Assembly (NCBI GenBank): GCA_016787295.1
Contig: JAEUUX010000291.1
Span: 1 to 64,000, forward strand
Reading direction: 5' to 3'
Length of the DNA stretch: 64,000 nucleotides
Source: Chitinophagales bacterium
GTDB taxonomy: Bacteria > Bacteroidota > Bacteroidia > Chitinophagales > UBA2359
Both the position numbers and the translations under genes were made by a program. Shown here piece by piece: positions 1-64,000 of the stretch (the first letter of the stretch is position 1; each line of letters starts with the position of its first letter). A model generated the notes under the pieces. The model had not been told where the DNA came from, searched no databases, and saw only the letters and a list, made by a program, of their open reading frames with translations.

Positions 1-155
1 CTCCATGAAAAATAAAACTCACTCCATAAAAAATAAAACTCACTCCATAAAAAATAAAACTCACTCCATAAAAAATAAAACTCACTCCATAAAAAATAAA
101 ACTCACTCCATAAAAAATAAAACTCACTCCATAAAAAATAAAACTCACTCCATAA
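1..155. repeat. Tandem array of a 21-bp unit (7 full copies plus a partial copy)
   Basis: The unit begins CTCCATAAA and ends AAACTCA. Copies start at 1, 22, 43, 64, 85, 106 and 127, with a partial copy at 148-155. The first copy differs by one base (G at position 7), which creates the only ATG. The array probably continues beyond the left window edge. There are no spacers, so this is a minisatellite and not a CRISPR. One frame stays open because 21 is a multiple of three, but the resulting peptide is a plain heptapeptide repeat without family resemblance. Confidence 0.95.
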
Positions 156-257
156 TAAGCAAAATTTGTAGCATAAATTTTATCAATAATTACTATAGTG
201 CATTTTTTACTATCTATCTTAATATTTCTGCAATAAAACATCAAATAAATAACCACT

Positions 258-292
258 AAAAAATCCCTGTAGTACACACTACAGAGATTTTT
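258..292 (-). terminator. Terminator downstream of mazG
   Basis: The arm AAAAATC-c-CTGTAGT pairs with ACTACAG-a-GATTTTT around a short ACAC loop, giving 14 pairs and one mismatch. A T-run lies on the minus-strand side. It sits 7 bp past the mazG stop codon. The outer A/T arms would let it work in both directions. Confidence 0.8.
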
Positions 293-298
293 CACTAT

Positions 299-1081
299 CT
301 AACGAATATATTGTTTTACTTCGTTCCAAATATCGTCCATTTCGCCCAAAGTCATATCTCGCAAAGCCTTGTTTTGCTGTTTAGCTATTTTTTCCATAGC
401 TTGAAAACGTTGGATAAATTTATGATTAGTTTTTTCTAATGCGCCTTCAGGGTCAACATCAATAAACCGTGCATAATTGATGAGCGAAAACAATACATCA
501 CCAAATTCCTTTTCTATCTCTACCTGATTACCTTCTTGCACAACTTCGTGCAGTTCCTGCAATTCCTCTTGCACTTTGTCCCACACTTGCTCGTTGGTGT
601 CCCATTCAAAACCCACTTTTTTAGATTTTTCTTGTATCCGCACCGCTTTAACCATCGCGGGCAAGGCTTTCGGCACACCTTCCAACGCCGATTCTTTACC
701 TTCTTGGAGCTTGAGTTGTTCCCAATTTCGCTTAACCTCTTCTTCATCTTGCACCACAACATTGCCATAGATGTGCGGGTGTCGATGTTCCATTTTGTCA
801 CACAGTTGGTTGATGATGGTGCCAATATCAAACTGCTCTTGTTCTTCACCAATGCGGGCATAAAAAACTAAATGTAGCAACACATCGCCCACTTCTTCTG
901 CCAATCCTTTATAGTTTTTTTGGGTAATCGCATCTGCCAATTCGTAGATTTCTTCGATGGTGAGTGGTCGGAGGCTGTCAAAAGTTTGTTTTTTGTCCCA
1001 AGGACATTGTTCGCGCAAGGTGTTCATCATCACCAAAAGGCGTTCAAAAGCGGCTAATTTTTCGCTTAGTTGTGGTACCAT
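299..1081 (-). CDS. mazG: Nucleoside triphosphate pyrophosphohydrolase MazG
   Basis: MazG hydrolyses (d)NTPs to the monophosphate and pyrophosphate, a cytoplasmic house-cleaning activity. The 260-residue protein has the two-domain MazG layout. The N-terminal half carries CPWDKKQTFDSLRPLTIEE followed by EEVGDVLLHLVFYARI, the EExxE/EExxD-type metal ligands. The C-terminal half repeats the pattern with EELQEL and EFGDVLFSLINYARF. The frame is open further upstream, but the ATG at 1081 (MVPQLSEKL) fits the family start and leaves 19 bp after the mscS stop; a longer start would run into mscS. It is likely cotranscribed with mscS and ends at a strong hairpin. Identification is secure. Confidence 0.93.
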   Translation of the reverse strand: MVPQLSEKLAAFERLLVMMNTLREQCPWDKKQTFDSLRPLTIEEIYELADAITQKNYKGLAEEVGDVLLHLVFYARIGEEQEQFDIGTIINQLCDKMEHRHPHIYGNVVVQDEEEVKRNWEQLKLQEGKESALEGVPKALPAMVKAVRIQEKSKKVGFEWDTNEQVWDKVQEELQELHEVVQEGNQVEIEKEFGDVLFSLINYARFIDVDPEGALEKTNHKFIQRFQAMEKIAKQQNKALRDMTLGEMDDIWNEVKQYIR

Positions 1082-1100
1082 GATAGACTTTTTTATGGTT

Positions 1101-2171
1101 TTAATTTTTAGGATTAGATGGAGCAAATGCTACATCATGTTGTTGCATGATGTCGAGGATAGCAAAGTTGATGAGTTCTTTGGTCTGTAGGGCTTCGGTG
1201 CGGTCTAACAAAAAATAGTTGATGGTGACAAGGAGTGCGTTTTCGGCAAAGGAATCCAAACCCACTTCCACTTTTTGTTCTGTTTGGTCAAAAGTTTCTA
1301 TGAATATGCGGATATCGGTTGTTAGTTTCATGATTTGTTCGCTGGTGGTGTTGTAGGGCAAGCGAAGAGTAAGCGATACTTTTCGCAAAGCTGTTTGTGG
1401 TATATTTTCGGTAATGCTGTCGACCATTTTGTGGTTTGGGATATTGATAAGTACGTTTTCGGGCGTGCGAATCCAAGTACTTCGGAAACCAATATGTTCC
1501 ACAATACCTTTTACTGCATCCATCTTTACATAATCACCCACCACAAAAGGTTGTTCGAGGAAAATAACAAAAGACGAAAATAAGTTTTGCAAAGTTTCTT
1601 TGACCGCTAAAGCCACCGCCAAACCCACAATACCTGCACCTGCTAAGGCAGTAGAGATATCAATGCCAAAAATTCGAGCCAAAATAAACAAAATGGCGCT
1701 GATGAAAATGGCAAATTTTATCAATTCTTTGGTATACATGAGTGCTTGGTCATCGGCTTTGCTGCTGGTTTGGCGAATACTGCTCGATAAAGTAAAAGTG
1801 ATGAAATCGATGATGCGCGACAAACAAAAACCTATAACAAATGTTAAAACTACTTTATAGGTAATAATAACAATGTCATGCAAAGGAATTTTCCAAATTT
1901 TGATGTCTAAGATAGGCGGATAATGTAGCAAACGAATGGCAATGCCTGCAACGAGCAACAAAAACAACCATCGTAGTGGAACATATAAAAGATTAAAAAA
2001 AGTTTCGGCGGTGGCATTGGGAAAACGCTGTTGCAGGAAACGAAACAAAATGCCTGCTATCAAACGCACAACAAATTTCCGTATAATCCAAGACCCCATA
2101 ATAACGGCTATCACAATCAAATAGTTGCTCACCGTATTGTTGAAAATGGCAGTATTAAATATTTCGTTCAT
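1101..2171 (-). CDS. MscS-family mechanosensitive ion channel
   Basis: This inner-membrane channel opens on membrane tension and releases solutes on hypo-osmotic shock. The 356-residue product has about four or five hydrophobic segments in its first 190 residues. The MscS pore helix signature follows: ALAGAGIVGLAVALAVKE, then LQNLFSSFVIFLEQPFVVGD, which leads into the beta domain. The cytoplasmic C-terminal domain ends without obvious extra modules. It is longer than E. coli MscS (286 aa) because of additional N-terminal helices. It is the promoter-proximal gene of an mscS-mazG pair; a TAATTTTG -7 element lies 23 bp upstream of the ATG. Confidence 0.9.
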   Translation of the reverse strand: MNEIFNTAIFNNTVSNYLIVIAVIMGSWIIRKFVVRLIAGILFRFLQQRFPNATAETFFNLLYVPLRWLFLLLVAGIAIRLLHYPPILDIKIWKIPLHDIVIITYKVVLTFVIGFCLSRIIDFITFTLSSSIRQTSSKADDQALMYTKELIKFAIFISAILFILARIFGIDISTALAGAGIVGLAVALAVKETLQNLFSSFVIFLEQPFVVGDYVKMDAVKGIVEHIGFRSTWIRTPENVLINIPNHKMVDSITENIPQTALRKVSLTLRLPYNTTSEQIMKLTTDIRIFIETFDQTEQKVEVGLDSFAENALLVTINYFLLDRTEALQTKELINFAILDIMQQHDVAFAPSNPKN

Positions 2172-2194
2172 ATAATATTGAGGCTAAAACCGCG

Positions 2195-2202
2195 CAAAAT
2201 TA
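2195..2202 (-). promoter_or_regulatory. -7 element upstream of mscS-mazG
   Basis: TAATTTTG on the minus strand matches the Bacteroidota TAnnTTTG -7 consensus and lies 23 bp before the mscS start. No good -33 TTTG was found at 19-20 bp. Confidence 0.45.
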
Positions 2203-2339
2203 AGCAGATTTTTCGTTATTTTTAAGCTTATTGCAGATTTATGGTACGACTTAATGGTTTATTGGCAGCAAAAAAATATTGTTCGCAAAAGTCTTGTATT
2301 ATTTTGGGTATTCATACAATAATTACCAAAATTTAGCCT

Positions 2340-2347
2340 TAACTTTG
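2340..2347 (+). promoter_or_regulatory. -7 element upstream of the desaturase-like gene
   Basis: TAACTTTG on the plus strand, 59 bp before the ATG at 2407, matches TAnnTTTG. No clear -33 element accompanies it. Confidence 0.45.
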
Positions 2348-2406
2348 CTTGTTCGTTGTGTTGATAACAACGATTCCAGAAACAATTACGCTAAAAACAG
2401 TTCTAT

Positions 2407-3093
2407 ATGTCTTTTCCTGTCCAAACACTGTTGATACACCTTGCTTGCAATTTGTTTACATTTCTGCTGTCTTGTGTGGTATTGTATACCAATTGGCTAT
2501 CCAAAGACCGCATCCAGACCAAAGCCTATAGCGAAGGGGTTTTGTGGCGACGTTTACCGCTTATTTTGCTCAATTTGGCTATTTTGTCCTTATTGGTTCT
2601 GGTAGGTTTGCGAGCCATAAGTGGTTATTTTGTGTTGAACGAGTATCCAAGCGCACTTACTTTAATCTGGCAAGTATTAGTAATTTTGTTTTTCGATGAT
2701 TTATATTTCTATTTTTATCATCGTTTGCTGCACGAAAACAAGTTTTTGTTAGCCAAAATTCACTCCATTCACCACAAAGCAAGCACACCTTTTCCGATGG
2801 AATATATCTATGTTCATCCTTTGGAATGGTTAATAGGTTCGTTGGGTCCCTTTCTGGGCATTTTGGCATTAGGTAGCGTCAATGTTTACTCGTTTTGGGC
2901 ATATATCATTATCCGCAACCTACATGAGGCGGATATTCATTCGGGCATTCGGTCACTGGTTTTCAAATATGTGCCATTTGTGGCACCCGCCGAACACCAC
3001 GATTTGCACCACTCCAAACCTTTTGGCAATTATGCTTCTACTTTTTCTTATTTAGACCGCTTACTTGGTACGGCTATGAAAGCAAAAAGTTAG
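2407..3093 (+). CDS. Sterol desaturase/fatty acid hydroxylase family membrane protein
   Basis: This is a di-iron membrane oxygenase of the fatty-acid-hydroxylase superfamily; the substrate cannot be deduced. The 228-residue protein has about four hydrophobic segments and the eight-histidine signature: HRLLH near residue 105, HSIHH about 15 residues later, and EHHDLHH near residue 199. Family members act on sterols, carotenoids, fatty acids or alkylglycerols. It is divergent from mscS-mazG and appears to be a single-gene unit, with a -7 element upstream and a repeat plus terminator downstream. Family assignment is strong; the exact reaction is unknown. Confidence 0.85.
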   Translation: MSFPVQTLLIHLACNLFTFLLSCVVLYTNWLSKDRIQTKAYSEGVLWRRLPLILLNLAILSLLVLVGLRAISGYFVLNEYPSALTLIWQVLVILFFDDLYFYFYHRLLHENKFLLAKIHSIHHKASTPFPMEYIYVHPLEWLIGSLGPFLGILALGSVNVYSFWAYIIIRNLHEADIHSGIRSLVFKYVPFVAPAEHHDLHHSKPFGNYASTFSYLDRLLGTAMKAKS

Positions 3094-3134
3094 ATAGCCC
3101 CATACGTAATTACTAATGTCTTCAAAAAGCCGCG

Positions 3135-3354
3135 CAGTGTTTAAAAGTCGGATACTATTGCATTAGGCTTTTTGGGCGTTTCCCTGCGGGTCGGGCTGTT
3201 CTGGGCTTCGCTACCGCTTCGGTGCTTCGCAAGCTACGCACTGGCTAACGCCACCCGCCACATCCCTAACGCGCGCTTCGCCATTCGAACAAACTTATCA
3301 TATCCTTCCGAATAATAGCATTTTATTCCGACAAAATTTTAAAACAGACCAATA
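3135..3354 (+). repeat. MITE-like dispersed repeat, copy 1 (about 220 bp)
   Basis: The GC-rich core starts TTTGGGCGTTTCCCTGCGGG at 3171 and ends CGCGCTTCGCCATTCGAAC near 3290. A/T-rich arms flank it: left AGTGTTT at 3136, right CCGACAAAA to CCAATA near 3354. These align with the ends of copies 2 and 3. The left arm lacks about 12 bp relative to copy 2. A TA follows the right end, but the left end is preceded by CA, so this copy looks slightly decayed. Confidence 0.75.
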
Positions 3355-3368
3355 GTATACCAAAAAGT

Positions 3369-3411
3369 GAGACCTTATAGGCGTGTTTTGCCTATAAGGT
3401 CTCCTGTTTTT
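3369..3411. terminator. Bidirectional terminator between the desaturase-like gene and the skp genes
   Basis: A 14-bp perfect stem, GAGACCTTATAGGC with GCCTATAAGGTCTC, encloses a 7-nt loop. CTGTTTTT follows on the plus strand and ACTTTTTG on the minus strand. It lies between convergent genes. Confidence 0.85.
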
Positions 3412-3427
3412 CGAGAAATTATGCAGA

Positions 3428-3943
3428 CTAACGCAATTTGTCTTTCACAAAAGGCGTAATATCATCATTAGGGTTTTCGAACAATGTAACACCCAAACTT
3501 GTGTCGATAACATAGTTGTACCCTTTTTCTTTAGCTACGGCAGCAATGGCATCGGTCACTTTTTTGCGAATAGGGTCGGTGAGGTCTTGTTCTTTTTTCA
3601 AGACTTCTTGTTGTGCCAACTGTTGTTGTTGTTCGAGGTCGGTTTGGCGTTTTTGAAAATCGTCTGCTTTTCTTTGTTTTTCGGCAGGCGGCAACAAACC
3701 TTTGCTGTCTTGTTCTACCAATTTGTTGTAGTCGTCGACCAATACTTTGCTTTGTTGTTCGAGGGCTTCACGTTTTTTGGTAGCAAAAGTTTCGAGTTCT
3801 TTTTGGGCATTTTGCCAGTCGATTAAACCCGACAAAAGTTCTGTACTATTGAGGTGTCCAATTTTGGTTTGTGCATATACATTGCTCACAATGCCCGCAG
3901 ATAGCACAAGCATGGCTATGCTCAGTTTCAGGAATTTTTTCAT
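3428..3943 (-). CDS. OmpH/Skp-family periplasmic chaperone (second gene of a tandem pair)
   Basis: Skp-like chaperones hold unfolded outer-membrane proteins in the periplasm on their way to the BAM complex. The 171-residue protein starts with a signal peptide (MKKFLKLSIAMLVLSAG, cleavage probably after VYAQ). A mature domain follows with a central Q/K/E-rich coiled-coil of about 80 residues and a C-terminal beta segment (KGYNYVIDTSLGVTLF), the usual Skp layout. It lies 60 bp downstream of a paralogue of nearly the same length, so the pair arose by duplication and is probably cotranscribed. In many Bacteroidota such pairs follow bamA; no bamA is in this window. Confidence 0.88.
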   Translation of the reverse strand: MKKFLKLSIAMLVLSAGIVSNVYAQTKIGHLNSTELLSGLIDWQNAQKELETFATKKREALEQQSKVLVDDYNKLVEQDSKGLLPPAEKQRKADDFQKRQTDLEQQQQLAQQEVLKKEQDLTDPIRKKVTDAIAAVAKEKGYNYVIDTSLGVTLFENPNDDITPFVKDKLR

Positions 3944-4003
3944 TATGATATAAGATACTTAAAAAATGTTGGTTAATGGTTGATGAATGGCGGAAAATGC
4001 TGT

Positions 4004-4531
4004 TTATTTAATACCTAATTCTTTCAACAAATCTTCTGTGATGTCAAATTTTGGATTGGCATACAACATTGTCACACCATTCGATTTGTCAAAAACAAAA
4101 TCTAATCGTTTGCGGGCGGCTACTTTTTCGATAGCAGCATACACTTTTTCTTGGATAGGTTTGACCAATTCTTCGCGTTTTTTCTGCAATTCGCCATTGG
4201 TGCCAAATTTAGCTTTTTGCATATCGCGCGCTTCTTTTTCTTTGGCTACAATATCTTCTTCGCGTTTTTTTCTATCCGAGTCGGTCAAAAGCACTTGTTC
4301 GGCTTGGAATTTTTTATAGGCAGCATCTATTTCTTTGTATTTTTGCTGTATTTCGTCGTTCCATTGTTGTGCAATTTTGTTGAGTTGTTCTTGTGCGTCT
4401 TTGTAGTCGTTGAGTTGGCTCAATACCGATTCAGTGTCGGTATAACCAAAAGTTGCTGTTTGTGCGCTGCTTTGCAAAGTAGAGAAGCATAGTGTTATTG
4501 CAAACGCAATGATTGCCAATAATTTTTTCAT
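4004..4531 (-). CDS. OmpH/Skp-family periplasmic chaperone (first gene of a tandem pair)
   Basis: Paralogue of the downstream gene, 175 residues, with a clear signal peptide (MKKLLAIIAFAITLCFS, cleavage after SSAQ). A long charged coiled-coil (about residues 45-130, rich in K, E and Q) is followed by the conserved ending RLDFVFDKSNGVTMLY. It matches the partner in length and architecture, but the two sequences have diverged substantially, suggesting an old duplication. A weak -7-like TACCTTTA lies on the minus strand at 4650-4643. Confidence 0.88.
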   Translation of the reverse strand: MKKLLAIIAFAITLCFSTLQSSAQTATFGYTDTESVLSQLNDYKDAQEQLNKIAQQWNDEIQQKYKEIDAAYKKFQAEQVLLTDSDRKKREEDIVAKEKEARDMQKAKFGTNGELQKKREELVKPIQEKVYAAIEKVAARKRLDFVFDKSNGVTMLYANPKFDITEDLLKELGIK

Positions 4532-4727
4532 TTTAGGTCGTTTATGTTTTTTTTGATGAAATGGGTTGTTGGTCTATAAGACTGTTGTTAGAATAAGAAG
4601 TTTAAAATTGGCAGTTTTTTTGGCAAACGAAAAAAAACGCCGTAAAGGTACGTCAATATACTGATTTTTCCAAATAGCGGTGTGGGATTTAGGGCGGTGT
4701 TTTTTCTGTCTTATACCAAAGGTTATG

Positions 4728-5636
4728 TCAATACTCTTCAAGTTGCCACAAATGCAACTGTTTGTCATCGCTACCTGATAACAAATGCTGTTCATTGACC
4801 CACAATAAGCGGTTAACCGAGTGTTTATGATGAGGCAAATCTGCTTTGCTGGGGTCGATAACCTTGAGGAGTTTGAAATTATTACTTTGCCACAGTTTAA
4901 TGGATTTGTCGCGCCCTGCTGTTGCCAGATACTTGCCATCGGGACTATAACTAATGGCATTGATGGTGGACAAATGTGCTGGAATGTGGTGGTGGAGTTC
5001 TCTTTTTTGCATATCCCAAATACACAAAGCCGCATCGCGCCCGCCCGACAAAAGATAATTGCCAATAGGCGAAAAGCAAGCCGAAAAAACCGATGATTGG
5101 TGGTGTTCGAAGCGATTCAACAGCCGAAAATCGGGCAATTGGTAGAGATATAGCTGATGGTCGCTGCTCGCAATGGCTAACAATTGGTGGTACAATGCTA
5201 TTTGTCGCAAGCTTTTGTTAGCAACAAGTATTGGTTCGAGGCTTTGCCATGTTGGAATATGTCGGCGATAAAGGTAGCCGTTGCCACAGGCAATAAGTAA
5301 GTATTCGCCCCAGATTTGTAGGTCAAAAATAGCTTGTGGATAGGTGTCTATAAGAGGCGTGGTAGCTGTACGATTTGTGATGTCTACCCGATACAAATTG
5401 CCTTGCATGGTGCCAAGGGTAAGCAGGTCGGTGTTTGGCAACGGTTGAATAGCAAAGATACTCGAAGGAACTTGTGCCAATGCCAAACCTTGTTCGGGTT
5501 GCTGTAGATTCCATTCCACTACCCAACCGTTGCCGTCGGTGCTATAGAAATGTTGGTCTTTTTTGGCGTGTGCCAAACCAAAGATAGCCGCTTTATGACC
5601 CGAAAAAGTGGTTTTGTGGGCGATGTTTACGAACAT
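4728..5636 (-). CDS. WD40 repeat protein
   Basis: A 302-residue beta-propeller protein without a signal peptide, probably a cytoplasmic scaffold. Repeats are recognisable throughout. The best are SGHKAAIFGLAHAKK near the start, then SVFSACFSPIGNYLLSGGRD...LCIWD and INAISYSPDGKYLATAGRD...IKLW in the C-terminal half, and a final LLWVNEQHLLSGSDD...HLWQ. About seven blades would fit the length. The start chosen is the ATG at 5636 (MFVNIAHKT), 20 bp after the dusB stop; an upstream in-frame ATG at 5678 would overlap dusB. It is likely cotranscribed with dusB. No specific partner can be inferred. Confidence 0.85.
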   Translation of the reverse strand: MFVNIAHKTTFSGHKAAIFGLAHAKKDQHFYSTDGNGWVVEWNLQQPEQGLALAQVPSSIFAIQPLPNTDLLTLGTMQGNLYRVDITNRTATTPLIDTYPQAIFDLQIWGEYLLIACGNGYLYRRHIPTWQSLEPILVANKSLRQIALYHQLLAIASSDHQLYLYQLPDFRLLNRFEHHQSSVFSACFSPIGNYLLSGGRDAALCIWDMQKRELHHHIPAHLSTINAISYSPDGKYLATAGRDKSIKLWQSNNFKLLKVIDPSKADLPHHKHSVNRLLWVNEQHLLSGSDDKQLHLWQLEEY

Positions 5637-5656
5637 AATGGCAATTTTGTGGGCAG

Positions 5657-6700
5657 TTATACTTCCATAGTTGCCCAAGAATTGGTAGTTTCGGTGATGG
5701 TTATGGCAGCGTCGGGAGGCAAATTTTCGTAATACACTTCCATTTCGGCTAAGGTATCATAAATTTGCTGTGGGTTGTTGGCAGTGACCAATGTGGTGCG
5801 AAAAGGCTTTACGTTGGACAAGCCTTTGAAATAATTGGTATAGTGGCGGCGTGTCTCCAAAATTCCCAATGTTTGTCCTTTCCATGCCATGGCGTGTTGC
5901 AGGTGTTGGCGTGCGGCGGCGGTTCGGTCGACAACGGTAGGTGGTGGCAGCAATTCGCCTGTTGCCATAAAATGTTTGATTTCGTTAAAAATCCAAGGAT
6001 AACCTATGGCAGCTCTGCCAATCATAATGCCGTCGACACCATATTTTTGGCGCATTTCGAGGGCTTTTTGTGGCGAGTCCACATCGCCATTTCCAAAGAT
6101 AGGAATGTGCATACGTGGGTTGTTTTTGACCTCGCCAATGAGTGTCCAGTCGGCTTCTCCTTTATACATTTGTTTGCGGGTTCTGCCATGAATAGCAAGG
6201 GCTTTGATGCCGATATCTTGTAGGCGTTCGGCAACGTCCACTATATTTTTAGTATTTTCGTCCCAGCCCAAGCGTGTTTTGACGGTCACGGGCAAACGAG
6301 TGCTTTTGACTACGGCTTCGGTGAGTTGTACCATTTTAGGAATGTCTTGTAGAATGCCTGCACCGGCCATTTTGCACACTACTTTCATTACGGGACAACC
6401 ATAATTGATGTCCAACAAATCAGGATTACGGCTTTCGACAATTTCGGCAGACACCCGCAAGGCTTCTAAATCGCCACCAAAAATTTGGATACCAATGGGG
6501 CGCTCTTCATCATAAATATCCAATTTTTGAATACTTTTGGCAGCATCACGGATAAGACCTTCCGACGAAATAAATTCGGTATACATCAGGTCGGCTCCGT
6601 ATTTTTTGCACAATGCACGAAAAGGAGGGTCACTCACATCTTCCATAGGTGCCAATAGGAGTGGGAACTCGCCAAGTTGTATATTGTCTATTTGTACCAT
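5657..6700 (-). CDS. dusB: tRNA-dihydrouridine synthase (DusB type)
   Basis: This flavin enzyme reduces specific uridines in the tRNA D-loop to dihydrouridine. The 347-residue TIM-barrel protein shows LLAPMEDVSDPPFRALC at the N-terminus, the catalytic-cysteine motif NYGCPVMKVV (Cys102), KTRLGW, the FMN/phosphate-binding HGRTR, IFGNGD, and MIGRAAIGYPWIF. The length and the C-terminal helical domain fit DusB. A TACCTTTG -7 element lies 56 bp upstream. It forms an apparent operon with the WD40 gene. Confidence 0.93.
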   Translation of the reverse strand: MVQIDNIQLGEFPLLLAPMEDVSDPPFRALCKKYGADLMYTEFISSEGLIRDAAKSIQKLDIYDEERPIGIQIFGGDLEALRVSAEIVESRNPDLLDINYGCPVMKVVCKMAGAGILQDIPKMVQLTEAVVKSTRLPVTVKTRLGWDENTKNIVDVAERLQDIGIKALAIHGRTRKQMYKGEADWTLIGEVKNNPRMHIPIFGNGDVDSPQKALEMRQKYGVDGIMIGRAAIGYPWIFNEIKHFMATGELLPPPTVVDRTAAARQHLQHAMAWKGQTLGILETRRHYTNYFKGLSNVKPFRTTLVTANNPQQIYDTLAEMEVYYENLPPDAAITITETTNSWATMEV

Positions 6701-6756
6701 ATCTACAGGGGCGTTTTTGTGGGCTATCTATCAAGTGCTTTGAGCAAATGATAGGA

Positions 6757-6764
6757 CAAAGGTA
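6757..6764 (-). promoter_or_regulatory. -7 element upstream of dusB
   Basis: TACCTTTG on the minus strand, 56 bp upstream of the dusB ATG, matches TAnnTTTG exactly. Confidence 0.5.
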
Positions 6765-6838
6765 CGTCTTTTTGCCCGATATTTCGACAAAATACACAAA
6801 ATTTAGGCGTTATATGCAAAAAATATGGAAATGAATAG

Positions 6839-6846
6839 TAACTTTG
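6839..6846 (+). promoter_or_regulatory. -7 element upstream of the LOG-family gene
   Basis: TAACTTTG on the plus strand, 28 bp before the ATG at 6875. It is divergent from the dusB promoter. Confidence 0.5.
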
Positions 6847-6874
6847 CGAGTTTTTTGTAACCAAATATTTACCA

Positions 6875-7567
6875 ATGGCAGAACACAAGTATAAACAATG
6901 GAGCGAGCTACACGCCGAATCATCTTGGCGGATTTTTAAAATTATGTCCGAATTTGTAGAAGGTTTCGAAACCCTCAACAACATCGGTCCTTGCGTGTCT
7001 ATTTACGGCTCGGCACGCACCAAGCCCGAGCATCACTATTACAAAATGTCGGAAGAACTAGCAGAACTGTTGGTGCAGTCGGGCTATGGCGTGATAACGG
7101 GTGGTGGTCCTGGCATTATGGAAGCAGGCAACAAGGGTGCGCAAGATGCCAATGGAAAATCGGTAGGTTTGGGCATTGTGCTTCCTCATGAGCAACGTGT
7201 CAATGATTTTGTAGATGTTGACAAAGTAATTAATCATCGTTATTTCTTTGTGCGCAAAGTAATGTTTGTCAAATATGCACAAGGTTTTGTTTTCTTGCCC
7301 GGCGGTTTTGGAACGCTCGACGAGTTGTTTGAGTGTCTGACATTGGTACAAACCCGTAAAATTGCGCGTATTCCTATGGTGCTTATGGGACAGTCTTTCT
7401 GGCAAGGTATGTTGGATTGGATTCGAACAGAAATGTTAGATGTCCAACACAATATTAGTCCTGGTGACTTAGATTTGTTGTACATCACCGATAGCCCTGC
7501 TGAGGCTGTTCGCTATATCAACATGTTCTATCAACAAGGTTTGGGTGAATTACAACCTAACTTTTAG
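6875..7567 (+). CDS. LOG/TIGR00730-family Rossmann-fold protein (putative nucleotide phosphoribohydrolase)
   Basis: LOG-family enzymes cleave the N-glycosidic bond of nucleoside 5'-monophosphates, either as cytokinin-activating enzymes or as purine/pyrimidine nucleotide 5'-monophosphate nucleosidases. The 230-residue protein contains the two diagnostic motifs, GVITGGGPGIMEAGNKGA near residues 74-91 and FLPGGFGTLDELFE near residues 145-158. An additional 35 residues precede the Rossmann start (VSIYGSARTKP). The substrate is not deducible. It is a single-gene unit between its own -7 element and a strong hairpin. Confidence 0.88.
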   Translation: MAEHKYKQWSELHAESSWRIFKIMSEFVEGFETLNNIGPCVSIYGSARTKPEHHYYKMSEELAELLVQSGYGVITGGGPGIMEAGNKGAQDANGKSVGLGIVLPHEQRVNDFVDVDKVINHRYFFVRKVMFVKYAQGFVFLPGGFGTLDELFECLTLVQTRKIARIPMVLMGQSFWQGMLDWIRTEMLDVQHNISPGDLDLLYITDSPAEAVRYINMFYQQGLGELQPNF

Positions 7568-7598
7568 GTTTAAGTTTTGTATAACACCCAAAATCAAT

Positions 7599-7638
7599 CC
7601 AACTGCCCCATACCATTACAAAGGTGTGGGGCAGTTGG
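7599..7638. terminator. Hairpin between convergent genes
   Basis: A 16-bp stem, CCAACTGCCCCATACC with GGTGTGGGGCAGTTGG (one G-U pair), has an 8-nt loop. It lies between the stops at 7567 (+) and 7642 (-). The T-tracts are poor, so the strength is uncertain. Confidence 0.7.
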
Positions 7639-7641
7639 TAT

Positions 7642-8547
7642 TTACGCTGTTTGTGCAACACGCTCAATAAAAATTTGGTTGATAGAGGGCAGAATCTCGC
7701 GAAAACCTGTCATATCCACTCCTGCTGATAGCAAATGTTGCAATACATCACTTATTTTGGCATTATTTAGCAATGCAATAGTGGCTTGTTGGTCGTGTTG
7801 GCTTATTACCTCAAACAAATCAGCTTGTTGTTGCAATGTGGTTTCTCCCGCAAAATTGACCAAGAAATGGTGTTTTTTATAGGCTTGCTGAATGGCTTTC
7901 ACTGTTCCTTGCAGCACAATTTTACCTTTGTTGACCAATGCTATGTGTTCGCAAATTAGTTCAACTTGCTCCATTCGGTGGGTCGAAAAGATGATAGTCG
8001 CGCCTTTTTGTCGTAGTTCAAAAATTTCGTCCTGAATCAAATTGGCGTTAATGGGGTCTAAACCCGAAAAAGGTTCGTCGAGAATAATCAAACTCGGTTC
8101 GTGTATGACGGCGGCAATAAATTGGATTTTTTGCTGCATACCTTTGGACAGTTCCTCGATAGGGCGTTTTTCCCACTGCTGAATAGCCAATTTTTCGAGC
8201 CAGTATTGGGTGCGTTGTTTAGCAGTGGCTTTGTTTGCCCCTTTTAGCTGTGCCAAATAAATCAGGTGTTCGCCCACTTTCATTTTTTTGTACAAACCGC
8301 GCTCTTCGGGCATATAGCCAATATATCGGCTTCGGTCGACTTTGGGCGGAATGTTGTGCAACGTGATAGTGCCGCTATCTTGATACAAGATAGTGGTTAT
8401 CATGCGGATAAGGGTTGTTTTGCCTGCTCCATTGGGACCCAATAAGCCAAAAATACTTTTTTCGGGTATATCGAGCGACACGTCATTAACGGCTAAGGTG
8501 GTTTCGTATTGTTTGCTAACGTTTTGTATGCTCAAAATAGGATTCAT
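7642..8547 (-). CDS. ABC transporter ATP-binding protein (NatA-like)
   Basis: This is the ATPase subunit of an ABC transporter, 301 residues. Walker A is GPNGAGKTT (residues 37-45), the signature is LSKGMQQK, Walker B is LIILDEPFSGLDP, and the H-loop is FSTHRMEQ. A C-terminal extension of about 85 residues resembles the DUF4162-type tail of NatA/YhaQ-like exporters. No permease gene is adjacent: the upstream gene encodes a DUF4230 membrane-anchored protein separated by 18 bp. The transported substrate is unknown. Confidence 0.9.
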   Translation of the reverse strand: MNPILSIQNVSKQYETTLAVNDVSLDIPEKSIFGLLGPNGAGKTTLIRMITTILYQDSGTITLHNIPPKVDRSRYIGYMPEERGLYKKMKVGEHLIYLAQLKGANKATAKQRTQYWLEKLAIQQWEKRPIEELSKGMQQKIQFIAAVIHEPSLIILDEPFSGLDPINANLIQDEIFELRQKGATIIFSTHRMEQVELICEHIALVNKGKIVLQGTVKAIQQAYKKHHFLVNFAGETTLQQQADLFEVISQHDQQATIALLNNAKISDVLQHLLSAGVDMTGFREILPSINQIFIERVAQTA

Positions 8548-8565
8548 ACAGAAAAAATTTGTGCT

Positions 8566-9195
8566 TTATTGTTTTTGGGGCGGAATTGTGGTAGTGGTCA
8601 CAGCAGGAGCGTTGTCATACACCACCTTCCAACCCGACTCGGTGGCTAATTCGGTGATTAAACCAAACATTTCACCTGCTTGTTGGCGAGCGGTTTGCAT
8701 CATTTGGCTGTTGAGGGCTTGTTTTTTGATGGTTTCTTTGGCTTCTTGCTGCAATTTGGTGAGTTCGGAAGGCGTGAAACTGTTGAACATGCCATTTTCC
8801 AAATCATAGTAATTGAGGTCGGTATCGATAGCCAAAATTTCAGGTTCGGGCAAATTGGCGATATGTATGGTTTGTGTGGCAGGGTCTAAGGTTACTTTTA
8901 GGTTGTTGAGGTCATAACCCACCGACACTTTTGCCTTCACTTTGATAAGGGCGCGTTTCCTAAATCCCGGAAAATCTACACCATAATACTCTTTGTGGCT
9001 TACAATATCGGCAAATTCGCCTTCGACGACAATCATCTTGTACACCTTGCGAATTTTTTCTAACAATACTTTCGAGTCTTTTTCGACGTGCGATACTGTC
9101 ACCTCTTGCCAACTCTTGAAGGCGTAATAGGCGGCTCCAACACCTAAGCACATGCCAATCAAGATGGATACAATAAAAATATAGGTTCTGGTCAT
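8566..9195 (-). CDS. DUF4230 domain-containing membrane-anchored protein
   Basis: A 209-residue protein with one N-terminal transmembrane segment (about residues 5-26), then a soluble domain matching my recall of DUF4230: KVYKMIVVEGEFADI, FRKRALIKVKAKVSVGYDL, ANLPEPEILAIDTDLNYYDL and NSFTPSEL in that order. The tail is rich in T and P. The function of the family is unknown. It sits between dnaB and an ABC ATPase gene on the same strand, 18 bp from the latter, so it may be cotranscribed with it. Confidence 0.82.
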   Translation of the reverse strand: MTRTYIFIVSILIGMCLGVGAAYYAFKSWQEVTVSHVEKDSKVLLEKIRKVYKMIVVEGEFADIVSHKEYYGVDFPGFRKRALIKVKAKVSVGYDLNNLKVTLDPATQTIHIANLPEPEILAIDTDLNYYDLENGMFNSFTPSELTKLQQEAKETIKKQALNSQMMQTARQQAGEMFGLITELATESGWKVVYDNAPAVTTTTIPPQKQ

Positions 9196-9253
9196 GGATA
9201 TTTGGGTGATATTTTTTTGTCAGTTATGACAACAACACAAAGGCAACGTACCA

Positions 9254-12079
9254 CTAAAAAGGCACATCATCGTCAGGCGGTGTGTTGGGGGCTGCATTGA
9301 TTTTGGAACGAACTGTAATGATTTCGCCAATGGGCATAAGGTCGCTACCAAAGCTATCGCCCACACCTCCGCTATCCAAATCTGTAAATTTGGCGTTTTG
9401 GGAAATAAAACGCACTTTGGCAGTATCCGTGGGACCGTTACGGTGTTTAGCAATGATGATTTCGGCAACTCCTTTCGACGAATTACCTTCTTCATCTACA
9501 TCAAAACCGTAGTATTCGGGACGATATAGGAAAATTACCATGTCGGCATCTTGCTCAATAGAATTGTGAACAACAATATCGTTGGCAACAAAATTGTGCG
9601 ACTCTTCCACCGTTGCGTCATAAACTTCCTCAATTCCAATTGGATTAATAGTTGTTATTTCGTCCCATAATATGGGAGATGATAGATGGCTTTGGATGGT
9701 TTCGTCATTGAGAATAGTATTTACTCTTGTAAGTCTTTCGAGCGAAATACCTGCTTTTTTTATTGCTCCGGAATAGCTCAACCCGAACTGATTATATAAA
9801 GCATGATAAGACAGTTTGTTTTTTTGAATAGCAGGATAAACCAATAAGTCCCAACTTTCTTTAGGCAAAACACCATAATTAGGATTAGGCTTAATTTGGT
9901 TTAAATCTTCTATTAATTTAGGTATAATTTTACCACGTTCTCCAAAACAGCCAATTTCTTGTAAAAATTTGAGCTGGTTTTGATTTCCTTGTATCAATAC
10001 ATGGTACATATTCCGATAATTACCTTGTTTGACAGTAGAAATAGTAGAGTGTATACCCAAACGTGTTAATAAATGCTGTACTTGTGAAGCAAGTGTCCAA
10101 CTACTACTTGCATAATAAATTGCAACACTATTTTTTCGTCCTTCAATAAATTTATGACTAATGTTCCCATCAGTACTCCACAAATGATGTAAAAACAAAC
10201 AAATGTGTTCATTATCGCATTCGAAAACACCTTGTGGCAATCTTTTTTCATAAGAGCGCACATGTTCTAGTCCTAACCCTTCGTACCAAGTAGTTATGGG
10301 ATGTTTTTTATTATGTGTCAAATGAAAAGGTGATGTTAGATATACATGAGTCCAATTACCTTGTTTAACATATTTGGGAGTTATACCAAATAATTTGTTG
10401 GCAGTAAAACCAACAATTTCTAAATTTTGACTATCTGCACTTGTATAATGGTATGGCTGTTTAGGCAATATACAGCCATCTCCTATTAAATGAGCCAATA
10501 AGATTAGTTGTTCTTTACTCAAAACATTAACGGGGTTATATATATTTATTTTGCCTGCTACACCAATTCGGTCTCCTACTTTCAGGTTTTCCAAAGCAGT
10601 CCAACCTGCCAATTTAAGAAAAGGATGATTAGCACTTGCCTTAATTCGACGACCTGTTCGCGTAACAAGTTCAAATACTTCTTTTTGTCCCGACGAAAAT
10701 GCTTTTACCAACTTAAACGGCTTAAGTTGATAATCTTTGTCCATCGATACCACCCAAATAGGCTCTTGTACAGGGCGTTCGGCTAATTCTTGCATGGTAT
10801 AGAAACGTCCTGAATGTGCATCTTGTAGTCGTGCATCACCCGTAAGACAGCCCGATTCTCTTAAATCCGACAACTGCGGTCGCTTGTCTCCGCCTCTGCT
10901 TTCCACAGCGCGGCTCAACTGCGAAATTGCGATAACAGGAATATTGAGTTCTTTGGCAATGCTTTTGAGGGAGCGCGAAATCATGCTAATCTCTTGCTCG
11001 CGGTTGCCCGACATTTTGGTGCGGTCGCCACCACCGCCACTCATCAACTGAAGATAGTCCACAACAACCATTTGTATGTCATGTTGCATTTTCAAACGGC
11101 GACACTTGGCGCGCAGTTCAAAAATGTTGATAGCAGGCGTATCATCGATATATATTGGTGCTTCGGCAAGTCGTTCTACTTTGGTGGTCAGTTCTATCCA
11201 TTCGTAGTCGGTAAGGTTGCCGCGCTTTAGTTTTTCGGCAGGAATACCTGTTTCAGCAGAAATCAAGCGGTTGACCAACTGTACAGCGGACATTTCGAGC
11301 GAAAAAAAGGCTACAGCTTTGCGAAACTCTACTGCGGCATTTCGAGCAATGCTCAAAGTCATGGCTGTTTTTCCCATGGCAGGGCGCGCCGCCATAATAA
11401 TCAGGTCGGACTGCTGCCAACCCGATGTGATGCGGTCTAATGCCACCAAACCTGATGGCACACCCACCACGCCGTCTTCGTGTCCTTTAAGGGTCTCGAG
11501 TTGTTTGATGGCTTGTGCTACCAATTTACCCATATCTTCGTAGCTTCGGCGCAAGTTTTTTTCGGTAATTTGAAACAAGCCTTGTTCTGCCTTATCCAGC
11601 ACCTCAAACACATCGGACGTTTCTTCGTAGGAGTCTTTAATGATTTCGTTGGCGTTTTTGATGAGTTCGCGCAAAATGAAACGTTCGCTCACGATGCGAG
11701 CATGGTGTTCGATATTAGCCGTAGAGCCTACGCGGTGGGTGAGCATTGTCACATATACAGGACCTCCAACTTCCTCCAACTTGCCATTTTTGCGCAACTG
11801 TTCCGTTACGGTCAAAATGTCGATGGGTTGTGATTTGAGGAATAGGTCGTGCATAGCGGCATAGATATGTTGGTGTTTTTCGAGATAAAAACTATCAGGT
11901 TTCAACATATCTACCACTTCGGTCACGGCATCGCGGTCGAGCATCATGCCTCCCAATACTGCTTCTTCGAGTTCTATGGCTTGGGGCGGTAATTTGTCGA
12001 GCAAGCTACCAATGGATTTATCCGCTCGATAAGGACGTTTAGAATTTTGTTGTTTGTCGGTATCTGGATGTTCGTTCAT
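9254..12079 (-). CDS. dnaB: Replicative DNA helicase DnaB containing an intein
   Basis: DnaB is the hexameric helicase that unwinds DNA at the replication fork and recruits primase. The translated frame is 941 residues. Residues 1-410 and 840-941 make a normal DnaB of about 512 residues: N-terminal domain from about residue 30, Walker A AARPAMGKTA near 230-238, Walker B VVVDYLQLM, then the C-terminal RecA motifs AKHRNGPTDTAKVRF and a DDDVPF tail. Residues 411-839 are an intein inserted between RESG and SIEQDAD, a conserved active-site position also used by the Synechocystis DnaB intein. The ATG at 12079 lies 33 bp after the barrel-protein stop. Active helicase would require splicing. Confidence 0.95.
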   Translation of the reverse strand: MNEHPDTDKQQNSKRPYRADKSIGSLLDKLPPQAIELEEAVLGGMMLDRDAVTEVVDMLKPDSFYLEKHQHIYAAMHDLFLKSQPIDILTVTEQLRKNGKLEEVGGPVYVTMLTHRVGSTANIEHHARIVSERFILRELIKNANEIIKDSYEETSDVFEVLDKAEQGLFQITEKNLRRSYEDMGKLVAQAIKQLETLKGHEDGVVGVPSGLVALDRITSGWQQSDLIIMAARPAMGKTAMTLSIARNAAVEFRKAVAFFSLEMSAVQLVNRLISAETGIPAEKLKRGNLTDYEWIELTTKVERLAEAPIYIDDTPAINIFELRAKCRRLKMQHDIQMVVVDYLQLMSGGGGDRTKMSGNREQEISMISRSLKSIAKELNIPVIAISQLSRAVESRGGDKRPQLSDLRESGCLTGDARLQDAHSGRFYTMQELAERPVQEPIWVVSMDKDYQLKPFKLVKAFSSGQKEVFELVTRTGRRIKASANHPFLKLAGWTALENLKVGDRIGVAGKINIYNPVNVLSKEQLILLAHLIGDGCILPKQPYHYTSADSQNLEIVGFTANKLFGITPKYVKQGNWTHVYLTSPFHLTHNKKHPITTWYEGLGLEHVRSYEKRLPQGVFECDNEHICLFLHHLWSTDGNISHKFIEGRKNSVAIYYASSSWTLASQVQHLLTRLGIHSTISTVKQGNYRNMYHVLIQGNQNQLKFLQEIGCFGERGKIIPKLIEDLNQIKPNPNYGVLPKESWDLLVYPAIQKNKLSYHALYNQFGLSYSGAIKKAGISLERLTRVNTILNDETIQSHLSSPILWDEITTINPIGIEEVYDATVEESHNFVANDIVVHNSIEQDADMVIFLYRPEYYGFDVDEEGNSSKGVAEIIIAKHRNGPTDTAKVRFISQNAKFTDLDSGGVGDSFGSDLMPIGEIITVRSKINAAPNTPPDDDVPF
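9563..10849 (-). mobile_element. Intein in DnaB with LAGLIDADG homing endonuclease (429 residues)
   Basis: The splice junctions are explicit. Cys1 (codon 10849-10847) follows RESG. The intein ends in His-Asn (Asn codon 9565-9563) and is followed by Ser of the C-extein. Splicing blocks are present: block A CLTGDARL, block B ASANHPF (His75), and block F/G VYDATVEESHNFVAND...VVHN. Between them are two dodecapeptide endonuclease motifs, LAHLIGDGCI (about 118-127, Asp124) and LFLHHLWSTDG (about 218-228, Asp227), each with its acidic residue. Both splicing and homing functions therefore look intact. Codon choice appears more A/T-rich than in the dnaB exteins, consistent with acquisition by transfer. 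Confidence 0.95.
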
Positions 12080-12112
12080 GTTTATTAGGAAATGTTGAGG
12101 GTGGCGGGCGGC

Positions 12113-12835
12113 TTATGGAAACACAATACCAATGCCCAAAAACAAGAAAAAGTTAAGAAAATTGTCTTGCAAAGTTTCTTCTTCTTTGCGATAGATAGAA
12201 CGTAGGCTGCAAGTGGCGCGGGTGTTGAGAAAAAAATGTTGGTTGAACCATATATTGCTACCCAACAAAAAACCGTAGTCCATGCGTCGATATTCGCTGC
12301 TAATATCGCTGGTACTGTCACGAAACACCAAAAAATTGTTGCCCACCACAATGCTATCCTGTGTGAGTTGGCTTTCGCCGCGCAAAAGATAGCCTATCTG
12401 AGGACCAAAGGTGAGTTCGCTTTTACCTTGGGTATGCCAACGATAACAAAACTGCAAAGGCATTTCGAGATAGTGTGTTTTCATATAGCCATTCAGTCCA
12501 TACGATTTATAGGGCGCTCGAATGGGATTAGCCCATATTGGTAGTTTAACCCACATGCTATCTTCGCGCAAGGGCAGACTATAGTCGGCTCCTTTATAGG
12601 AGTGACTGATTTGAGGTTGCAAAGTCCAGTGGTCACTCAACGGCACACGCACCAACAAAGCAGCATTGGGATAAAACTTTAATCGCCCTTTGCCACCTTC
12701 TTCTATCGGACCAACGACACTTCCAAAATTAGTACCGATTTGTGCGCCCCACGTTATTTGTGCCATGGCTGTGGTTGGTGTCATGCAACACACTATCCAA
12801 AAATAGCTATACCAAATATGTCGTTTCAGAATCAT
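12113..12835 (-). CDS. Outer-membrane beta-barrel protein (PorT-like)
   Basis: A 240-residue protein with an N-terminal signal peptide (MILKRHIWYSYFWIVCC, cleavage probably after TAMAQ). Alternating hydrophobic/aromatic beta-strand segments follow, such as WGAQIGTNFGSVVG, WTLQPQISHSYKG, LTFGPQIGYLLRG and a terminal FFLFLGIGIVFP with C-terminal aromatic character. This resembles the small outer-membrane barrels common in Bacteroidota. The ATG at 12835 is chosen because the alternative at 12850 would overlap a perfect TACCTTTG -7 element. It is 33 bp upstream of dnaB in the same direction, so it may drive dnaB. No specific role can be inferred. Confidence 0.75.
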   Translation of the reverse strand: MILKRHIWYSYFWIVCCMTPTTAMAQITWGAQIGTNFGSVVGPIEEGGKGRLKFYPNAALLVRVPLSDHWTLQPQISHSYKGADYSLPLREDSMWVKLPIWANPIRAPYKSYGLNGYMKTHYLEMPLQFCYRWHTQGKSELTFGPQIGYLLRGESQLTQDSIVVGNNFLVFRDSTSDISSEYRRMDYGFLLGSNIWFNQHFFLNTRATCSLRSIYRKEEETLQDNFLNFFLFLGIGIVFP

Positions 12836-12839
12836 GTGG

Positions 12840-12847
12840 CAAAGGTA
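12840..12847 (-). promoter_or_regulatory. -7 element immediately upstream of the barrel gene (leaderless candidate)
   Basis: TACCTTTG on the minus strand ends 4 nt before the ATG at 12835. Transcription from it would start at or next to the start codon. Confidence 0.5.
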
Positions 12848-12963
12848 CATGATTCTGCTTGCTTTACTATAGTTTGTGCAAAAAATGTGGATATTTTTTT
12901 TGAAGCTCTATTTTTTTTCCATTAATAAAGCAGAAAAAATCGTTTGGGTTTTGTTAATGGCAT

Positions 12964-13007
12964 AAAAAAACGCGGTCTACTAATTTGTATGACCACGTTT
13001 TTTTTAT
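12964..13007 (-). terminator. Terminator downstream of rpmI-rplT
   Basis: AAAAAAACG-c-GGTC pairs with GACC-a-CGTTTTTTT around a 13-nt loop, with A/T tracts on both sides. It lies 28 bp past the rplT stop on the minus strand. Confidence 0.75.
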
Positions 13008-13034
13008 TTGCAAAGGTAAATAAATGGCAAATGT

Positions 13035-13718
13035 TTATTCTTTACCACCATCTAATTCATCTTGCCATGCCTTTAGTTCGTCCCATTTACCTTCGGCTGC
13101 CAAAGCGGCTTGGCGGGGCCATGTACCGGGTTTGTGGGTAGTGAAGCGCGAACCCGCTGCATCGAGGATAGCTTCGAGACGTTCTACGCTGGCATTGGCT
13201 AAATCTTGGAAAGTGTGTAAACCTGCTTCGTGCAATAAGCGTTCGATAGCAGGACCTATACCTTCAATTTTTTGATAGTTATCGTTTTCGGCAGCAGGGG
13301 CTGTTGCTTTAACAGTAGCTACTTTTTTAGCGGGTGCTGCTTTAGTAGCTGTTTTTCCACCTGTGTTATCGATGTGTTTTACAGCATCAACAACGGCTTT
13401 GAAAGCACTTGGATTGTGTAACGCTAAATCGGCTAATGCTTTGCGGTTAAGGTTAATGCCTGCTTTGTGAATTTTGCCCATGAACTGAGAGTAGCTAAGA
13501 CCCTCTACGCGGCAAGCGGCATTGATACGTGTAATCCACAAAGAACGGAAATCGCGTTTTTTGAGTTTTCTGCCCACATAAGCATATCCTAATGCTTTTT
13601 CGTAGGCGTTTTTGGCAACCGTCCAAACATTTTTACGGCGACCCCAGTAACCTCGCGTCTGCTTGAGAACTTTTTTGCGACGTTCGCGCGAGGCAACATG
13701 ATTGACTGACCTTGGCAT
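13035..13718 (-). CDS. rplT: 50S ribosomal protein L20 with C-terminal helix-hairpin-helix extension
   Basis: L20 binds 23S rRNA early in large-subunit assembly. Residues 1-116 are a complete canonical L20 ([49 protein letters not shown]). The protein then continues instead of stopping. Residues 117-147 are an A/K/T-rich linker. Residues 148-227 form a domain starting [17 protein letters not shown], a helix-hairpin-helix motif, and ending [17 protein letters not shown]. Similar tails are known to me on L21 of some Bacteroidota; on L20 it is unexpected. It is cotranscribed with rpmI upstream. No infC or thrS is adjacent. Confidence 0.93.
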
Positions 13719-13865
13719 GTTATTAAAACAAAATTTAAAAAATGAGACCTATGATAACACGGCGGTTAAATAGGTAGCAGCCCAACATAGGCGGCGTTTT
13801 TTGGGGTGAAATCGCCATGACAGCGATACAGAAAGACCAAAGAAAGGAAATAATGTCTCCAAATT

Positions 13866-14060
13866 TTAGATACACAACAACAATTTGATGCGCGCCATAT
13901 CGCACGGTTTAATCGTTTCGGCACGATTCAAACGGCGTTTGCGGCTGTTGCTTTTGTGTCCCAAAAGGTGACTTTTCCATGCCTTGTGTCTTTTAACTTT
14001 TCCAGTGCCTGTTAGCTTAAAGCGTTTTTTGGCGCTGGAGTGTGTTTTCATTTTAGGCAT
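13866..14060 (-). CDS. rpmI: 50S ribosomal protein L35
   Basis: A small basic ribosomal protein of 64 residues with the family signature at the start ([20 protein letters not shown]) and [12 protein letters not shown] following. It precedes rplT by about 147 bp, the usual L35-L20 order, but infC is missing upstream. The gene starts after an 81-bp leader from a TACCTTTG -7 element. The longer-than-usual rpmI-rplT spacer may hold an L20 autoregulatory structure; none was worked out. Confidence 0.93.
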
Positions 14061-14141
14061 ACAGAACGGTATTAACTTATGATATAAGTGGTAGTAAATT
14101 CGGGAAGCAAGAAAAACAACCTACTTTCCTGAATCGAGCCG

Positions 14142-14149
14142 CAAAGGTA
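14142..14149 (-). promoter_or_regulatory. -7 element of the rpmI-rplT operon
   Basis: TACCTTTG on the minus strand, 81 bp upstream of the rpmI ATG. It is an exact TAnnTTTG match without an obvious -33. Confidence 0.5.
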
Positions 14150-14286
14150 CACTTTTTTCTCTGTTTCCGCGCTATTTTTTTGCGATTTTGTATAAAAATT
14201 GCGTTTTTGCTCGATTATAGGCTTTATATGTGTCATAGATTTGTTGGTATGATAGTTTTTTCGCAATTTTGCGTCAAATTTCTTGT

Positions 14287-15969
14287 ATGTTTTTTACACA
14301 AACCATCAAAAATATCCAACGCACGCGCGAAATCATCGCAGTTTTGTTCAAGTATGGCTTTGAAGAAGTGGTGGCTAATACACCGCTACAAAATTTTGTA
14401 CCACAAAATAGACAGCTTACTTGGCTGCGCAACGAACGCTATGTGTTGGACTATACACGTTGGGAAAGAGTGCGCATGGTGTTTGAAGAACTGGGTCCTA
14501 CTTTCATCAAAGGGGCGCAAGTTTTGAGCAACCGTCCTGACCTTTTGCCTGAACCTTTGATTACTGAATTTCAAAAGTTACAAAGCAATGTGCCTCCTTT
14601 TCCTTTTGAGGAAGCGAAGGCGATTATTGAGAAAGAATTGGGCAAAAAGTTGGAGGAAGTATTTGCGTTTTTCAATCCTGTCCCGATTGGGTCTGCTTCT
14701 ATTGGGCAGGTGCATCGGGCGCGCCTGCTCGATGACACGGAGGTGGTCGTGAAGGTACAGCGCCCACAAGTACGGCAAATTGTGGAGACCGATTTGGCTA
14801 TTTTGAAAGAGGTAATACGGCGCAGTGAAAAGTTTTTTGAGAACAATGGCATTATCAACCCAATGGACTTGGTATTGGCGTTCGAAAAAAGTATGCAAAA
14901 AGAGTTGGATTACCTCACCGAAGCCCGAAATATCACCCAGTTTAGGACGTTCTACCAAGACCGCAAAGATTTTTATGTTCCCAAAGCGTTTAAGGAATTG
15001 TCTACGGCTAAGGTTTTGTTGTTGGAATTTGTGAAAGGTTGCAAAATTACTGATGTAGAACAATTGACCAAATGGGGCGTTGATATTCCAGAAATTGCCA
15101 AAACAGGTTTGAATATCTATATGACCCAAATTTTTGAGTTTGGTTTTTTTCATGCCGACCCACACCCCGGTAATATTTTGATTCGTCCTGATGGTGTTAT
15201 TTGTCTAATAGACTTTGGTATGGTGGGCAAATTGATGCCCAAAGACAAGTTTGCTTTTACGGGTGTTTTTACGGCTATGGCACTAAAAGATGCCAAAAGC
15301 ATGGTCAATGCACTGCGACGGTTGGCTATTGACGACGATATTCAGGACGTAAAAACCCTCGAAAACGACCTCAACGAGCTTATCGAGGATTATACGATGC
15401 TTGATGTGAGCGAAAGTAGCATGGCTGAAATGGCGCAACGTTTGCAAGCAATTATTTATGAACACAAAATTCGTGTTCCGGGCAGCATTTTTATCATTTT
15501 GCGGGCTTTAGCCATTTTAGAAGGTATTGGTAAAACGATTTACCCCGAAATGAATGTCTATGATTTTGTAAAACCGTATGGACAAAAAATGTTGTTCGAG
15601 CAATTTAGACCCGAAAATGTGGGGCGCGAATTGCTCGATGTGTTGAACGATACGGTACGTTTTCTCAATTCTTTTCCGTCCGAAATCAAAGATATTCTCA
15701 AAAAAATTAGGCAAGGACGTATTAGCAGCGAGATTCGCATTGCCGAATATGATCGTTTTATTGCTGTTTGGCACTATACCGCCAACCGTTTGGCTATGAC
15801 CCTCCTCATCATGGCATTGGTCATTGGCGCAGCTATTATTACAGCCGCCGACATCATTGCGCACCCAACAGCGCGTGGCATTCCTTGGACGGCAGGCACG
15901 GGTTATTTGATAGCTGCTTTGTTGGCACTGCGGTTAATGTTGGTCAGTTTTCGGAATGGAAAATATTAG
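14287..15969 (+). CDS. ABC1/UbiB/AarF-family atypical kinase
   Basis: UbiB-like proteins are atypical kinases/ATPases needed for isoprenoid quinone biosynthesis or lipid homeostasis. The 560-residue protein has the KxGQ-region KGAQVLSNRPDLLPEPL (here KGAQ, with Ala replacing the usual Gly), the Ala-rich-loop equivalent IGSASIGQVHRA, the catalytic segment FFHADPHPGNIL and the metal-binding IDFGMVG. Two C-terminal transmembrane helices follow (LLIMALVIGAAIITAA and YLIAALLALRLMLV). ATG 14287 (MFFTQTIKNI) is preferred, but 14269 is also possible. It is divergent from rpmI. The start position is the main uncertainty. Confidence 0.88.
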   Translation: MFFTQTIKNIQRTREIIAVLFKYGFEEVVANTPLQNFVPQNRQLTWLRNERYVLDYTRWERVRMVFEELGPTFIKGAQVLSNRPDLLPEPLITEFQKLQSNVPPFPFEEAKAIIEKELGKKLEEVFAFFNPVPIGSASIGQVHRARLLDDTEVVVKVQRPQVRQIVETDLAILKEVIRRSEKFFENNGIINPMDLVLAFEKSMQKELDYLTEARNITQFRTFYQDRKDFYVPKAFKELSTAKVLLLEFVKGCKITDVEQLTKWGVDIPEIAKTGLNIYMTQIFEFGFFHADPHPGNILIRPDGVICLIDFGMVGKLMPKDKFAFTGVFTAMALKDAKSMVNALRRLAIDDDIQDVKTLENDLNELIEDYTMLDVSESSMAEMAQRLQAIIYEHKIRVPGSIFIILRALAILEGIGKTIYPEMNVYDFVKPYGQKMLFEQFRPENVGRELLDVLNDTVRFLNSFPSEIKDILKKIRQGRISSEIRIAEYDRFIAVWHYTANRLAMTLLIMALVIGAAIITAADIIAHPTARGIPWTAGTGYLIAALLALRLMLVSFRNGKY

Positions 15970-16482
15970 ACACCTTGCGAAGGTTAGTTTCAATGTGTTA
16001 GCATTAACGAAACATACCGTAAGTATGACCCTAAGTGCGCGAAGGTGTTCTCCAAATACATTGTCAAGAGGATATTTGCTCTTTTGGGTGATGTATCGCG
16101 TTTTTTTTTGAATAATACACATTTTCACACTCAAAATACACTTTTGTTCACAACTAAAAAACAGAACCGATTCGGAATACTTGATTCTTCAAAATTTATT
16201 TCGCTAAAAAACAAACCACCTAAAGAATCTTTGTTCTTTCAGGTGGTTTATTGTGTTTGTTTAAATAACAAAAAATAGAACCATAAATACTATGGTTACA
16301 CTTACAAAAAAGCAATGTTATTTGGAAATATTGCTCAAAAAAGTGTTTGGTATGGATACTTTTTTGATATAATTCATGCCCAAACAAACTGTTATTGAGC
16401 GGTTATTTGTATGAATAATCACTATTTTTTCGGAATAGAACGAATAACTAAATTTTTGGCGTTGAATGTTCAATTGCCATGT
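15970..16482. other. Intergenic region between ubiB-like and FTCD genes
   Basis: A/T-rich DNA of 513 bp between convergent genes. The only recognisable element is the hairpin at 16213-16249. Short open frames here lack family resemblance and credible starts. I see no RNA gene. Confidence 0.5.
16213..16249. terminator. Hairpin between convergent ubiB-like and FTCD genes
   Basis: AAACCACCT-a-AAGAA pairs with TTCTT-tc-AGGTGGTTT across a short loop. On the minus-strand side a T-rich tract (TTGTTTTTTAG) follows. Probably bidirectional. Confidence 0.65.
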
Positions 16483-18153
16483 TTATAAGCGGGCAATAAT
16501 TTCTTCAACCGTAAAAACGATTTGCTCTTCGGCGCGACGCACTCGCAACGCCAATATCTCTGCTTCGCGCAAAATGTTGGCTCTGAATACTTGGTCTGTC
16601 AAGGCAGCGGCATTGATTTGGACGTTGAGATAGGCACCCAAAACGGCTGTTCTGGCACACATCGCTCCCACACCTGCATCGGAAACGGAATTTGGATTGC
16701 CCAAAACTGCCATATTTTGTATGACTTCCATCGCTTCGAGGGCTACCTCCATGACCTGAAACGGCACTTTGGTGGCATGTTGTGTGGCGGTTTCTATGGC
16801 TTCGGTGCGCATTTTTTTGGCAGCATCGGTATTTTGCGGCAGTCGGTGTGCTTCCATAAGTTGGTTGAACGCGCGGGTGTCTTCGTCCACAAAGTGCATT
16901 AGTTGAGCTTTGAGGCGCTGTCCATGTTCTGCCCAATCGGAAAACTCCTCCCAGCGGTCGTCCCAGCCGCGTTTGTGCGACGACAAATTGGCAACCATTG
17001 TCCCCAATGCCACTCCCAAAGCACCCACGTATGCCGCAATACTACCACCACCGGGAGCAGGTGATTCGGAGGCGACTTCTTCGACAAAATCTTTGAGAGT
17101 CATGTCCAACAAAGGCGTGTTGGATTGTTGCTCCATAACATATTCGATGATTTTCTTCTTAGGCTCAAAAGGAGTTAAGTCGTCTAAGCCAAGCGATTTG
17201 ACGGCAATTTTGATGAGTTCGGCATCAGACACACCCAACGACCGCTTTTGTTTGCGCAAAAAATAACGACCTGCATCTAACATCGCTTTGAGCGGCACCA
17301 AACCCACCAACTCGGAGCCAGTGACACGCATACCGCGCGAGGCAGCACTGCGGCACACTTCGTCAAAAGCTATATGGATAGGGGTGATTTGGATATTGGT
17401 GAGGTTCATCGATATTTGGGCAATGCCATATTCGGGAATATACCAACCAATTGCTTTAACAGCTTTGAGCGTGCCGGGTTGTTTCACCTCTTTGCCTTTG
17501 GCATCTTTGACCGTCCGTCCTGCTTCGCGCACATCAAAAGCCACAGCATTGGCTCGGCGTGTGGAGGTGGTGTTGAGGTTAATGTTGTAGGCAACCAAAA
17601 AGTCGCGCGCACCAATGACGGTAGCGCCCGATTTTTTGGCGGTCTCGGTATATTCGGCTTTACCATAGTCAGGTTTCCAATCTTTGTGTTGCAATTTTTC
17701 GGGCAATGCCTCGTATTCGCCGCTTCGGATAGTCGCCAAATTTTTGCGTTCGGACGTGCTTGCGGCGGCTTCGTAGAGATACACTGGTATGTCGAGTTCG
17801 CTGGCAACGCGCGCTGCCAATTTTTGAGCATACACAACGGTCTCTTGCATACTGATATTGGCAATCGGAATAAGTGGACACACATCGGTAGCACCCATGC
17901 GCGGGTGTTCGCCCGTGTGTTGCGACATATCGATGAGTTGAGCGGCTTTTTGTATGGCAAGAAATGCTGCCTCGACCACTGCTTCGGGTTCGCCCACAAA
18001 AGTCACCACCGTTCTGTTGGTGGATTTTCCGGGGTCTACGTCCAACAACTGCACTCCTTTGACGGTGGTAATGGTTTGGGTGATTTGGTCGATAATTTGT
18101 TGGTTGTTGCCTTCAGAAAAATTTGGCACACACTCAATTAGTTGTTTATTCAT
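16483..18153 (-). CDS. ftcD: Bifunctional glutamate formimidoyltransferase / formimidotetrahydrofolate cyclodeaminase
   Basis: In histidine degradation the first domain moves the formimino group from formiminoglutamate to tetrahydrofolate, and the second releases ammonia to give methenyl-THF. The 556-residue protein contains both. Residues about 1-330 are the transferase (IECVPNFSEGNN at the start, HTGEHPRMGATDVCPLIP, YLYEAAA, GARDFLVAYNINL). Residues about 350-556 are the cyclodeaminase (FVEEVASESPAPGGGS, LGNPNSVSDAGVGA). This is the fused arrangement known from animals and some bacteria. No other hut genes are nearby. DUF486 lies 48 bp downstream of nothing else on this strand and upstream of ftcD, so the two may be cotranscribed. 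Confidence 0.93.
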   Translation of the reverse strand: MNKQLIECVPNFSEGNNQQIIDQITQTITTVKGVQLLDVDPGKSTNRTVVTFVGEPEAVVEAAFLAIQKAAQLIDMSQHTGEHPRMGATDVCPLIPIANISMQETVVYAQKLAARVASELDIPVYLYEAAASTSERKNLATIRSGEYEALPEKLQHKDWKPDYGKAEYTETAKKSGATVIGARDFLVAYNINLNTTSTRRANAVAFDVREAGRTVKDAKGKEVKQPGTLKAVKAIGWYIPEYGIAQISMNLTNIQITPIHIAFDEVCRSAASRGMRVTGSELVGLVPLKAMLDAGRYFLRKQKRSLGVSDAELIKIAVKSLGLDDLTPFEPKKKIIEYVMEQQSNTPLLDMTLKDFVEEVASESPAPGGGSIAAYVGALGVALGTMVANLSSHKRGWDDRWEEFSDWAEHGQRLKAQLMHFVDEDTRAFNQLMEAHRLPQNTDAAKKMRTEAIETATQHATKVPFQVMEVALEAMEVIQNMAVLGNPNSVSDAGVGAMCARTAVLGAYLNVQINAAALTDQVFRANILREAEILALRVRRAEEQIVFTVEEIIARL

Positions 18154-18201
18154 GTTAAAAACGCAATATTTGGAAAACTGTTTGGGCTGCTGCCAATAGG
18201 T

Positions 18202-18570
18202 TTATTTTTTGAAAATGAAATAGACTGCCACAATCAGCAAACAAAAACCAATAAGATGATTGAGGCGAAAAGTCTCGGTTTTGAACACCAAAAGGGTGAA
18301 CAAGGTGAAAGTTAACAAGCTAATAACTTCTTGTATAACCTTGAGTTGCCACAAATTGAAAGGACCACCGTTGCCTTGAAAACCAATGCGGTTGGCAGGA
18401 ACTTGGAAACAATACTCCAATAAAGCAATGCCCCAACTCAGCAAAATGATGCCCACAATACCTATTTTTTCAAAACTTTTGTATTGGCTGAATTTGAGAT
18501 GTCCATACCATGCAATGGTCATAAAAGTATTGGAGCAAAGGAGCAAAAGGAGTGTTAGGAGGGGTTTCAT
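18202..18570 (-). CDS. DUF486 (DMT-like) small membrane protein
   Basis: A 122-residue, four-helix integral membrane protein of the DUF486 family, related in size to half-sized drug/metabolite transporters. Characteristic stretches are SNTFMTIAWYGHLKF, the conserved EYCFQVPANRIGF and PFNLWQLKVIQEV. The function of the family is not established. It lies 48 bp upstream of ftcD on the same strand. A MITE-like repeat copy lies 88 bp upstream of its start and may separate it from the dehydrogenase gene. Confidence 0.83.
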   Translation of the reverse strand: MKPLLTLLLLLCSNTFMTIAWYGHLKFSQYKSFEKIGIVGIILLSWGIALLEYCFQVPANRIGFQGNGGPFNLWQLKVIQEVISLLTFTLFTLLVFKTETFRLNHLIGFCLLIVAVYFIFKK

Positions 18571-18657
18571 GGGGGATTAGAAATTAATAGAACATCGAAA
18601 TATAACATCACATCGAGTCGAAATTGTAGCAAATTACCAATGAAACAAAAAAATCCA

Positions 18658-18888
18658 TAGTGTTTCATTTTGGTTAAATAGTCTGATAATAATACATTGA
18701 TTTTTTTGGGCGTTTCCCTGCGGGTCGGGCTGCTGCGGGCTTCGCTTTGCTTGGTGCTGCGTTGCTCTCCGCACTGGCTAACGCCACCCTCCGCATCCCT
18801 AACGCGCTTCGCCATTCGAACAAAAATATCGTTATTTTTTACAGCAAAAACAGCTTTTTTCCGACAAAAAAGATAAAACAGAACAATA
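18658..18888 (+). repeat. MITE-like dispersed repeat, copy 2 (231 bp, intact)
   Basis: The left end is TAGTGTTTCATTTTGG. The GC-rich core starts at about 18710 (TTGGGCGTTTCCCTGCGGG), and the right end is ATAAAACAGAACAATA. The ends form an imperfect inverted repeat (TAGTGTT/TATTGTT, TTTT, GTCnGA in register). TA lies at both outer ends, compatible with a TA target. This copy gives the uninterrupted sequence against which the IS insertion in copy 3 can be read. Confidence 0.8.
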
Positions 18889-18916
18889 GTTAAGATTTTC
18901 GCATCAAAACTTCGCC

Positions 18917-19774
18917 CTACTCATACTCATAAAACCCCTTACCCGATTTTCGCCCACAAAAACCAGCTAAGACTTTTTGTTGTTGAATGCGGCTCGGACG
19001 GAAGCGCGGTACATAGTGAAACGACTCGAACAAAGACGAAGTGACCGAAAAATTAACATCAACCCCAATCAAGTCCATCAAGCGAAAAGCGCCCATTTTG
19101 AAACCTGTTGCTTCGAGCAGTTCGTCGATGGTGGCATGGTCGGCAACCTGCTCTTCGAGGATTTGCAACGACTCGACATAGTAGGGACGCGCTACACGGT
19201 TGACAATAAACCCGGGCGAATCAGCGGCTTGTACCGTTGTTTTGCCCATTTTTTGTGCCAATTCCGTAATAATCTGGCACACTTCGGGCGCAGTTGCAGC
19301 TCCTGCAATCACTTCGACCAATTTCATCAGGTGGGCAGGGTTAAAAAAGTGCATACCCACCACGCGCTCGGGCTGTGGTATGGCAGCCGCAATTTGCGTA
19401 ATAGGGATAGACGAGGTATTGCTTGCCAAAATGGTTGTCGGCGGGTTGAGATGAGCTATTTGTTGAAAAATATCGACCTTTATCGCCAATTTTTCCACTA
19501 CTGCCTCAATGACAATATCTCCCACTAATTCAGCTATGTGGTGGGTGGTCACGATGCGTTGCAAAGCGGCTTGTTGCGCGTCGGCGGTCATTTTGTTGCG
19601 CTTGACGGCTTCCGAAAGATTATGCGCGATGTGTTGTTGGGCTTTGGGCAAAGCATCGGCATTGATGTCAAACAATATTGTCCGATAACCCGCTACTGCA
19701 CACAATTGGGCAATACCTGCTCCCATTGTGCCTGCCCCAACGATGACAATGGTTTTGATGTCCGAAAAATTCAT
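18917..19774 (-). CDS. 3-hydroxybutyryl-CoA/3-hydroxyacyl-CoA dehydrogenase
   Basis: An NAD-dependent oxidoreductase interconverting 3-hydroxyacyl-CoA and 3-oxoacyl-CoA, in fatty-acid or butyrate-type pathways. The 285-residue protein has the Rossmann motif VGAGTMGAGIAQLCA at the N-terminus, ASNTSSIPIT, the catalytic-histidine segment MHFFNPAHLMKLVEV, and PGFIVNRV opening the C-terminal helical domain. The ATG at 19774 (MNFSDIKT) matches family starts; the frame extends upstream to 19822, but those residues look non-homologous. No thiolase or crotonase gene is adjacent. It could equally be a PaaH-type enzyme. Confidence 0.9.
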   Translation of the reverse strand: MNFSDIKTIVIVGAGTMGAGIAQLCAVAGYRTILFDINADALPKAQQHIAHNLSEAVKRNKMTADAQQAALQRIVTTHHIAELVGDIVIEAVVEKLAIKVDIFQQIAHLNPPTTILASNTSSIPITQIAAAIPQPERVVGMHFFNPAHLMKLVEVIAGAATAPEVCQIITELAQKMGKTTVQAADSPGFIVNRVARPYYVESLQILEEQVADHATIDELLEATGFKMGAFRLMDLIGVDVNFSVTSSLFESFHYVPRFRPSRIQQQKVLAGFCGRKSGKGFYEYE

Positions 19775-19901
19775 GTTGCTTGGATAATGCAATACAAAAC
19801 ACCCTATACACGCTAACGCCATAGCACACCAAACGGCTATATCGTGGGCAATTTATAGGGTGTCTTGTGGGGGGTAAAAAAAGAACAAAAGGTGGAAGGA
19901 T

Positions 19902-20318
19902 TTATAACTTCGTACAAGTAGAAGTACAACTTTCGCCGCCACCTTGCACCGAGTAGGTATAAGTTACGGTCAATAAATTGTCGTTGATAGCACCTGTACC
20001 GTTGCTGATGTTCACCGCAATACCGTTGATGGTCAATGTTTGGGCTGCAATGGTCAAATTATCGCCATTTACTGTGGCTGTCACTGCTGCTGTGGTGGCA
20101 AAATTACCAAAACCTGTCATCACAATAGCATCGTCGTTGCTGGTTGAGGCTGTAATACTCATGGAGTAGGAAGAATTACCTGTTTGTGAGCAGGCTTCGG
20201 TTACGGTATAAGACCCTATAAATTTATCACGTGCGGGTTCATCGTCTTTTTTGCAACCTGTAATGGCTACCATAGCAATGCTACAAAAAAGCAAGCAAAT
20301 CTGTAAGAAATTTTTCAT
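19902..20318 (-). CDS. Hypothetical lipoprotein
   Basis: A 138-residue protein with a lipoprotein signal peptide: a hydrophobic stretch followed by the lipobox ITGC at about residue 22, then KKDDEPA. The mature part is T/S/N-rich and predicted to be beta-stranded, with four cysteines that could pair (EACSQT, GESCTSTCTKL). I do not recognise the family; it resembles small lipocalin-like lipoproteins of Bacteroidota only in size and composition. A TACCTTTG -7 element lies 35 bp upstream, so it is probably a single-gene unit. Confidence 0.7.
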   Translation of the reverse strand: MKNFLQICLLFCSIAMVAITGCKKDDEPARDKFIGSYTVTEACSQTGNSSYSMSITASTSNDDAIVMTGFGNFATTAAVTATVNGDNLTIAAQTLTINGIAVNISNGTGAINDNLLTVTYTYSVQGGGESCTSTCTKL

Positions 20319-20353
20319 CGTAAATTGGATTTTTATGAAAGAGAAATATGGCG

Positions 20354-20361
20354 CAAAGGTA
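20354..20361 (-). promoter_or_regulatory. -7 element of the lipoprotein gene
   Basis: TACCTTTG on the minus strand, 35 bp upstream of the ATG at 20318. Confidence 0.5.
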
Positions 20362-20509
20362 CACTATTATTTTGAAAGTAACACTATATAAGATAGGTTT
20401 TTTTCCTGCATTTTTGCTGCTATGCGCATTTAGTCTGTCCATTTTTCGCTCCTGATATAGGCAAGTAGATAAAAAAATAAGCCGTTTTTTGAAAAAAAAA
20501 GGACAAAAA

Positions 20510-20541
20510 TTTGGCGCTTAAAAAAAAAAGATTGACCTTTG
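20510..20541 (+). promoter_or_regulatory. Promoter of fbp
   Basis: TTTG (20510-20513), 20-bp spacer, then GACCTTTG (20534-20541). The -7 deviates from TAnnTTTG only in its first base, and the spacing fits the Bacteroidota primary-sigma consensus. The leader before the ATG is about 85 nt. Confidence 0.55.
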
Positions 20542-20628
20542 CAGTGTTAGCGAAATTTCGCAAAAAACGAAATTACTCTAATCCAAACAATAGACATTTT
20601 TTAACAAATTTAGAGAAACGATTGTATT

Positions 20629-21651
20629 ATGGTAATCAATAAAGTAATTACGCTCAATGAGTTTATTTTAGAGACACAAAAAGATTTTCCCTACGCCAGC
20701 GGCGAGCTATCTGGTTTGTTGGGAGACATTGCATTTGCTGCCAAACTCATCAACCGCTCGGTCAACAAAGCGGGTTTGATAGATATTTTGGGCAATGCAG
20801 GCAATTCCAACATACATGGCGAAGAGGTCAAAAAATTAGACATCTATGCCCACGAACAAATGACCAATTGTTTGCGCGTAAGTGGTGAGTGTGCTGGTAT
20901 CGCTTCGGAAGAAGCCGATGGTATTGTGGTTTTTGACGATGAACGTTCGCGCAAAGCCCAATATGTGGTTTGTTTCGACCCTTTAGATGGTTCGTCTAAC
21001 ATTGATGTTAATATCTCTATAGGTACTATATTTGCCATTTATCGCAAAATCAACCCTGTCGGTATTTGTGACGAATTAGATTTTTTACAACCCGGCAAGC
21101 AGTTAGTAGCTGCGGGTTATGTTATCTATGGTTCCTCTACCATGATGGTCTATTCTACTGGCAATGGTGTGAATGGGTTTACCCTCGACCCTTCCATTGG
21201 TGAATTTTGTTTGTCGCACCCCAACATACAAACACCCCCAAAAGGCAGTATTTATTCTGTCAACGAAAGTTATTGGAACAAATTTTCGCCAGGTGTCAAC
21301 AATTTTATTCGCTATTGCAAAGATAATGACAAAGCCACCGGTCGTCCGTTCAATTCACGCTATATTGGAACATTGGTCTCCGATTTTCACCGCAACCTCA
21401 TCAAAGGTGGCATCTTTATGTATCCTGCTACCACTTCGCACCCCAACGGAAAATTGCGTTTGATGTATGAATGCAACCCTATGGCATTTTTAGTAGAAAA
21501 AGCGGGAGGCATGGCAACCGACGGAGCACAACGCATTTTGGACATTCAACCCACCGCCTTACACCAGCGTTCGCCTTTGTTCATTGGTGCTACCGATTTG
21601 GTGCGAAAAGCAATGGAGTTCGTCTATGAAGAACAATATGCAGCCTTGTAG
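20629..21651 (+). CDS. fbp: Fructose-1,6-bisphosphatase, class I
   Basis: This gluconeogenic enzyme hydrolyses fructose-1,6-bisphosphate to fructose-6-phosphate with Mg2+. The 340-residue protein shows [14 protein letters not shown] and SEEADG metal-site segments, the class I signature [14 protein letters not shown], the sugar-phosphate loop [18 protein letters not shown] and the C-terminal [12 protein letters not shown]. It is a monocistronic unit with its own promoter and a T-run hairpin downstream. Confidence 0.95.
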
Positions 21652-21738
21652 CAAGACAATGATGAACAATGATTTTACCATAAACCCATATCCCAATTAT
21701 TACAATTATTCAGAGTAAAATTTTTTGAGGTGTTTTAA

Positions 21739-21773
21739 GCAGTCCCGTCCGAGAGGTCGGGCTGTCTTTTTTT
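21739..21773 (+). terminator. Terminator downstream of fbp
   Basis: CAG-t-CCCG-t-CC pairs with GG-t-CGGGCTG around a GAGA loop and is followed by TCTTTTTTT. The stem carries a bulge and a mismatch, but the T-run is strong. Confidence 0.7.
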
Positions 21774-21799
21774 GTCTATCATTGTTGTTTGGCAAACAT

Positions 21800-22549
21800 T
21801 CAAAAACTTTCTAATGCTACCACACCCAAACGCTTGCCTGCCACCACAAAATAAGGCGGAGCGAAAGGCGGAAAATAGGTGGCTCGCAAATGTCGTTCTA
21901 TCTTTTCGGCACTCCACGACAGGTCAATGGCTTTTAACTGCTCAATGTCTTTCCGAAAATGGTAGCTACTTGGGTGTGTTTGGCTGCGTGTGTTTTGTGG
22001 AATAGGTGTGTAGTTGCCCCTCAAAATGTCGCCAATATGTTGAATAAACAAATCGATGGAATATTGCTGGGTTTGCTCAAAAAGGTCTTTGACCCAACAA
22101 TCAGCAGGAATCGGAAAGCGTTTTTCGAACAAAATATCTCCACTGTCAATACCAGCTTCGAGGCGGTGCAAAGTGGTGCCATATTCCGTTGCTCCATCAG
22201 CAATAGCAAACGAAAAAGGGTGGCAACCGCGATATTCAGGCAAAGGCGCAGTATGCAAATTTATTGCCAAACAACGAGCTTGGTCGATGTGGTGTTGGCG
22301 CAAAATTTGGTGATATTGCACCGAAATAATAAAATCGCACACAGGTAGGTCTGTCAAGTTGGATAGAACAGGAATTTGGTGTACTTCGCAAAAATTGCTA
22401 ATGCTTTGTGCTTTGTTATTCAAAATGGCTTTATCGTTAGTGCCAACAGCCACCACTTGGGCATCTAAAGTAGCGGCATTTTGCCACAAAAACTCCAAAC
22501 AAGCATAGCCCAATGGTTTTGCTCCTAAAAAAACAATGGTTTTTGTCAT
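21800..22549 (-). CDS. Formyltransferase-family protein (Fmt-like)
   Basis: A protein of the 10-formyl-THF-dependent formyltransferase fold. The 249 residues contain the catalytic region NLHTAPLPEYRGCHPF and the later TTLHRLEAGIDSGDIL with the catalytic Asp. It is shorter than methionyl-tRNA formyltransferase (about 310 aa) and lacks the typical Fmt C-terminal barrel, so a sugar- or amino-sugar N-formyltransferase, or an orphan paralogue, is more likely than Fmt. The start is at 22549 (MTKTIVFLGAKPLG); the frame opens at 22570. It is convergent with fbp. The substrate is unknown. Confidence 0.75.
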   Translation of the reverse strand: MTKTIVFLGAKPLGYACLEFLWQNAATLDAQVVAVGTNDKAILNNKAQSISNFCEVHQIPVLSNLTDLPVCDFIISVQYHQILRQHHIDQARCLAINLHTAPLPEYRGCHPFSFAIADGATEYGTTLHRLEAGIDSGDILFEKRFPIPADCWVKDLFEQTQQYSIDLFIQHIGDILRGNYTPIPQNTRSQTHPSSYHFRKDIEQLKAIDLSWSAEKIERHLRATYFPPFAPPYFVVAGKRLGVVALESF

Positions 22550-22659
22550 AATGGCTGCAAAATACGACAAATTGTGACAAGTTTATAGGCATTGGTAGAT
22601 TTTTTAATTTATCCATGAACAGACCACGCCAAAATAGCACAAAATTCAAACAATAGCCG

Positions 22660-22667
22660 TAACTTTG
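22660..22667 (+). promoter_or_regulatory. Candidate -7 element upstream of the nuclease-like gene and mrdA
   Basis: TAACTTTG on the plus strand, about 180 bp before the ATG at 22847. The long distance makes this tentative. Confidence 0.3.
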
Positions 22668-22846
22668 TGCGTTTTTACATCTATTGTTTGCAGAACAAAA
22701 ACAGTTTGTCTGAACAACATTTGCAAAATCAACTGATAAACAAACCAAAACAAAAATAGTCCTTTGGTTATTTTCATGATAAGATGCCAACTAAAATCGA
22801 TACATCATTAGTTGTCTAACCCTACAGTTTTTAATCCATAAATTTT

Positions 22847-23449
22847 ATGAAATGGCACACCGACTTTACTTTTGCCAAACTAAAGCGCGATTTTGGTATT
22901 GACCAAACGAGTATTTTTTTGTTCAACACTCAAGTTATTTCGCCTGTGTTGCCTTCCGAACGCCTATTGCTCGATTTGCAAGAGGCAAAAGATATGCCTT
23001 TGATGACCGAAAAAGCCAAATCGGAGAGCATCATTGCCCCTATTGTGCGCGAAATTAAACGCAATAATCCAAATATCACTATTTTTTCGGGTTATACGCT
23101 GAATATTGAAGGGCAAAAAGATTTAAATGGTATTCCCGATTTTTTGATTTCTGCTAAACCCGGACTTGTTGAGCCGCAACGTCCGATTTTTTGTATATTT
23201 GAATCTAAAAACAAAGCTCCCGAAGAAGGTTTTGCACAATGTGCCGCCGAAATGTATGCCGCTCGTTTGTTTAATATCCAAAATAATGACCCTTACGAAA
23301 CCATTTATGGCGCTGTTACGAATGCTTTCGATTGGGTATTTCTTAAGTTGGAAGGCAACACTGTTTTTATCGACAAAGAGCGTTATTATCTCAACGAATC
23401 GTCTAAATTATTAGGCATTTTGCAATATATTATTACACAATATCATTAA
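22847..23449 (+). CDS. PD-(D/E)XK nuclease-like protein (HsdR-N-like), family member C
   Basis: A 200-residue soluble protein not assigned to a named family by me, but clearly a paralogue of the genes at 51577, 52213 and 55947. Shared motifs in order are TEKAKSESIIAPIV (Glu55), IFSGYTLNIE, GIPDFL (Asp98), IFESK (Glu119, Lys121), AQCAAEMYAARLFN (Gln131), and a C-terminal WVFLKLEGNTVFID. The E...D...ExK...Q order matches the PD-(D/E)XK fold as in the N-terminal domain of type I restriction HsdR. Nuclease activity is inferred. It lies 88 bp upstream of mrdA in the same direction, so it is likely cotranscribed. Confidence 0.7.
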   Translation: MKWHTDFTFAKLKRDFGIDQTSIFLFNTQVISPVLPSERLLLDLQEAKDMPLMTEKAKSESIIAPIVREIKRNNPNITIFSGYTLNIEGQKDLNGIPDFLISAKPGLVEPQRPIFCIFESKNKAPEEGFAQCAAEMYAARLFNIQNNDPYETIYGAVTNAFDWVFLKLEGNTVFIDKERYYLNESSKLLGILQYIITQYH

Positions 23450-23537
23450 ATAAAAAATCAAATATTCTCTATATAAGGTATCATTTTGTTGTCAGTTTGT
23501 TTTTAAACAAAGATACTTTACTGAATATCGCTTTATT

Positions 23538-25649
23538 ATGGAAAACATAAATATCCGCCAAATTGTGGTGCAGGGAATTTTTGTTGTCATTGGATTATTG
23601 TTGTTGATACGCCTATTTTTCATGCAAGTCATGGATACCTCTTATGTGGCGATGGCTCGCAACAATGCCGTGCGCGAAATATCAAGCTATCCTTCGCGCG
23701 GCTTAATCTATGACCGCAACGACACCTTATTGGTCAACAACGAACCTGTATATGATTTGATGATTATTCCCAATCAAATACAGCCTTTCGACACCCTCAA
23801 ATTGTGCAACTTGTTGGGGGTGACCATAGCCGATTTTTATGAAAACTACGACCATTTACCCACTTTGAAAGGGTATTCTCCCTATAAACCGCAAACCTTG
23901 TTCAAACAGATTCCTGCCGAAACCTACGCGCGCGTGCAGGAATATCTCTACCAATTTCCGGGGTTTTATCCTCAAATCCGTACTGTTCGAATCTATCATA
24001 CTGGTGTGGCGGGACATATTCTGGGTTATATTGGCGAGGCTAATCAACAACAAATTGACACATCGAGCTACTATCGTATGGGTGATTATGTGGGAATTAG
24101 CGGCATAGAGCGTTATTATGAAAAAGCCTTGCGCGGCGAACGTGGGGTTAAATACATGATGATTGATGTGCATGGCACCGAAGTTGGCAAGTTTGCAGAT
24201 AGTCAATATGACCGCGAAGCCATAGCAGGACAAAACCTACAACTCACCTTAGATATGGAACTCCAAGCCTATTGCGAACAAATTATGGCGAACAAAAAAG
24301 GGAGTATCGTGGCTATTGAACCCACTACTGGCGAAATTTTGGCAATGGTCAGCAGTCCTTACTATGACCCACGCCTTTTGACAGGTCCGTTGCGTGGCAA
24401 AGCAATGGCAGAACTCTCCCAAGACCCCCTGAAACCTTTGTTTAATCGTGCTTTGAGTGCCTACTATCCACCCGGATCTATCTTTAAACCCATTATGGCA
24501 TTGATAGCTTTGCAAGAAGGTGTGAGTACACCCAATACCTATTTTCCCTGCTATGGAGCATACAAATTGGGCTTGTTGCGCGTCAAATGTCACCACCATG
24601 CCCAATGCTATTCGGTACAAACAGCTTTGGAGCATTCTTGTAATGCTTATTTTTGTCACTTGTTCAAAATTTGTGTCGAACAAAACAAATATGACAATTT
24701 AGAGGCAGGTTTGCGCGATTGGAAACGCTATCTAAGCACCTTCAACTTGGGTATCCCAATGATAACAGATGTACCAGGTCCTTCGCGCGGCTATATTCCT
24801 GGTCCTGAACGCTATGACCGTATGTATGGTAAAAAGTATTGGAAAGCCAACAGCATCATCTCGCTGGGAATTGGACAAGGGGAAATGGGCATGACACCTT
24901 TGCAAATGGCGCACAGCATGGCAATTATTGCTAATCGTGGTAAATTCTATTATCCTCATGTCACCAAACCCTTAGTGGGAGACAAGGATAATCCCTACAT
25001 TGTGCAACACAAAGTACCAATAGAGGAGCGTCATTTTTTACCCGTTATTGAAGGTATGCGCAGGGTTGTGACAACAGGTACTGCGCGACTTAAAGGTGTA
25101 GGCGGTTTGGACATTTGTGGCAAAACAGGTACCGCCCAAAACCCACATGGTAAGGATCACTCTTTGTTTGCGGCTTTTGCTCCGATGAACAACCCTAAAA
25201 TAGCCGTTGCGGTGATTATCGAAAATGCAGGTTGGGGCTACAAAATTGCTGCTCCCATCGCAAGTTTGGTTATCAACAAATACCTTAACCGCGAAACAGG
25301 AGGCAGTTTGCGCGGCTTGGAATACAAAATGATGCGCCTAACCTTGATGTATAGACCGCGTATCGATGCACCGAGCCTCGAAAAACCCAAAGAAAAAGTA
25401 GAAGAAGTAAGCGACGATGATATTAGAAGCCAATTCTTTGATGGTGGTATTGAGGACGAAGCCAGAGCTATCCAAAACCTCGCTCTGCCAAATCCATCAC
25501 CCTACCAACAACCCGCAGGACCAACGTTGCCGGGCGTATCGCCTACCTACACCAAACCCGATCCCGCTACAACACCACCTAATCCTGCTACACCTTCTAC
25601 CATCGACCCACCACCTGCCGAAGAAACTCCACCACCACAATTAGAATAA
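23538..25649 (+). CDS. mrdA: Penicillin-binding protein 2 (peptidoglycan transpeptidase)
   Basis: PBP2 cross-links peptidoglycan during side-wall elongation with RodA and MreC. The 703-residue protein has an N-terminal anchor (about residues 10-30), a dimerisation domain (NNAVREISSYPSRGLIYDRN, GHILGYIGE) and the transpeptidase domain with Ser314-x-x-Lys317 (PPGSIFKP), Ser367-Cys-Asn369 and Lys529-Thr-Gly-Thr532. A P/T-rich tail of about 100 residues at the C-terminus is longer than usual. mreC, mreD and rodA are not adjacent, so the usual mre-mrd cluster is split. A hairpin at 25686-25718 follows. Confidence 0.93.
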   Translation: MENINIRQIVVQGIFVVIGLLLLIRLFFMQVMDTSYVAMARNNAVREISSYPSRGLIYDRNDTLLVNNEPVYDLMIIPNQIQPFDTLKLCNLLGVTIADFYENYDHLPTLKGYSPYKPQTLFKQIPAETYARVQEYLYQFPGFYPQIRTVRIYHTGVAGHILGYIGEANQQQIDTSSYYRMGDYVGISGIERYYEKALRGERGVKYMMIDVHGTEVGKFADSQYDREAIAGQNLQLTLDMELQAYCEQIMANKKGSIVAIEPTTGEILAMVSSPYYDPRLLTGPLRGKAMAELSQDPLKPLFNRALSAYYPPGSIFKPIMALIALQEGVSTPNTYFPCYGAYKLGLLRVKCHHHAQCYSVQTALEHSCNAYFCHLFKICVEQNKYDNLEAGLRDWKRYLSTFNLGIPMITDVPGPSRGYIPGPERYDRMYGKKYWKANSIISLGIGQGEMGMTPLQMAHSMAIIANRGKFYYPHVTKPLVGDKDNPYIVQHKVPIEERHFLPVIEGMRRVVTTGTARLKGVGGLDICGKTGTAQNPHGKDHSLFAAFAPMNNPKIAVAVIIENAGWGYKIAAPIASLVINKYLNRETGGSLRGLEYKMMRLTLMYRPRIDAPSLEKPKEKVEEVSDDDIRSQFFDGGIEDEARAIQNLALPNPSPYQQPAGPTLPGVSPTYTKPDPATTPPNPATPSTIDPPPAEETPPPQLE

Positions 25650-25685
25650 AAAAACATCGCCTCCTCATGAACTTATTAAAAAGCA

Positions 25686-25718
25686 AATTGGCTGTCCCGA
25701 AATTCGAGGCAGCCAATT
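25686..25718. terminator. Hairpin between mrdA and the convergent lipoprotein gene
   Basis: AATTGGCTG-t-CC pairs with GG-CAGCCAATT around a loop. There is no strong T-run, so function is likely but not certain. Confidence 0.6.
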
Positions 25719-25816
25719 GCATGTAAACACCATTCATATTTTCGTAGCAGTATAAAAATTATCGATGCTCGTCTCCCCACAAGCCAATAACATTGTAATA
25801 GGAATGTTGGTTTACA

Positions 25817-26185
25817 CTATTTTGCAAGTTCCCATTTATCTACAGCGGGTTCTCCCCATATATTGTCTTCTACTATATAAATAGTTTCGCAATCAGCCAA
25901 TTGATGACATATTTCATCTACTTGTTGCCAAGCATAGCTACATATTCCTAACTGTTTTTTGTCGCAATCATAGATAACACCACCAGCATCATACGCATTT
26001 GCTTGTACACAAAAAACCTTTTGCTTTTTATATGTACAGAATTCTATCCAGCTATTTTTATTTGACTCATATATAGCTTTTGCTGTTGCATGATAATCCG
26101 CCTCTTGCTTTTTATGACAACCTATTATGCCTATATGCAAGACAAATACTGTGATTAGGCACCAAATTTCAAATACGCTTTTCAA
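25817..26185 (-). CDS. Hypothetical lipoprotein
   Basis: A 122-residue protein with a hydrophobic N-terminus and lipobox IIGC near residue 23, followed by HKKQEADY. The mature part has five further cysteines (FCTYKKQKVFC, YDCDKK, GICSY, EICHQ, DCETI), suggesting disulphides in the periplasm or outside. I do not recognise a family. It starts 6 bp after the stop of the membrane-anchored barrel gene, so it belongs to the same unit as that gene and the ECF sigma factor. Confidence 0.65.
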   Translation of the reverse strand: MKSVFEIWCLITVFVLHIGIIGCHKKQEADYHATAKAIYESNKNSWIEFCTYKKQKVFCVQANAYDAGGVIYDCDKKQLGICSYAWQQVDEICHQLADCETIYIVEDNIWGEPAVDKWELAK

Positions 26186-26191
26186 AAGATT

Positions 26192-27667
26192 CTAAAATCT
26201 ACGAGCCAAACCCACTTGTAAGGCAGTTTGGTTGTTTCGGTAGGGTTCTACCAAAAGGGTTCTGGAAGATGCGTTGCGAATATAGATAGGTTGGAAATTG
26301 GTTTTGTAGTTAATTTCGGCTTGCAATAACCATTTATCATTCAAAGCATATTGCGTTCCGAGATGTATTTGCCCCAAATCGTAACGAAAACGTTCGGTGG
26401 TGGGTCCTATATCCTGTGTTTCCACATCACGAGTAGTATCAACAGACGTAGAAGGGAAAGGTACGATAGAATCAACCATAGATTCTGTTGAGCAATTACA
26501 ATCTGTTATTTTGTAGTCTTGTCCCAAATGCCACACCAAGGCAGTTCCCACAGCTATATATGGTCTCCATTTTGGGTTGTTGGCAGGCATATAATAACGA
26601 GCTAACAAAGGAACTTCAATTTGCTCAATAGTTAGGCTTTTGACGGTGTATGCCAGATGGCTTTGTGCGGCATTTTTATTAATAACTTCAGTGAATTGCT
26701 GTTGGATATTGTAATATGCTCCACTTTCCAATTCCCATTGAGGTGCAAAATTATAGGCTGCTGCAATGCCGATGGGTATGTTGTTGGTGGTACGATGATT
26801 CTTGTTGTTAAAAGTTTCTGCAAAAGCTGTTTGAACACCCACCCAAAAGCGCTTTTTATGTTTCGGGACAGGCATATCTGTTTTGCTATTTGAGGCAAAA
26901 GTACTACTGGGAGCTATGGATATGTTTGTTTGTGGTAGTTCAATTTTAGGGGACGAAACAATAGGCAAGACAGGTAGTATAGCCTTTGAGCTATTAGTGG
27001 ATAATGCCAAAGCAGGCAGTTTTAAGGCAGATATAGTGGTAGTAGATGAACGGGTGTTTGTTGTCCTGACAGACGTAGGGGACGAAACAGTAGCAGTAGG
27101 GAATGAGGAAGTTATATTCGTATTAGATGAGTAGAACTGCTGGTTATTAGCTATTGCTTTTGTGATTGTTGTAAGGTTTGGGGTGACACTCCAATTGGTT
27201 TTTTCAGTTGTATTTGCTGTATTGTCAACATTATTATATTGGTTTGTTGTTGCTATAACAAGTTGTTGCGAACTTTGTGTGGTGGCAGTGGTTTGGGTGG
27301 GCATGGTGGTGGCAGGAACAACACCGATATTGGAATTATTGCTTACTATTGGCATTGCAGCAACCGATTTTGTTTCGGCATTATTGAGAGTATTTTGTGT
27401 GGAACTTTGCTCTCCTACTGGAATAGGAGAAAGAGAAAAGTCATACAATTGGACACACATCACCAACAAGCAGGCAACAGCAACTGCCCGCCACATATAG
27501 CGGTTTTTGTACCAAAAGCCTACAACTTTTTGTTTGTCTTGTTGGTCTAATAGTACTTCCATATTTTTCCATGCCTCAGGATCGTATGGACTTTGATGGG
27601 TGTCTAATCGCTGTTTGATTTGTTGTTCAAACTTATCGGGTTGTGATTTATGGCTACGCGATTTCAT
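26192..27667 (-). CDS. Membrane-anchored protein with Ser/Thr-rich linker and C-terminal beta-barrel-like domain
   Basis: A 491-residue protein with an unusual layout. About 48 cytoplasmic residues (EQQIKQRLDTHQSPYDPEAWKN) precede one transmembrane helix (about 55-77). A low-complexity S/T/N-rich linker of about 190 residues follows. The C-terminal region of about 210 residues (WVGVQTAFAETF, IGIAAAYNFAPQWELESG, ALQVGLARRF) looks like an outer-membrane-type barrel or PorT domain. Position directly downstream of an ECF sigma gene and the short cytoplasmic tail suggest an anti-sigma-like or signal-sensing role, which is inference. The lipoprotein gene follows after 6 bp. Confidence 0.7.
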   Translation of the reverse strand: MKSRSHKSQPDKFEQQIKQRLDTHQSPYDPEAWKNMEVLLDQQDKQKVVGFWYKNRYMWRAVAVACLLVMCVQLYDFSLSPIPVGEQSSTQNTLNNAETKSVAAMPIVSNNSNIGVVPATTMPTQTTATTQSSQQLVIATTNQYNNVDNTANTTEKTNWSVTPNLTTITKAIANNQQFYSSNTNITSSFPTATVSSPTSVRTTNTRSSTTTISALKLPALALSTNSSKAILPVLPIVSSPKIELPQTNISIAPSSTFASNSKTDMPVPKHKKRFWVGVQTAFAETFNNKNHRTTNNIPIGIAAAYNFAPQWELESGAYYNIQQQFTEVINKNAAQSHLAYTVKSLTIEQIEVPLLARYYMPANNPKWRPYIAVGTALVWHLGQDYKITDCNCSTESMVDSIVPFPSTSVDTTRDVETQDIGPTTERFRYDLGQIHLGTQYALNDKWLLQAEINYKTNFQPIYIRNASSRTLLVEPYRNNQTALQVGLARRF

Positions 27668-27718
27668 ACCGTAAAACTATAAAATGTAAAAAGGTGATGT
27701 TTGGGTAGTTGTATATAG

Positions 27719-28309
27719 TTAGTAACAGAAATGGGGATAATGAAGTTTTATGAGTTCTTGCAAACGGTTTTTGGCTTTGGCTAAATTAGATTTGGAAGTA
27801 CCTTCATTGATGCCGAGCAAGTCGCTGATTTCGCGGTGCGAATAACCTTCTATGGCATAGAGATTAAATACTGTTCGATAGGCGGGTGACAATTGCTGCA
27901 CCAATGCCATGATTTCGTCGGCAGACATTTTGGCAATAGCATTTTCGGCGTGCGGGTCGCTTTCATGCACCACTTGTTCGATGTCTATTTGTTGTTGGTG
28001 TTTTTTGTATTGTCGATAATGGTCTATGGCAGTATTAATCATTATTCGTCTAATCCAAGTTTCTAAAGGGTGTGTTGGGCGATAGTTACACAAATTGGTG
28101 AATACTTTCAAAAATCCCTCGTTTAGCATGGCGGTTGCGGAATCATGGTCGTTGGCATAGCGCATACAAATACTTAGCATCTTTGAATAGTATGCTTCAT
28201 ATAGTTGCCGTTGATAGAGCCGCTCTCCACGAACGCAACCTGCTATAAGGCGTTCTTCATTGGTCAAACTTGACGGAATACTTTGAAGTGAAACTTCCAT
28301 ACTAAGCAT
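27719..28309 (-). CDS. ECF-type RNA polymerase sigma factor
   Basis: A 196-residue extracytoplasmic-function sigma factor that redirects RNA polymerase to a specific regulon. Region 2 is visible (YYSKMLSICMRYANDHDSA, ETWIRRIMINTAIDHYRQ) and region 4 carries the helix-turn-helix GYSHREISDLLGINEGTSKSNLAKAK. Starts at 28309 or 28300 (MEVSLQS) are both possible. The downstream gene 51 bp away encodes a membrane protein with a short cytoplasmic N-terminus, the usual place for a regulator of sigma activity. The target promoters are unknown. Confidence 0.9.
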   Translation of the reverse strand: MLSMEVSLQSIPSSLTNEERLIAGCVRGERLYQRQLYEAYYSKMLSICMRYANDHDSATAMLNEGFLKVFTNLCNYRPTHPLETWIRRIMINTAIDHYRQYKKHQQQIDIEQVVHESDPHAENAIAKMSADEIMALVQQLSPAYRTVFNLYAIEGYSHREISDLLGINEGTSKSNLAKAKNRLQELIKLHYPHFCY

Positions 28310-28533
28310 ATCGGGGTGTATTTGCTTGGTTCCATTTTTTCTAAAACGCCAGCAAAGTGAAAATGGTTGCCTATGCCCATAAAAAAATATAGCCTTTTAT
28401 GGGTTGATGTTAATTTTTTTCAAAAAAACAAACTTTGTTGGGACAACAAAACCTATTTGGGTTAAAAAAGCAGGCAAAAATAGCAGTTATCAAATTTTAT
28501 AGAAATCCAAAATCGGCGAGCCTTGTTGTTGTT

Positions 28534-29073
28534 CTATGACAATAAGCATTTTTCATAACAACGATATTTACCTTCATAGTTTTCATACACAATTGCTCCG
28601 CGAAGTTGATACCCCTGTCGAAAAAACAGATTTTCGGCAGGGGTATTTTCCTCGTAAGTATCCAATTTTATAGCCGTTTTGTGGTTATCCAACGCCCATC
28701 GGTCAGCAAAAAGCAGTAGTTGTTGAGCAATTTTTTGGTGTTGGTGGGCGGGCAAAACACCCAAACGATGTACAAAAAAACTTGTTTCCAAAGGTTGTTG
28801 CCACCCTATTTGCAAATACTCTTCTGCCCAATGAGTGTCGATGGTGATGATGCCCGCTATGGTTTTTTGCGAATGAGTTGTTGTTATTGCCACAAACAAA
28901 TTTCCTTGTGCTATGTCTTTACTGAGGAGTTCTACTGATGGATAGTGTTCGTTCCACTGGTAGTTACCCATGCTGTTCATTTGGCGCACAACTTCTTGTA
29001 CCAATAACACAATATCGGTCAAATCTCCCATAATGGCACGACCGATGTGGATAAAATGTGGAAAATTATGCAC
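28534..29073 (-). CDS. GNAT-family N-acetyltransferase
   Basis: An acetyl-CoA-dependent transferase of 179 residues; the substrate is unknown. Core features are an N-terminal DLTDIVLLVQEVVRQM helix, beta strands around FVAITT and IAGIITID, the acetyl-CoA segment VHRLGVLPAHQHQKIAQQLL, and NLFFRQGYQLRG near the end. The start is taken as GTG at 29073, overlapping the kup stop by 8 bp, because residues upstream of the first ATG (29031) still look like the family's first strand. The overlap implies translational coupling with kup. Confidence 0.78.
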   Translation of the reverse strand: MHNFPHFIHIGRAIMGDLTDIVLLVQEVVRQMNSMGNYQWNEHYPSVELLSKDIAQGNLFVAITTTHSQKTIAGIITIDTHWAEEYLQIGWQQPLETSFFVHRLGVLPAHQHQKIAQQLLLFADRWALDNHKTAIKLDTYEENTPAENLFFRQGYQLRGAIVYENYEGKYRCYEKCLLS

Positions 29074-31075
29074 GTTCTACCAAAATTTCGGAGTCTGGTG
29101 CCACATTAATAGGCACGGTTTCTTCTTCTACATTACCCAATTCTAAACCAAAATCTTCGACCGTCGACAGGCTGTAGGATTTGATGAAACGATAGGTTGT
29201 TACAACAAATTGGTTGAACGGACTCAGTTGGTTGTCTGCCGACACGCGCGTATTGAGGATAATGAATTTGAAATCGGCGGGCATACCATATTTACGCAAC
29301 GATGGATAGTGGCTTAGTTCGTCAACTTCGTCGTTGTTTATCATTTCGGTGACAATTTTTTCGAACATCAAATTGACTTTGTGTTCTACTTTGAAACCAA
29401 ATTTTAGGCGAACAAAAAAGCAGGTGCGGGGAATAATGGTGTCCACTGAATATTTCGTGCCGTATGGTTTATCGGTAATCTCAATATGCACAAACCAATA
29501 AATGTCGGCGCGTTTGGGTCTTTTTCGGAAAATAGAATAGATGATATTAGAATCTAAATGATCCTTGTCGTTTGCCATCGATAAGTAGACCAAATTGGTG
29601 GCTTCTTTGGGTACAGTTTCATCTTTTTGGAGGTCTTGCAACATTTCGATATATTCGCGCACGGGCAAAAATTCGGTATGTTTGTCACGCAAACGACGAG
29701 CCGAATAGAACACAAACATAGCTATAAAAATGATGGTGGCAATCATCAACGTAAACCAGCCGCCATGTGGAATTTTAATAACATTGGAGGCAAAGAACAT
29801 CAATTCTAAACAATAGAAAGTAAGCGCAAAACCAATAACAAAAGGGCGGGGATATTTTTTGATGACCAAATAATAGGTCAACACTGTGGTTGTCATCAAC
29901 ATATCCATCGTAATTGCCAAACCATACGCCGCTTCCATGCGGGACGATTCCCTAAAAATCAATACCACCGAAATACAACCAGCCAGCAAAAGCCAATTGA
30001 TAGCAGGCAAGTAGATTTGTCCGCGCGAATGACTGGGATAATTGACTTTGAGGTTCGCCCACAGTTTAAGTTTCATGGCTTCGTTAAACATCGTGAAAGT
30101 ACCACTAATCAAGGCTTGACTGGCGATGATAGCCGCACCTGATGCCAGCACAATACCATATGGCAAAAACCATTCGGGCATCATAGAATAGAACGGACTT
30201 TGGCTTGCACTTGTGAAAGTTTGTCCTTCTATGTGGGTAAGCATCCAAGCACCTTGTCCAAAATAGTTGAGCAAAAGGGCAATTTTAACAAATGACCAGC
30301 TCACACGGATATTGCCTTTTCCGCAGTGCCCCAAATCAGAATAGAGTGCTTCGGCACCAGTAGTACACAAAAATACCGCACCCAATATCCAAAATCCATT
30401 GCTGCTACTCAACAATTTGATAGCATACATCGGGTTGATGGCTACTAATACGCCAGGATATGCCATTAAATTGTAGGTTCCCAGTATTGCCAACATACTA
30501 AACCATATCAACATAATGGGTCCAAAAGCCCTGCCTACCACAGTCGTCCCAAATTGTTGTACGCCAAACAGCACTATCAATATCCCAATCACAATCGGGA
30601 CGGTATTCAGTTCGGGATTAAATGCCCTTAAACCTTCTACCGCAGATGAAATAGAAATAGGAGGCGTAATAAAACCGTCTGAAATTAGGGCTGAACAACC
30701 AATAATAGCAGGAAAAACGAGCCATTTGGCTTTATAACGACGTACCAAAGCATAGAGTGCAAAGATACCGCCTTCGCCGTTGTTATCGGCGTTTAGTGCC
30801 AAGAGGACATACTTAAAACTCGTGACTAAGGTTAGTGTCCAGAAGATACACGAAATACCACCCAAAACCAAATCTTTTGTGATGGTATGTCCTGTTCCAA
30901 TGGCTTTCATTACATACAAAGGCGATGTACCAATGTCGCCAAAGACAATACCGAGTGTAATTAATACACCCGCAGCGCTTAATACGTGAACATGTTCATG
31001 GTGATGGTCTATCACCCGAACTTGTGGTACGTCAGGGTTTGTAATACCACCCTGATGTTGATTTTCTGTTGACAT
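29066..31075 (-). CDS. kup: Low-affinity potassium transporter Kup
   Basis: An inner-membrane K+/H+ symporter of the KUP/HAK/KT family, 669 residues. About twelve transmembrane helices occupy residues 30-470. The family start ALGIVFGDIGTSPLYV appears here as TLGIVFGDIGTSPLYVMKA, followed by NADNNGEGGIFALYALV, SDGFITPPISI and TTGAEALYSDLGHCG. A cytoplasmic C-terminal domain of about 190 residues ends in an acidic tail. The 380-bp upstream region is long for a simple promoter. The GNAT gene is coupled downstream. Confidence 0.94.
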   Translation of the reverse strand: MSTENQHQGGITNPDVPQVRVIDHHHEHVHVLSAAGVLITLGIVFGDIGTSPLYVMKAIGTGHTITKDLVLGGISCIFWTLTLVTSFKYVLLALNADNNGEGGIFALYALVRRYKAKWLVFPAIIGCSALISDGFITPPISISSAVEGLRAFNPELNTVPIVIGILIVLFGVQQFGTTVVGRAFGPIMLIWFSMLAILGTYNLMAYPGVLVAINPMYAIKLLSSSNGFWILGAVFLCTTGAEALYSDLGHCGKGNIRVSWSFVKIALLLNYFGQGAWMLTHIEGQTFTSASQSPFYSMMPEWFLPYGIVLASGAAIIASQALISGTFTMFNEAMKLKLWANLKVNYPSHSRGQIYLPAINWLLLAGCISVVLIFRESSRMEAAYGLAITMDMLMTTTVLTYYLVIKKYPRPFVIGFALTFYCLELMFFASNVIKIPHGGWFTLMIATIIFIAMFVFYSARRLRDKHTEFLPVREYIEMLQDLQKDETVPKEATNLVYLSMANDKDHLDSNIIYSIFRKRPKRADIYWFVHIEITDKPYGTKYSVDTIIPRTCFFVRLKFGFKVEHKVNLMFEKIVTEMINNDEVDELSHYPSLRKYGMPADFKFIILNTRVSADNQLSPFNQFVVTTYRFIKSYSLSTVEDFGLELGNVEEETVPINVAPDSEILVERA

Positions 31076-31280
31076 ATTTCTAAGTATGCACTACCTATTT
31101 GTTCAGTTTTATTAGACTTTAGGTAGTTGTTAAAACAATAAAATAAGTGTGTTACGCAAAAACTCTTTTGTGCAACGTTATTAATAAATGTTGTTAGCAC
31201 AAATTTTGATAATCTGGTAATTTTTTTACTCCTAAAAAGGTCGTCAAAACCTTTGGTGTTGGGATATTTATTGAAAACAT

Positions 31281-31294
31281 CTTTGTTAACAAAG
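31281..31294. promoter_or_regulatory. Perfect 14-bp palindrome upstream of kup
   Basis: CTTTGTTAACAAAG is its own reverse complement and lies about 205 bp upstream of the kup start. It could be an operator, but nothing else supports this. Confidence 0.25.
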
Positions 31295-31394
31295 GCATGG
31301 ATATGACTTATTTTTTGGATAAAAATGCGTAACATGAGGTAAAATAACTATAAAAAAACAATGATGATTGGTAGTGAAAAACGTGCGCAAAAAT

Positions 31395-31444
31395 AATCCT
31401 ACAACCATTTTTCTGCGTGTATTGCTGAAAATGGTTGTAGGATT
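31395..31444 (-). terminator. Terminator downstream of the biotin-carrier gene
   Basis: A 17-bp perfect stem, AATCCTACAACCATTTT with AAAATGGTTGTAGGATT, has a 16-nt loop and is followed on the minus strand by ATTTTTG. It lies 11 bp past the stop at 31456. Confidence 0.85.
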
Positions 31445-31455
31445 TTGTAGCTAAT

Positions 31456-31932
31456 TTATGCAAATTTGATGAGGACAGCATTTTTTTCTACTGCTTGACC
31501 TTTAGTAACTTCTATGCTTTGAATAAGACCGTCATGAGGGGCAGTAAGGACATTTTCCATTTTCATGGCTTCCAAGATAAGCAAAGTTTGCCCTTTAAGA
31601 ACAGTATCGCCTACGGCTACAGGAATAGATAAGATGAGTCCCGGCATTTGTGCTTTCAACACATCTGCTTTGGTGGTGTTTTTTGTGCCAATGCCCATGC
31701 TTTCCAACAGCAAGTCCATTTTGTCTTTCAACAATACTTCATAATCCTGTCCATTGATGCGAAGCACTATCGTTTTGTTCTCCCAATCTGTGCGCACCAA
31801 GCGGGCAGTGTAGGAACGGTTGTTGTCGATAATATGAAATACCCCTTCTTCAAGCATTACTATATCTAATAGTTCGAAGTCTTGGGGTTGTATGCCGTGT
31901 TCGTATTGGTTGTTGACAATGGTTTTATACAT
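31456..31932 (-). CDS. Biotin carboxyl carrier protein subunit (acyl-CoA carboxylase type)
   Basis: It carries the covalently bound biotin that shuttles CO2 between the carboxylase and transferase subunits of an acetyl-/propionyl-CoA carboxylase. The 158-residue protein ends in a biotinyl domain with EAMKMEN (biotin Lys124) and the preceding AQMPGLILSIPVAVGD. The N-terminal half is the extra domain seen in Bacteroidota carrier subunits (VRINGQDY-like LRINGQDYEV). ATG 31932 (MYKTIVNNQ) is chosen over 31983. The partner carboxylase genes are not in the window. Confidence 0.88.
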   Translation of the reverse strand: MYKTIVNNQYEHGIQPQDFELLDIVMLEEGVFHIIDNNRSYTARLVRTDWENKTIVLRINGQDYEVLLKDKMDLLLESMGIGTKNTTKADVLKAQMPGLILSIPVAVGDTVLKGQTLLILEAMKMENVLTAPHDGLIQSIEVTKGQAVEKNAVLIKFA

Positions 31933-32016
31933 ATTACAAAGCTTTTTGGCTGATTCAGACTGCAAAATTACAATAATATCCATTAATGCAACCTATAGCG
32001 CAAAAAAAAATTATCA

Positions 32017-32052
32017 TAGTGTTCCATTTTGGTTAAATAGTCCGATAATAAA
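32017..32052 (+). repeat. MITE-like repeat, copy 3, left part (split by the IS)
   Basis: It begins TAGTGTTCCATTTTGG and runs to GATAATAAA, where the IS starts. It matches the left 36 bp of copy 2 with few differences. The last six bases (AATAAA, 32047-32052) are the left target duplication. Confidence 0.85.
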
Positions 32053-32090
32053 CAACATGGCTGCCACGACTATGGGCTGTCAGCATACAT

Positions 32091-33491
32091 TTAGGCGGCA
32101 TTAATAAGCGTTTTAGGCATAAAATTGTGGATAGCCTCGGCATTAAAAATAGGATTCTGGTCATTTTGGGTATCATTTAAAAAAGATTTGAGTGTAAAAC
32201 GGGCGTTGAAAATGATTTTCAAGTCGGTAATGCCAAGTTTAGGCATTCCGTACTGTTGTCGGTAGTATGGGATAATTATCTTAGCAATAAGGCACATCAT
32301 AAAAGCTAGATTGACAAAATTGGTGACATTGTTTTGCTTATAGTTCTTGAAATCTGCGAAACCAAAGTGTTGTTTAGCGTCTCTAAAATCAAACTCTATT
32401 TGATACCGCAAATGATAATAATCCCATAATTGGCTATGGGTTAGGTTAAGGTCGTTGGAACAGAAAATGAGGATGGATGTTTTGTTGGTCGTTGTGTCTG
32501 TGGTACGAACAATAAGGATATTAAGGATTATCTGTCCGAAGATACCTTTCATATATCCTTCGAACTGGAAGTGTTCTGTTTTGATATTGTCTTGAATAGT
32601 GGTATTTTTGAGGGTGTGGGCAGGTGGGTTTTCATTGTCGATTCTCTTGCCATAGACTTTTGGTCTGCCATGGGTGTAGGGTTGTTGTTCGGTGTATTGA
32701 AAAGGGAAACAGATGACAGTATTTCGCTTAACTTTGGAGATAAGATATAGCCCCTCTGATAGGGCTAATTCCATATATTGCAGGGTGGCATATGCACTAT
32801 CTCCGACGATATGGTGCAATTGTATGTTGGGTAGTTGAGCCTTGATTTGGGTCATTACATCGACAAACAAGCGCTTAAAGGTGCGAAAACTTGCCGTTTC
32901 TAGGGTGTTTTCGGCGGACTTAGGTTTATTTTTAGCACCTTTGGGATGCCCTTTGGGTTTGGGCTTTGGTTGGGGATTGTTTGCAGATGTAGTGCTTGTA
33001 CCTTTTTTTGCCTTGCCTTTGGCTTGCGACTTCTTGGCTTTTATGGCTGCCGTGCGTGCCTTGTCATGAGGGGTGCGTATGATTTGCAACAAACCCATAA
33101 AATACGACTTGCCAGCATCAATGCTAATCAGACTACAACCGAAAAAGCCTATACCCCGCTGAACAATACCTATGATGGAGTTGTAAAAACGGTCTATGCC
33201 ATATGTACTATAGCGACTCTTAGCTTGCATTGTTTCATCAAACCCTAAGATGTAACGTTCTGATACCTCATAGGAAAACTGAGCAAAAAGTGCCACAAAA
33301 GCATTAATCCAAGTGTAGTTCCCTGATAAAAACCGAAACCATGACCGCTCACTTAGCCAACTATGACGACTCAGACTGCGTGTTGTGACCATGTATAGAA
33401 TACTGAAATAGCTGCTGATTATAGCCGTTAGCACCTCGCTATTGCTCACACCTAGTGCAGTGCCCAAGGTATTTCCTATTTGTTGTAACAT
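32091..33491 (-). CDS. IS4-family DDE transposase
   Basis: This transposase catalyses cut-and-paste of the element. In the 466-residue product the DDE triad is Asp85 (ILGFDETMQAK), Asp231 (IVGDSAYAT) and Glu366. The C-terminal YHLRYQIEFDFRDAK fits the IS4 signature Y-x2-R-x3-E-x6-K exactly. A K/P-rich insertion near residues 145-190 (KGHPKGAKNKPK) lies between the first two Asp residues, as in some IS4 relatives. ATG 33491 (MLQQIGNT) is chosen because a TACCTTTG -7 element lies at 33528-33521; the frame stays open to 33590, inside the right inverted repeat. No frameshift or missing residue was seen. Confidence 0.9.
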   Translation of the reverse strand: MLQQIGNTLGTALGVSNSEVLTAIISSYFSILYMVTTRSLSRHSWLSERSWFRFLSGNYTWINAFVALFAQFSYEVSERYILGFDETMQAKSRYSTYGIDRFYNSIIGIVQRGIGFFGCSLISIDAGKSYFMGLLQIIRTPHDKARTAAIKAKKSQAKGKAKKGTSTTSANNPQPKPKPKGHPKGAKNKPKSAENTLETASFRTFKRLFVDVMTQIKAQLPNIQLHHIVGDSAYATLQYMELALSEGLYLISKVKRNTVICFPFQYTEQQPYTHGRPKVYGKRIDNENPPAHTLKNTTIQDNIKTEHFQFEGYMKGIFGQIILNILIVRTTDTTTNKTSILIFCSNDLNLTHSQLWDYYHLRYQIEFDFRDAKQHFGFADFKNYKQNNVTNFVNLAFMMCLIAKIIIPYYRQQYGMPKLGITDLKIIFNARFTLKSFLNDTQNDQNPIFNAEAIHNFMPKTLINAA

Positions 33492-33520
33492 AATTAGACT
33501 ACTTGATTTTGTTTTTGCCG

Positions 33521-33528
33521 CAAAGGTA
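33521..33528 (-). promoter_or_regulatory. -7 element of the transposase gene inside the IS
   Basis: TACCTTTG on the minus strand, 29 bp before the ATG at 33491, lies within the IS ends. Confidence 0.5.
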
Positions 33529-33594
33529 CGAATTTTATCAGGTATCCACATTTTTATCCCCCCTTTAAAATAGGCAGATTTGGCAGCCATGTTG

Positions 33595-33795
33595 AATAAA
33601 GCATTGATTTATTTGGGCGTTTCCCTGCGGGTCGGGCTGCTGCGGGCTTCGCTTCGCTTGGTGCTGCGTTGCTCTCCGCACTGGCTAACGCCACCCTCCG
33701 CATCCCTAACGCGCTTCGCCATTCAAACAAAAATATCGTTATTTTTTTACGGCAAATACAGCTTTTTCCGACAAAATAGATAAAACAGAACACTA
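33595..33795 (+). repeat. MITE-like repeat, copy 3, right part (split by the IS)
   Basis: It starts with the right target duplication AATAAA (33595-33600). The GC-rich core follows (TTTGGGCGTTTCCCTGCGGG near 33612), and the copy ends GAACACTA at 33795. The reverse complement of the end, TAGTGTTC, equals the left end of this copy over 8 of 8 bases. The remaining 33796-33962 up to rfbA is A/T-rich with nothing else recognisable. Confidence 0.85.
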
Positions 33796-33962
33796 ATAGC
33801 CAAAAAATATTTAACCTAAGCAAGAACCTAAGTAGTTTCGTTATTTATTGGTGTTTGGATATAATTTTTTGCCCCCACTATCAACAAACATAACTACTTG
33901 AAGCTACTACACAAAATTGTTAAATTGGAGGTTATGGACTATGGCTATAGTGTCTTATATGG

Positions 33963-34820
33963 CTATATCAACTCCAATAAGTATTGTCCATAGCCACTTT
34001 TGAGCAAAGGTTCGGCAAGGCGACGCAGTTGTTCAGCATCAATAAAACCTTTGCGATAGGCAACTTCTTCGATACAACCCACCTTGAGTCCTTGTCTGTT
34101 TTCGACGACCTGCACAAATTGGCTTGCCTGCATGAGGGAGTCAAACGTACCTGTATCTAACCATGCTGTTCCACGGTCCAGAATAACTACTTTGAGGCGT
34201 TGTTGTTCCAAATAATAGCGATTGACATCGGTGATTTCATATTCGCCGCGCTTGCTGGGCTGTAGGTTTTTGGCAATTTCGACCACGCTGTTGTCATAAA
34301 AATACAAGCCGGGAACTGCAAAATGCGACTTAGGATTTTTGGGTTTTTCCTCTATGCTAATGGCAGTATTGTTGTGGTCAAATTCCACTACCCCATAGCG
34401 TTCGGGGTCGGAGACGTGATAGGCAAAAATAATTCCGCCGTCCACATCTTGACACGAGCTTAGTTTCTGTCCGAAAGTAGAACCATAAAAAATATTGTCA
34501 CCCAACACCAAAGATACTTTGTCGTTGCCAATAAAGGTTTCGCCCAACACAAAAGCCTGTGCCAAACCATTGGGAACATGTTGTACTTTGTAGGAGAAAT
34601 TACAACCATATTTGGATCCATCACCCAAAAAACTTTCGAACAAAGGCAAGTGTTCGGGCGTAGAAATGACCAATATATCGCGAATTCCTGCTAACATCAA
34701 TGTTGATAAAGGATAATAAATCATCGGTTTATCATAGATAGGCATGAGTTGTTTGCTAATAGCGTAGGTAATGGGGTGGAGGCGTGTGCCAGAACCACCT
34801 GCCAATATTATTCCTTTCAT
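33963..34820 (-). CDS. rfbA: Glucose-1-phosphate thymidylyltransferase
   Basis: RfbA joins dTTP and glucose-1-phosphate to dTDP-glucose, the first step to dTDP-rhamnose for surface polysaccharides. The 285-residue protein begins [16 protein letters not shown] (nucleotide-binding loop), then [42 protein letters not shown] and GTAWLDTGT, all typical. The start at 34820 is set by the family; the frame is open to 34889, overlapping nrnA. rfbB, rfbC and rfbD are absent here. nrnA lies directly upstream on the same strand. Confidence 0.94.
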
Positions 34821-34854
34821 GGTATAAAAGCATTTTGTTTGTGAATAAAAAAAA

Positions 34855-35874
34855 TTAGTTACTTCCCTGCAATTCGGGATAATTTGCAATGGTGTCTAAA
34901 AAATGATGAATGGTATCGTCGAGCGACATGGACGAGCGCCCGCCCGCTGCGTTTTTGTGTCCACCGCCTATAAAATGCTCTCTGACATAGAGATTCACCG
35001 AAAAATCTCCTTTGGAGCGAAAAGACAAACCCACATCGTCGTTGGATTGTTCTTTGAATAATCCAACAACTTGTATGCCAGCTATTGACAAGGGATAGTT
35101 TACCACACCCTCAAGGTCGCCCGATTCGTATTGGTACAAGTCCATATCCTCTTGCGAAACGGCAATATAAGCTACTTTTTTGTTAGGCAAAATTATCATT
35201 TTTTCTGACAAAATAAAGCCCAAAAAGCGCAATCTTTTTTCTGTATTGTTATCGAAAATCAGGTTGTTGGCTTGTTCAAGATGTAAGCCACATTCGATTA
35301 ATCGAGCAACTACTTCAAAGGTGCTAGGAAAAGTATTGTATTTAAACCTGCCTGTGTCGGTGGCAATACCTGTATATAGGCACAAAGCAGCATCGGCATT
35401 GATGATGGGTTGTGTAAATAGTTGGTGACAAAAACGATAGACCAATTCGGCGGTCGAGCTAACAGCCGTTGTCCACACCTGATAAGCAGCCACTATTTGT
35501 GGGTCTAAATGATGGTCTATCAAAACAATGGGACAATAAATGGCATCAACAAAAGGCTGTAGGTCGTCTAAACGAGCCGTATCGTTGCAGTCTAAAATAA
35601 ACACCAATGTTGCTTTTTCTATACAATTTTTAGCTGTATTTTCGTTTCGTGGATAAATAATTACTTTTTCATCAGCAGGCAAAAAATGCAAAAAATCGGG
35701 ATAGTCCGTAGGGGTTATAATTTGAATGTCGTGGTGTTGATAGTGGGAATGTAAACAATGGTATAAGCCGAGCGCCGAGCCAATAGCATCACCATCGGGT
35801 TTGGTGTGTGGTAAAATGACGATTTGTTGTGGCACTTGGAGTAGGACTCCAAGTTGTTCAATAGATAATGACAT
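34855..35874 (-). CDS. nrnA: DHH-family oligoribonuclease/pAp phosphatase (NrnA-like)
   Basis: NrnA-type enzymes degrade short RNA oligonucleotides and dephosphorylate 3'-phosphoadenosine 5'-phosphate. The 339-residue cytoplasmic protein has the DHH-domain motifs [22 protein letters not shown] and LIDHHLDP, and the C-terminal DHHA1 motif [10 protein letters not shown]. Length and motif order fit the family. It is divergent from ndk and 34 bp upstream of rfbA. Confidence 0.9.
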
Positions 35875-35924
35875 AGTATTTGGTATATAAAAAGTGGAAT
35901 ATCGGGGCTATAAAAACGCCGTTG

Positions 35925-35956
35925 TTTGGACATTTGAACAAAAATACGTACTTTTG
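35925..35956 (+). promoter_or_regulatory. Promoter of ndk
   Basis: TTTG (35925-35928), 20-bp spacer and TACTTTTG (35949-35956) fully match the Bacteroidota consensus. The start codon lies 42 bp downstream of the -7. Confidence 0.7.
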
Positions 35957-35998
35957 CGGCTCAAAAGTACAATTTTTTTTAAAATTCCTTAATTTTTT

Positions 35999-36421
35999 AT
36001 GTCAACAGGTCGTACAACTTTTACGATGATAAAACCCGATGCGGTTAAACGTAACAACATCGGACCTATTTTAGCCAAGATGAACGAAGGTGGTTTCCGC
36101 ATTGTAGCCATGAAATACACCCGCCTTACCGCCGAGCAAGCGGGCAAGTTCTATGAAATTCACAAAGAACGTCCTTTTTATGGCGAATTAGTCGCTTTTA
36201 TGTCATCGGGTCCTATTGTAGCTGCAATTTTGGAAAAAGACAATGCAGTAGAGGATTTTCGCACACTCATCGGTGCTACCGACCCCAGCAAAGCCGCCGA
36301 AGGCACAATTCGTCGCTTATTTGCCACCAGCATCGGCGAAAACGCTGTACATGGCTCCGATTCTGACGAAAATGCCATTATTGAGGGTAATTTCTTTTTT
36401 AGTCAATTAGAGCGCTTCTAA
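35999..36421 (+). CDS. ndk: Nucleoside diphosphate kinase
   Basis: Ndk transfers the gamma phosphate of ATP to nucleoside diphosphates through a phosphohistidine. The 140-residue protein has [13 protein letters not shown] at the N-terminus and the active-site motif NAVHGSDS with His118. It is a monocistronic unit with a strong promoter and a long A/T hairpin terminator at 36503. Confidence 0.96.
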
Positions 36422-36502
36422 ATTAATAGAGATTGAAAACAAAACTATAATGCCGAACATAAGGTTTTTGGTGTGTCATCTCTAATCATCAAGTTTTTTC
36501 TG

Positions 36503-36538
36503 AAATGTGCTATTTTTAAAAAAATAGCACATTTTTTG
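36503..36538 (+). terminator. Terminator downstream of ndk
   Basis: AAATGTGCTATTTTT pairs with AAAAATAGCACATTT and ends in TTTT. The stem is about 15 bp with a very small loop. Confidence 0.85.
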
Positions 36539-36723
36539 CTATCTATACAAGAGCCAATGCTATGCAAGGTTTTGGTTGTAGTTTTCATATCCTACTAACT
36601 TCCACTTGTCTAAGCATAGATTTAGGCAAGTAATGAAAAAAAGATCTTGCTGATCAAGATAAAATTTTGAAATTTTTGTCGTAATTTGTGCCATAAATTT
36701 GACAATATTACAAAAAAAAGCTA

Positions 36724-36731
36724 TATCTTTG
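36724..36731 (+). promoter_or_regulatory. -7 element upstream of the YfiR/kinase operon
   Basis: TATCTTTG on the plus strand has a TTTG 22 bp upstream (36698-36701). It lies about 206 bp before the first start codon. Confidence 0.4.
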
Positions 36732-36937
36732 TAAAAGTTTTGTCAAAAACAACCAAAAATCGATCCAAAGGGCAACTTTTTCCGTATAACCTTACAGAAC
36801 ACAAGTGAATAATGTTTTGTAAGGTAGAAAGTCAGTTAGTTAAACAGTATAATGTAGCTAGTATTTTTTTGATGTTTGCTAACTAAATAAACACTTATCA
36901 TTCTCGATTGTTTTACTTTACAAACCATATTTTCCAA

Positions 36938-37447
36938 ATGAAAACTTTTGCTATTTGTTTTATCATTCAATTATTTATCCACTCATCCTTATCTGCTCAA
37001 GATTCTCTACAGCTAATGGCTACTACACAAGAAGGAATTTTGTCTACCAATCACATTTGTAAATTTGAATCCCTTGACCAACTATTGGATAAGAGCCTCG
37101 AAGAACTCCTGGACTATTGTGTCGAAGAAGATATTTCAGAAGTAAAAGTAGCTCATAAACACTTAGATGACCTAGCAATTTACAGCATGGATAGTGCAGA
37201 ATTATTCACCTATTTACATAGCTTAGATGGTGGCGTGGAATATAAAAGTGCCGATATTCTGACCATTGTAGCTATAACTGATATGGTGGTAATTGATGGA
37301 CAAAAGATACCAACAGATGAGGTAATCAAACGACTAAGTTATTTGTATAATGCCCATAGGATTTCGCTTATAGATGTCGTTTATTACTATAATCCCTCGC
37401 AGCCATACGACCCGCGAACGATTATTAGTATAACAACAAAACCCTAA
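36938..37447 (+). CDS. Hypothetical secreted protein, first gene of the YfiR/kinase operon
   Basis: A 169-residue protein with a signal peptide (MKTFAICFIIQLFIHSS, cleavage after LSAQ). I do not recognise a family. After the signal come LDKSLEELLDYCVEE and, near the C-terminus, MVVIDGQKIPTDEVI and TIISITTKP. These faintly recall the N-terminal and plug portions of TonB-dependent receptors, which often precede YfiR and kinase genes in such operons. A degenerate or minimal plug-like domain is therefore possible but weakly supported. It lies 10 bp upstream of the YfiR gene. ATG 36938 is chosen over 36908 because of the signal peptide. Confidence 0.65.
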   Translation: MKTFAICFIIQLFIHSSLSAQDSLQLMATTQEGILSTNHICKFESLDQLLDKSLEELLDYCVEEDISEVKVAHKHLDDLAIYSMDSAELFTYLHSLDGGVEYKSADILTIVAITDMVVIDGQKIPTDEVIKRLSYLYNAHRISLIDVVYYYNPSQPYDPRTIISITTKP

Positions 37448-37457
37448 AACCGTATTT

Positions 37458-38057
37458 ATGCCTTTTGGAAAACAATTGCCAATCTTTGTCTTATCTCTTG
37501 TAATATCGACTATAGCTTTTACACAAACCCAAAGTCAAACACTTCCAAATACTCCTAACTATTCTTCTAAAACAACTTTACTCGCTAATGAATACGATTT
37601 GAAAGCTACCTTTATTTTCAAATTTATTGATTATATAGAATGGAATTCCCCTGTTCCAAGCGATTCAATTCGTATTGCTGTTATTGGTACTTCCAATATC
37701 ATTTCACCCCTTAAATTAGCTGCAAAACAAAAGGACATTCAAAACAAACCCGTTGCGCTATACTTCTATAGTAACCTTACTGAGGCTACTTTGAGTGCAA
37801 TGGAAAAAAGAAAAGTTCAACTTATTTTTGTTGCTAAATCTGTACAAACAACAACAGTGCAAAAGCTAGTTCGTTCTGCTGTAAGTAAGAATGCACTTAT
37901 AGTAGGAGAGCGCGAGGGATTTACGAGAGAAGGCGGACATTTGAATTTTATTAACCAAGATGATAAAATTCGCTTCGAAACCAGCCCTGCTTCCTTTAGT
38001 AATTGCACGTTCAAATTAAGTCACCAATTGTTAAGACTTGCACAAATTGTATCGTAA
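37458..38057 (+). CDS. YfiR-family (DUF4154) periplasmic protein
   Basis: YfiR-like proteins are periplasmic regulators that restrain membrane signalling partners. The 199-residue protein has a signal peptide (cleavage near QSQ), then the family landmarks KATFIFKFIDYIEWN, QLIFVAKS, ALIVGEREGFTREGGHLNF, and DKIRFETSPA with LSHQLLRLAQIV at the end. It lies directly upstream (10 bp) of a membrane histidine kinase whose extracytoplasmic sensor domain is a plausible partner. Confidence 0.85.
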   Translation: MPFGKQLPIFVLSLVISTIAFTQTQSQTLPNTPNYSSKTTLLANEYDLKATFIFKFIDYIEWNSPVPSDSIRIAVIGTSNIISPLKLAAKQKDIQNKPVALYFYSNLTEATLSAMEKRKVQLIFVAKSVQTTTVQKLVRSAVSKNALIVGEREGFTREGGHLNFINQDDKIRFETSPASFSNCTFKLSHQLLRLAQIVS

Positions 38058-38067
38058 GCGAGTATTT

Positions 38068-39615
38068 ATGTCATTATTTTCTTTTAATTCTATTCGAATA
38101 AAAGTTCTATTTATACAAATAGCCACCATTATACTAAGTGTTAGTATGTGTGGCTTTTTTTTTGTATTTGGTTATTTCAGATATTTAGAAAAAACAGAGC
38201 GAAAAGAAGCAGAGGCATTGTCCAAAAGCATGGTGGAAAGTTTGAAAGCTACTCTCGATTTTTCTGAAGCCGACTATAAAATGTATGCTAAAGATGTAGA
38301 AATTATTATCAACATCTTGAAACACAACCCCAAAGTTAATACAGCCGTAGTTTATACTGCTGGCGGAGCTTTGTGGGCAATTTACCCCAATGATAAAGAT
38401 AATACAGAACTACCTTTTTCGGATATACAACTCAATAATGATAGTATTTTTATCAAACAAATTAATAACAATTGGATACTTCATCATAAAATCGTCAAAA
38501 TAACTGCTCCTAATGATGCCCTCAATAACCAAGAGAAAAAAACCTTGGGCTACCTAAGCATGAGCATACGGTCTGACAAAACTTCCTTAACATCACATAT
38601 ATTTTATACTTCTGCGTATGTGCTTATCCTATCCATTTTATTAGCCATTATTTTCTGGCAATTTGCCAATAACTATATCCAAAAACCTATCAACAAACTC
38701 ATCACTTTCATAAAAAAAATAGAACACGACAAGGATTACAGCGCACGATTGCTGCCCGAAAAAGATGTGGAACTCAACGATTTGGTGAGTGTATTCAATG
38801 AAATGTTGGTGGAGGTACAAAAACGAGACGAATCTCTTTTGGCAATGCAAGACGAACTCGAGCATAGGGTGCAGGAACGCACACAACAGTTAAGCGAAAA
38901 AACATATTCTTTGGAAGTGTCTAACCGAGAATTAGAACAATTTGCGTATGTGACATCTCACGACTTGCAAGAACCATTGCGAATGATAGCAAGTTTTTCC
39001 CAATTAGTTGGCAAAAAATATCAAGATAGCATCGACCCCGAAACCCGAGATTATATTTTTTATATTACCGACGGCGTAAAGCGTATGCAAACCCTTATCA
39101 AAGATTTATTGGTATATTCACGCGTGGGTAGCGTAAAAATGCAGATAAAATTGGTCAATGTAGAAAATTTGTTGATTAAAGTACTCTCCAATTTGCGAAT
39201 TGCTATTCAAGAAAATCGTACCAAAATCTACTATGACCCTCAACAATTGCCTATTATAGAAGCCGATGAAACCCAAACAATGCAGCTTTTTCAGAATTTA
39301 ATCAGTAATGGCATTAAGTTTCAACAAAAAGGACAACAACCCACCATTACTATCGAAGTAGCAGACAAAGAAGATCATTGGCTATTCTCTATCAAAGATA
39401 ATGGTATTGGTATAGAAGCACAATATCAAGAGCGTGTATTCATGATTTTTCAGCGCTTAGACCGAAACTACGAAGGCACAGGTATTGGACTGGCTATTTG
39501 CAAAAAAGTGGTAGAAAGACACAAAGGTACTATATGGTTCGAATCTGTTCCTAATGAAGGTACTTCTTTTTATTTCACTTATCCCAAAAAAGCAAATGTC
39601 GATTTTGTGTCCTAA
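38068..39615 (+). CDS. Membrane sensor histidine kinase with HAMP domain
   Basis: A 515-residue two-component kinase. Transmembrane helices lie at about 15-37 and 175-197, with an extracytoplasmic sensor of about 130 residues between them (CHASE8-like by position). A HAMP linker (QKPINKLITFIKKIEHDKDYSARL), a coiled coil (HRVQERTQQLSEKT), HisKA with phospho-acceptor His298 (YVTSHDLQEPLRM) and an HATPase domain (LISNGIKFQ, IKDNGIGIE, GTGIGLAICKK) follow. ATG 38068 is preferred; an upstream one at 38038 overlaps the YfiR gene by 20 bp. No response-regulator gene is adjacent. Confidence 0.9.
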   Translation: MSLFSFNSIRIKVLFIQIATIILSVSMCGFFFVFGYFRYLEKTERKEAEALSKSMVESLKATLDFSEADYKMYAKDVEIIINILKHNPKVNTAVVYTAGGALWAIYPNDKDNTELPFSDIQLNNDSIFIKQINNNWILHHKIVKITAPNDALNNQEKKTLGYLSMSIRSDKTSLTSHIFYTSAYVLILSILLAIIFWQFANNYIQKPINKLITFIKKIEHDKDYSARLLPEKDVELNDLVSVFNEMLVEVQKRDESLLAMQDELEHRVQERTQQLSEKTYSLEVSNRELEQFAYVTSHDLQEPLRMIASFSQLVGKKYQDSIDPETRDYIFYITDGVKRMQTLIKDLLVYSRVGSVKMQIKLVNVENLLIKVLSNLRIAIQENRTKIYYDPQQLPIIEADETQTMQLFQNLISNGIKFQQKGQQPTITIEVADKEDHWLFSIKDNGIGIEAQYQERVFMIFQRLDRNYEGTGIGLAICKKVVERHKGTIWFESVPNEGTSFYFTYPKKANVDFVS

Positions 39616-39696
39616 TTTTTCCTAATTCAACGTTGTAAATACATTCAAAAAAAAACACACACACTTGCGTTTTACCCTTCCAAATCGCGTTTTGCT

Positions 39697-40848
39697 ATGA
39701 AAAACCTACTTCTAAATTTATTGTATGGTTTTTTAGGCGGCTGTATGGCTGTTGGCATCTATCATGGAGGCAGTACCTACCTATATTCGCACCTTACGCC
39801 CCCTGTCCAAGCAACCACCATGCTGCGTCAATCCATCAATGGCATCGGCCCCATAGTGCCGATGCTTGATTTCACTACCGTAGCTACTCGCATTACACCA
39901 GCGGTGGTTCATATCAAAATTACTACCATCAAAAAAAAGGGAACACCTCCAAACGGATGGGACAATGACTTGCCTAAACTCCACGACCTTCCCAACAATT
40001 CTGGGTCTGGTGTATTGATAAGTAATATGGGCTATATCATCACCAATCGTCATGTAATTGCCGATGCCGAACGCATCGAAGTAACCCTCTATGATCGTCG
40101 TATATATGAAGCTAAGGTTATTGGCATTGATGAACCCACCGATATTGCACTTATCAAAATTGACGAACCTGCCAATAATTTTGTCTCTTTGGTGTATGGC
40201 GACTCCGACAAAGTGAAGGTAGGTGAATGGGTTTTGGCAGTAGGCAATCCTTTTAATCTTTCCTCTACGGTCACGGCAGGTATTATCAGCGCCAAAGCTC
40301 GCAACATGACCACCCTCGAAAATCAAACAACCAATGACTCCGAATCACAAGCCATAGAAGCCTATATCCAAACCGATGCGGCGGTTAATCCAGGCAATTC
40401 GGGCGGTGCTTTGGTCAATGGCAATGGCGAACTCATTGGAATCAATACAGCTATTGCTACCCCAACAGGTTATTATGCGGGTTATTCTTTTGCTGTGCCT
40501 ATCAATATTGTCAAAAAAGTAGCAGATGACATATTGACGTATGGCAAAGTAAAACGCGGCTATTTGGGAGTGTCTATCCGCGATTTGGACAACAATGCCG
40601 CCCTTCAGCTCAATATTACCCGCGTCAAAGGCGTGTTGGTCGAGTCGGTCACCAAAGGAGGTGCTGCCGACAAAGCAGGCATTAAGAACGGCGATGTTAT
40701 TATTCAAGTCGAAGATCGCGTGGTCAACACCATAGCAGAACTACAAGAACATATAGGTTTGTTTCACCCCAACGACAATATAAGTATAATTGTGGTGCGC
40801 GATACCAAGCCACAACAAATATCAGTCAAATTGCAGGGGGATAAATAA
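39697..40848 (+). CDS. HtrA/Deg-family serine protease with one PDZ domain
   Basis: A periplasmic quality-control protease of 383 residues. The N-terminal hydrophobic segment (about 5-25) is an anchor or uncleaved signal. The trypsin-like domain has His119 (TNRHVIAD), Asp149 (TDIALIKID) and Ser235 (NPGNSGGAL). One PDZ domain occupies about residues 285-383 (GYLGVSIRDL, DKAGIKNGDVIIQV). A single PDZ and an N-terminal anchor are DegS-like rather than DegP-like. The gene lies between the kinase and tcdA on the same strand. Confidence 0.92.
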   Translation: MKNLLLNLLYGFLGGCMAVGIYHGGSTYLYSHLTPPVQATTMLRQSINGIGPIVPMLDFTTVATRITPAVVHIKITTIKKKGTPPNGWDNDLPKLHDLPNNSGSGVLISNMGYIITNRHVIADAERIEVTLYDRRIYEAKVIGIDEPTDIALIKIDEPANNFVSLVYGDSDKVKVGEWVLAVGNPFNLSSTVTAGIISAKARNMTTLENQTTNDSESQAIEAYIQTDAAVNPGNSGGALVNGNGELIGINTAIATPTGYYAGYSFAVPINIVKKVADDILTYGKVKRGYLGVSIRDLDNNAALQLNITRVKGVLVESVTKGGAADKAGIKNGDVIIQVEDRVVNTIAELQEHIGLFHPNDNISIIVVRDTKPQQISVKLQGDK

Positions 40849-40921
40849 GTATAACGAACCCAAGTCTATTATCAATTATTTTTTTTAAAAACCACCCTAT
40901 TTTCTTTTTTATTGTAAGAAT

Positions 40922-41647
40922 ATGGCTTCTAAAACACGTTTAGAACGCACCGACCTCCTCATTACGCCTGAACGCACCGCCCGTCTCCAACAAGCCAATG
41001 TACTTGTAGTAGGTTTGGGAGGCGTGGGTAGCTATGCCGCCGAGTTTTTGGGACGAGCAGGTATTGGCAAAATGACCATTGTTGATGGAGATGTGGTCGA
41101 TATCACCAATATTAATCGCCAATTACCCGCGCTGATGTCCACTGTTGGCATATCCAAAGCCCAGCTTATGGGCGCACGCCTATTAGATATCAACCCCGAT
41201 ATGCAACTCACCATCGTCGAACAATTTATGCAACCCTCCGCCATGGACGAACTGATAGCCAATGGCAAGTTCGACTGGGTATTGGATTGCATAGATAGTT
41301 TTCAGCCCAAAATGGAACTCATTATGTGCTGCAAAGACCGTCGTGTAAAAGTTATTAGCTCGATGGGAGCAGGCGCAAAAGTAGACCCTTCACGCGTAAA
41401 GGTGACAGATATTTTCAAAACGCGTGAATGCCCATTAGCACAACAAATCCGAAAAGCTCTCAAAAAACGTAATGTTAAATCGGGTTTCAAAGTTGTTACC
41501 TCCGAAGAACCGATAATTGCCGAATCGCTTTGCATGACCGATGGCAGCAATTTTAAACGGTCTTTCTATGGCACAATTTCTTATATGCCCGCTCGTTTTG
41601 GCTTAGAAATGGCAGCGTATGTGATTCGTCAAATTGCAGGTATTTAG
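40922..41647 (+). CDS. tcdA: tRNA threonylcarbamoyladenosine dehydratase (TcdA/CsdL)
   Basis: An E1-like ATP-dependent enzyme that cyclises t6A37 in tRNA to ct6A. The 241-residue protein has the ThiF/MoeB nucleotide-binding loop VVGLGGVGSYAAEFLGRAG, the adjacent VDGDVVDITNINRQ and DCIDSFQPKMELI. The C-terminal part SMGAGAKVDPSRV and FKTRECPLA are typical of TcdA. It is convergent with DUF4293, and the two stop codons overlap by 4 bp. Confidence 0.92.
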   Translation: MASKTRLERTDLLITPERTARLQQANVLVVGLGGVGSYAAEFLGRAGIGKMTIVDGDVVDITNINRQLPALMSTVGISKAQLMGARLLDINPDMQLTIVEQFMQPSAMDELIANGKFDWVLDCIDSFQPKMELIMCCKDRRVKVISSMGAGAKVDPSRVKVTDIFKTRECPLAQQIRKALKKRNVKSGFKVVTSEEPIIAESLCMTDGSNFKRSFYGTISYMPARFGLEMAAYVIRQIAGI

Positions 41648-42042
41648 CGAAGTCTATCCATCGAACGGATAAGCCGTTCATCGGCACGAATGCTACGCAT
41701 CGCCAAAAAAGTGGTTATCATAGCCACAATAGGAAATACTGTGCCAATGTAAGGTACATCACTGCCTATTGTTGCCCAAGCATAATAAGCGGCTAAACCT
41801 ATAATGCCAATTAGACAGGCCAAAATAACCCAACAAAGCGTTATTTGCAACGCACGATTTTTGTACATCAAAATAGTGGCAACACTCACGACCGCCACCA
41901 ACACACACAAGCCCATCAAAGCTACAAAATCGTTCATCTCAAGGGCTTGCTCACCACTAATATCATAAGCCACAGGGCTTAGACTCACCCCTGCCAGCAA
42001 AGCAGATAGGGCTAAATAAACAGTTTGTATACGTTGCCACAT
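41644..42042 (-). CDS. DUF4293 membrane protein
   Basis: A 132-residue four-helix membrane protein starting MWQRIQTVYLALSALLAG and ending AMRSIRADERLIRSMDRLR, both typical of DUF4293, a family restricted to Bacteroidota in my recall. Its function is unknown. The stop overlaps that of tcdA on the other strand, with no room for a terminator between them. Confidence 0.85.
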   Translation of the reverse strand: MWQRIQTVYLALSALLAGVSLSPVAYDISGEQALEMNDFVALMGLCVLVAVVSVATILMYKNRALQITLCWVILACLIGIIGLAAYYAWATIGSDVPYIGTVFPIVAMITTFLAMRSIRADERLIRSMDRLR

Positions 42043-42180
42043 AATACAATGTAAAGAAGTGTTTTGGAGACTATGCTGTTTTGTAGTCTGAAAAAAAACA
42101 TTTAAAACTCAAAAAGCATAAACAGCATAGCCCCATAGTAAACTAATGTTTTGGGTTAAAAAATACAAAAAAAACGAACC

Positions 42181-42215
42181 AATCGGTCAGCAAAAAATTT
42201 TATTGCTGACCGATT
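42181..42215 (-). terminator. Terminator downstream of the thioesterase gene
   Basis: AATCGGTCAGCAA pairs with TTGCTGACCGATT over 13 bp around a 9-nt loop. On the minus strand GGTTCG and a long T-run follow. Confidence 0.85.
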
Positions 42216-42275
42216 TTGAGTTTTATAAGCCCAATAGTATCATTCTGTTGGTTTGTTGGAACCGCCACACAAATA

Positions 42276-42701
42276 CTATTCTTTATCTAATATAGCCATC
42301 GTCAAACGACTCACACACACAATTTGTTGTTTTTCGTTAACAATGTTTATTTCCCAGATATGTGTCATTTTGCCCAGATGTATCGCTCGCGCTGTGGCAT
42401 ATACATATCCCTCTCGTGCCGACCGAACATGGTTGGCATTGATGGCTAATCCTACTACCATTTTTCGCTGTGAATCGACAACCATTTGAGATGCCATGCT
42501 ACCCAATGTCTCGGCAAGAACCACCGAAGCACCGCCATGCAATAGTCCATAAGGTTGTGTAGTGCGATGGTCTACGGGCATTTTGGCGCAAATATAATCC
42601 TCACCAACTTCGGTTACTACAATGCCTATATATTCAACCATGCAGTTAGCCGAAAACTGATTAATTTGGTCAATGTTTGGTGTTGTGTGCCAGATATTCA
42701 T
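42276..42701 (-). CDS. PaaI/YbdB-type hotdog-fold thioesterase
   Basis: A 141-residue acyl-CoA hydrolase of the 4HBT superfamily. The characteristic segment is PYGLLHGGASVVLAETLGS, with the conserved His-Gly-Gly and Glu, followed by VGLAINANHVRSAREG. Menaquinone-pathway thioesterases (1,4-dihydroxy-2-naphthoyl-CoA hydrolase) look like this, but substrate prediction is not safe. The ATG at 42701 (MNIWHTT) is chosen. It is a single-gene unit with its own terminator. Confidence 0.85.
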   Translation of the reverse strand: MNIWHTTPNIDQINQFSANCMVEYIGIVVTEVGEDYICAKMPVDHRTTQPYGLLHGGASVVLAETLGSMASQMVVDSQRKMVVGLAINANHVRSAREGYVYATARAIHLGKMTHIWEINIVNEKQQIVCVSRLTMAILDKE

Positions 42702-42920
42702 ACCTAATAACAAAAAATAGTGCTGTTGTTTTACTAAATGTGGAATCGAGCGGCAAAGATAAAAAAAAAAAATGGTTCTTTACTGTTTTTGATAGCAATT
42801 GCTTTATTTTCTTAACCTAAACACTCTTCCCAAAGCACTCTAAGAGCATTAGAGTTGCCAATACCGTATTATTTATTCTCATTTTGATACAAAATACACC
42901 CCAATTCCTCAAAATTTGAG

Positions 42921-42928
42921 TAGCTTTG
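42921..42928 (+). promoter_or_regulatory. -7 element upstream of the choice-of-anchor protein gene
   Basis: TAGCTTTG on the plus strand, 33 bp before the ATG at 42962. Its position excludes the alternative start at 42926. Confidence 0.5.
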
Positions 42929-42961
42929 CACCATTTTACACCATATAAGTCAATTTGTTTT

Positions 42962-45748
42962 ATGATTATCCCAAAAACATGGTATTGTTTATTACTTTTC
43001 CAATTTCTTACTTTTCATCTCTATGCCCAAAACTATGGTTTAGTGCTACAATCGCAAATTAACTTCGACCATATCACCAACGAAAATTCGAGCAATGTGT
43101 GGGGATTTAGCAAAAATGGTAGAGAATATGCCATAGTAGGGACGCGCGACGGCACCACTATCGTTGACCTTACTATCCCTACAAATCCTGTAGAATTGTT
43201 TCATATTGACGGCAACAACAGCATTTGGCGCGAACCCAAAGTGTGGAATAATTATGCTTATGTTGTGACCGAAGGCGGCGGAGGTTTGCTCATCATCAAC
43301 CTCAATAACCTACCCAATTCGGCTCCACACACCTTTTGGACGGGAGGCACTTTGCCCAATGGCAGTAGCTACAGTTTCAACACCGGTCACGACCTCTTTA
43401 CAGACAACAACGGCTATTTGTACCTCACGGGTAGCAATACCTACAACGGTTTGGTTATTCTCAACCTCAATGCCAATCCCACCAATCCACCCATTGTTGG
43501 CACTTGGAACCAGCAATATGTTCATGATGGTTTTGCACGGAACGACACCGTTTGGACTGCTAATATCAATGATGGTGTTTTTCGCGTTTTTAATGCCTCC
43601 AATAAAAACAACCTCGTCACCCTCGCCTCACAAGCAACCACAGATAATTTTACGCACAACACGGCTCTGTCCGATAATGGTCACTACCTTTTCACTACCG
43701 ACGAATCGACCAACGGTGGCATAGACTCCTACAATGTTACTGACCTCAGCGACATACAACGCTTAGACCATTTTGCTACTACACAAGGTACGGTACACAA
43801 CTGTTATTTTGATAATAACTTTTTGGTTTGTTCCTATTATCAGGCAGGCGTAAAAGTTTTTGATGTCACTCACCCCGAACTAATAGTGGAAGTGGCAAGT
43901 TATGACACTTCGCCCAACTATAGTGGTTTGGGCTATGAAGGTTGCTGGGGAGTATATCCCTACCTGCCTTCGGGTATGATACTTGCTTCTGACCAACAAG
44001 AAGGTTTATATATCCTACAACCCACTTATGAACATGCTTGTTTCTTAGATGGTTTTATTACCAATGCTAGTAGTGGCGCTGCTGTGGGTGGGGCTAGTAT
44101 ACAAATTGTGGGACAAAACACTGTTAGTTCCGACCCAACAGGAGATTTTTTGACGGCTATTGCCACTGCTGGTACTTATACGATTATCATTTCAAAATCG
44201 GGTTATGAACCACAAACCATTACAGTTTCGCTTACTAATGGTAATACCCAAACCATTAATGTTGCCTTGCAACCGACTACGCCTTTTGTAGCGACAGGAC
44301 AGGTGTTGCGCGCAGGTACCAACACACCTATCGCTAACGCTAACGTATTGTTGTTTGATGGTCAAACCTCTTATACCGCAACGACCAACGTCAATGGTAG
44401 TTTTAGTATCAATCTGCTGGGAGCAGGCAACTACAATATCTATGCGGGTAAATGGGGTTTTGTGACTAACGCATTGTTGAGCCAAATCATCAGTACCACT
44501 TCTAATAATGTGACCATTAGCCTACAACAAGGCTACTATGATGATTTTTTGTTCAACTTTAATTGGACCGAAACACACACCGCCTCGTCGGGTATATGGA
44601 CGCGTGGCGAACCCAACGGAACAGTATCGGGTGGATATCCTGCCAATCCTGATGTAGATGTAAGCAATGACTATGGTGACCAATGTTATGTAACTGGCAA
44701 CTCGGCAAGCGGCAATGCCGCCGACGACGATATTGACAATGGCAATAGTATTCTCACTTCGCCCACTTTTGATTTGAGCGCTTATGGCGATGCACAACTG
44801 AACTTCTCATTTTGGTTTAGGTATACAGGAGGCAACAGCACCCCTGACGATCATACCTATATTCGTTTATCCAACGGTATTGCAACAGTTTTGCTCGAAG
44901 ATGTTGTTGAGGGAACTGCCGACGAAGCCGAATGGTCAAACAGAAGTTTTAATGTAGCCGACTACCTTACGCCAACTGCCAATATGCACCTGATTATTGA
45001 TGCCTCAGACACTGGTAACGGACATTTGATAGAAGTAGCCATAGACCATTTTTATGTGACCGACAATAATCCGCCTATGACCACTTTTGTGGTGAAAGCC
45101 AAAGCCATTTTGGAAGGTGCTTACAATACGACCAACAACCAAATGCGCAACACACTGCAAACCAGCAACCTTTTGCCTTTACAACAACCTTATAATGTAG
45201 CTCCATGGAACTATGCAGGCACAGAACAAATAGCCAATAGCAATGCTTTTCCTGCCAACACAGTAGATTGGGTATTGCTTGAGTTGCGAAATAGTAGTGG
45301 CATTGTGGTGGCACGCCGCGCCGCACTGCTACGCACCGATGGCATGATAATGGAGCTTAATGGTACCGAAGGGGTAAATTTTGCTCCGACTTTGAGTGGT
45401 TCGGGTAGCTATATCATGATTGTGCGCCACCGCAACCATTTGGCTTTGTCGAGCAAATCGGTGGTCGCTTTACCCAATACAACTGCGTATGATTTTAGCA
45501 ATGTAAGCAATATTTTGGGCGGTGTGTCGCAAGTTAATCTATTGGGAACTACCAATTTTTATGCTATGGCAAGTGGTGATGCCAATGCCAATGGAATAAT
45601 AAATTTTGCGGACTATAATGTAGCAATTGTGCAAAGCAATGGTTATGTGTCGGGAGATTTTGATATGAATGGCACGATGAGTGGCACTGATTTTGCGAAA
45701 TTTCAGCCTAATGCTCGAAAAATTGGTGTGATGTCAGTGCGGTATTAA
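42962..45748 (+). CDS. Large secreted choice-of-anchor B/LVIVD-type protein with carboxypeptidase-like and dockerin-like modules
   Basis: A 928-residue extracellular protein, probably surface-attached. In order: signal peptide (1-23, YAQ); an LVIVD/choice-of-anchor B propeller (about 25-355, GREYAIVGTRDGTTIVDLT); two carboxypeptidase-regulatory-like beta domains (about 357-440, GFITNASSGAAVGGASI, and 440-520, GQVLRAGTNTPIANANV); a MAM/jelly-roll-like domain (about 525-700, WTRGEPNG, SPTFDLS); a further beta domain typical of Bacteroidota surface proteins (706-865); and a C-terminal calcium-binding dockerin-like stretch (SGDANANGIINFADYN, GDFDMNGTMSG). No classical T9SS tail ending was recognised. 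The ligand is unknown. Confidence 0.82.
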   Translation: MIIPKTWYCLLLFQFLTFHLYAQNYGLVLQSQINFDHITNENSSNVWGFSKNGREYAIVGTRDGTTIVDLTIPTNPVELFHIDGNNSIWREPKVWNNYAYVVTEGGGGLLIINLNNLPNSAPHTFWTGGTLPNGSSYSFNTGHDLFTDNNGYLYLTGSNTYNGLVILNLNANPTNPPIVGTWNQQYVHDGFARNDTVWTANINDGVFRVFNASNKNNLVTLASQATTDNFTHNTALSDNGHYLFTTDESTNGGIDSYNVTDLSDIQRLDHFATTQGTVHNCYFDNNFLVCSYYQAGVKVFDVTHPELIVEVASYDTSPNYSGLGYEGCWGVYPYLPSGMILASDQQEGLYILQPTYEHACFLDGFITNASSGAAVGGASIQIVGQNTVSSDPTGDFLTAIATAGTYTIIISKSGYEPQTITVSLTNGNTQTINVALQPTTPFVATGQVLRAGTNTPIANANVLLFDGQTSYTATTNVNGSFSINLLGAGNYNIYAGKWGFVTNALLSQIISTTSNNVTISLQQGYYDDFLFNFNWTETHTASSGIWTRGEPNGTVSGGYPANPDVDVSNDYGDQCYVTGNSASGNAADDDIDNGNSILTSPTFDLSAYGDAQLNFSFWFRYTGGNSTPDDHTYIRLSNGIATVLLEDVVEGTADEAEWSNRSFNVADYLTPTANMHLIIDASDTGNGHLIEVAIDHFYVTDNNPPMTTFVVKAKAILEGAYNTTNNQMRNTLQTSNLLPLQQPYNVAPWNYAGTEQIANSNAFPANTVDWVLLELRNSSGIVVARRAALLRTDGMIMELNGTEGVNFAPTLSGSGSYIMIVRHRNHLALSSKSVVALPNTTAYDFSNVSNILGGVSQVNLLGTTNFYAMASGDANANGIINFADYNVAIVQSNGYVSGDFDMNGTMSGTDFAKFQPNARKIGVMSVRY

Positions 45749-45829
45749 CCGTGAAAAATTTGCCCACTTATTTTGTTAAAGTTTGTATAGCAATGCCGCA
45801 ATAGGTTTTGTATGCACATAAAAAAAACA

Positions 45830-45950
45830 AGCTGTCTCAAAAATCATAAAAATTATCTTATCATAAATTTATTTTACCTGCAAAATATTTTTGTATATTT
45901 ATAGGCATTATTCATTTAAAACAATGATAAAATTGATTTTTGAGGCAGCT
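45830..45950. repeat. 121-bp MITE-like segment with 17-bp inverted ends
   Basis: The left end AGCTGTCTCAAAAATCA (45830-45846) is the reverse complement, with one mismatch, of TGATTTTTGAGGCAGCT (45934-45950). The interior is A/T-rich without coding. It could be a small IS-derived element or an extended hairpin acting as terminator between convergent genes. No clear target duplication was found. Confidence 0.5.
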
Positions 45951-45979
45951 ATTTTACTTTGTATCTTATTAATTTTTGT

Positions 45980-46975
45980 CTATACTTCTATTCCAACACT
46001 ATATTGCGCCACATACTTTTGTTTTGGTTCAAGCACTATCAACCCAATACCATTGTTAAACGCATTGGGTGTGCAGGTCATGGGTTCTATGGCAATACTG
46101 CGACGGTGTGATGGTGTGTAAACCTGCAAAAAATTGTAGGCTTTTTCGCCTATCTGTTGGCTGATAACCAATTTAAAAGTCTTATCTGGTGCTTGCAAAA
46201 TGGTGTGGACTTCGTTGCTTTGAGTGGGATTAAGCATCCCAAAGGTATCGTCCAATTGTTGCTCGCCAATGCGGTGGAGTGTTTGAAAATGCGGGTTTTC
46301 TATCGTTTCGCCTGTGGGTAGTTTGCGGTCGTCGAGAATATATTGTTGGCTTGTGGGTAGTTGCAAATAACAGTCGTTGATTGTTGTATTGTTGCCCAAC
46401 TGAAAATAAGGATGCCAGCCGTCGCCCAAAGGCATAGCTGTATCGGGACTGTCATTGGACACAGCAGTCCTGCAAATCAATTTATGCGGACTTAATTCGT
46501 AGGTACACATCGTGGTAAAAGGAAACGGAAAACCCGGTATATCACCGTTATAGTTGCCTTCGGTCACAACAATCATTTTATCATCAACATTTTCATACTG
46601 TATCAAACGTAATTTTTGGTTATAGAAAAAGCCATGTATAGCATGATTTTCTTTGGGACGGTTGATGGGTAACTGATAGGTTTTGCCTCGAAAAGCGTAA
46701 TTACCATCTTTAATCCGATTAGGAAAAGGCAACAATTTGCTACTTTTGTAACCACTATGTGTTACCCATTCGTCGGGTGTTCGATAGCCGTCTATCACCT
46801 CAATAAGTTGATTATTGGGCGTTTGGAGGCACAAACTGCACAAATTGGCACCATAATCAAACGAAATGATGGCATATTCGCGGTTCTCTATATTGGTTAT
46901 TTGCAAAAAATCTAAACCTCCCAGTTTATAACGCATGGGTACGTAACGGACACTTGGAGACGGATAATAATACAT
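45980..46975 (-). CDS. Aldose 1-epimerase family protein
   Basis: A galactose-mutarotase-like enzyme interconverting alpha and beta anomers of sugars, 331 residues. Motifs are LLPFPNRIKDGNYAF, the catalytic-histidine segment HAIHGFFYN, PLGDGWHPYF and the late catalytic-Glu region SIAIEPMTCTPNAFNNG. The start may be 46975 or 46936 (MRYKLGG). The end is convergent with the large secreted protein gene. It is a single-gene unit. Confidence 0.88.
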   Translation of the reverse strand: MYYYPSPSVRYVPMRYKLGGLDFLQITNIENREYAIISFDYGANLCSLCLQTPNNQLIEVIDGYRTPDEWVTHSGYKSSKLLPFPNRIKDGNYAFRGKTYQLPINRPKENHAIHGFFYNQKLRLIQYENVDDKMIVVTEGNYNGDIPGFPFPFTTMCTYELSPHKLICRTAVSNDSPDTAMPLGDGWHPYFQLGNNTTINDCYLQLPTSQQYILDDRKLPTGETIENPHFQTLHRIGEQQLDDTFGMLNPTQSNEVHTILQAPDKTFKLVISQQIGEKAYNFLQVYTPSHRRSIAIEPMTCTPNAFNNGIGLIVLEPKQKYVAQYSVGIEV

Positions 46976-47011
46976 AATCTATCAAAAAAGGTGTGATAAA
47001 AACAAGAAAAA

Positions 47012-47070
47012 CCATTGCAGGCTAACTTTTTCCAATAGTTGAGCAACTATTAGTAGAAGTTCTGCAATGG
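47012..47070 (-). terminator. Nested hairpin downstream of the DUF3098 gene
   Basis: The outer stem is CCATTGCAG (47012-47020) with CTGCAATGG (47062-47070). The inner stem is AATAGTT with AACTATT (47034-47051). It lies 22 bp past the stop at 47093. A T-run is weak. Confidence 0.5.
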
Positions 47071-47092
47071 AATAGGCATGGGATAAATAGTT

Positions 47093-47422
47093 TTATTTGC
47101 GCTTATTAGTAGTCTTGATAGGCGGCGGCGGAGCAGGAGCGTTTTTTTTGCTAAGGTCAGGTGTCGGTTTAGATGGTTCTTCAATAATAGGCACGTCTGA
47201 TTTGGTGAGAATTGCTACAATCTGCAAAGCAAAACCCACTAAGATAACCATCGGAGCTAATACAGTTCGTTGGAAACCATACATGCTTTCTTCGGGATAA
47301 ACGTTAGGGTCGGTGGTGCCGCCGCCTATCATCAGTAAAAATCCGACAATGATGACCACTACACCCGCCAATACTATCATGAAATTTTTTTTGCCCAATA
47401 AACGTTGGTGTCTATAACTCAT
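47093..47422 (-). CDS. DUF3098 small membrane protein
   Basis: A 109-residue protein with two transmembrane helices (GKKNFMIVLAGVVVIIVGF and VLAPMVILVGFALQIVA) around the DUF3098 loop LMIGGGTTDPNVYPEESMYGFQ, then a proline/lysine-rich cytoplasmic tail. In other Bacteroidota such genes lie near ftsX and undecaprenyl-diphosphatase genes; here it stands alone. The ATG at 47422 is chosen because a TACCTTTG element at 47475-47468 precedes it; the frame opens at 47554 without homology. Confidence 0.82.
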   Translation of the reverse strand: MSYRHQRLLGKKNFMIVLAGVVVIIVGFLLMIGGGTTDPNVYPEESMYGFQRTVLAPMVILVGFALQIVAILTKSDVPIIEEPSKPTPDLSKKNAPAPPPPIKTTNKRK

Positions 47423-47467
47423 GTTGGTGATGGTATTATTTTTTTTTGGTAGAAAAAATATTGGGTG

Positions 47468-47475
47468 CAAAGGTA
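47468..47475 (-). promoter_or_regulatory. -7 element upstream of the DUF3098 gene
   Basis: TACCTTTG on the minus strand, 45 bp upstream of the ATG at 47422. Confidence 0.5.
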
Positions 47476-47895
47476 AGCAAAATTTCGGTATAATGTTTAT
47501 CTTGGTAAAGAGAAAAAAATTATGAACGTAGGATGGCGTATAAATAAGGTACAAATAGTGCTATAAAAGAGATTTTATACTGAATTGAAAATAAGTGATA
47601 AATGGTGATTTAGCTGATTTGCTCAACCTGCAACAAATGCAAAAAAAGGTGTTCTTTTTCCGAGTGGATTCGTCAGGCGTGTTGTGGTTTTTGCTTAATT
47701 TTGTGGGAACTACTTTTGTTATCCAAACCTTTATTTTTTCATATCAAGCAAAATAACAAAAAATTAAGTATAAAAAACCATAACGCATACTATTTAATAG
47801 GCAAAAACGTTCTGGTTTGGATAATGAAAGAAATACAATTTTAAGGAGCGTTATCTTAATTTTTATTTCAATACATATTGTTCATTTTTAAACCA

Positions 47896-47903
47896 TAATT
47901 TTG
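47896..47903 (+). promoter_or_regulatory. -7 element immediately upstream of the MuiA-like gene (leaderless candidate)
   Basis: TAATTTTG on the plus strand ends 4 nt before the ATG at 47908. The spacing is the same as for the barrel gene at 12835. Confidence 0.45.
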
Positions 47904-47907
47904 TATC

Positions 47908-49551
47908 ATGCCTTACTTTATTGTGACTCTTATCGTCTATTTGTGCAACATGGCTTTGTTTGCCAACAATCCCACCCAACAACTCACAACTACCATCGAC
48001 CAAGTAACGGTCTATTTGAATGGAGCAAATGTACATCAAAGCACCACTACGCAACTCTTGAGCGGAAAAACAGAAGTGGTTTTGGTGGGTTTGCCGTTCA
48101 ATTTAAGACAAGAAAACACGCACATCAAGGTGTCAGGAGCTAGTATTTTGAGTGCCGCTTTTAAACCTTTTGATGAAGAAAATACAATGCGTTCGGCATA
48201 TCCTCCTGCCCTTAAAGTTGCTCAGGATTCTGTTGATTTTCTTTGGAAAACCATAAAATCCAATCAGTATGAACATGAAGCATTGAATAGTGAAAAAGAA
48301 ATGATTTTGCAAAACAAAACCGTAGGAGGCTCTCAAAGCGGGCTTTCGGTGGCAGAACTCCAAAAAGCAGCAGATTTCTACAGAACGCGCCTCAAAGATA
48401 TAGCCGATAGAATAGCCACCCTTGAACAAAGCAATCAAACATTAGAAATTAAAAAAAATATTATTTCTAAAAGAATTATGCCCGAAGTCAATCGCCTACA
48501 AGCACAAAACAAACAAACACACATTCATTTGTTGCTCGATAACCCAACAACAGCGAATGCTCAAATAGAAATTAATTATACTGTTTACTATGCACAATGG
48601 CAGGCATCGTACACATTAAAAACCATCGATATTAACCAACCAATCCAGCTCAATTATCAAGCCCAAATTTATAACAACACAGGCGTTGATTGGAACAATG
48701 TGCAACTGACCTTAGTGGTCGGCAGTATTCAAGATGATGCCACACTTCCTGTTTTAGAAGCATGGTTGCTGAACTACGACAGCCCATCTTCACAAAACAG
48801 AATGCCATCAGATTTAAATTTTCAACGTTCCAATGTTGCTCAAAATTTTAATGGCGCTAACCATAATGCTGTTCAAATTCAAGACGAAGAATTGGGAGTA
48901 AGTAACCTAAACGCCGAGTTTGTAATTCCTATACGTTATAGTATTCCTGCCAACAGTATTCCGTATTTAGTAGACATTGCCCAACACCAATTAAATGCAG
49001 AATATACTCACATCTGTATTCCCAAATTAGACAACAAAGTCTATCTTATTGCTCAAATAGTGGATTGGGAGGATTTAAATTTGGTGAACGGAAAAGCATC
49101 TTTGTATTATGGAAATTCCTATATTGGAACATCACAAATCAACCTCAATACACTGCGCGATACACTTCGGTTGTCATTAGGCACAGACTCAAAAGTACAA
49201 TGTACCAAGTTAAAAATCAAAGATAAGAGCAACAAAAAATTACTCAATTTGATGTATCGCGAGTCGTTTGCCTATACGATAGCCACCAAAAATAATCGCA
49301 ACAAGCCCATCAATATAGAAATCTGGGATCAAGTACCTGTTTCACAAGAGAAAGATATTACGGTGGATATAGAAGAAATTTCGGGTGCGCAATTAGATGC
49401 GCCGAGCGGCAAATTAGTGTGGCGGCTTGATGTGGCTCCTGCCAAAACCGAAAGTTTATCTGTGGAGTTCAATGTCAAATATCCGTCCAATAAATCGGTA
49501 CAAATCAGAAAATCGCGCAGCATTCACACCCCACGCCATTTCTTGCCCTAA
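47908..49551 (+). CDS. DUF4139 / mucoidy-inhibitor MuiA-family protein
   Basis: A 547-residue secreted or periplasmic protein of the MuiA-like family, whose biochemical role is unknown. A signal peptide (about 1-20, LFAN) is followed by the N-terminal DUF4140 domain (QVTVYLNGANVHQSTTT, VVLVGLPFNL), a central coiled coil (about residues 105-200) and a C-terminal DUF4139 beta domain (NYTVYYAQWQASYTL, IYNNTGVDWNNVQLTLVVG, KLVWRLDVAP). No mucoidy phenotype should be assumed. It ends at a strong hairpin before the atp operon. Confidence 0.85.
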   Translation: MPYFIVTLIVYLCNMALFANNPTQQLTTTIDQVTVYLNGANVHQSTTTQLLSGKTEVVLVGLPFNLRQENTHIKVSGASILSAAFKPFDEENTMRSAYPPALKVAQDSVDFLWKTIKSNQYEHEALNSEKEMILQNKTVGGSQSGLSVAELQKAADFYRTRLKDIADRIATLEQSNQTLEIKKNIISKRIMPEVNRLQAQNKQTHIHLLLDNPTTANAQIEINYTVYYAQWQASYTLKTIDINQPIQLNYQAQIYNNTGVDWNNVQLTLVVGSIQDDATLPVLEAWLLNYDSPSSQNRMPSDLNFQRSNVAQNFNGANHNAVQIQDEELGVSNLNAEFVIPIRYSIPANSIPYLVDIAQHQLNAEYTHICIPKLDNKVYLIAQIVDWEDLNLVNGKASLYYGNSYIGTSQINLNTLRDTLRLSLGTDSKVQCTKLKIKDKSNKKLLNLMYRESFAYTIATKNNRNKPINIEIWDQVPVSQEKDITVDIEEISGAQLDAPSGKLVWRLDVAPAKTESLSVEFNVKYPSNKSVQIRKSRSIHTPRHFLP

Positions 49552-49575
49552 ACCCATCTGAACATTTTTCTTAGT

Positions 49576-49628
49576 ATGATTTCCTCACCATGCAAAACCT
49601 TGTTGCTATGGTGGGGAAATCATTTTTG
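49576..49628 (+). terminator. Terminator downstream of the MuiA-like gene
   Basis: ATGATTTCCTCACCAT pairs with ATGGTGGGGAAATCAT over 16 bp (one G-U) with a 16-nt loop and is followed by TTTTT. It insulates the atp operon. Confidence 0.85.
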
Positions 49629-49762
49629 GAGGTACAAAAGCATTTTTTGACGTGTTTTTTCGCTTTTTGGAGGTACTATTTGCCTTTTTGTAGTCTTATT
49701 TATCCAAAAAATGTATAATATCTGTATAGTAGGCAAAAATCCTTCACAAAATTTAACACAAT

Positions 49763-49794
49763 TTTGGTAGTTCCAAAATATAGTCGTACCTTTG
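49763..49794 (+). promoter_or_regulatory. Promoter of the atp operon
   Basis: TTTG (49763-49766), 20-bp spacer and TACCTTTG (49787-49794) match the Bacteroidota primary-sigma consensus completely. The atpB GTG start lies 31 bp downstream. Confidence 0.75.
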
Positions 49795-49825
49795 CGGCGC
49801 AAAATCAAAAAAGCATCATATAAAA

Positions 49826-51061
49826 GTGACTACTATATACAATCTATTGTTTTCCCTAACGCTATTCGCCGTTCTACAGTTCGCTCCTAATCACCTATTA
49901 TTGGCTCAACATGGCAACGCTTCCGCCGAGCAGCAAAATGCTCATGCAGGACATAACCACGCTGCCGATCCGCAAATGCACACAACAGCCAATGCCCATG
50001 CGCCTGCCGCTCACGAAGGCGAAAAAAAAGGTGATTTGGATATTGGTGGTATGATTATGCACCACATCACCGATGCCCACGAATACCATATGACCCCAGC
50101 TTGGGTTATTCCTTTGCCTTGCATTGTGTACCATAAAGAAAAAGGCTTCGACTTCTTCTGGTCTTCGGTTTTTCATCACGGACACCAAGCCCACAATGGT
50201 TATGTAATGGAGCATGGCGTATTGAACTATGTAGACAACTCCAACTTTCCTTCGACAGGCGATGTAGCCATCGAAGGCGTACACGAAGGACAAGTTAGTT
50301 ATAACGGTCAACATTATCCGATTAGTCGCAGCAGTTTCTACGATTTTTCGATAACCAAAGTTGTATTTACCATGTTGCTTACAGCTATCATCATGTTGTT
50401 GTTGTTCCCTGCTATTGCCAGTGGCTATAAGCGCAGCATGGTGCCAAGCGGTGTGCGTGGTTTCTTTGAGCCAATCATTCAGTTTATTCGCGACGACATT
50501 GCCATTCCCAATTTGGGCGATAAATATCCCAAATACCTTCCATATCTTTTGACGGTTTTCTTCTTCATTTGGTTCAACAACCTTTTGGGTTTAATTCCCG
50601 TTTTCCCCGGCGGCGGCAACGTAATGGGCAACATCGCTGTTACAGCCACTCTCGCCATCATCACTTTCCTTATTACCAATTTTTCGGGCAACAAAGACTA
50701 TTGGGGACACATTTTTAATCCTCAAGGTATGCCTTTTGCCATCAAATTGTTGATGGTTGTTATTGAGGCATTGTCTATTTTCATTAAACCATTTGCTTTG
50801 GCTTTGCGTTTGTTTGCCAACATCACAGCAGGACACATCATCATCTTGAGTTTTGTGGCAATCATTTTCATTGTAGCTAATTTGGCAGGAACGGTACCTG
50901 GTTTCGGTGTAGGTATTTTATCGGGTTTGTTCATGTTGGCGCTCAACGCTTTGGAGTTGTTTGTAGCCATTTTGCAAGCCTATATTTTCTGTACCTTATC
51001 GGCTGTGTTCATTGGTCAAGCCATCGAAGAACACCACCACGTCGGAGAAGCACATCACTAA
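49826..51061 (+). CDS. atpB: F-type ATP synthase subunit a
   Basis: Subunit a forms the proton half-channels next to the c-ring in the inner membrane. The 411-residue protein begins with a signal-like segment (LLFSLTLFAVLQFAP, LLLAQHG) and a His/Ala-rich periplasmic region of about 130 residues, as in many Bacteroidota. The membrane domain follows, with the essential Arg328 in KPFALALRLFANITAGH. A His-rich tail ends the protein. GTG at 49826 is the start because no ATG lies before the signal segment. It is the first gene of the operon. Confidence 0.93.
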   Translation: MTTIYNLLFSLTLFAVLQFAPNHLLLAQHGNASAEQQNAHAGHNHAADPQMHTTANAHAPAAHEGEKKGDLDIGGMIMHHITDAHEYHMTPAWVIPLPCIVYHKEKGFDFFWSSVFHHGHQAHNGYVMEHGVLNYVDNSNFPSTGDVAIEGVHEGQVSYNGQHYPISRSSFYDFSITKVVFTMLLTAIIMLLLFPAIASGYKRSMVPSGVRGFFEPIIQFIRDDIAIPNLGDKYPKYLPYLLTVFFFIWFNNLLGLIPVFPGGGNVMGNIAVTATLAIITFLITNFSGNKDYWGHIFNPQGMPFAIKLLMVVIEALSIFIKPFALALRLFANITAGHIIILSFVAIIFIVANLAGTVPGFGVGILSGLFMLALNALELFVAILQAYIFCTLSAVFIGQAIEEHHHVGEAHH

Positions 51062-51125
51062 TCGCCCTATCAATAATTACTACAATTGATATACACACAT
51101 TCATACAAAAATTGTTCATTTTTAA

Positions 51126-51392
<267 letters not shown>

Positions 51393-51413
51393 TATCCACT
51401 TTCCATCAAAGAG

Positions 51414-51451
51414 CCACTATTCTCCACACACAAGGTGCTGGGGGATAGTGG
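51414..51451 (+). other. Stable hairpin just downstream of atpE
   Basis: CCACTATTCTCC pairs with GGGGGATAGTGG over 12 bp (two G-U) with a 14-nt loop. No T-run follows. It could stabilise or delimit the atpE part of the mRNA, which usually needs the highest yield. Confidence 0.5.
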
Positions 51452-51576
51452 TGTTGGTGGTAAGACGAATACTAACAAAAAAGTGATATTGTTTTCATTA
51501 TTACACAACTCTACTCATTGGAACATCAAAAAGGAGCTGATTATTTTCTTATCCCAATTACATCAATTAGATTTTT

Positions 51577-52182
51577 ATGGCATATAATAAGTTCAAAATG
51601 GAGCATCTGCAAAGCAAATTGCAACTTCATATCAAACGTGAATTTTGGGTGAATTTGAATCCACCAGCATTTGAACATGATATTACCTTAGATGCTTTGA
51701 TGCAACAAGCCCAAAGAACTTATTTGGGTAGTGAAAAAGCTCGGTCGGAGTTCCTTATTGCACCTGTTCTCCAAGCTTTTCAGCGAAAAAATGCCAAATT
51801 GTTATCTATTTTTTCTGGTTATGAACTAAATATCGATAAATCATTAGCGCTAAACGGTTTTTGCGACTTCATTTTATCGACCAACGCAGATAGTTTTTTC
51901 TTAGAAGCACCAATATTTTGTGTGGTCGAAGCCAAGAAAATGGAACCAGAAATAGACGATTTAGCCCAATGTGGAGCAGAAATGTATGCGGCACGAATTT
52001 TTAACGAAAAAAAAGGCAACCATTCAAACGTTGTCTATGGCTGCGCAACATCAGGTTACAGTTGGCTGTTTTTGAAATTAATGGACAATACACTTTATAT
52101 AGACCCTAACCCTATCGGACTTTCGTTTAATGACCCTTACTATGTTTTGGCTACTTTGCAGTGGGTTTTGGAAGAAAGGTAA
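51577..52182 (+). CDS. PD-(D/E)XK nuclease-like protein (HsdR-N-like), family member A, inside the atp operon
   Basis: A 201-residue soluble protein lying between atpE and atpF. Motif order is SEKARSEFLIAPVLQAF (Glu53), IFSGYELNID, NGFCDFILS (Asp97), CVVEAKK (Glu118, Lys120), QCGAEMYAARIFNE (Gln131), then YGCATSGYSWLFLKL. The E...D...ExK...Q order is that of PD-(D/E)XK nucleases such as the HsdR N-terminal domain. I know no role in ATP synthase. The start MAYNKFK and about 16 bp upstream are repeated at the next gene, showing a tandem duplication. Activity is inferred from motifs only. Confidence 0.75.
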   Translation: MAYNKFKMEHLQSKLQLHIKREFWVNLNPPAFEHDITLDALMQQAQRTYLGSEKARSEFLIAPVLQAFQRKNAKLLSIFSGYELNIDKSLALNGFCDFILSTNADSFFLEAPIFCVVEAKKMEPEIDDLAQCGAEMYAARIFNEKKGNHSNVVYGCATSGYSWLFLKLMDNTLYIDPNPIGLSFNDPYYVLATLQWVLEER

Positions 52183-52212
52183 TATTTTCTTAACTACATA
52201 AATTAGATTTTT

Positions 52213-52824
52213 ATGGCATATAATAAATTTAAAATAGACGACTTGGAAAGCAAACTGTCTCTAAAAACCATACAAACAAATTGGTTGCCCAAACCATTGC
52301 CCGCTTTTAACGCTGATAGTTTGCTCGAACAATTGCTTATCAATGCACAAACAGATGCTTTGTATAGCGAAAAAGCTCGTTCCGAATTTATTATAGCTCC
52401 CACTTTGCAAGCCTTAAGAAGGAAAAATATCGGGAAAATCACGCTTTTTTCGGGTTATGAATTTAATGTCGAAAAACAATTACAACTGCACGGTTTTTGT
52501 GATTTTATTTTTTCGCTTACCAACAATACTTTAAAAATCGAAGCGCCTACTATTTTGGTAGTGGAAGCCAAACGATTGGAACCCGATTTGGTAGACTTTG
52601 GACAATGCGGAGCCGAAATGTATGCGGCACAATTGTTTAACGAAAGAGCAGGTAAAAAGCAAAAAGCGATTTATGGCTGCGCAACATCGGGATTTAGCTG
52701 GGCTTTTCTCAAATTGGAAAACAATATCTTGAGCATCGACCCCAATTATGTGCCGCTTACGTTTGATAATCCCTACCACGTTTTGGCTACTTTGCAGTGG
52801 GTTTTGGAGGAAAGTTGGCGATGA
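52213..52824 (+). CDS. PD-(D/E)XK nuclease-like protein, family member B, inside the atp operon
   Basis: A 203-residue tandem paralogue of the preceding gene, 30 bp downstream. It keeps every motif at the same positions: SEKARSEFIIAPTLQ (Glu53), FSGYEFNVE, GFCDFIFS (Asp97), LVVEAKRLEPD (Glu118, Lys120), QCGAEMYAAQLFNE (Gln131) and YGCATSGFSWAFLKL. The two proteins share roughly half their residues, and both end in ATLQWVLEE. Retention of all candidate catalytic residues in both argues against decay. atpF starts 118 bp downstream. Confidence 0.75.
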   Translation: MAYNKFKIDDLESKLSLKTIQTNWLPKPLPAFNADSLLEQLLINAQTDALYSEKARSEFIIAPTLQALRRKNIGKITLFSGYEFNVEKQLQLHGFCDFIFSLTNNTLKIEAPTILVVEAKRLEPDLVDFGQCGAEMYAAQLFNERAGKKQKAIYGCATSGFSWAFLKLENNILSIDPNYVPLTFDNPYHVLATLQWVLEESWR

Positions 52825-52942
52825 AAAAAACCAACTTACTTATTAGATTCTACAAATACCTATCAAAAAAAACACTCTACTCGAACCTAAAAAGATATTC
52901 TATCCATACTAAAAAATTATAAAAAAATAAATTATATAGCGT

Positions 52943-53449
52943 ATGCTTATATTAAGCTCTCTATTAACACCCGATTTGGGGCTTATATTTTGGACAACCC
53001 TAATATTCCTTGTCCTCTGGTTCTTATTGGGACGAACAGCTTGGAATCCGATTGCCAATGCCCTCAAAGAACGCGAAACAAGTATCGATACCGCCTTGAA
53101 ACAAGCCGAAATTGCACGCCAAGAGATGGCACAACTCAAAGCAGGTCACGAACAATTGTTGAACGAAGCCAAAGAAGAACGCGCCAAAATTTTGAAAGAA
53201 GCCAAAGACATTAAAGACGAAATTATTTCGGAAGCGCGCGAAAACGCTCGCAAAGAATATGACCAAATTGTGGCAAGCGCTTCTGCCGAAATTTACAACC
53301 AAAAAATGGCTGCTATCACCGATGTAAAAAATCAAATCGGTCTTCATGCCATCGGTTTGGCAAAAAAAGTGTTGGCACGCGAATTAGACACTCCGCAAGA
53401 ACATCAGGCTTTTGTAGCAGATGAACTTAAAAAAATCACCCTTAACTAA
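52943..53449 (+). CDS. atpF: F-type ATP synthase subunit b
   Basis: Subunit b is the peripheral stalk linking F0 to F1. The 168-residue protein has one N-terminal transmembrane helix (LGLIFWTTLIFLVLWFLLG) and a long charged helix (KEERAKILKEAKDIKDE) that ends in ADELKKITLN. The length is standard. It follows two foreign-looking nuclease genes rather than atpE, and precedes atpH by 112 bp. Confidence 0.93.
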   Translation: MLILSSLLTPDLGLIFWTTLIFLVLWFLLGRTAWNPIANALKERETSIDTALKQAEIARQEMAQLKAGHEQLLNEAKEERAKILKEAKDIKDEIISEARENARKEYDQIVASASAEIYNQKMAAITDVKNQIGLHAIGLAKKVLARELDTPQEHQAFVADELKKITLN

Positions 53450-53561
53450 TTAGCTTTGTTCTTCTTTATTTTTCGTGTGTAAAATAGTATTGCTGACTCA
53501 AATGTTACAATACTAACCTATTTTATTTTGTTCATCGCATCACATTCCTTAATTATAGCCT

Positions 53562-54122
53562 ATGTCCGCCACCCGTTTAGCCTATCGCTATGCCAAGTCA
53601 TTGCTTGACCTTGCTGTCGAAAAAGGACAAGTAGCAGCCGTTCATTCTGATATAGAAACTTTTTCATCGGCGCTCAAAAGTCGCGATTTGATGCTTTTAG
53701 TTAAAAGCCCTACTATCCACGCCGACCGCAAATCGACTGTACTAAAAGCCATCTTTGGCGATAAATTCAATGCAATTACCACCGAATTTATCGATATTGT
53801 CATGCAAAAACATCGTGGTGAGTTTTTGCCTGATATTATTCGCTCTTTCAGCGACCAATATAAACAACATGTCGGTATTGTCACAGCCACACTTGTTTTG
53901 GCATCGCCTGTTGCTGACAATAGTTTGTTGGAACAAGTCAAAAAAATTATTATCCAACAAACCGGCAAAAAATCAGTGGAACTTACCACCGAAGTCGACC
54001 CCACCATCTTGGGCGGCTTTGTTCTTCGTTTCGAGGATAAACTCTATAACGCAAGTATTGGACACAAATTAGATCTTCTGAAAAAAGAATTTATGGTCAA
54101 CAAATACGTGCGCGAATTCTAA
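53562..54122 (+). CDS. atpH: F-type ATP synthase subunit delta
   Basis: The delta subunit (OSCP) caps the F1 head and binds the b stalk. The 186-residue protein starts ATRLAYRYAKSLLDLAVEKG and ends with the conserved DPTILGGFVLRFEDKLYNAS and LDLLKKEF. Normal length and position before atpA. Confidence 0.93.
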   Translation: MSATRLAYRYAKSLLDLAVEKGQVAAVHSDIETFSSALKSRDLMLLVKSPTIHADRKSTVLKAIFGDKFNAITTEFIDIVMQKHRGEFLPDIIRSFSDQYKQHVGIVTATLVLASPVADNSLLEQVKKIIIQQTGKKSVELTTEVDPTILGGFVLRFEDKLYNASIGHKLDLLKKEFMVNKYVREF

Positions 54123-54196
54123 ACTTTTTTCTGCTACAAATCTCTCTCGCCAATTTACTATTTTATCGTAAAAAAATAAAAACTTAGATATACATC

Positions 54197-55780
54197 ATGG
54201 TAGAAGTAAGACCTGAAGAAATATCAGCGATATTACGACAGCAACTTTCTAACGTAAAATCGGCAAATGAACTCGAAGAAGTTGGTACCGTACTGCAAGT
54301 AGGTGACGGTATTGCCCGCATCTATGGTTTGACCAAAGTTAGGGCAGGCGAATTGGTAGAGTTCGAAAATCATGTAAAAGCAGTTGCACTTAACTTGGAA
54401 GAAGAAAACGTAGGTGTGGTATTGATGGGCGAATCTGCCGGCATCAAAGAAGGTTCTACTGTACGCCGCACAGGTCGTATTGCTTCTATCCAAGTAAGTG
54501 AAAGTATGGTAGGTCGCGTGGTCAATGCCCTCGGAGAACCTATCGACGGCAAAGGTCCTTTGACAGGCGAAACCTTCGAAATGCCATTGGAGCGCAAAGC
54601 ACCGGGCGTAATCTATCGTCAACCCGTAAACGAACCCCTACAAACAGGGTTAAAAGCCATCGACTCCATGATTCCTATCGGACGTGGACAACGTGAGCTT
54701 ATTATCGGTGACCGCCAAACAGGTAAAACAGCCGTTGCCATCGACACCATCATCAACCAAAAAGAATTTTTTGACCGCGGCGAACCCGTTTATTGTATAT
54801 ATGTAGCTTGTGGACAAAAATCATCTACCGTAGCCAACGTAGCGCGTATCTTGGAACAACACGGAGCCATGAAATATACTGTTATCGTCAATGCCTCCGC
54901 CGCCGACCCTGCTCCTATGCAGTTCTTCGCACCTTTTGCAGGCTGCGCCATTGGTGAATACTTCCGCGACACAGGTCGCCCCGCCTTGATTGTATACGAT
55001 GACCTCTCAAAACAAGCCGTAGCTTATCGCGAAGTATCTTTGTTGCTCCGCCGCCCACCCGGACGCGAGGCTTATCCCGGTGACGTATTCTACTTGCACT
55101 CACGCTTGTTGGAACGCGCCGCAAAAATTACTACCAATGATGCTATCGCCAAAGTAATGAACGACCTGCCCGATAGCTTGAAAAATAAAGTCAAAGGCGG
55201 TGGCTCTCTAACCGCTTTGCCTATCATCGAAACCCAAGCAGGTGACGTTTCTGCTTATATCCCCACCAACGTTATCTCCATTACCGACGGTCAGATATTC
55301 CTCGACCTCAACCTATTCAACTCAGGTATCCGTCCTGCCATTGACGTAGGTATCTCGGTATCACGTGTAGGAGGTAATGCCCAAATTAAAACCATGAAAT
55401 CGGTAGCAGGTACACTGAAATTGGACTTGGCACAATACCGCGAGTTGGAAGCCTTCTCCAAATTCGGATCAGATTTGGACGAAGCCACCAAAATTACGCT
55501 CGATAAAGGGGTGCGTAACGTCGAAATTTTGAAACAACCACAGTTTACACCTTTCGCCGTCGAAAAACAAGTAGCTATCATCTATGCTGGTACCAAAAAC
55601 TTGTTGCGTAGTGTTCCTGCCAACAAAGTGCGCGATTTCGAAAACGTATTCCTTTTGGCACTCGAAAAACGCTTCCCCAAAGTGTTGGAACAACTTCGTG
55701 ACAAAGGCTCTAAATTGACTCCCGAAATAGAAAAAACTTTAACCGACTTGGCAAAAGAAATTGCTAGTCAATATGCTTAA
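54197..55780 (+). CDS. atpA: F-type ATP synthase subunit alpha
   Basis: The alpha subunit carries the non-catalytic nucleotide sites of F1. The 527-residue protein has the beta-barrel start ([15 protein letters not shown]), Walker [10 protein letters not shown] (171-179), [13 protein letters not shown] and a C-terminal helical domain. It is followed not by atpG but by a hairpin at 55790-55831 and a frameshifted nuclease-like gene. Confidence 0.95.
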
Positions 55781-55789
55781 TATATCATC

Positions 55790-55831
55790 AATAAACCGAC
55801 CTGTTAAAAGGTTTTGATAGGTCGGTTTATT
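55790..55831 (+). terminator. Hairpin between atpA and the nuclease-like/atpG genes
   Basis: AATAAACCGACCT pairs with AGGTCGGTTTATT over 13 bp with a 16-nt loop. The following T-run is short (TTTATTTG). Within the operon it would be a partial terminator or an RNA-processing site. Confidence 0.65.
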
Positions 55832-55946
55832 TGAATATTATTACTGCCAATATCAAATTAAATACAAAATCGCTTCGTAATAATAGGAAAATCAAATATT
55901 ATATTTGAAGAAAACAATATCCATATACCAATAAACTCCAAGCATT

Positions 55947-56566
55947 ATGGGATACAGCAAATTTAAGAAAATACGTCAGGTAAAAGACTCATTTAATTGT
56001 CAGTTTATTTCGATTCAGATTTTTGATTTAACAAGCATTCAGCCCATTCAAGCAAGTAGTTGGTTAGAGACCTCTCTAAGTTATGCGTATGCCACACCAC
56101 CAACCAACGAAAAATCTAAGTCAGAACGCATAGTTTCTCCTATTTTATTAGAAATTGCCAATAAATATAAAAATCGCATATCTTTTTTTTCGGGAGAAGA
56201 GCTAAATATAGATAAAAAAAAAACTTGACAGGTCCTTGTGATTTCTTTTTTGCCCTACATCCACCTTCTCTGCTGTTAGAATCTCCCATCGTTTCTATTG
56301 CCGAAGCAAAAGATGAAGATCTCGAATGGGGAATAGCCCAATGTGCCGCGCAATTGTATGCCGCGCATTTGTTTAACCAAAAAGAAAACAAAAACATTCC
56401 TATTTTGTACGGCTGCGCAACCACAGGCATCGAGTGGAACTTTATGAAATATGAACCTCATGCCAATACCTTTTCCATAGACCTTAAACCCATAACAGAA
56501 CTACCTTATATTATTGGTGTATGGCACACAATTATTGATTTTTTTATTAGAAACGCCAAAACATAA
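55947..56566 (+). pseudogene. PD-(D/E)XK nuclease-like gene, family member D, split by a frameshift at an A10 tract
   Basis: The first part (55947-56228) encodes the N-terminal 93 residues: MGYSKFK start, NEKSKSERIVSPIL, FFSGEELNIDKKKT, then stop. The second part continues in the -1 frame from about 56225: GPCDFFFA, SIAEAKDED, IAQCAAQLYAAHLFNQ, YGCATTGIEW. The candidate catalytic Asp, Glu-x-Lys and Gln are all intact there. The break falls exactly at ten A residues (56214-56223): slipping back one base, or one extra A, restores a product of about 206 residues. It could be a recent pseudogene, a homopolymer error, or expressed by slippage. It lies between atpA and atpG. Confidence 0.7.
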
Positions 56567-56700
56567 ACTTTTTTTCAAAACACCTCAATAATTCGTTGCT
56601 ATAAGGTTTTAAAACTTACAAAACACATCTCAAACAACCCATACAACATTCATCACACCAATTTTTCTATACATACCACAACCAACATAGACATATATAC

Positions 56701-57588
56701 ATGCCAGGTCAATTAAAAGAAGTGCGCAGCCGTATTGCTGCGGTCAAATCGACTCAACAAATCACTAAAGCCATGAAATTGGTCGCTGCCTCCAAATTCC
56801 GCCGCGCCCAAGACCGTATCATACAAATGCGCCCCTATTCCGCTAAGTTGTACGATATGTTGCGCAATATTATGTCAGGAGCTTCCGATGTCAATATTGC
56901 TTATGGTAATACGCGCGAAACCAACCATATTTTGATAATTATCATCACATCTGACCGTGGTCTTTGTGGTGGTTTCAATAGCAATGTCGCAAAATTGTTG
57001 CGTAATCAACTCGAAAATAAATATAAAAACCAATACGCAGCCGGCAAAGTTACGGCACTTTGTATTGGTAAAAAAGGCTTCGAAGCCGCCAGAAAATACA
57101 AAAACCTGCAACTAATCACCGATTATCAAGACCTTTTTGCAGACCTAACCTTCGAAAAATCGATGGAAGTATCCGAAAAAGTGATGCAAGACTTTTTGGA
57201 TAAAAAATACGACGTGGTAGAAGTGTTGTATAATTTTTTCAAAAATCAAGCCACCCAAATTCCAACGGTAGAACAATTTTTGCCTATCGAAAAATTGGTT
57301 GCCGAAACAGACGGAAAAACAAGTGCTACCGACTTCATTTTCCAACCCGACCAAAGTGGTATTATCGAAGAGTTAGTACCCAAAATCATCAAAACCCGCT
57401 TTTTCCGCTTTTTGTTAGATAGCAACGCGTCGGAGCATAGCGCTCGAATGATGGCAATGGAAAACGCTACCAACAATGCTGAAGAACTATTGCGCGATCT
57501 CAATATCAAGTACAACCGCGCTCGTCAAGCCGCCATTACCACCGAATTGACCGAAATTGTGAGTGGCGCCGCTGCTCTGCAAGGATAA
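56701..57588 (+). CDS. atpG: F-type ATP synthase subunit gamma
   Basis: The gamma subunit is the central rotor shaft of F1. The 295-residue protein starts MPGQLKEVRSRIAAVKSTQQ, then KAMKLVAASKFRRAQ, ITSDRGLCGGFNS, and ends with NNAEELLRDLNIKYNRARQAAITTELTEIV, all diagnostic. atpD and atpC do not follow, as usual in this phylum. The MBL hydrolase gene starts 28 bp downstream. Confidence 0.95.
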   Translation: MPGQLKEVRSRIAAVKSTQQITKAMKLVAASKFRRAQDRIIQMRPYSAKLYDMLRNIMSGASDVNIAYGNTRETNHILIIIITSDRGLCGGFNSNVAKLLRNQLENKYKNQYAAGKVTALCIGKKGFEAARKYKNLQLITDYQDLFADLTFEKSMEVSEKVMQDFLDKKYDVVEVLYNFFKNQATQIPTVEQFLPIEKLVAETDGKTSATDFIFQPDQSGIIEELVPKIIKTRFFRFLLDSNASEHSARMMAMENATNNAEELLRDLNIKYNRARQAAITTELTEIVSGAAALQG

Positions 57589-57616
57589 GAACCATTTCAA
57601 AAGGTCAACATCAGGC

Positions 57617-58384
57617 ATGAAAATCACGTTTTTGGGTACAGGCACTTCTGTTGGCGTGCCGATGATTGCTTGTCATTGTGCCGTGTGTCAGTCAAATGAC
57701 CCGCGTGACCATCGCTTACGAACATCGGTCTTGGTCGAAATAGATAACTTTTGCTGTATCATCGACACAGGTCCCGATTTCCGCCAACAAATGCTCCGCC
57801 AAAAAGTGCAGCAACTAAATGCCATTCTTTATACCCATCACCACCAAGACCACATTATTGGACTCGACGACGTGCGTCCTTTCAATATCTGGTCAACGCA
57901 ACCCATGCCCATCTACGCCACCGAACATACCCAACAACACCTCAAACGCACCTTTAGCTATGCTTTTGGCGATAACCCTTATCCCGGTTCGCCCACTTTG
58001 CATTTGCATACCATCGATGACGAGCAAATATTCTTCCTACAACCCCATATCAAGGTCGTCCCAATCCCAATTGTACATGGCAACCTCAATATGATAGGCT
58101 TTCGAATTAATAATTTTACTTATATCACCGATGCAAGCTACATTTCGCCCGAAAGTATTGCTAAAATTCGTGGAAGTGAGATTCTGGTACTCAACGCCCT
58201 GCGCCACGAACTACATTGGTCTCATTTCAATTTGGAACAAGCCGTAGCTATAGCGCAAAAAATAGGTGCAAACCACACCTATTTCACACACATTAGTCAT
58301 CAATTGGGCAAATATGCCGATATTTCCAAACAATTACCACCCAATATATTCTTAGCCCACGACTCATTGACCGTAGAGTGCTAA
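57617..58384 (+). CDS. MBL-fold metallohydrolase (PhnP-like)
   Basis: A zinc- or metal-dependent hydrolase of 255 residues, probably acting on a phosphodiester. It starts MKITFLGTGTSVGVP, has a CHCAVC cysteine pair, the metal motif THHHQDHIIGLDD (HxHxDH), YITDASYIS with a metal Asp, and LNALRHELHWSHFNLEQA. PhnP-like cyclic phosphodiesterases look like this, but the substrate is not known. The ATG at 57617 is chosen over 57563, which would overlap atpG. It is probably transcribed from the atp operon, ending at a bidirectional terminator. Confidence 0.87.
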   Translation: MKITFLGTGTSVGVPMIACHCAVCQSNDPRDHRLRTSVLVEIDNFCCIIDTGPDFRQQMLRQKVQQLNAILYTHHHQDHIIGLDDVRPFNIWSTQPMPIYATEHTQQHLKRTFSYAFGDNPYPGSPTLHLHTIDDEQIFFLQPHIKVVPIPIVHGNLNMIGFRINNFTYITDASYISPESIAKIRGSEILVLNALRHELHWSHFNLEQAVAIAQKIGANHTYFTHISHQLGKYADISKQLPPNIFLAHDSLTVEC

Positions 58385-58394
58385 GTAAAGCAAC

Positions 58395-58430
58395 AAAAAA
58401 CCGTTAGTCTTTTTTGACTAACGGTTTTTT
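58395..58430. terminator. Bidirectional terminator between the MBL gene and smc
   Basis: AAAAAACCGTTAGTC pairs perfectly with GACTAACGGTTTTTT around a T6 loop, giving 15 bp with T/A tracts on both strands. It lies between convergent genes. Confidence 0.9.
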
Positions 58431-58456
58431 CTATGTCCACATCAGATACTCCTCCA

Positions 58457-61400
58457 TTATGCCGTTAAACTTCTAAAATCGACCGGCACAACCGTAGAAA
58501 CACCTTCTTCGTGCATCGTCACACCATAAATCACATCAACCGAAGCCATTGTGTTTTTGTTGTGCGTAACAATGATAAATTGTGACTCTTGCGAAAATTG
58601 GCGGATAATTTTTGTGAATTTTTCTACATTCGCATCGTCAAGAGGTGCATCAACTTCGTCCAAAATGCAAAACGGAGCAGGCTTGAGCAAATACAGCGAA
58701 AATACCAACGCCAAAGCCGTCAATGATTTTTCGCCACCCGACAATTGATTAATACTTTGCGGGCGTTTGCCTTTGGGTTTCGCAATAATATCTATTCCCG
58801 AATCTAAGGGATTATCGGCATCAATCAACACCAAATCGCAGTGGTCTTCTTCCGTAAATAACGAACGGAATACATGAATAAAATTTTCACGTACCTTATT
58901 AAAAGCCGTCATAAACAAATCTGTTGCCGTGGTCTCGATTTCTTTCATGTTTTGCAACAATGATTTTTTTGCCTGTAACAAATCATCGCGCTGCACCTGA
59001 ATAAACTCAAAACGTTCGCTAATTTCTTTGTATGCCTCCATTGCCATCGGGTTAATTTCGCCATAATTATCCAACTGCTTAGATAATCGACGTACTTTTT
59101 CCTCCAACTGCACAGGATCTTGCTCCGAATCAGGCTCGCGCGACAACAAATCTTCTACTTCCACCTTGCATTCTGCATACAAACGTTCTTTTACTGACAA
59201 AAATTGCAAATCCAAGCGGTTTCGCTCTTGTGCAATTGCTTGCAAAACCTGATTACTCTGCTCGCGGCTTCGCTGTTGCGTTCGCAATTCTTTTTCCAAT
59301 TCGTCCGTAGCATTCCGCGCTGCATAATACGCTGTTTCCTGTTCTGTCAATTCAGTTTGTTTACTATCGCGCTTATTCATCAACCAAGCAATTTCATCGA
59401 GCAAATCGACCAATTCTGTTTCAAAACCTTTCACCTTTTCAAAAGTTGTTTGCAATTCTGCTCGGTTGTCTTCATATTGCTGTTGTGTTTCGTTCAGTTG
59501 TTGTTGTTTGTAGTCCAAACTTTGCGCAATAGTTGTTTGTCGGTTTTGTTGTTGATGAAACAAAATATTTTGGTCATTATAGTATTGATTCGCATGACTC
59601 AATTCATTTGAAACTGTTCTATAATTTTGCTCCAACTCTTTGATTTGTCGATTTAGGTCGTCTTTCCGCTGTCTTGCCTCGCTCGACTGCATATTCAATT
59701 CTCCAATATCTTCATTAATTTCCTCAATTTTATCGGTAGCATTGCTTTGACGCAATTTATTTTCTCGCACAAAATTATTGATATTATCAATTTTTACTTT
59801 GCAAGACACCAATGTCTGGTTCAAACTATTAGCATGTTGGCGATGTTTTTGCAATTGCTGCTCGATATTTTTGCTTTGCTCGCGCGCGCCTGTTTCTTTT
59901 TGGCGTGTTTCGTTCCACGATTCCTGCAATTTTGCAGCAATCGCCTCATGTTGTTCAATATCTTTTTGTAGTTGGTCTAAATGTTGTCGCTTACCAATCC
60001 GTTTTCCTTCATAAGCACCCACCGACCCGCCTTCCAGCACATCAGGACGACGAATCACTTTGCCATTTTCCGTAATATAACTATATTTTCCACCCGAATT
60101 GGACAATTCCATGTCCTTTTCTTCGTGAATAATATATACATTTTTTAACAAATATTGCAACAAAGGCATATATTTAGCATCAACAGTTTTCAAGATATCC
60201 AAAGCCGCTACGCCTATTTCGATAGGTGGTGATGAAGTCGCTGCATTTGTCATTGGTTCATAATCATTCAGTACAAAAAAAGCTGCTTTACCCTTCTGTT
60301 CTTTATCCAACAAAGCAATCGCCTGCATAGCTGTTTCGATATCCTGTACCACATAATAGTTCAGATAATTTTTCAAATAATTCTCTATTGCCAATTTGTA
60401 GCGTTCTTCGCAATTCAAAATATCCAACAACAGCGGGGCATTTGTGGTATTCCAACGTGCCGAATTGTTTTTTAGATACTTAATAGAGTCGGGAAAACCC
60501 TCTAAACTATCCACCAAACTTTTCGTCAATTTATATTCGTTTCGTTTTGAGTCTAACAAACGGTTATTTTGTTGTTGTTCTTGGCGAATCTGCTCGATAT
60601 TTTGCGCCAATTCTGCTAATTGTTGCTTAAAGTGTGCTTCTTGTTGCTGCAAATCTGCAAAAATATCGTCATGTTGTGTTATTTCGTCTTCAATAGTCTG
60701 TTTTTCTTTCATCAACATCTGCAAATCGCGCTGCTGGCTATCCACCTTGCTTTGTGACTCTTTTTGCTCCTTAAAAGCCTGTTCGCGCTGCGAATGTTTG
60801 ATAGCCAAATGTTTTTCTACCTCAAAAACACGGTATTCAGCCTGTTTAAACTGCTGCTGCAAACCGTCCAATTGCGCCCGCATCGTCCTGTGTCGTTGTT
60901 TAACATCTTCCGTTGCTTTGCTCATTTCGTTCAAGCGATTTTTTGCATCAGCCACATCATTACCCGCTTTTTGCTGTTGTTCGCCCAACACTTCCACCTC
61001 TTTTCGCAGCGATGCCAGCAACTGTTCTGCCACCTGAATTTGTTGCGCCAATTGTTGGTCTTTTTGCTGCATAAAAGACACATTTTGCTGCACCAAATTT
61101 TTGCGATTTTCCTTATCTCGCAACAAATCCACCAACTGATTAAATTCCTTTTGCGTACTTGCCAACTGTTGCTCTTGTCCAATCCAAGCCGTTTTTTCTC
61201 GCTCTATTTGCGCCTCTAACTGCACAATTTGAGCATCTAACTGCAAATGCAAATCTTGTTGAGTTTGTTGTTGAGCGTCCACCAAACTTGTTTTTTGTTT
61301 ATATTCAGCAATTTGAAACAAACCTAATTCGACTCTTAATTGTTTATATTCATCTTTAATTTGATAATACTTTTCTGCTCTTTTAGCCTGTTTTTCTAAA

Positions 61401-62011
61401 GTTTTCAAATTTTTCTCAATTTCCGCCAACAAATCCTCCACCCTTGTCAAATCGGCATCTGTATGTTCCAATTTTGCCAAAGTTTCTTTTTTGCGCGTCT
61501 TATACTTAGAGACTCCCGCCGCTTGTTCAAACAATTTTCGGCGCGAATCTTCTTTATCATTCAAAATTTCATCAATCATTTTTAACTCAATAATCGCATA
61601 CGAATCGCTACTAATACCCGTATCCAAAAACAAGTTTGCAATATCTTTTAAACGACATTTCACATCATTCAATCGATATTCACTTTCGCCACTGCGATAA
61701 ATAACCCGCGAAATGGTCACCGTTTTAAATTCAGTAGGCAACAAATTACGCGTATTTTCAAACGTCAACGACACTTCAGCCCGACCTGCCGCCGAGCGTT
61801 TTTTAGTACCATTAAACAACACATTATCCATTTTTTCCAAACGCAAAGCCTTACTTTTTTGTTCGCCCAACACCCATCGAATAGCGTCAATCGTATTAGA
61901 CTTGCCACAGCCGTTCGGTCCAACAATACCTGTCATATTGTCGTTAAAATGTACCACCGTTTTATCGGCAAAACTTTTAAAACCCTTAATTTCTAAGGTA
62001 GTCAGTTTCAT
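58457..62011 (-). CDS. smc: Chromosome segregation protein SMC
   Basis: SMC condenses and organises the chromosome with ScpA and ScpB. The 1184-residue protein shows the N-terminal ATPase half (MKLTTLEIKGFKSFADKT, Walker A GPNGCGKSN at 31-39, LGEQKSKALR), a first coiled coil, a hinge around residues 500-660 (SLEGFPDSIKYL, DILNCEERYKLAIENYLKN), a second Q/E-rich coiled coil, and the C-terminal half with signature INQLSGGEKSL and Walker B CILDEVDAPLDD. Length and order are standard. A repeat core (copy 4) lies in its leader. scpA and scpB are not in the window. Confidence 0.95.
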   Translation of the reverse strand: MKLTTLEIKGFKSFADKTVVHFNDNMTGIVGPNGCGKSNTIDAIRWVLGEQKSKALRLEKMDNVLFNGTKKRSAAGRAEVSLTFENTRNLLPTEFKTVTISRVIYRSGESEYRLNDVKCRLKDIANLFLDTGISSDSYAIIELKMIDEILNDKEDSRRKLFEQAAGVSKYKTRKKETLAKLEHTDADLTRVEDLLAEIEKNLKTLEKQAKRAEKYYQIKDEYKQLRVELGLFQIAEYKQKTSLVDAQQQTQQDLHLQLDAQIVQLEAQIEREKTAWIGQEQQLASTQKEFNQLVDLLRDKENRKNLVQQNVSFMQQKDQQLAQQIQVAEQLLASLRKEVEVLGEQQQKAGNDVADAKNRLNEMSKATEDVKQRHRTMRAQLDGLQQQFKQAEYRVFEVEKHLAIKHSQREQAFKEQKESQSKVDSQQRDLQMLMKEKQTIEDEITQHDDIFADLQQQEAHFKQQLAELAQNIEQIRQEQQQNNRLLDSKRNEYKLTKSLVDSLEGFPDSIKYLKNNSARWNTTNAPLLLDILNCEERYKLAIENYLKNYLNYYVVQDIETAMQAIALLDKEQKGKAAFFVLNDYEPMTNAATSSPPIEIGVAALDILKTVDAKYMPLLQYLLKNVYIIHEEKDMELSNSGGKYSYITENGKVIRRPDVLEGGSVGAYEGKRIGKRQHLDQLQKDIEQHEAIAAKLQESWNETRQKETGAREQSKNIEQQLQKHRQHANSLNQTLVSCKVKIDNINNFVRENKLRQSNATDKIEEINEDIGELNMQSSEARQRKDDLNRQIKELEQNYRTVSNELSHANQYYNDQNILFHQQQNRQTTIAQSLDYKQQQLNETQQQYEDNRAELQTTFEKVKGFETELVDLLDEIAWLMNKRDSKQTELTEQETAYYAARNATDELEKELRTQQRSREQSNQVLQAIAQERNRLDLQFLSVKERLYAECKVEVEDLLSREPDSEQDPVQLEEKVRRLSKQLDNYGEINPMAMEAYKEISERFEFIQVQRDDLLQAKKSLLQNMKEIETTATDLFMTAFNKVRENFIHVFRSLFTEEDHCDLVLIDADNPLDSGIDIIAKPKGKRPQSINQLSGGEKSLTALALVFSLYLLKPAPFCILDEVDAPLDDANVEKFTKIIRQFSQESQFIIVTHNKNTMASVDVIYGVTMHEEGVSTVVPVDFRSLTA

Positions 62012-62035
62012 AATAAAAAAGAAAAAAATTAATTA

Positions 62036-62147
62036 TTTGGGCGTTTCCCCGTTGGGGTCGTGCTGTTCTGGGCTTCGCTTCGCTGCGGTGCTTCGCAAGC
62101 TACGCACTGGCTAACGCCACCCGCCACATCACTAACGCAGCTTCGCG
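62036..62147 (+). repeat. Dispersed repeat, copy 4 (core only, diverged)
   Basis: TTTGGGCGTTTCCCC at 62036 through CACTAACGCAGCTTCGC near 62147 matches the GC-rich core of copies 1-3. The A/T-rich inverted-repeat arms are absent. It most resembles copy 1 in the middle (GCTGTTCTGGGCTTCGCT). It lies between the smc promoter and the smc start codon, antisense to smc. Confidence 0.75.
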
Positions 62148-62178
62148 CCGCCACCGTTTTGTCCTTTACTTTTTTTCG

Positions 62179-62198
62179 AAGCCCTAACGGGCTTTTTT
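62179..62198 (+). terminator. Small hairpin with T-run on the plus strand
   Basis: AAGCCC-TAAC-GGGCTT is followed by TTTT on the plus strand only. No plus-strand gene is present, so it could end a transcript coming through repeat copy 4. Confidence 0.5.
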
Positions 62199-62231
62199 CA
62201 TACACCCCAAAATTTATGGCGTAAGAACTTG

Positions 62232-62262
62232 CAAAGATACACCTTTTTAGGCAAGATTCAAA
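62232..62262 (-). promoter_or_regulatory. Promoter of smc
   Basis: On the minus strand, TTTG (62262-62259), 19-bp spacer and TATCTTTG (62239-62232) match the consensus. The leader to the smc ATG would be about 220 nt and would include the antisense repeat core. Confidence 0.6.
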
Positions 62263-62294
62263 ACAATGTAATTTATCTTTTATTTCCAACAAAA

Positions 62295-62332
62295 ATGGCT
62301 ATTATCTGTTATTGTGGGCAGATAATAGCCAT
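62295..62332 (-). terminator. Terminator downstream of mnmG
   Basis: ATGGCTATTATCTG pairs with CAGATAATAGCCAT over 14 bp with a 10-nt loop. On the minus strand TTTTTG follows. It lies 66 bp past the mnmG stop. Confidence 0.85.
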
Positions 62333-62398
62333 ATCTATGTATCCATACAATCATACAACCCTCCAAAAACCAGCGGATTTGGTATTGCAAAAATCGTT

Positions 62399-64000
62399 TT
62401 ATCGTCCCAGATGCACCATCAACACCGAAATATCAGCGGGTGTAATCCCACTAATACGACTTGCTTGTCCCAAGGTATTGGGTTGAATGCGGTTCAATTT
62501 TTCGCGCGCCTCCGCCGACAAAGACGTAATTGTTTTGTAATCAAAACCTGTTCGCAAGCGAATATTTTCTAAGCGCGACATTTTATCTGCCATTTCTTGT
62601 TCTTTAGCAATATAACTCGCATACTTGGCTTCTATTTCAGCATGTTGCAAAGCCAATTCGTCAAATTGTCCCAAGTATTCACCCACTCTACCAATACCCG
62701 CCAAAAGCTGCATATCCACATGCGGACGCAATAAGATGTTTAACAGCTTGGTTTTGCGTTCGATGGGCGCCGATCCCACCGATTCGAGCAAGGCATTTAT
62801 ATCATCTGGGGCAACACTCCATTGTCCAAAATCTTCCAAAACAGTGGACGCATTGTTGATTTTTTGGAGCGTTTTGGTCAAACGTTCATCATTTGCCAAA
62901 CCCAACTTGTGTCCAAGTGGCGTAAGGCGTACATCTGCATTATCCTGCCGCAACAATAAACGATACTCCGCCCTTGACGTAAACATACGATAAGGTTCTT
63001 CGGTGCCTTTGTTAATCAAATCGTCTATCAAAACCCCAATGTAGGCTTCGTGCCGATTAAGTACAAATTCGTCTTGTTCATTAATTTTTTGGTGAGCGTT
63101 GATTCCCGCTATCAAACCCTGACAAGCCGCCTCTTCATAACCTGTTGTGCCGTTGATTTGTCCTGCAAAAAACAGGTTTTCTATCAATTTGGTTTCCAGT
63201 GTTGGCTTTAATTGTGTTGGCGGAAAAAAGTCATATTCGATAGCATATCCAGGACGAAACATTTTGGCATTTTCAAATCCCGGAATTAGCCGCAAAGCAT
63301 CGTATTGTACTTTTTCGGGCAGCGAAGTCGAAAAACCATTGACGTATATCTCAACCGTATGCCAGCCTTCGGGTTCTACAAAAATTTGGTGACGTTCGCG
63401 TTCCGAAAAACGCTCGATTTTGTCTTCAATTGAGGGGCAATAACGCGGACCTAAACCTTTGATACGTCCTGCAAACATTGGCGATTGTGCAAAACCTGTA
63501 CGCAAAAGTTCATGCACTTTGTCGTTGGTATAGGTTATCCAACAGCAACGTTGTTCTTTGGGTTTTGGTGTATCCAAATATGAAAAACGTCCAGATGGTT
63601 CATCTCCCTCTTGGATTTCCATTTTGTTATAATCCAAGCTACGTCCGTCGATGCGTGGCGGTGTTCCAGTTTTCATGCGTCCGCCTTCGAACCCGAGTTC
63701 GAGCAATTGTGCAGTAAGTCCTGTTGCGGCTTTTTCACCGATTCTCCCTCCACCAAATTGTTTTTCGCCGATATGTATAATACCATTTAGGAAAGTTCCA
63801 TTGGTCAATACAACAGATTTGGCAGCAATTTCTATTCCCAAAGCGGTGCGAATTCCCACTACACGATGGTCTTTGACCACTAATCCTATTGCCATTTCTT
63901 GCCAAAAATCTATATTAGGAGTTTGTTCGAGCATATTTCGCCATTCGGCAGCGAACAAGGCTCGGTCGTTTTGGGCGCGTGGGCTCCACATAGCAGGACC
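62399..64000 (-). CDS. mnmG: tRNA uridine-5-carboxymethylaminomethyl(34) synthesis enzyme MnmG (partial)
   Basis: MnmG, an FAD enzyme acting with MnmE, modifies wobble uridine 34 of several tRNAs. The readable part covers the C-terminal 533 or so residues; the frame runs to the right window edge, and about 90 N-terminal residues, including the FAD-binding GGGxxG loop, lie outside. Motifs are [13 protein letters not shown] at the edge, [76 protein letters not shown]. The C-terminal domain that contacts MnmE ends [10 protein letters not shown]. Only the truncation by the window is unusual. Confidence 0.94.

Follow-up and report, generated by a model that had tools for sequence, protein, structure and literature searches.

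Correia elements, NEMIS and ERIC are MITEs with a structured or RNA-producing core. The MITEs of Coxiella have been linked to the evolution of small RNAs (PMC5896051). The element described here resembles all of these in being small, nonautonomous and intergenic, with imperfect terminal repeats and a structured core, but its ends read TGTTC...GAACA, its target duplication is a 4-bp NTAN, and its core also stands alone across the phylum, in phages and in plasmids. Compared by description rather than by sequence, it shares with a Porphyromonas gingivalis MITE a Bacteroidota host and internal cargo, which in that case is a minisatellite (PMC4596501). Dispersed intergenic palindromes are further represented by the GTAG and CGTC families of REPs, of which CGTC repeats have been reported in Bacteroidetes among other phyla (PMC3733652). 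REPs are hairpins of 20-40 bp tagged GTAG or CGTC, whereas here the core has three stems, measures 80-100 nt and comes with no Y1 transposase.

The core itself is akin to Flavo-1 (Rfam RF01705), which Weinberg et al. 2010 listed as a candidate RNA (PMC2864571). In F. psychrophilum, Flavo-1 has sense and antisense matches, many of them outside transcribed regions, and some copies coincide with transcribed 5' regions (PMC9723704). This published work gives no function for Flavo-1 (PMC2864571, PMC9723704), and a literature search for papers naming the core sequence returned none. The likeness lies in the phylum, in strand-specific internal loops and in a long stem, our P1, which is what the Rfam model describes. 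The difference is that Rfam models P1 only, as an sRNA gene, with P0 and P2 absent from the model.

A probable MITE with a folded core as cargo

The window, that is, the whole 64,000-nucleotide stretch of DNA that was analysed, lies in contig C252 of the host genome G000, a 5.42-Mb draft in 296 contigs. Judging by kinship labels and the trpB gene of genome G262, the host probably belongs to the same class as Flavobacterium. We read the feature at 18661-18885 as a MITE with a Flavo-1-like folded core as cargo, and put the probability of this reading at roughly 0.7 (Table 1). The first-pass annotation had drawn a 231-bp element at 18658-18888; the element is real, with limits that had to be corrected and 4-bp duplications outside them.

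Table 1. Positions of the element and its parts, of the other copies in the window, and of the IS within copy 3.
Feature	Position	Strand	Remarks
Copy 2, MITE	18661-18885	+	ends TGTTC...GAACA; about 225 bases, no gene of its own
Left target duplication ATAG	18657-18660	.	read from sequence; NTAN statistics
Left arm of MITE	18661-18707	+	TGTTTCATTTTGGTTAAATAGTCTGA..., inner repeat GTCTGA
Flavo-1-like core, type A	18708-18805	+	by scaffold rules
Core P0, 5' strand GCGTT	18710-18714	+	
Core P0, 3' strand AACGC	18801-18805	+	
Core P2, CCC / GGG	18716-18718 / 18722-18724	+	
Core GGGCT	18727-18731	+	
Core N = G	18732	+	
Core N' = C	18794	+	
Core CCC	18797-18799	+	
3' extension GCTTCGCCATTCGAAC	18806-18821	+	goes with the core in host-genome copies, with or without arms
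Right arm	18822-18885	+	terminates ...CCGACAAAAAAGATAAAACAGAACA, inverted relative of the left end
Right target duplication ATAG	18886-18889	.	
Copy 1, diverged MITE	3138-3351	+	core 3174-3272
Copy 3, MITE split by IS	32020-33792	+	core 33615-33712
Copy 4, core only	62039-62138	+	without MITE arms
IS inside copy 3	32053-33594	-	TIR CAACATGGCTGCCA; 6-bp duplication AATAAA read directly
DDE transposase of the IS, 499 aa	32091-33590	-	closest to IS701/IS4 models, below their cut-offs

Aligned copies share the left end TGTTCCATTTTGGTTAAATAGTCCGATAAT and the right end ...TTCCGACAAAATAGATAAAATAGAACA, and both ends, read inward, follow TGTTCYATTTT-N9-GTCSGA, which makes them bipartite imperfect inverted repeats. 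The termini TGTTC...GAACA are common to 31 copies with two readable ends. An exact 4-bp NTAN duplication, seen in the forms CTAC, GTAG, ATAG, CTAA and TTAG, flanks 14 of these 31 (45%), compared with 16% (at most 39%) in 1000 shuffles that exchanged flanks among the copies. On the same 31 copies, no exact duplication of 2, 3 or 5-9 bp was seen. The median length is 223 bp, with no internal transposase gene. Three marks of a MITE are present: shared terminal inverted repeats, a target-site duplication and a short element without a transposase gene. The earlier description of a TA-targeting element with related ends and TA on the outside was right about the ends; the duplication, however, is the 4-bp NTAN, of which TA is only the centre.

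Within the window, the core sequence GGGCGTTTCCCTGCGGG has three exact matches, at 3174, 18708 and 33615, and one match with 3 mismatches, at 62039, against a chance expectation of 0.06 matches; at a fifth match, 58761, the rest of the core is missing. The claim that four copies share a core holds in that the core matches at all four, but copy 4 is armless and the coordinates needed correction. Positions 32017 and 33795 of the first-pass annotation are the two ends of one element divided by an IS.

The core as a separate module

The host genome holds 132 occurrences of a 22-nt core pattern and 218 of the pattern GTCGGGCTN{40,70}ATCCCTAACGC (102 forward, 116 reverse), the reversed control of the latter giving zero matches there. 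Among copies whose flanks could both be read, 56 have both arms and at least 23 have neither under a strict test; the two-armed copies read in the host genome number at least 56. The armless copies start and stop at the same points, from a T-rich junction, as GGGCGTT...AACGCGCTTCGCCATTCGAAC.

The arms and the core have diverged to different extents. Across 14 two-armed copies, chosen by the 22-nt pattern alone, left arms differ between pairs by 24% on average and right arms by 25%, whereas cores differ by 8.6%, mostly in one stem tip. Divergence in the core is about a third of that in the arms, so that the core is constrained or homogenised apart from its carrier; selection, gene conversion or both may keep the copies similar, a similarity that is seen here only as divergence below that of the arms.

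The GC-rich core is an independent module: armless copies exist in this genome, in other Bacteroidota, on plasmids and in phages. Of the two components, MITE and Flavo-1-like module, the module is the interesting one. Cores of type A, as in the window, and of type C, mostly armless, are both found inside related MITE ends (L069, L155). The cargo would be an older folded element of the Flavo-1 kind, dispersed independently, which MITE ends at some point came to flank and which transposition then multiplied. Many armless cores of the host genome share, to the right of the core, a second tail, AACTTTTNTACC...GCTTTTTTGCGGCGGCTAACGCC (L024, L039, L040, L051, L327, L331 and L333), another composite form.

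Fold and covariation of the core

The scaffold runs in a fixed order: GGGCGTT (5' strand of P0), hairpin P2, GTCGGGCT, N, stem P1 with its variable tip, N', and ATCCCTAACGC (3' strand of P0). It describes a predicted three-stem structure, in which an outer stem GCGTT/AACGC would enclose hairpin P2 and the long stem P1 with its interchangeable tip. Taken on its own, the window's core has a folding energy like that of shuffled sequence (z -0.2, -0.3), so that the structural case is a comparative one.

N and N' complement each other in 65 of the 68 distinct cores taken from other Bacteroidota (shuffle maximum 49). The P1 arms in these cores pair with their own partner at 16.2 versus 11.1 with that of another copy, and those of P2 at 16.0 versus 8.5. 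Counted over the structure, 101 cells are double-changed versus 33.5 in shuffles, and one-sided changes number only 2. Viral copies behave alike, with N and N' pairing in 61 of 67 and all four Watson-Crick types represented (shuffle maximum 34). Cores of the host genome follow the scaffold in having G/C 60 times, T/A 3 times and G/T twice at N/N'. The covariance analysis suggested in the first-pass annotation bears out, through the relatives, its claim of a self-complementary core. Such strong covariation of N/N' and of the hairpins indicates, from comparison of sequences, that the core has been selected and kept as a single-strand fold, and its working form is probably a folded strand. The scarcity of G-U intermediates, a count without a matched RNA control, is suggestive only.

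Assigning the strand from conserved mismatches led to a contradiction, A.G favouring the Rfam strand and G.T the other, and was abandoned. An integron attC-like fold was rejected on inspection, the order of the conserved boxes being unsuitable. The tips vary widely. In L471, L475 and L479, the P1 tip consists of long nested hairpins with a shared loop, TCTCCCTYACCGCCCATCGAG, as if another structured element had been inserted. The tip hairpin AACAAAAACTACGGCTAAAAAGCCTTGTTTTT recurs downstream of trpB in L240, L241, L242, L243, L245, L246 and L253; the tips of other relatives at that site are unrelated to it, which would fit an exchange of tips as modules.

Relatives and Rfam Flavo-1

The scaffold pattern was found in 24 of 296 sampled Bacteroidota genomes, the host included, in line with the statement of the first-pass annotation that similar cores are widespread in the phylum. 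Of 20 Bacteroidota loci found by this pattern, 11 are matched by RF01705, on the strand opposite to that given in the first-pass annotation. Against the copies of the host genome, RF01705 gave no match above its gathering score, nor at permissive thresholds. Part of the core family is therefore already catalogued as Flavo-1, and Rfam misses the copies of the host genome.

A covariance model (R1) built from other genomes only, with the host left out, detects type C cores of the host genome (E about 5e-9) and, among 197 genomes, gives matches in 25 further ones. R1 misses the type A cores of the window, which are longer and reach only 12.6 bits. What ties type A to the wider family is the exact scaffold, together with type C intermediates and the cores of two phage contigs, L452 and L470, which have the same P1 motif (GTCGGGCTGCTACGGGCT...CGCATCCCTAACGC).

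Phages and plasmids

The exact pattern occurs in 82 IMG/VR contigs, most of which have the full scaffold but a branched P1. Twelve of 14 tested phage and plasmid sources fall short of the Flavo-1 threshold, and two reach it. When the core was compared by BLAST with cultured phages, a single weak match (E 0.8) emerged, which on reading has the full scaffold. Terminase genes are frequent neighbours in these contigs. In seven contigs (L389, L394, L399, L418, L426, L428 and L437), a putative large terminase gene, assigned from its sequence by inspection and with no PHROG or Pfam match, is followed by the start of the element at a distance of about 40 nt or less; in seven others a small terminase gene, PHROG 2538/51, is no more than about 140 nt away (L396, L407, L410, L434, L435, L438 and L440). 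We regard this association as a lead from few lineages.

Two ssDNA microviruses, MG945358.1 and contig L454, carry the full scaffold between genes; L454 encodes a Phage_F capsid, a replication and a pilot protein. In both microviruses (L454, 4342-4420; L484, 6085-6238) the scaffold runs on the other strand from the genes. Looking for further microviruses by their replication protein yielded none. Conjugative plasmids of Bacteroides, such as p5482, have a conserved full scaffold about 0.8 kb before an ardC-like gene (p5482: L485, about 31003-31085), and Rfam does not flag the p5482 copy.

Flavo-1, catalogued since 2010 without a function, thus becomes one branch of a larger three-stem family common to chromosomes, conjugative plasmids, tailed phages and ssDNA phages, with interchangeable tips and MITE-borne amplification. 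One plasmid or one phage offers a small genetic system in which the role of the core can be probed.

Possible roles of the core

A plausible reading, held at less than even odds, is that the core is an RNA, Rfam's Flavo-1, made from the strand opposite to that of the first-pass annotation, its copies serving as sRNAs or UTR elements that the MITE merely spreads. It draws on the RF01705 matches at 11 of 20 loci, on the internal loops, which are G.A-rich on the Rfam strand (C/T mismatches on the + strand, 77 vs 2), and on the copies at transcribed 5' regions of F. psychrophilum. The same study, however, has matches in both senses, many untranscribed (PMC9723704), and compensation is almost entirely two-sided, with one-sided G-U changes nearly absent (2 versus 101 double changes). 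An orientation rule relative to genes had to be rejected, the orientation being mixed: with co-directional neighbours in other Bacteroidota, 29 cores are sense and 19 antisense. In addition, the element is missing or decayed at one site in close species. In some 20 Flavobacterium species, the stretch downstream of trpB holds the element with quite different tips, only a remnant of it, or nothing of it (a clean absence in L247 and L248). Such presence, decay and absence make the core dispensable there, and probably no single site requires it. In the host genome, cores avoid the regions between divergent genes (4 of 47 and 1 of 23). No neighbour gene is shared among chromosomes, the largest clusters being translations of the repeats themselves.

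The core could instead be a signal of single-stranded or cruciform DNA used by Bacteroidota phages, plasmids and chromosomes, for example in complementary-strand priming, loading of an ssDNA protein, or packaging. We consider this possible but somewhat doubtful. The full scaffold in the two ssDNA microviruses, in the same strand relation to the genes, speaks for it, as do the scaffolds ahead of the ardC-like gene of p5482 and beside the terminase genes of tailed phages, and the Watson-Crick-only compensation. Against it, the microviruses are only two, few lineages account for the phage cases, tailed phages have double-stranded DNA, no binding protein is known, and the listed chromosomal positions, on inspection, have no consistent relation of orientation to replication. 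A DNA or cruciform form may be somewhat more likely than a trans-acting RNA. A more speculative extension is that the scaffold is a folded ssDNA signal used Bacteroidota-wide on phages, conjugative plasmids and chromosomes, 'Flavo-1 RNA' being its chromosomal subset, amplified here as the cargo of a MITE.

That the core is a REP of the RAYT/IS200 type, moved by a Y1 tyrosine transposase, is very improbable. It is palindromic, intergenic and high in copy number, but no Y1_Tnp gene was found in the host genome, which already contradicts a RAYT/Y1 association there, or in seven core-positive genomes (G049, G194, G274, G087, G140, G258 and G346). Many core-negative genomes do have Y1_Tnp, and the MITE arms show duplications of the DDE type. 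Least credible is a repeat made of the core only, with coincidental arms, a reading that the first-pass annotation tied to copies never sharing the arms and for which the armless copies speak, but which is already refuted by both arms, with matched target duplications, being common to 56 copies; these also confirm the nonautonomous inverted-repeat element that had been proposed.

Mobility and the IS in copy 3

As its ends and duplication suggest, the MITE would be moved in trans by a DDE-type transposase, with TGTTCYATTTT-N9-GTCSGA at either end as its recognition sequence and NTAN as its target. This enzyme and its class are put forward as predictions, since the searches turned up no autonomous partner that has these ends. 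The first-pass annotation had suggested looking for a transposase gene flanked by the same ends; searches of the 296-contig draft assembly with left- and right-end patterns found none between MITE ends, and yielded MITEs, solo ends and one core-less mini-element. A single end-pattern match in a relative (G377) looks like chance and was discarded. The IS in copy 3 is complete, at about 1.5 kb; it was rejected as the partner of the MITE, since its ends and its 6-bp duplication differ from those of the MITE.

Contigs C9, C40, C52, C130, C225, C263 and C264 of the host genome have termini inside these repeats, which thus break the draft assembly. Broken MITE arms are joined to a different repeat (AATACAGTNTTCGGATTTTGTAAAATGTTGACAGTCGAATAATTGCGGTCACAAAAAACG) at two places, L019 and L055. 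The core-less mini-element, at about 1420-1527 of L383, is some 100 bp long and has the same ends (CTAG, TGTTCCATTTTAATTATTTTGTTGGAA...GAATGGAACA).
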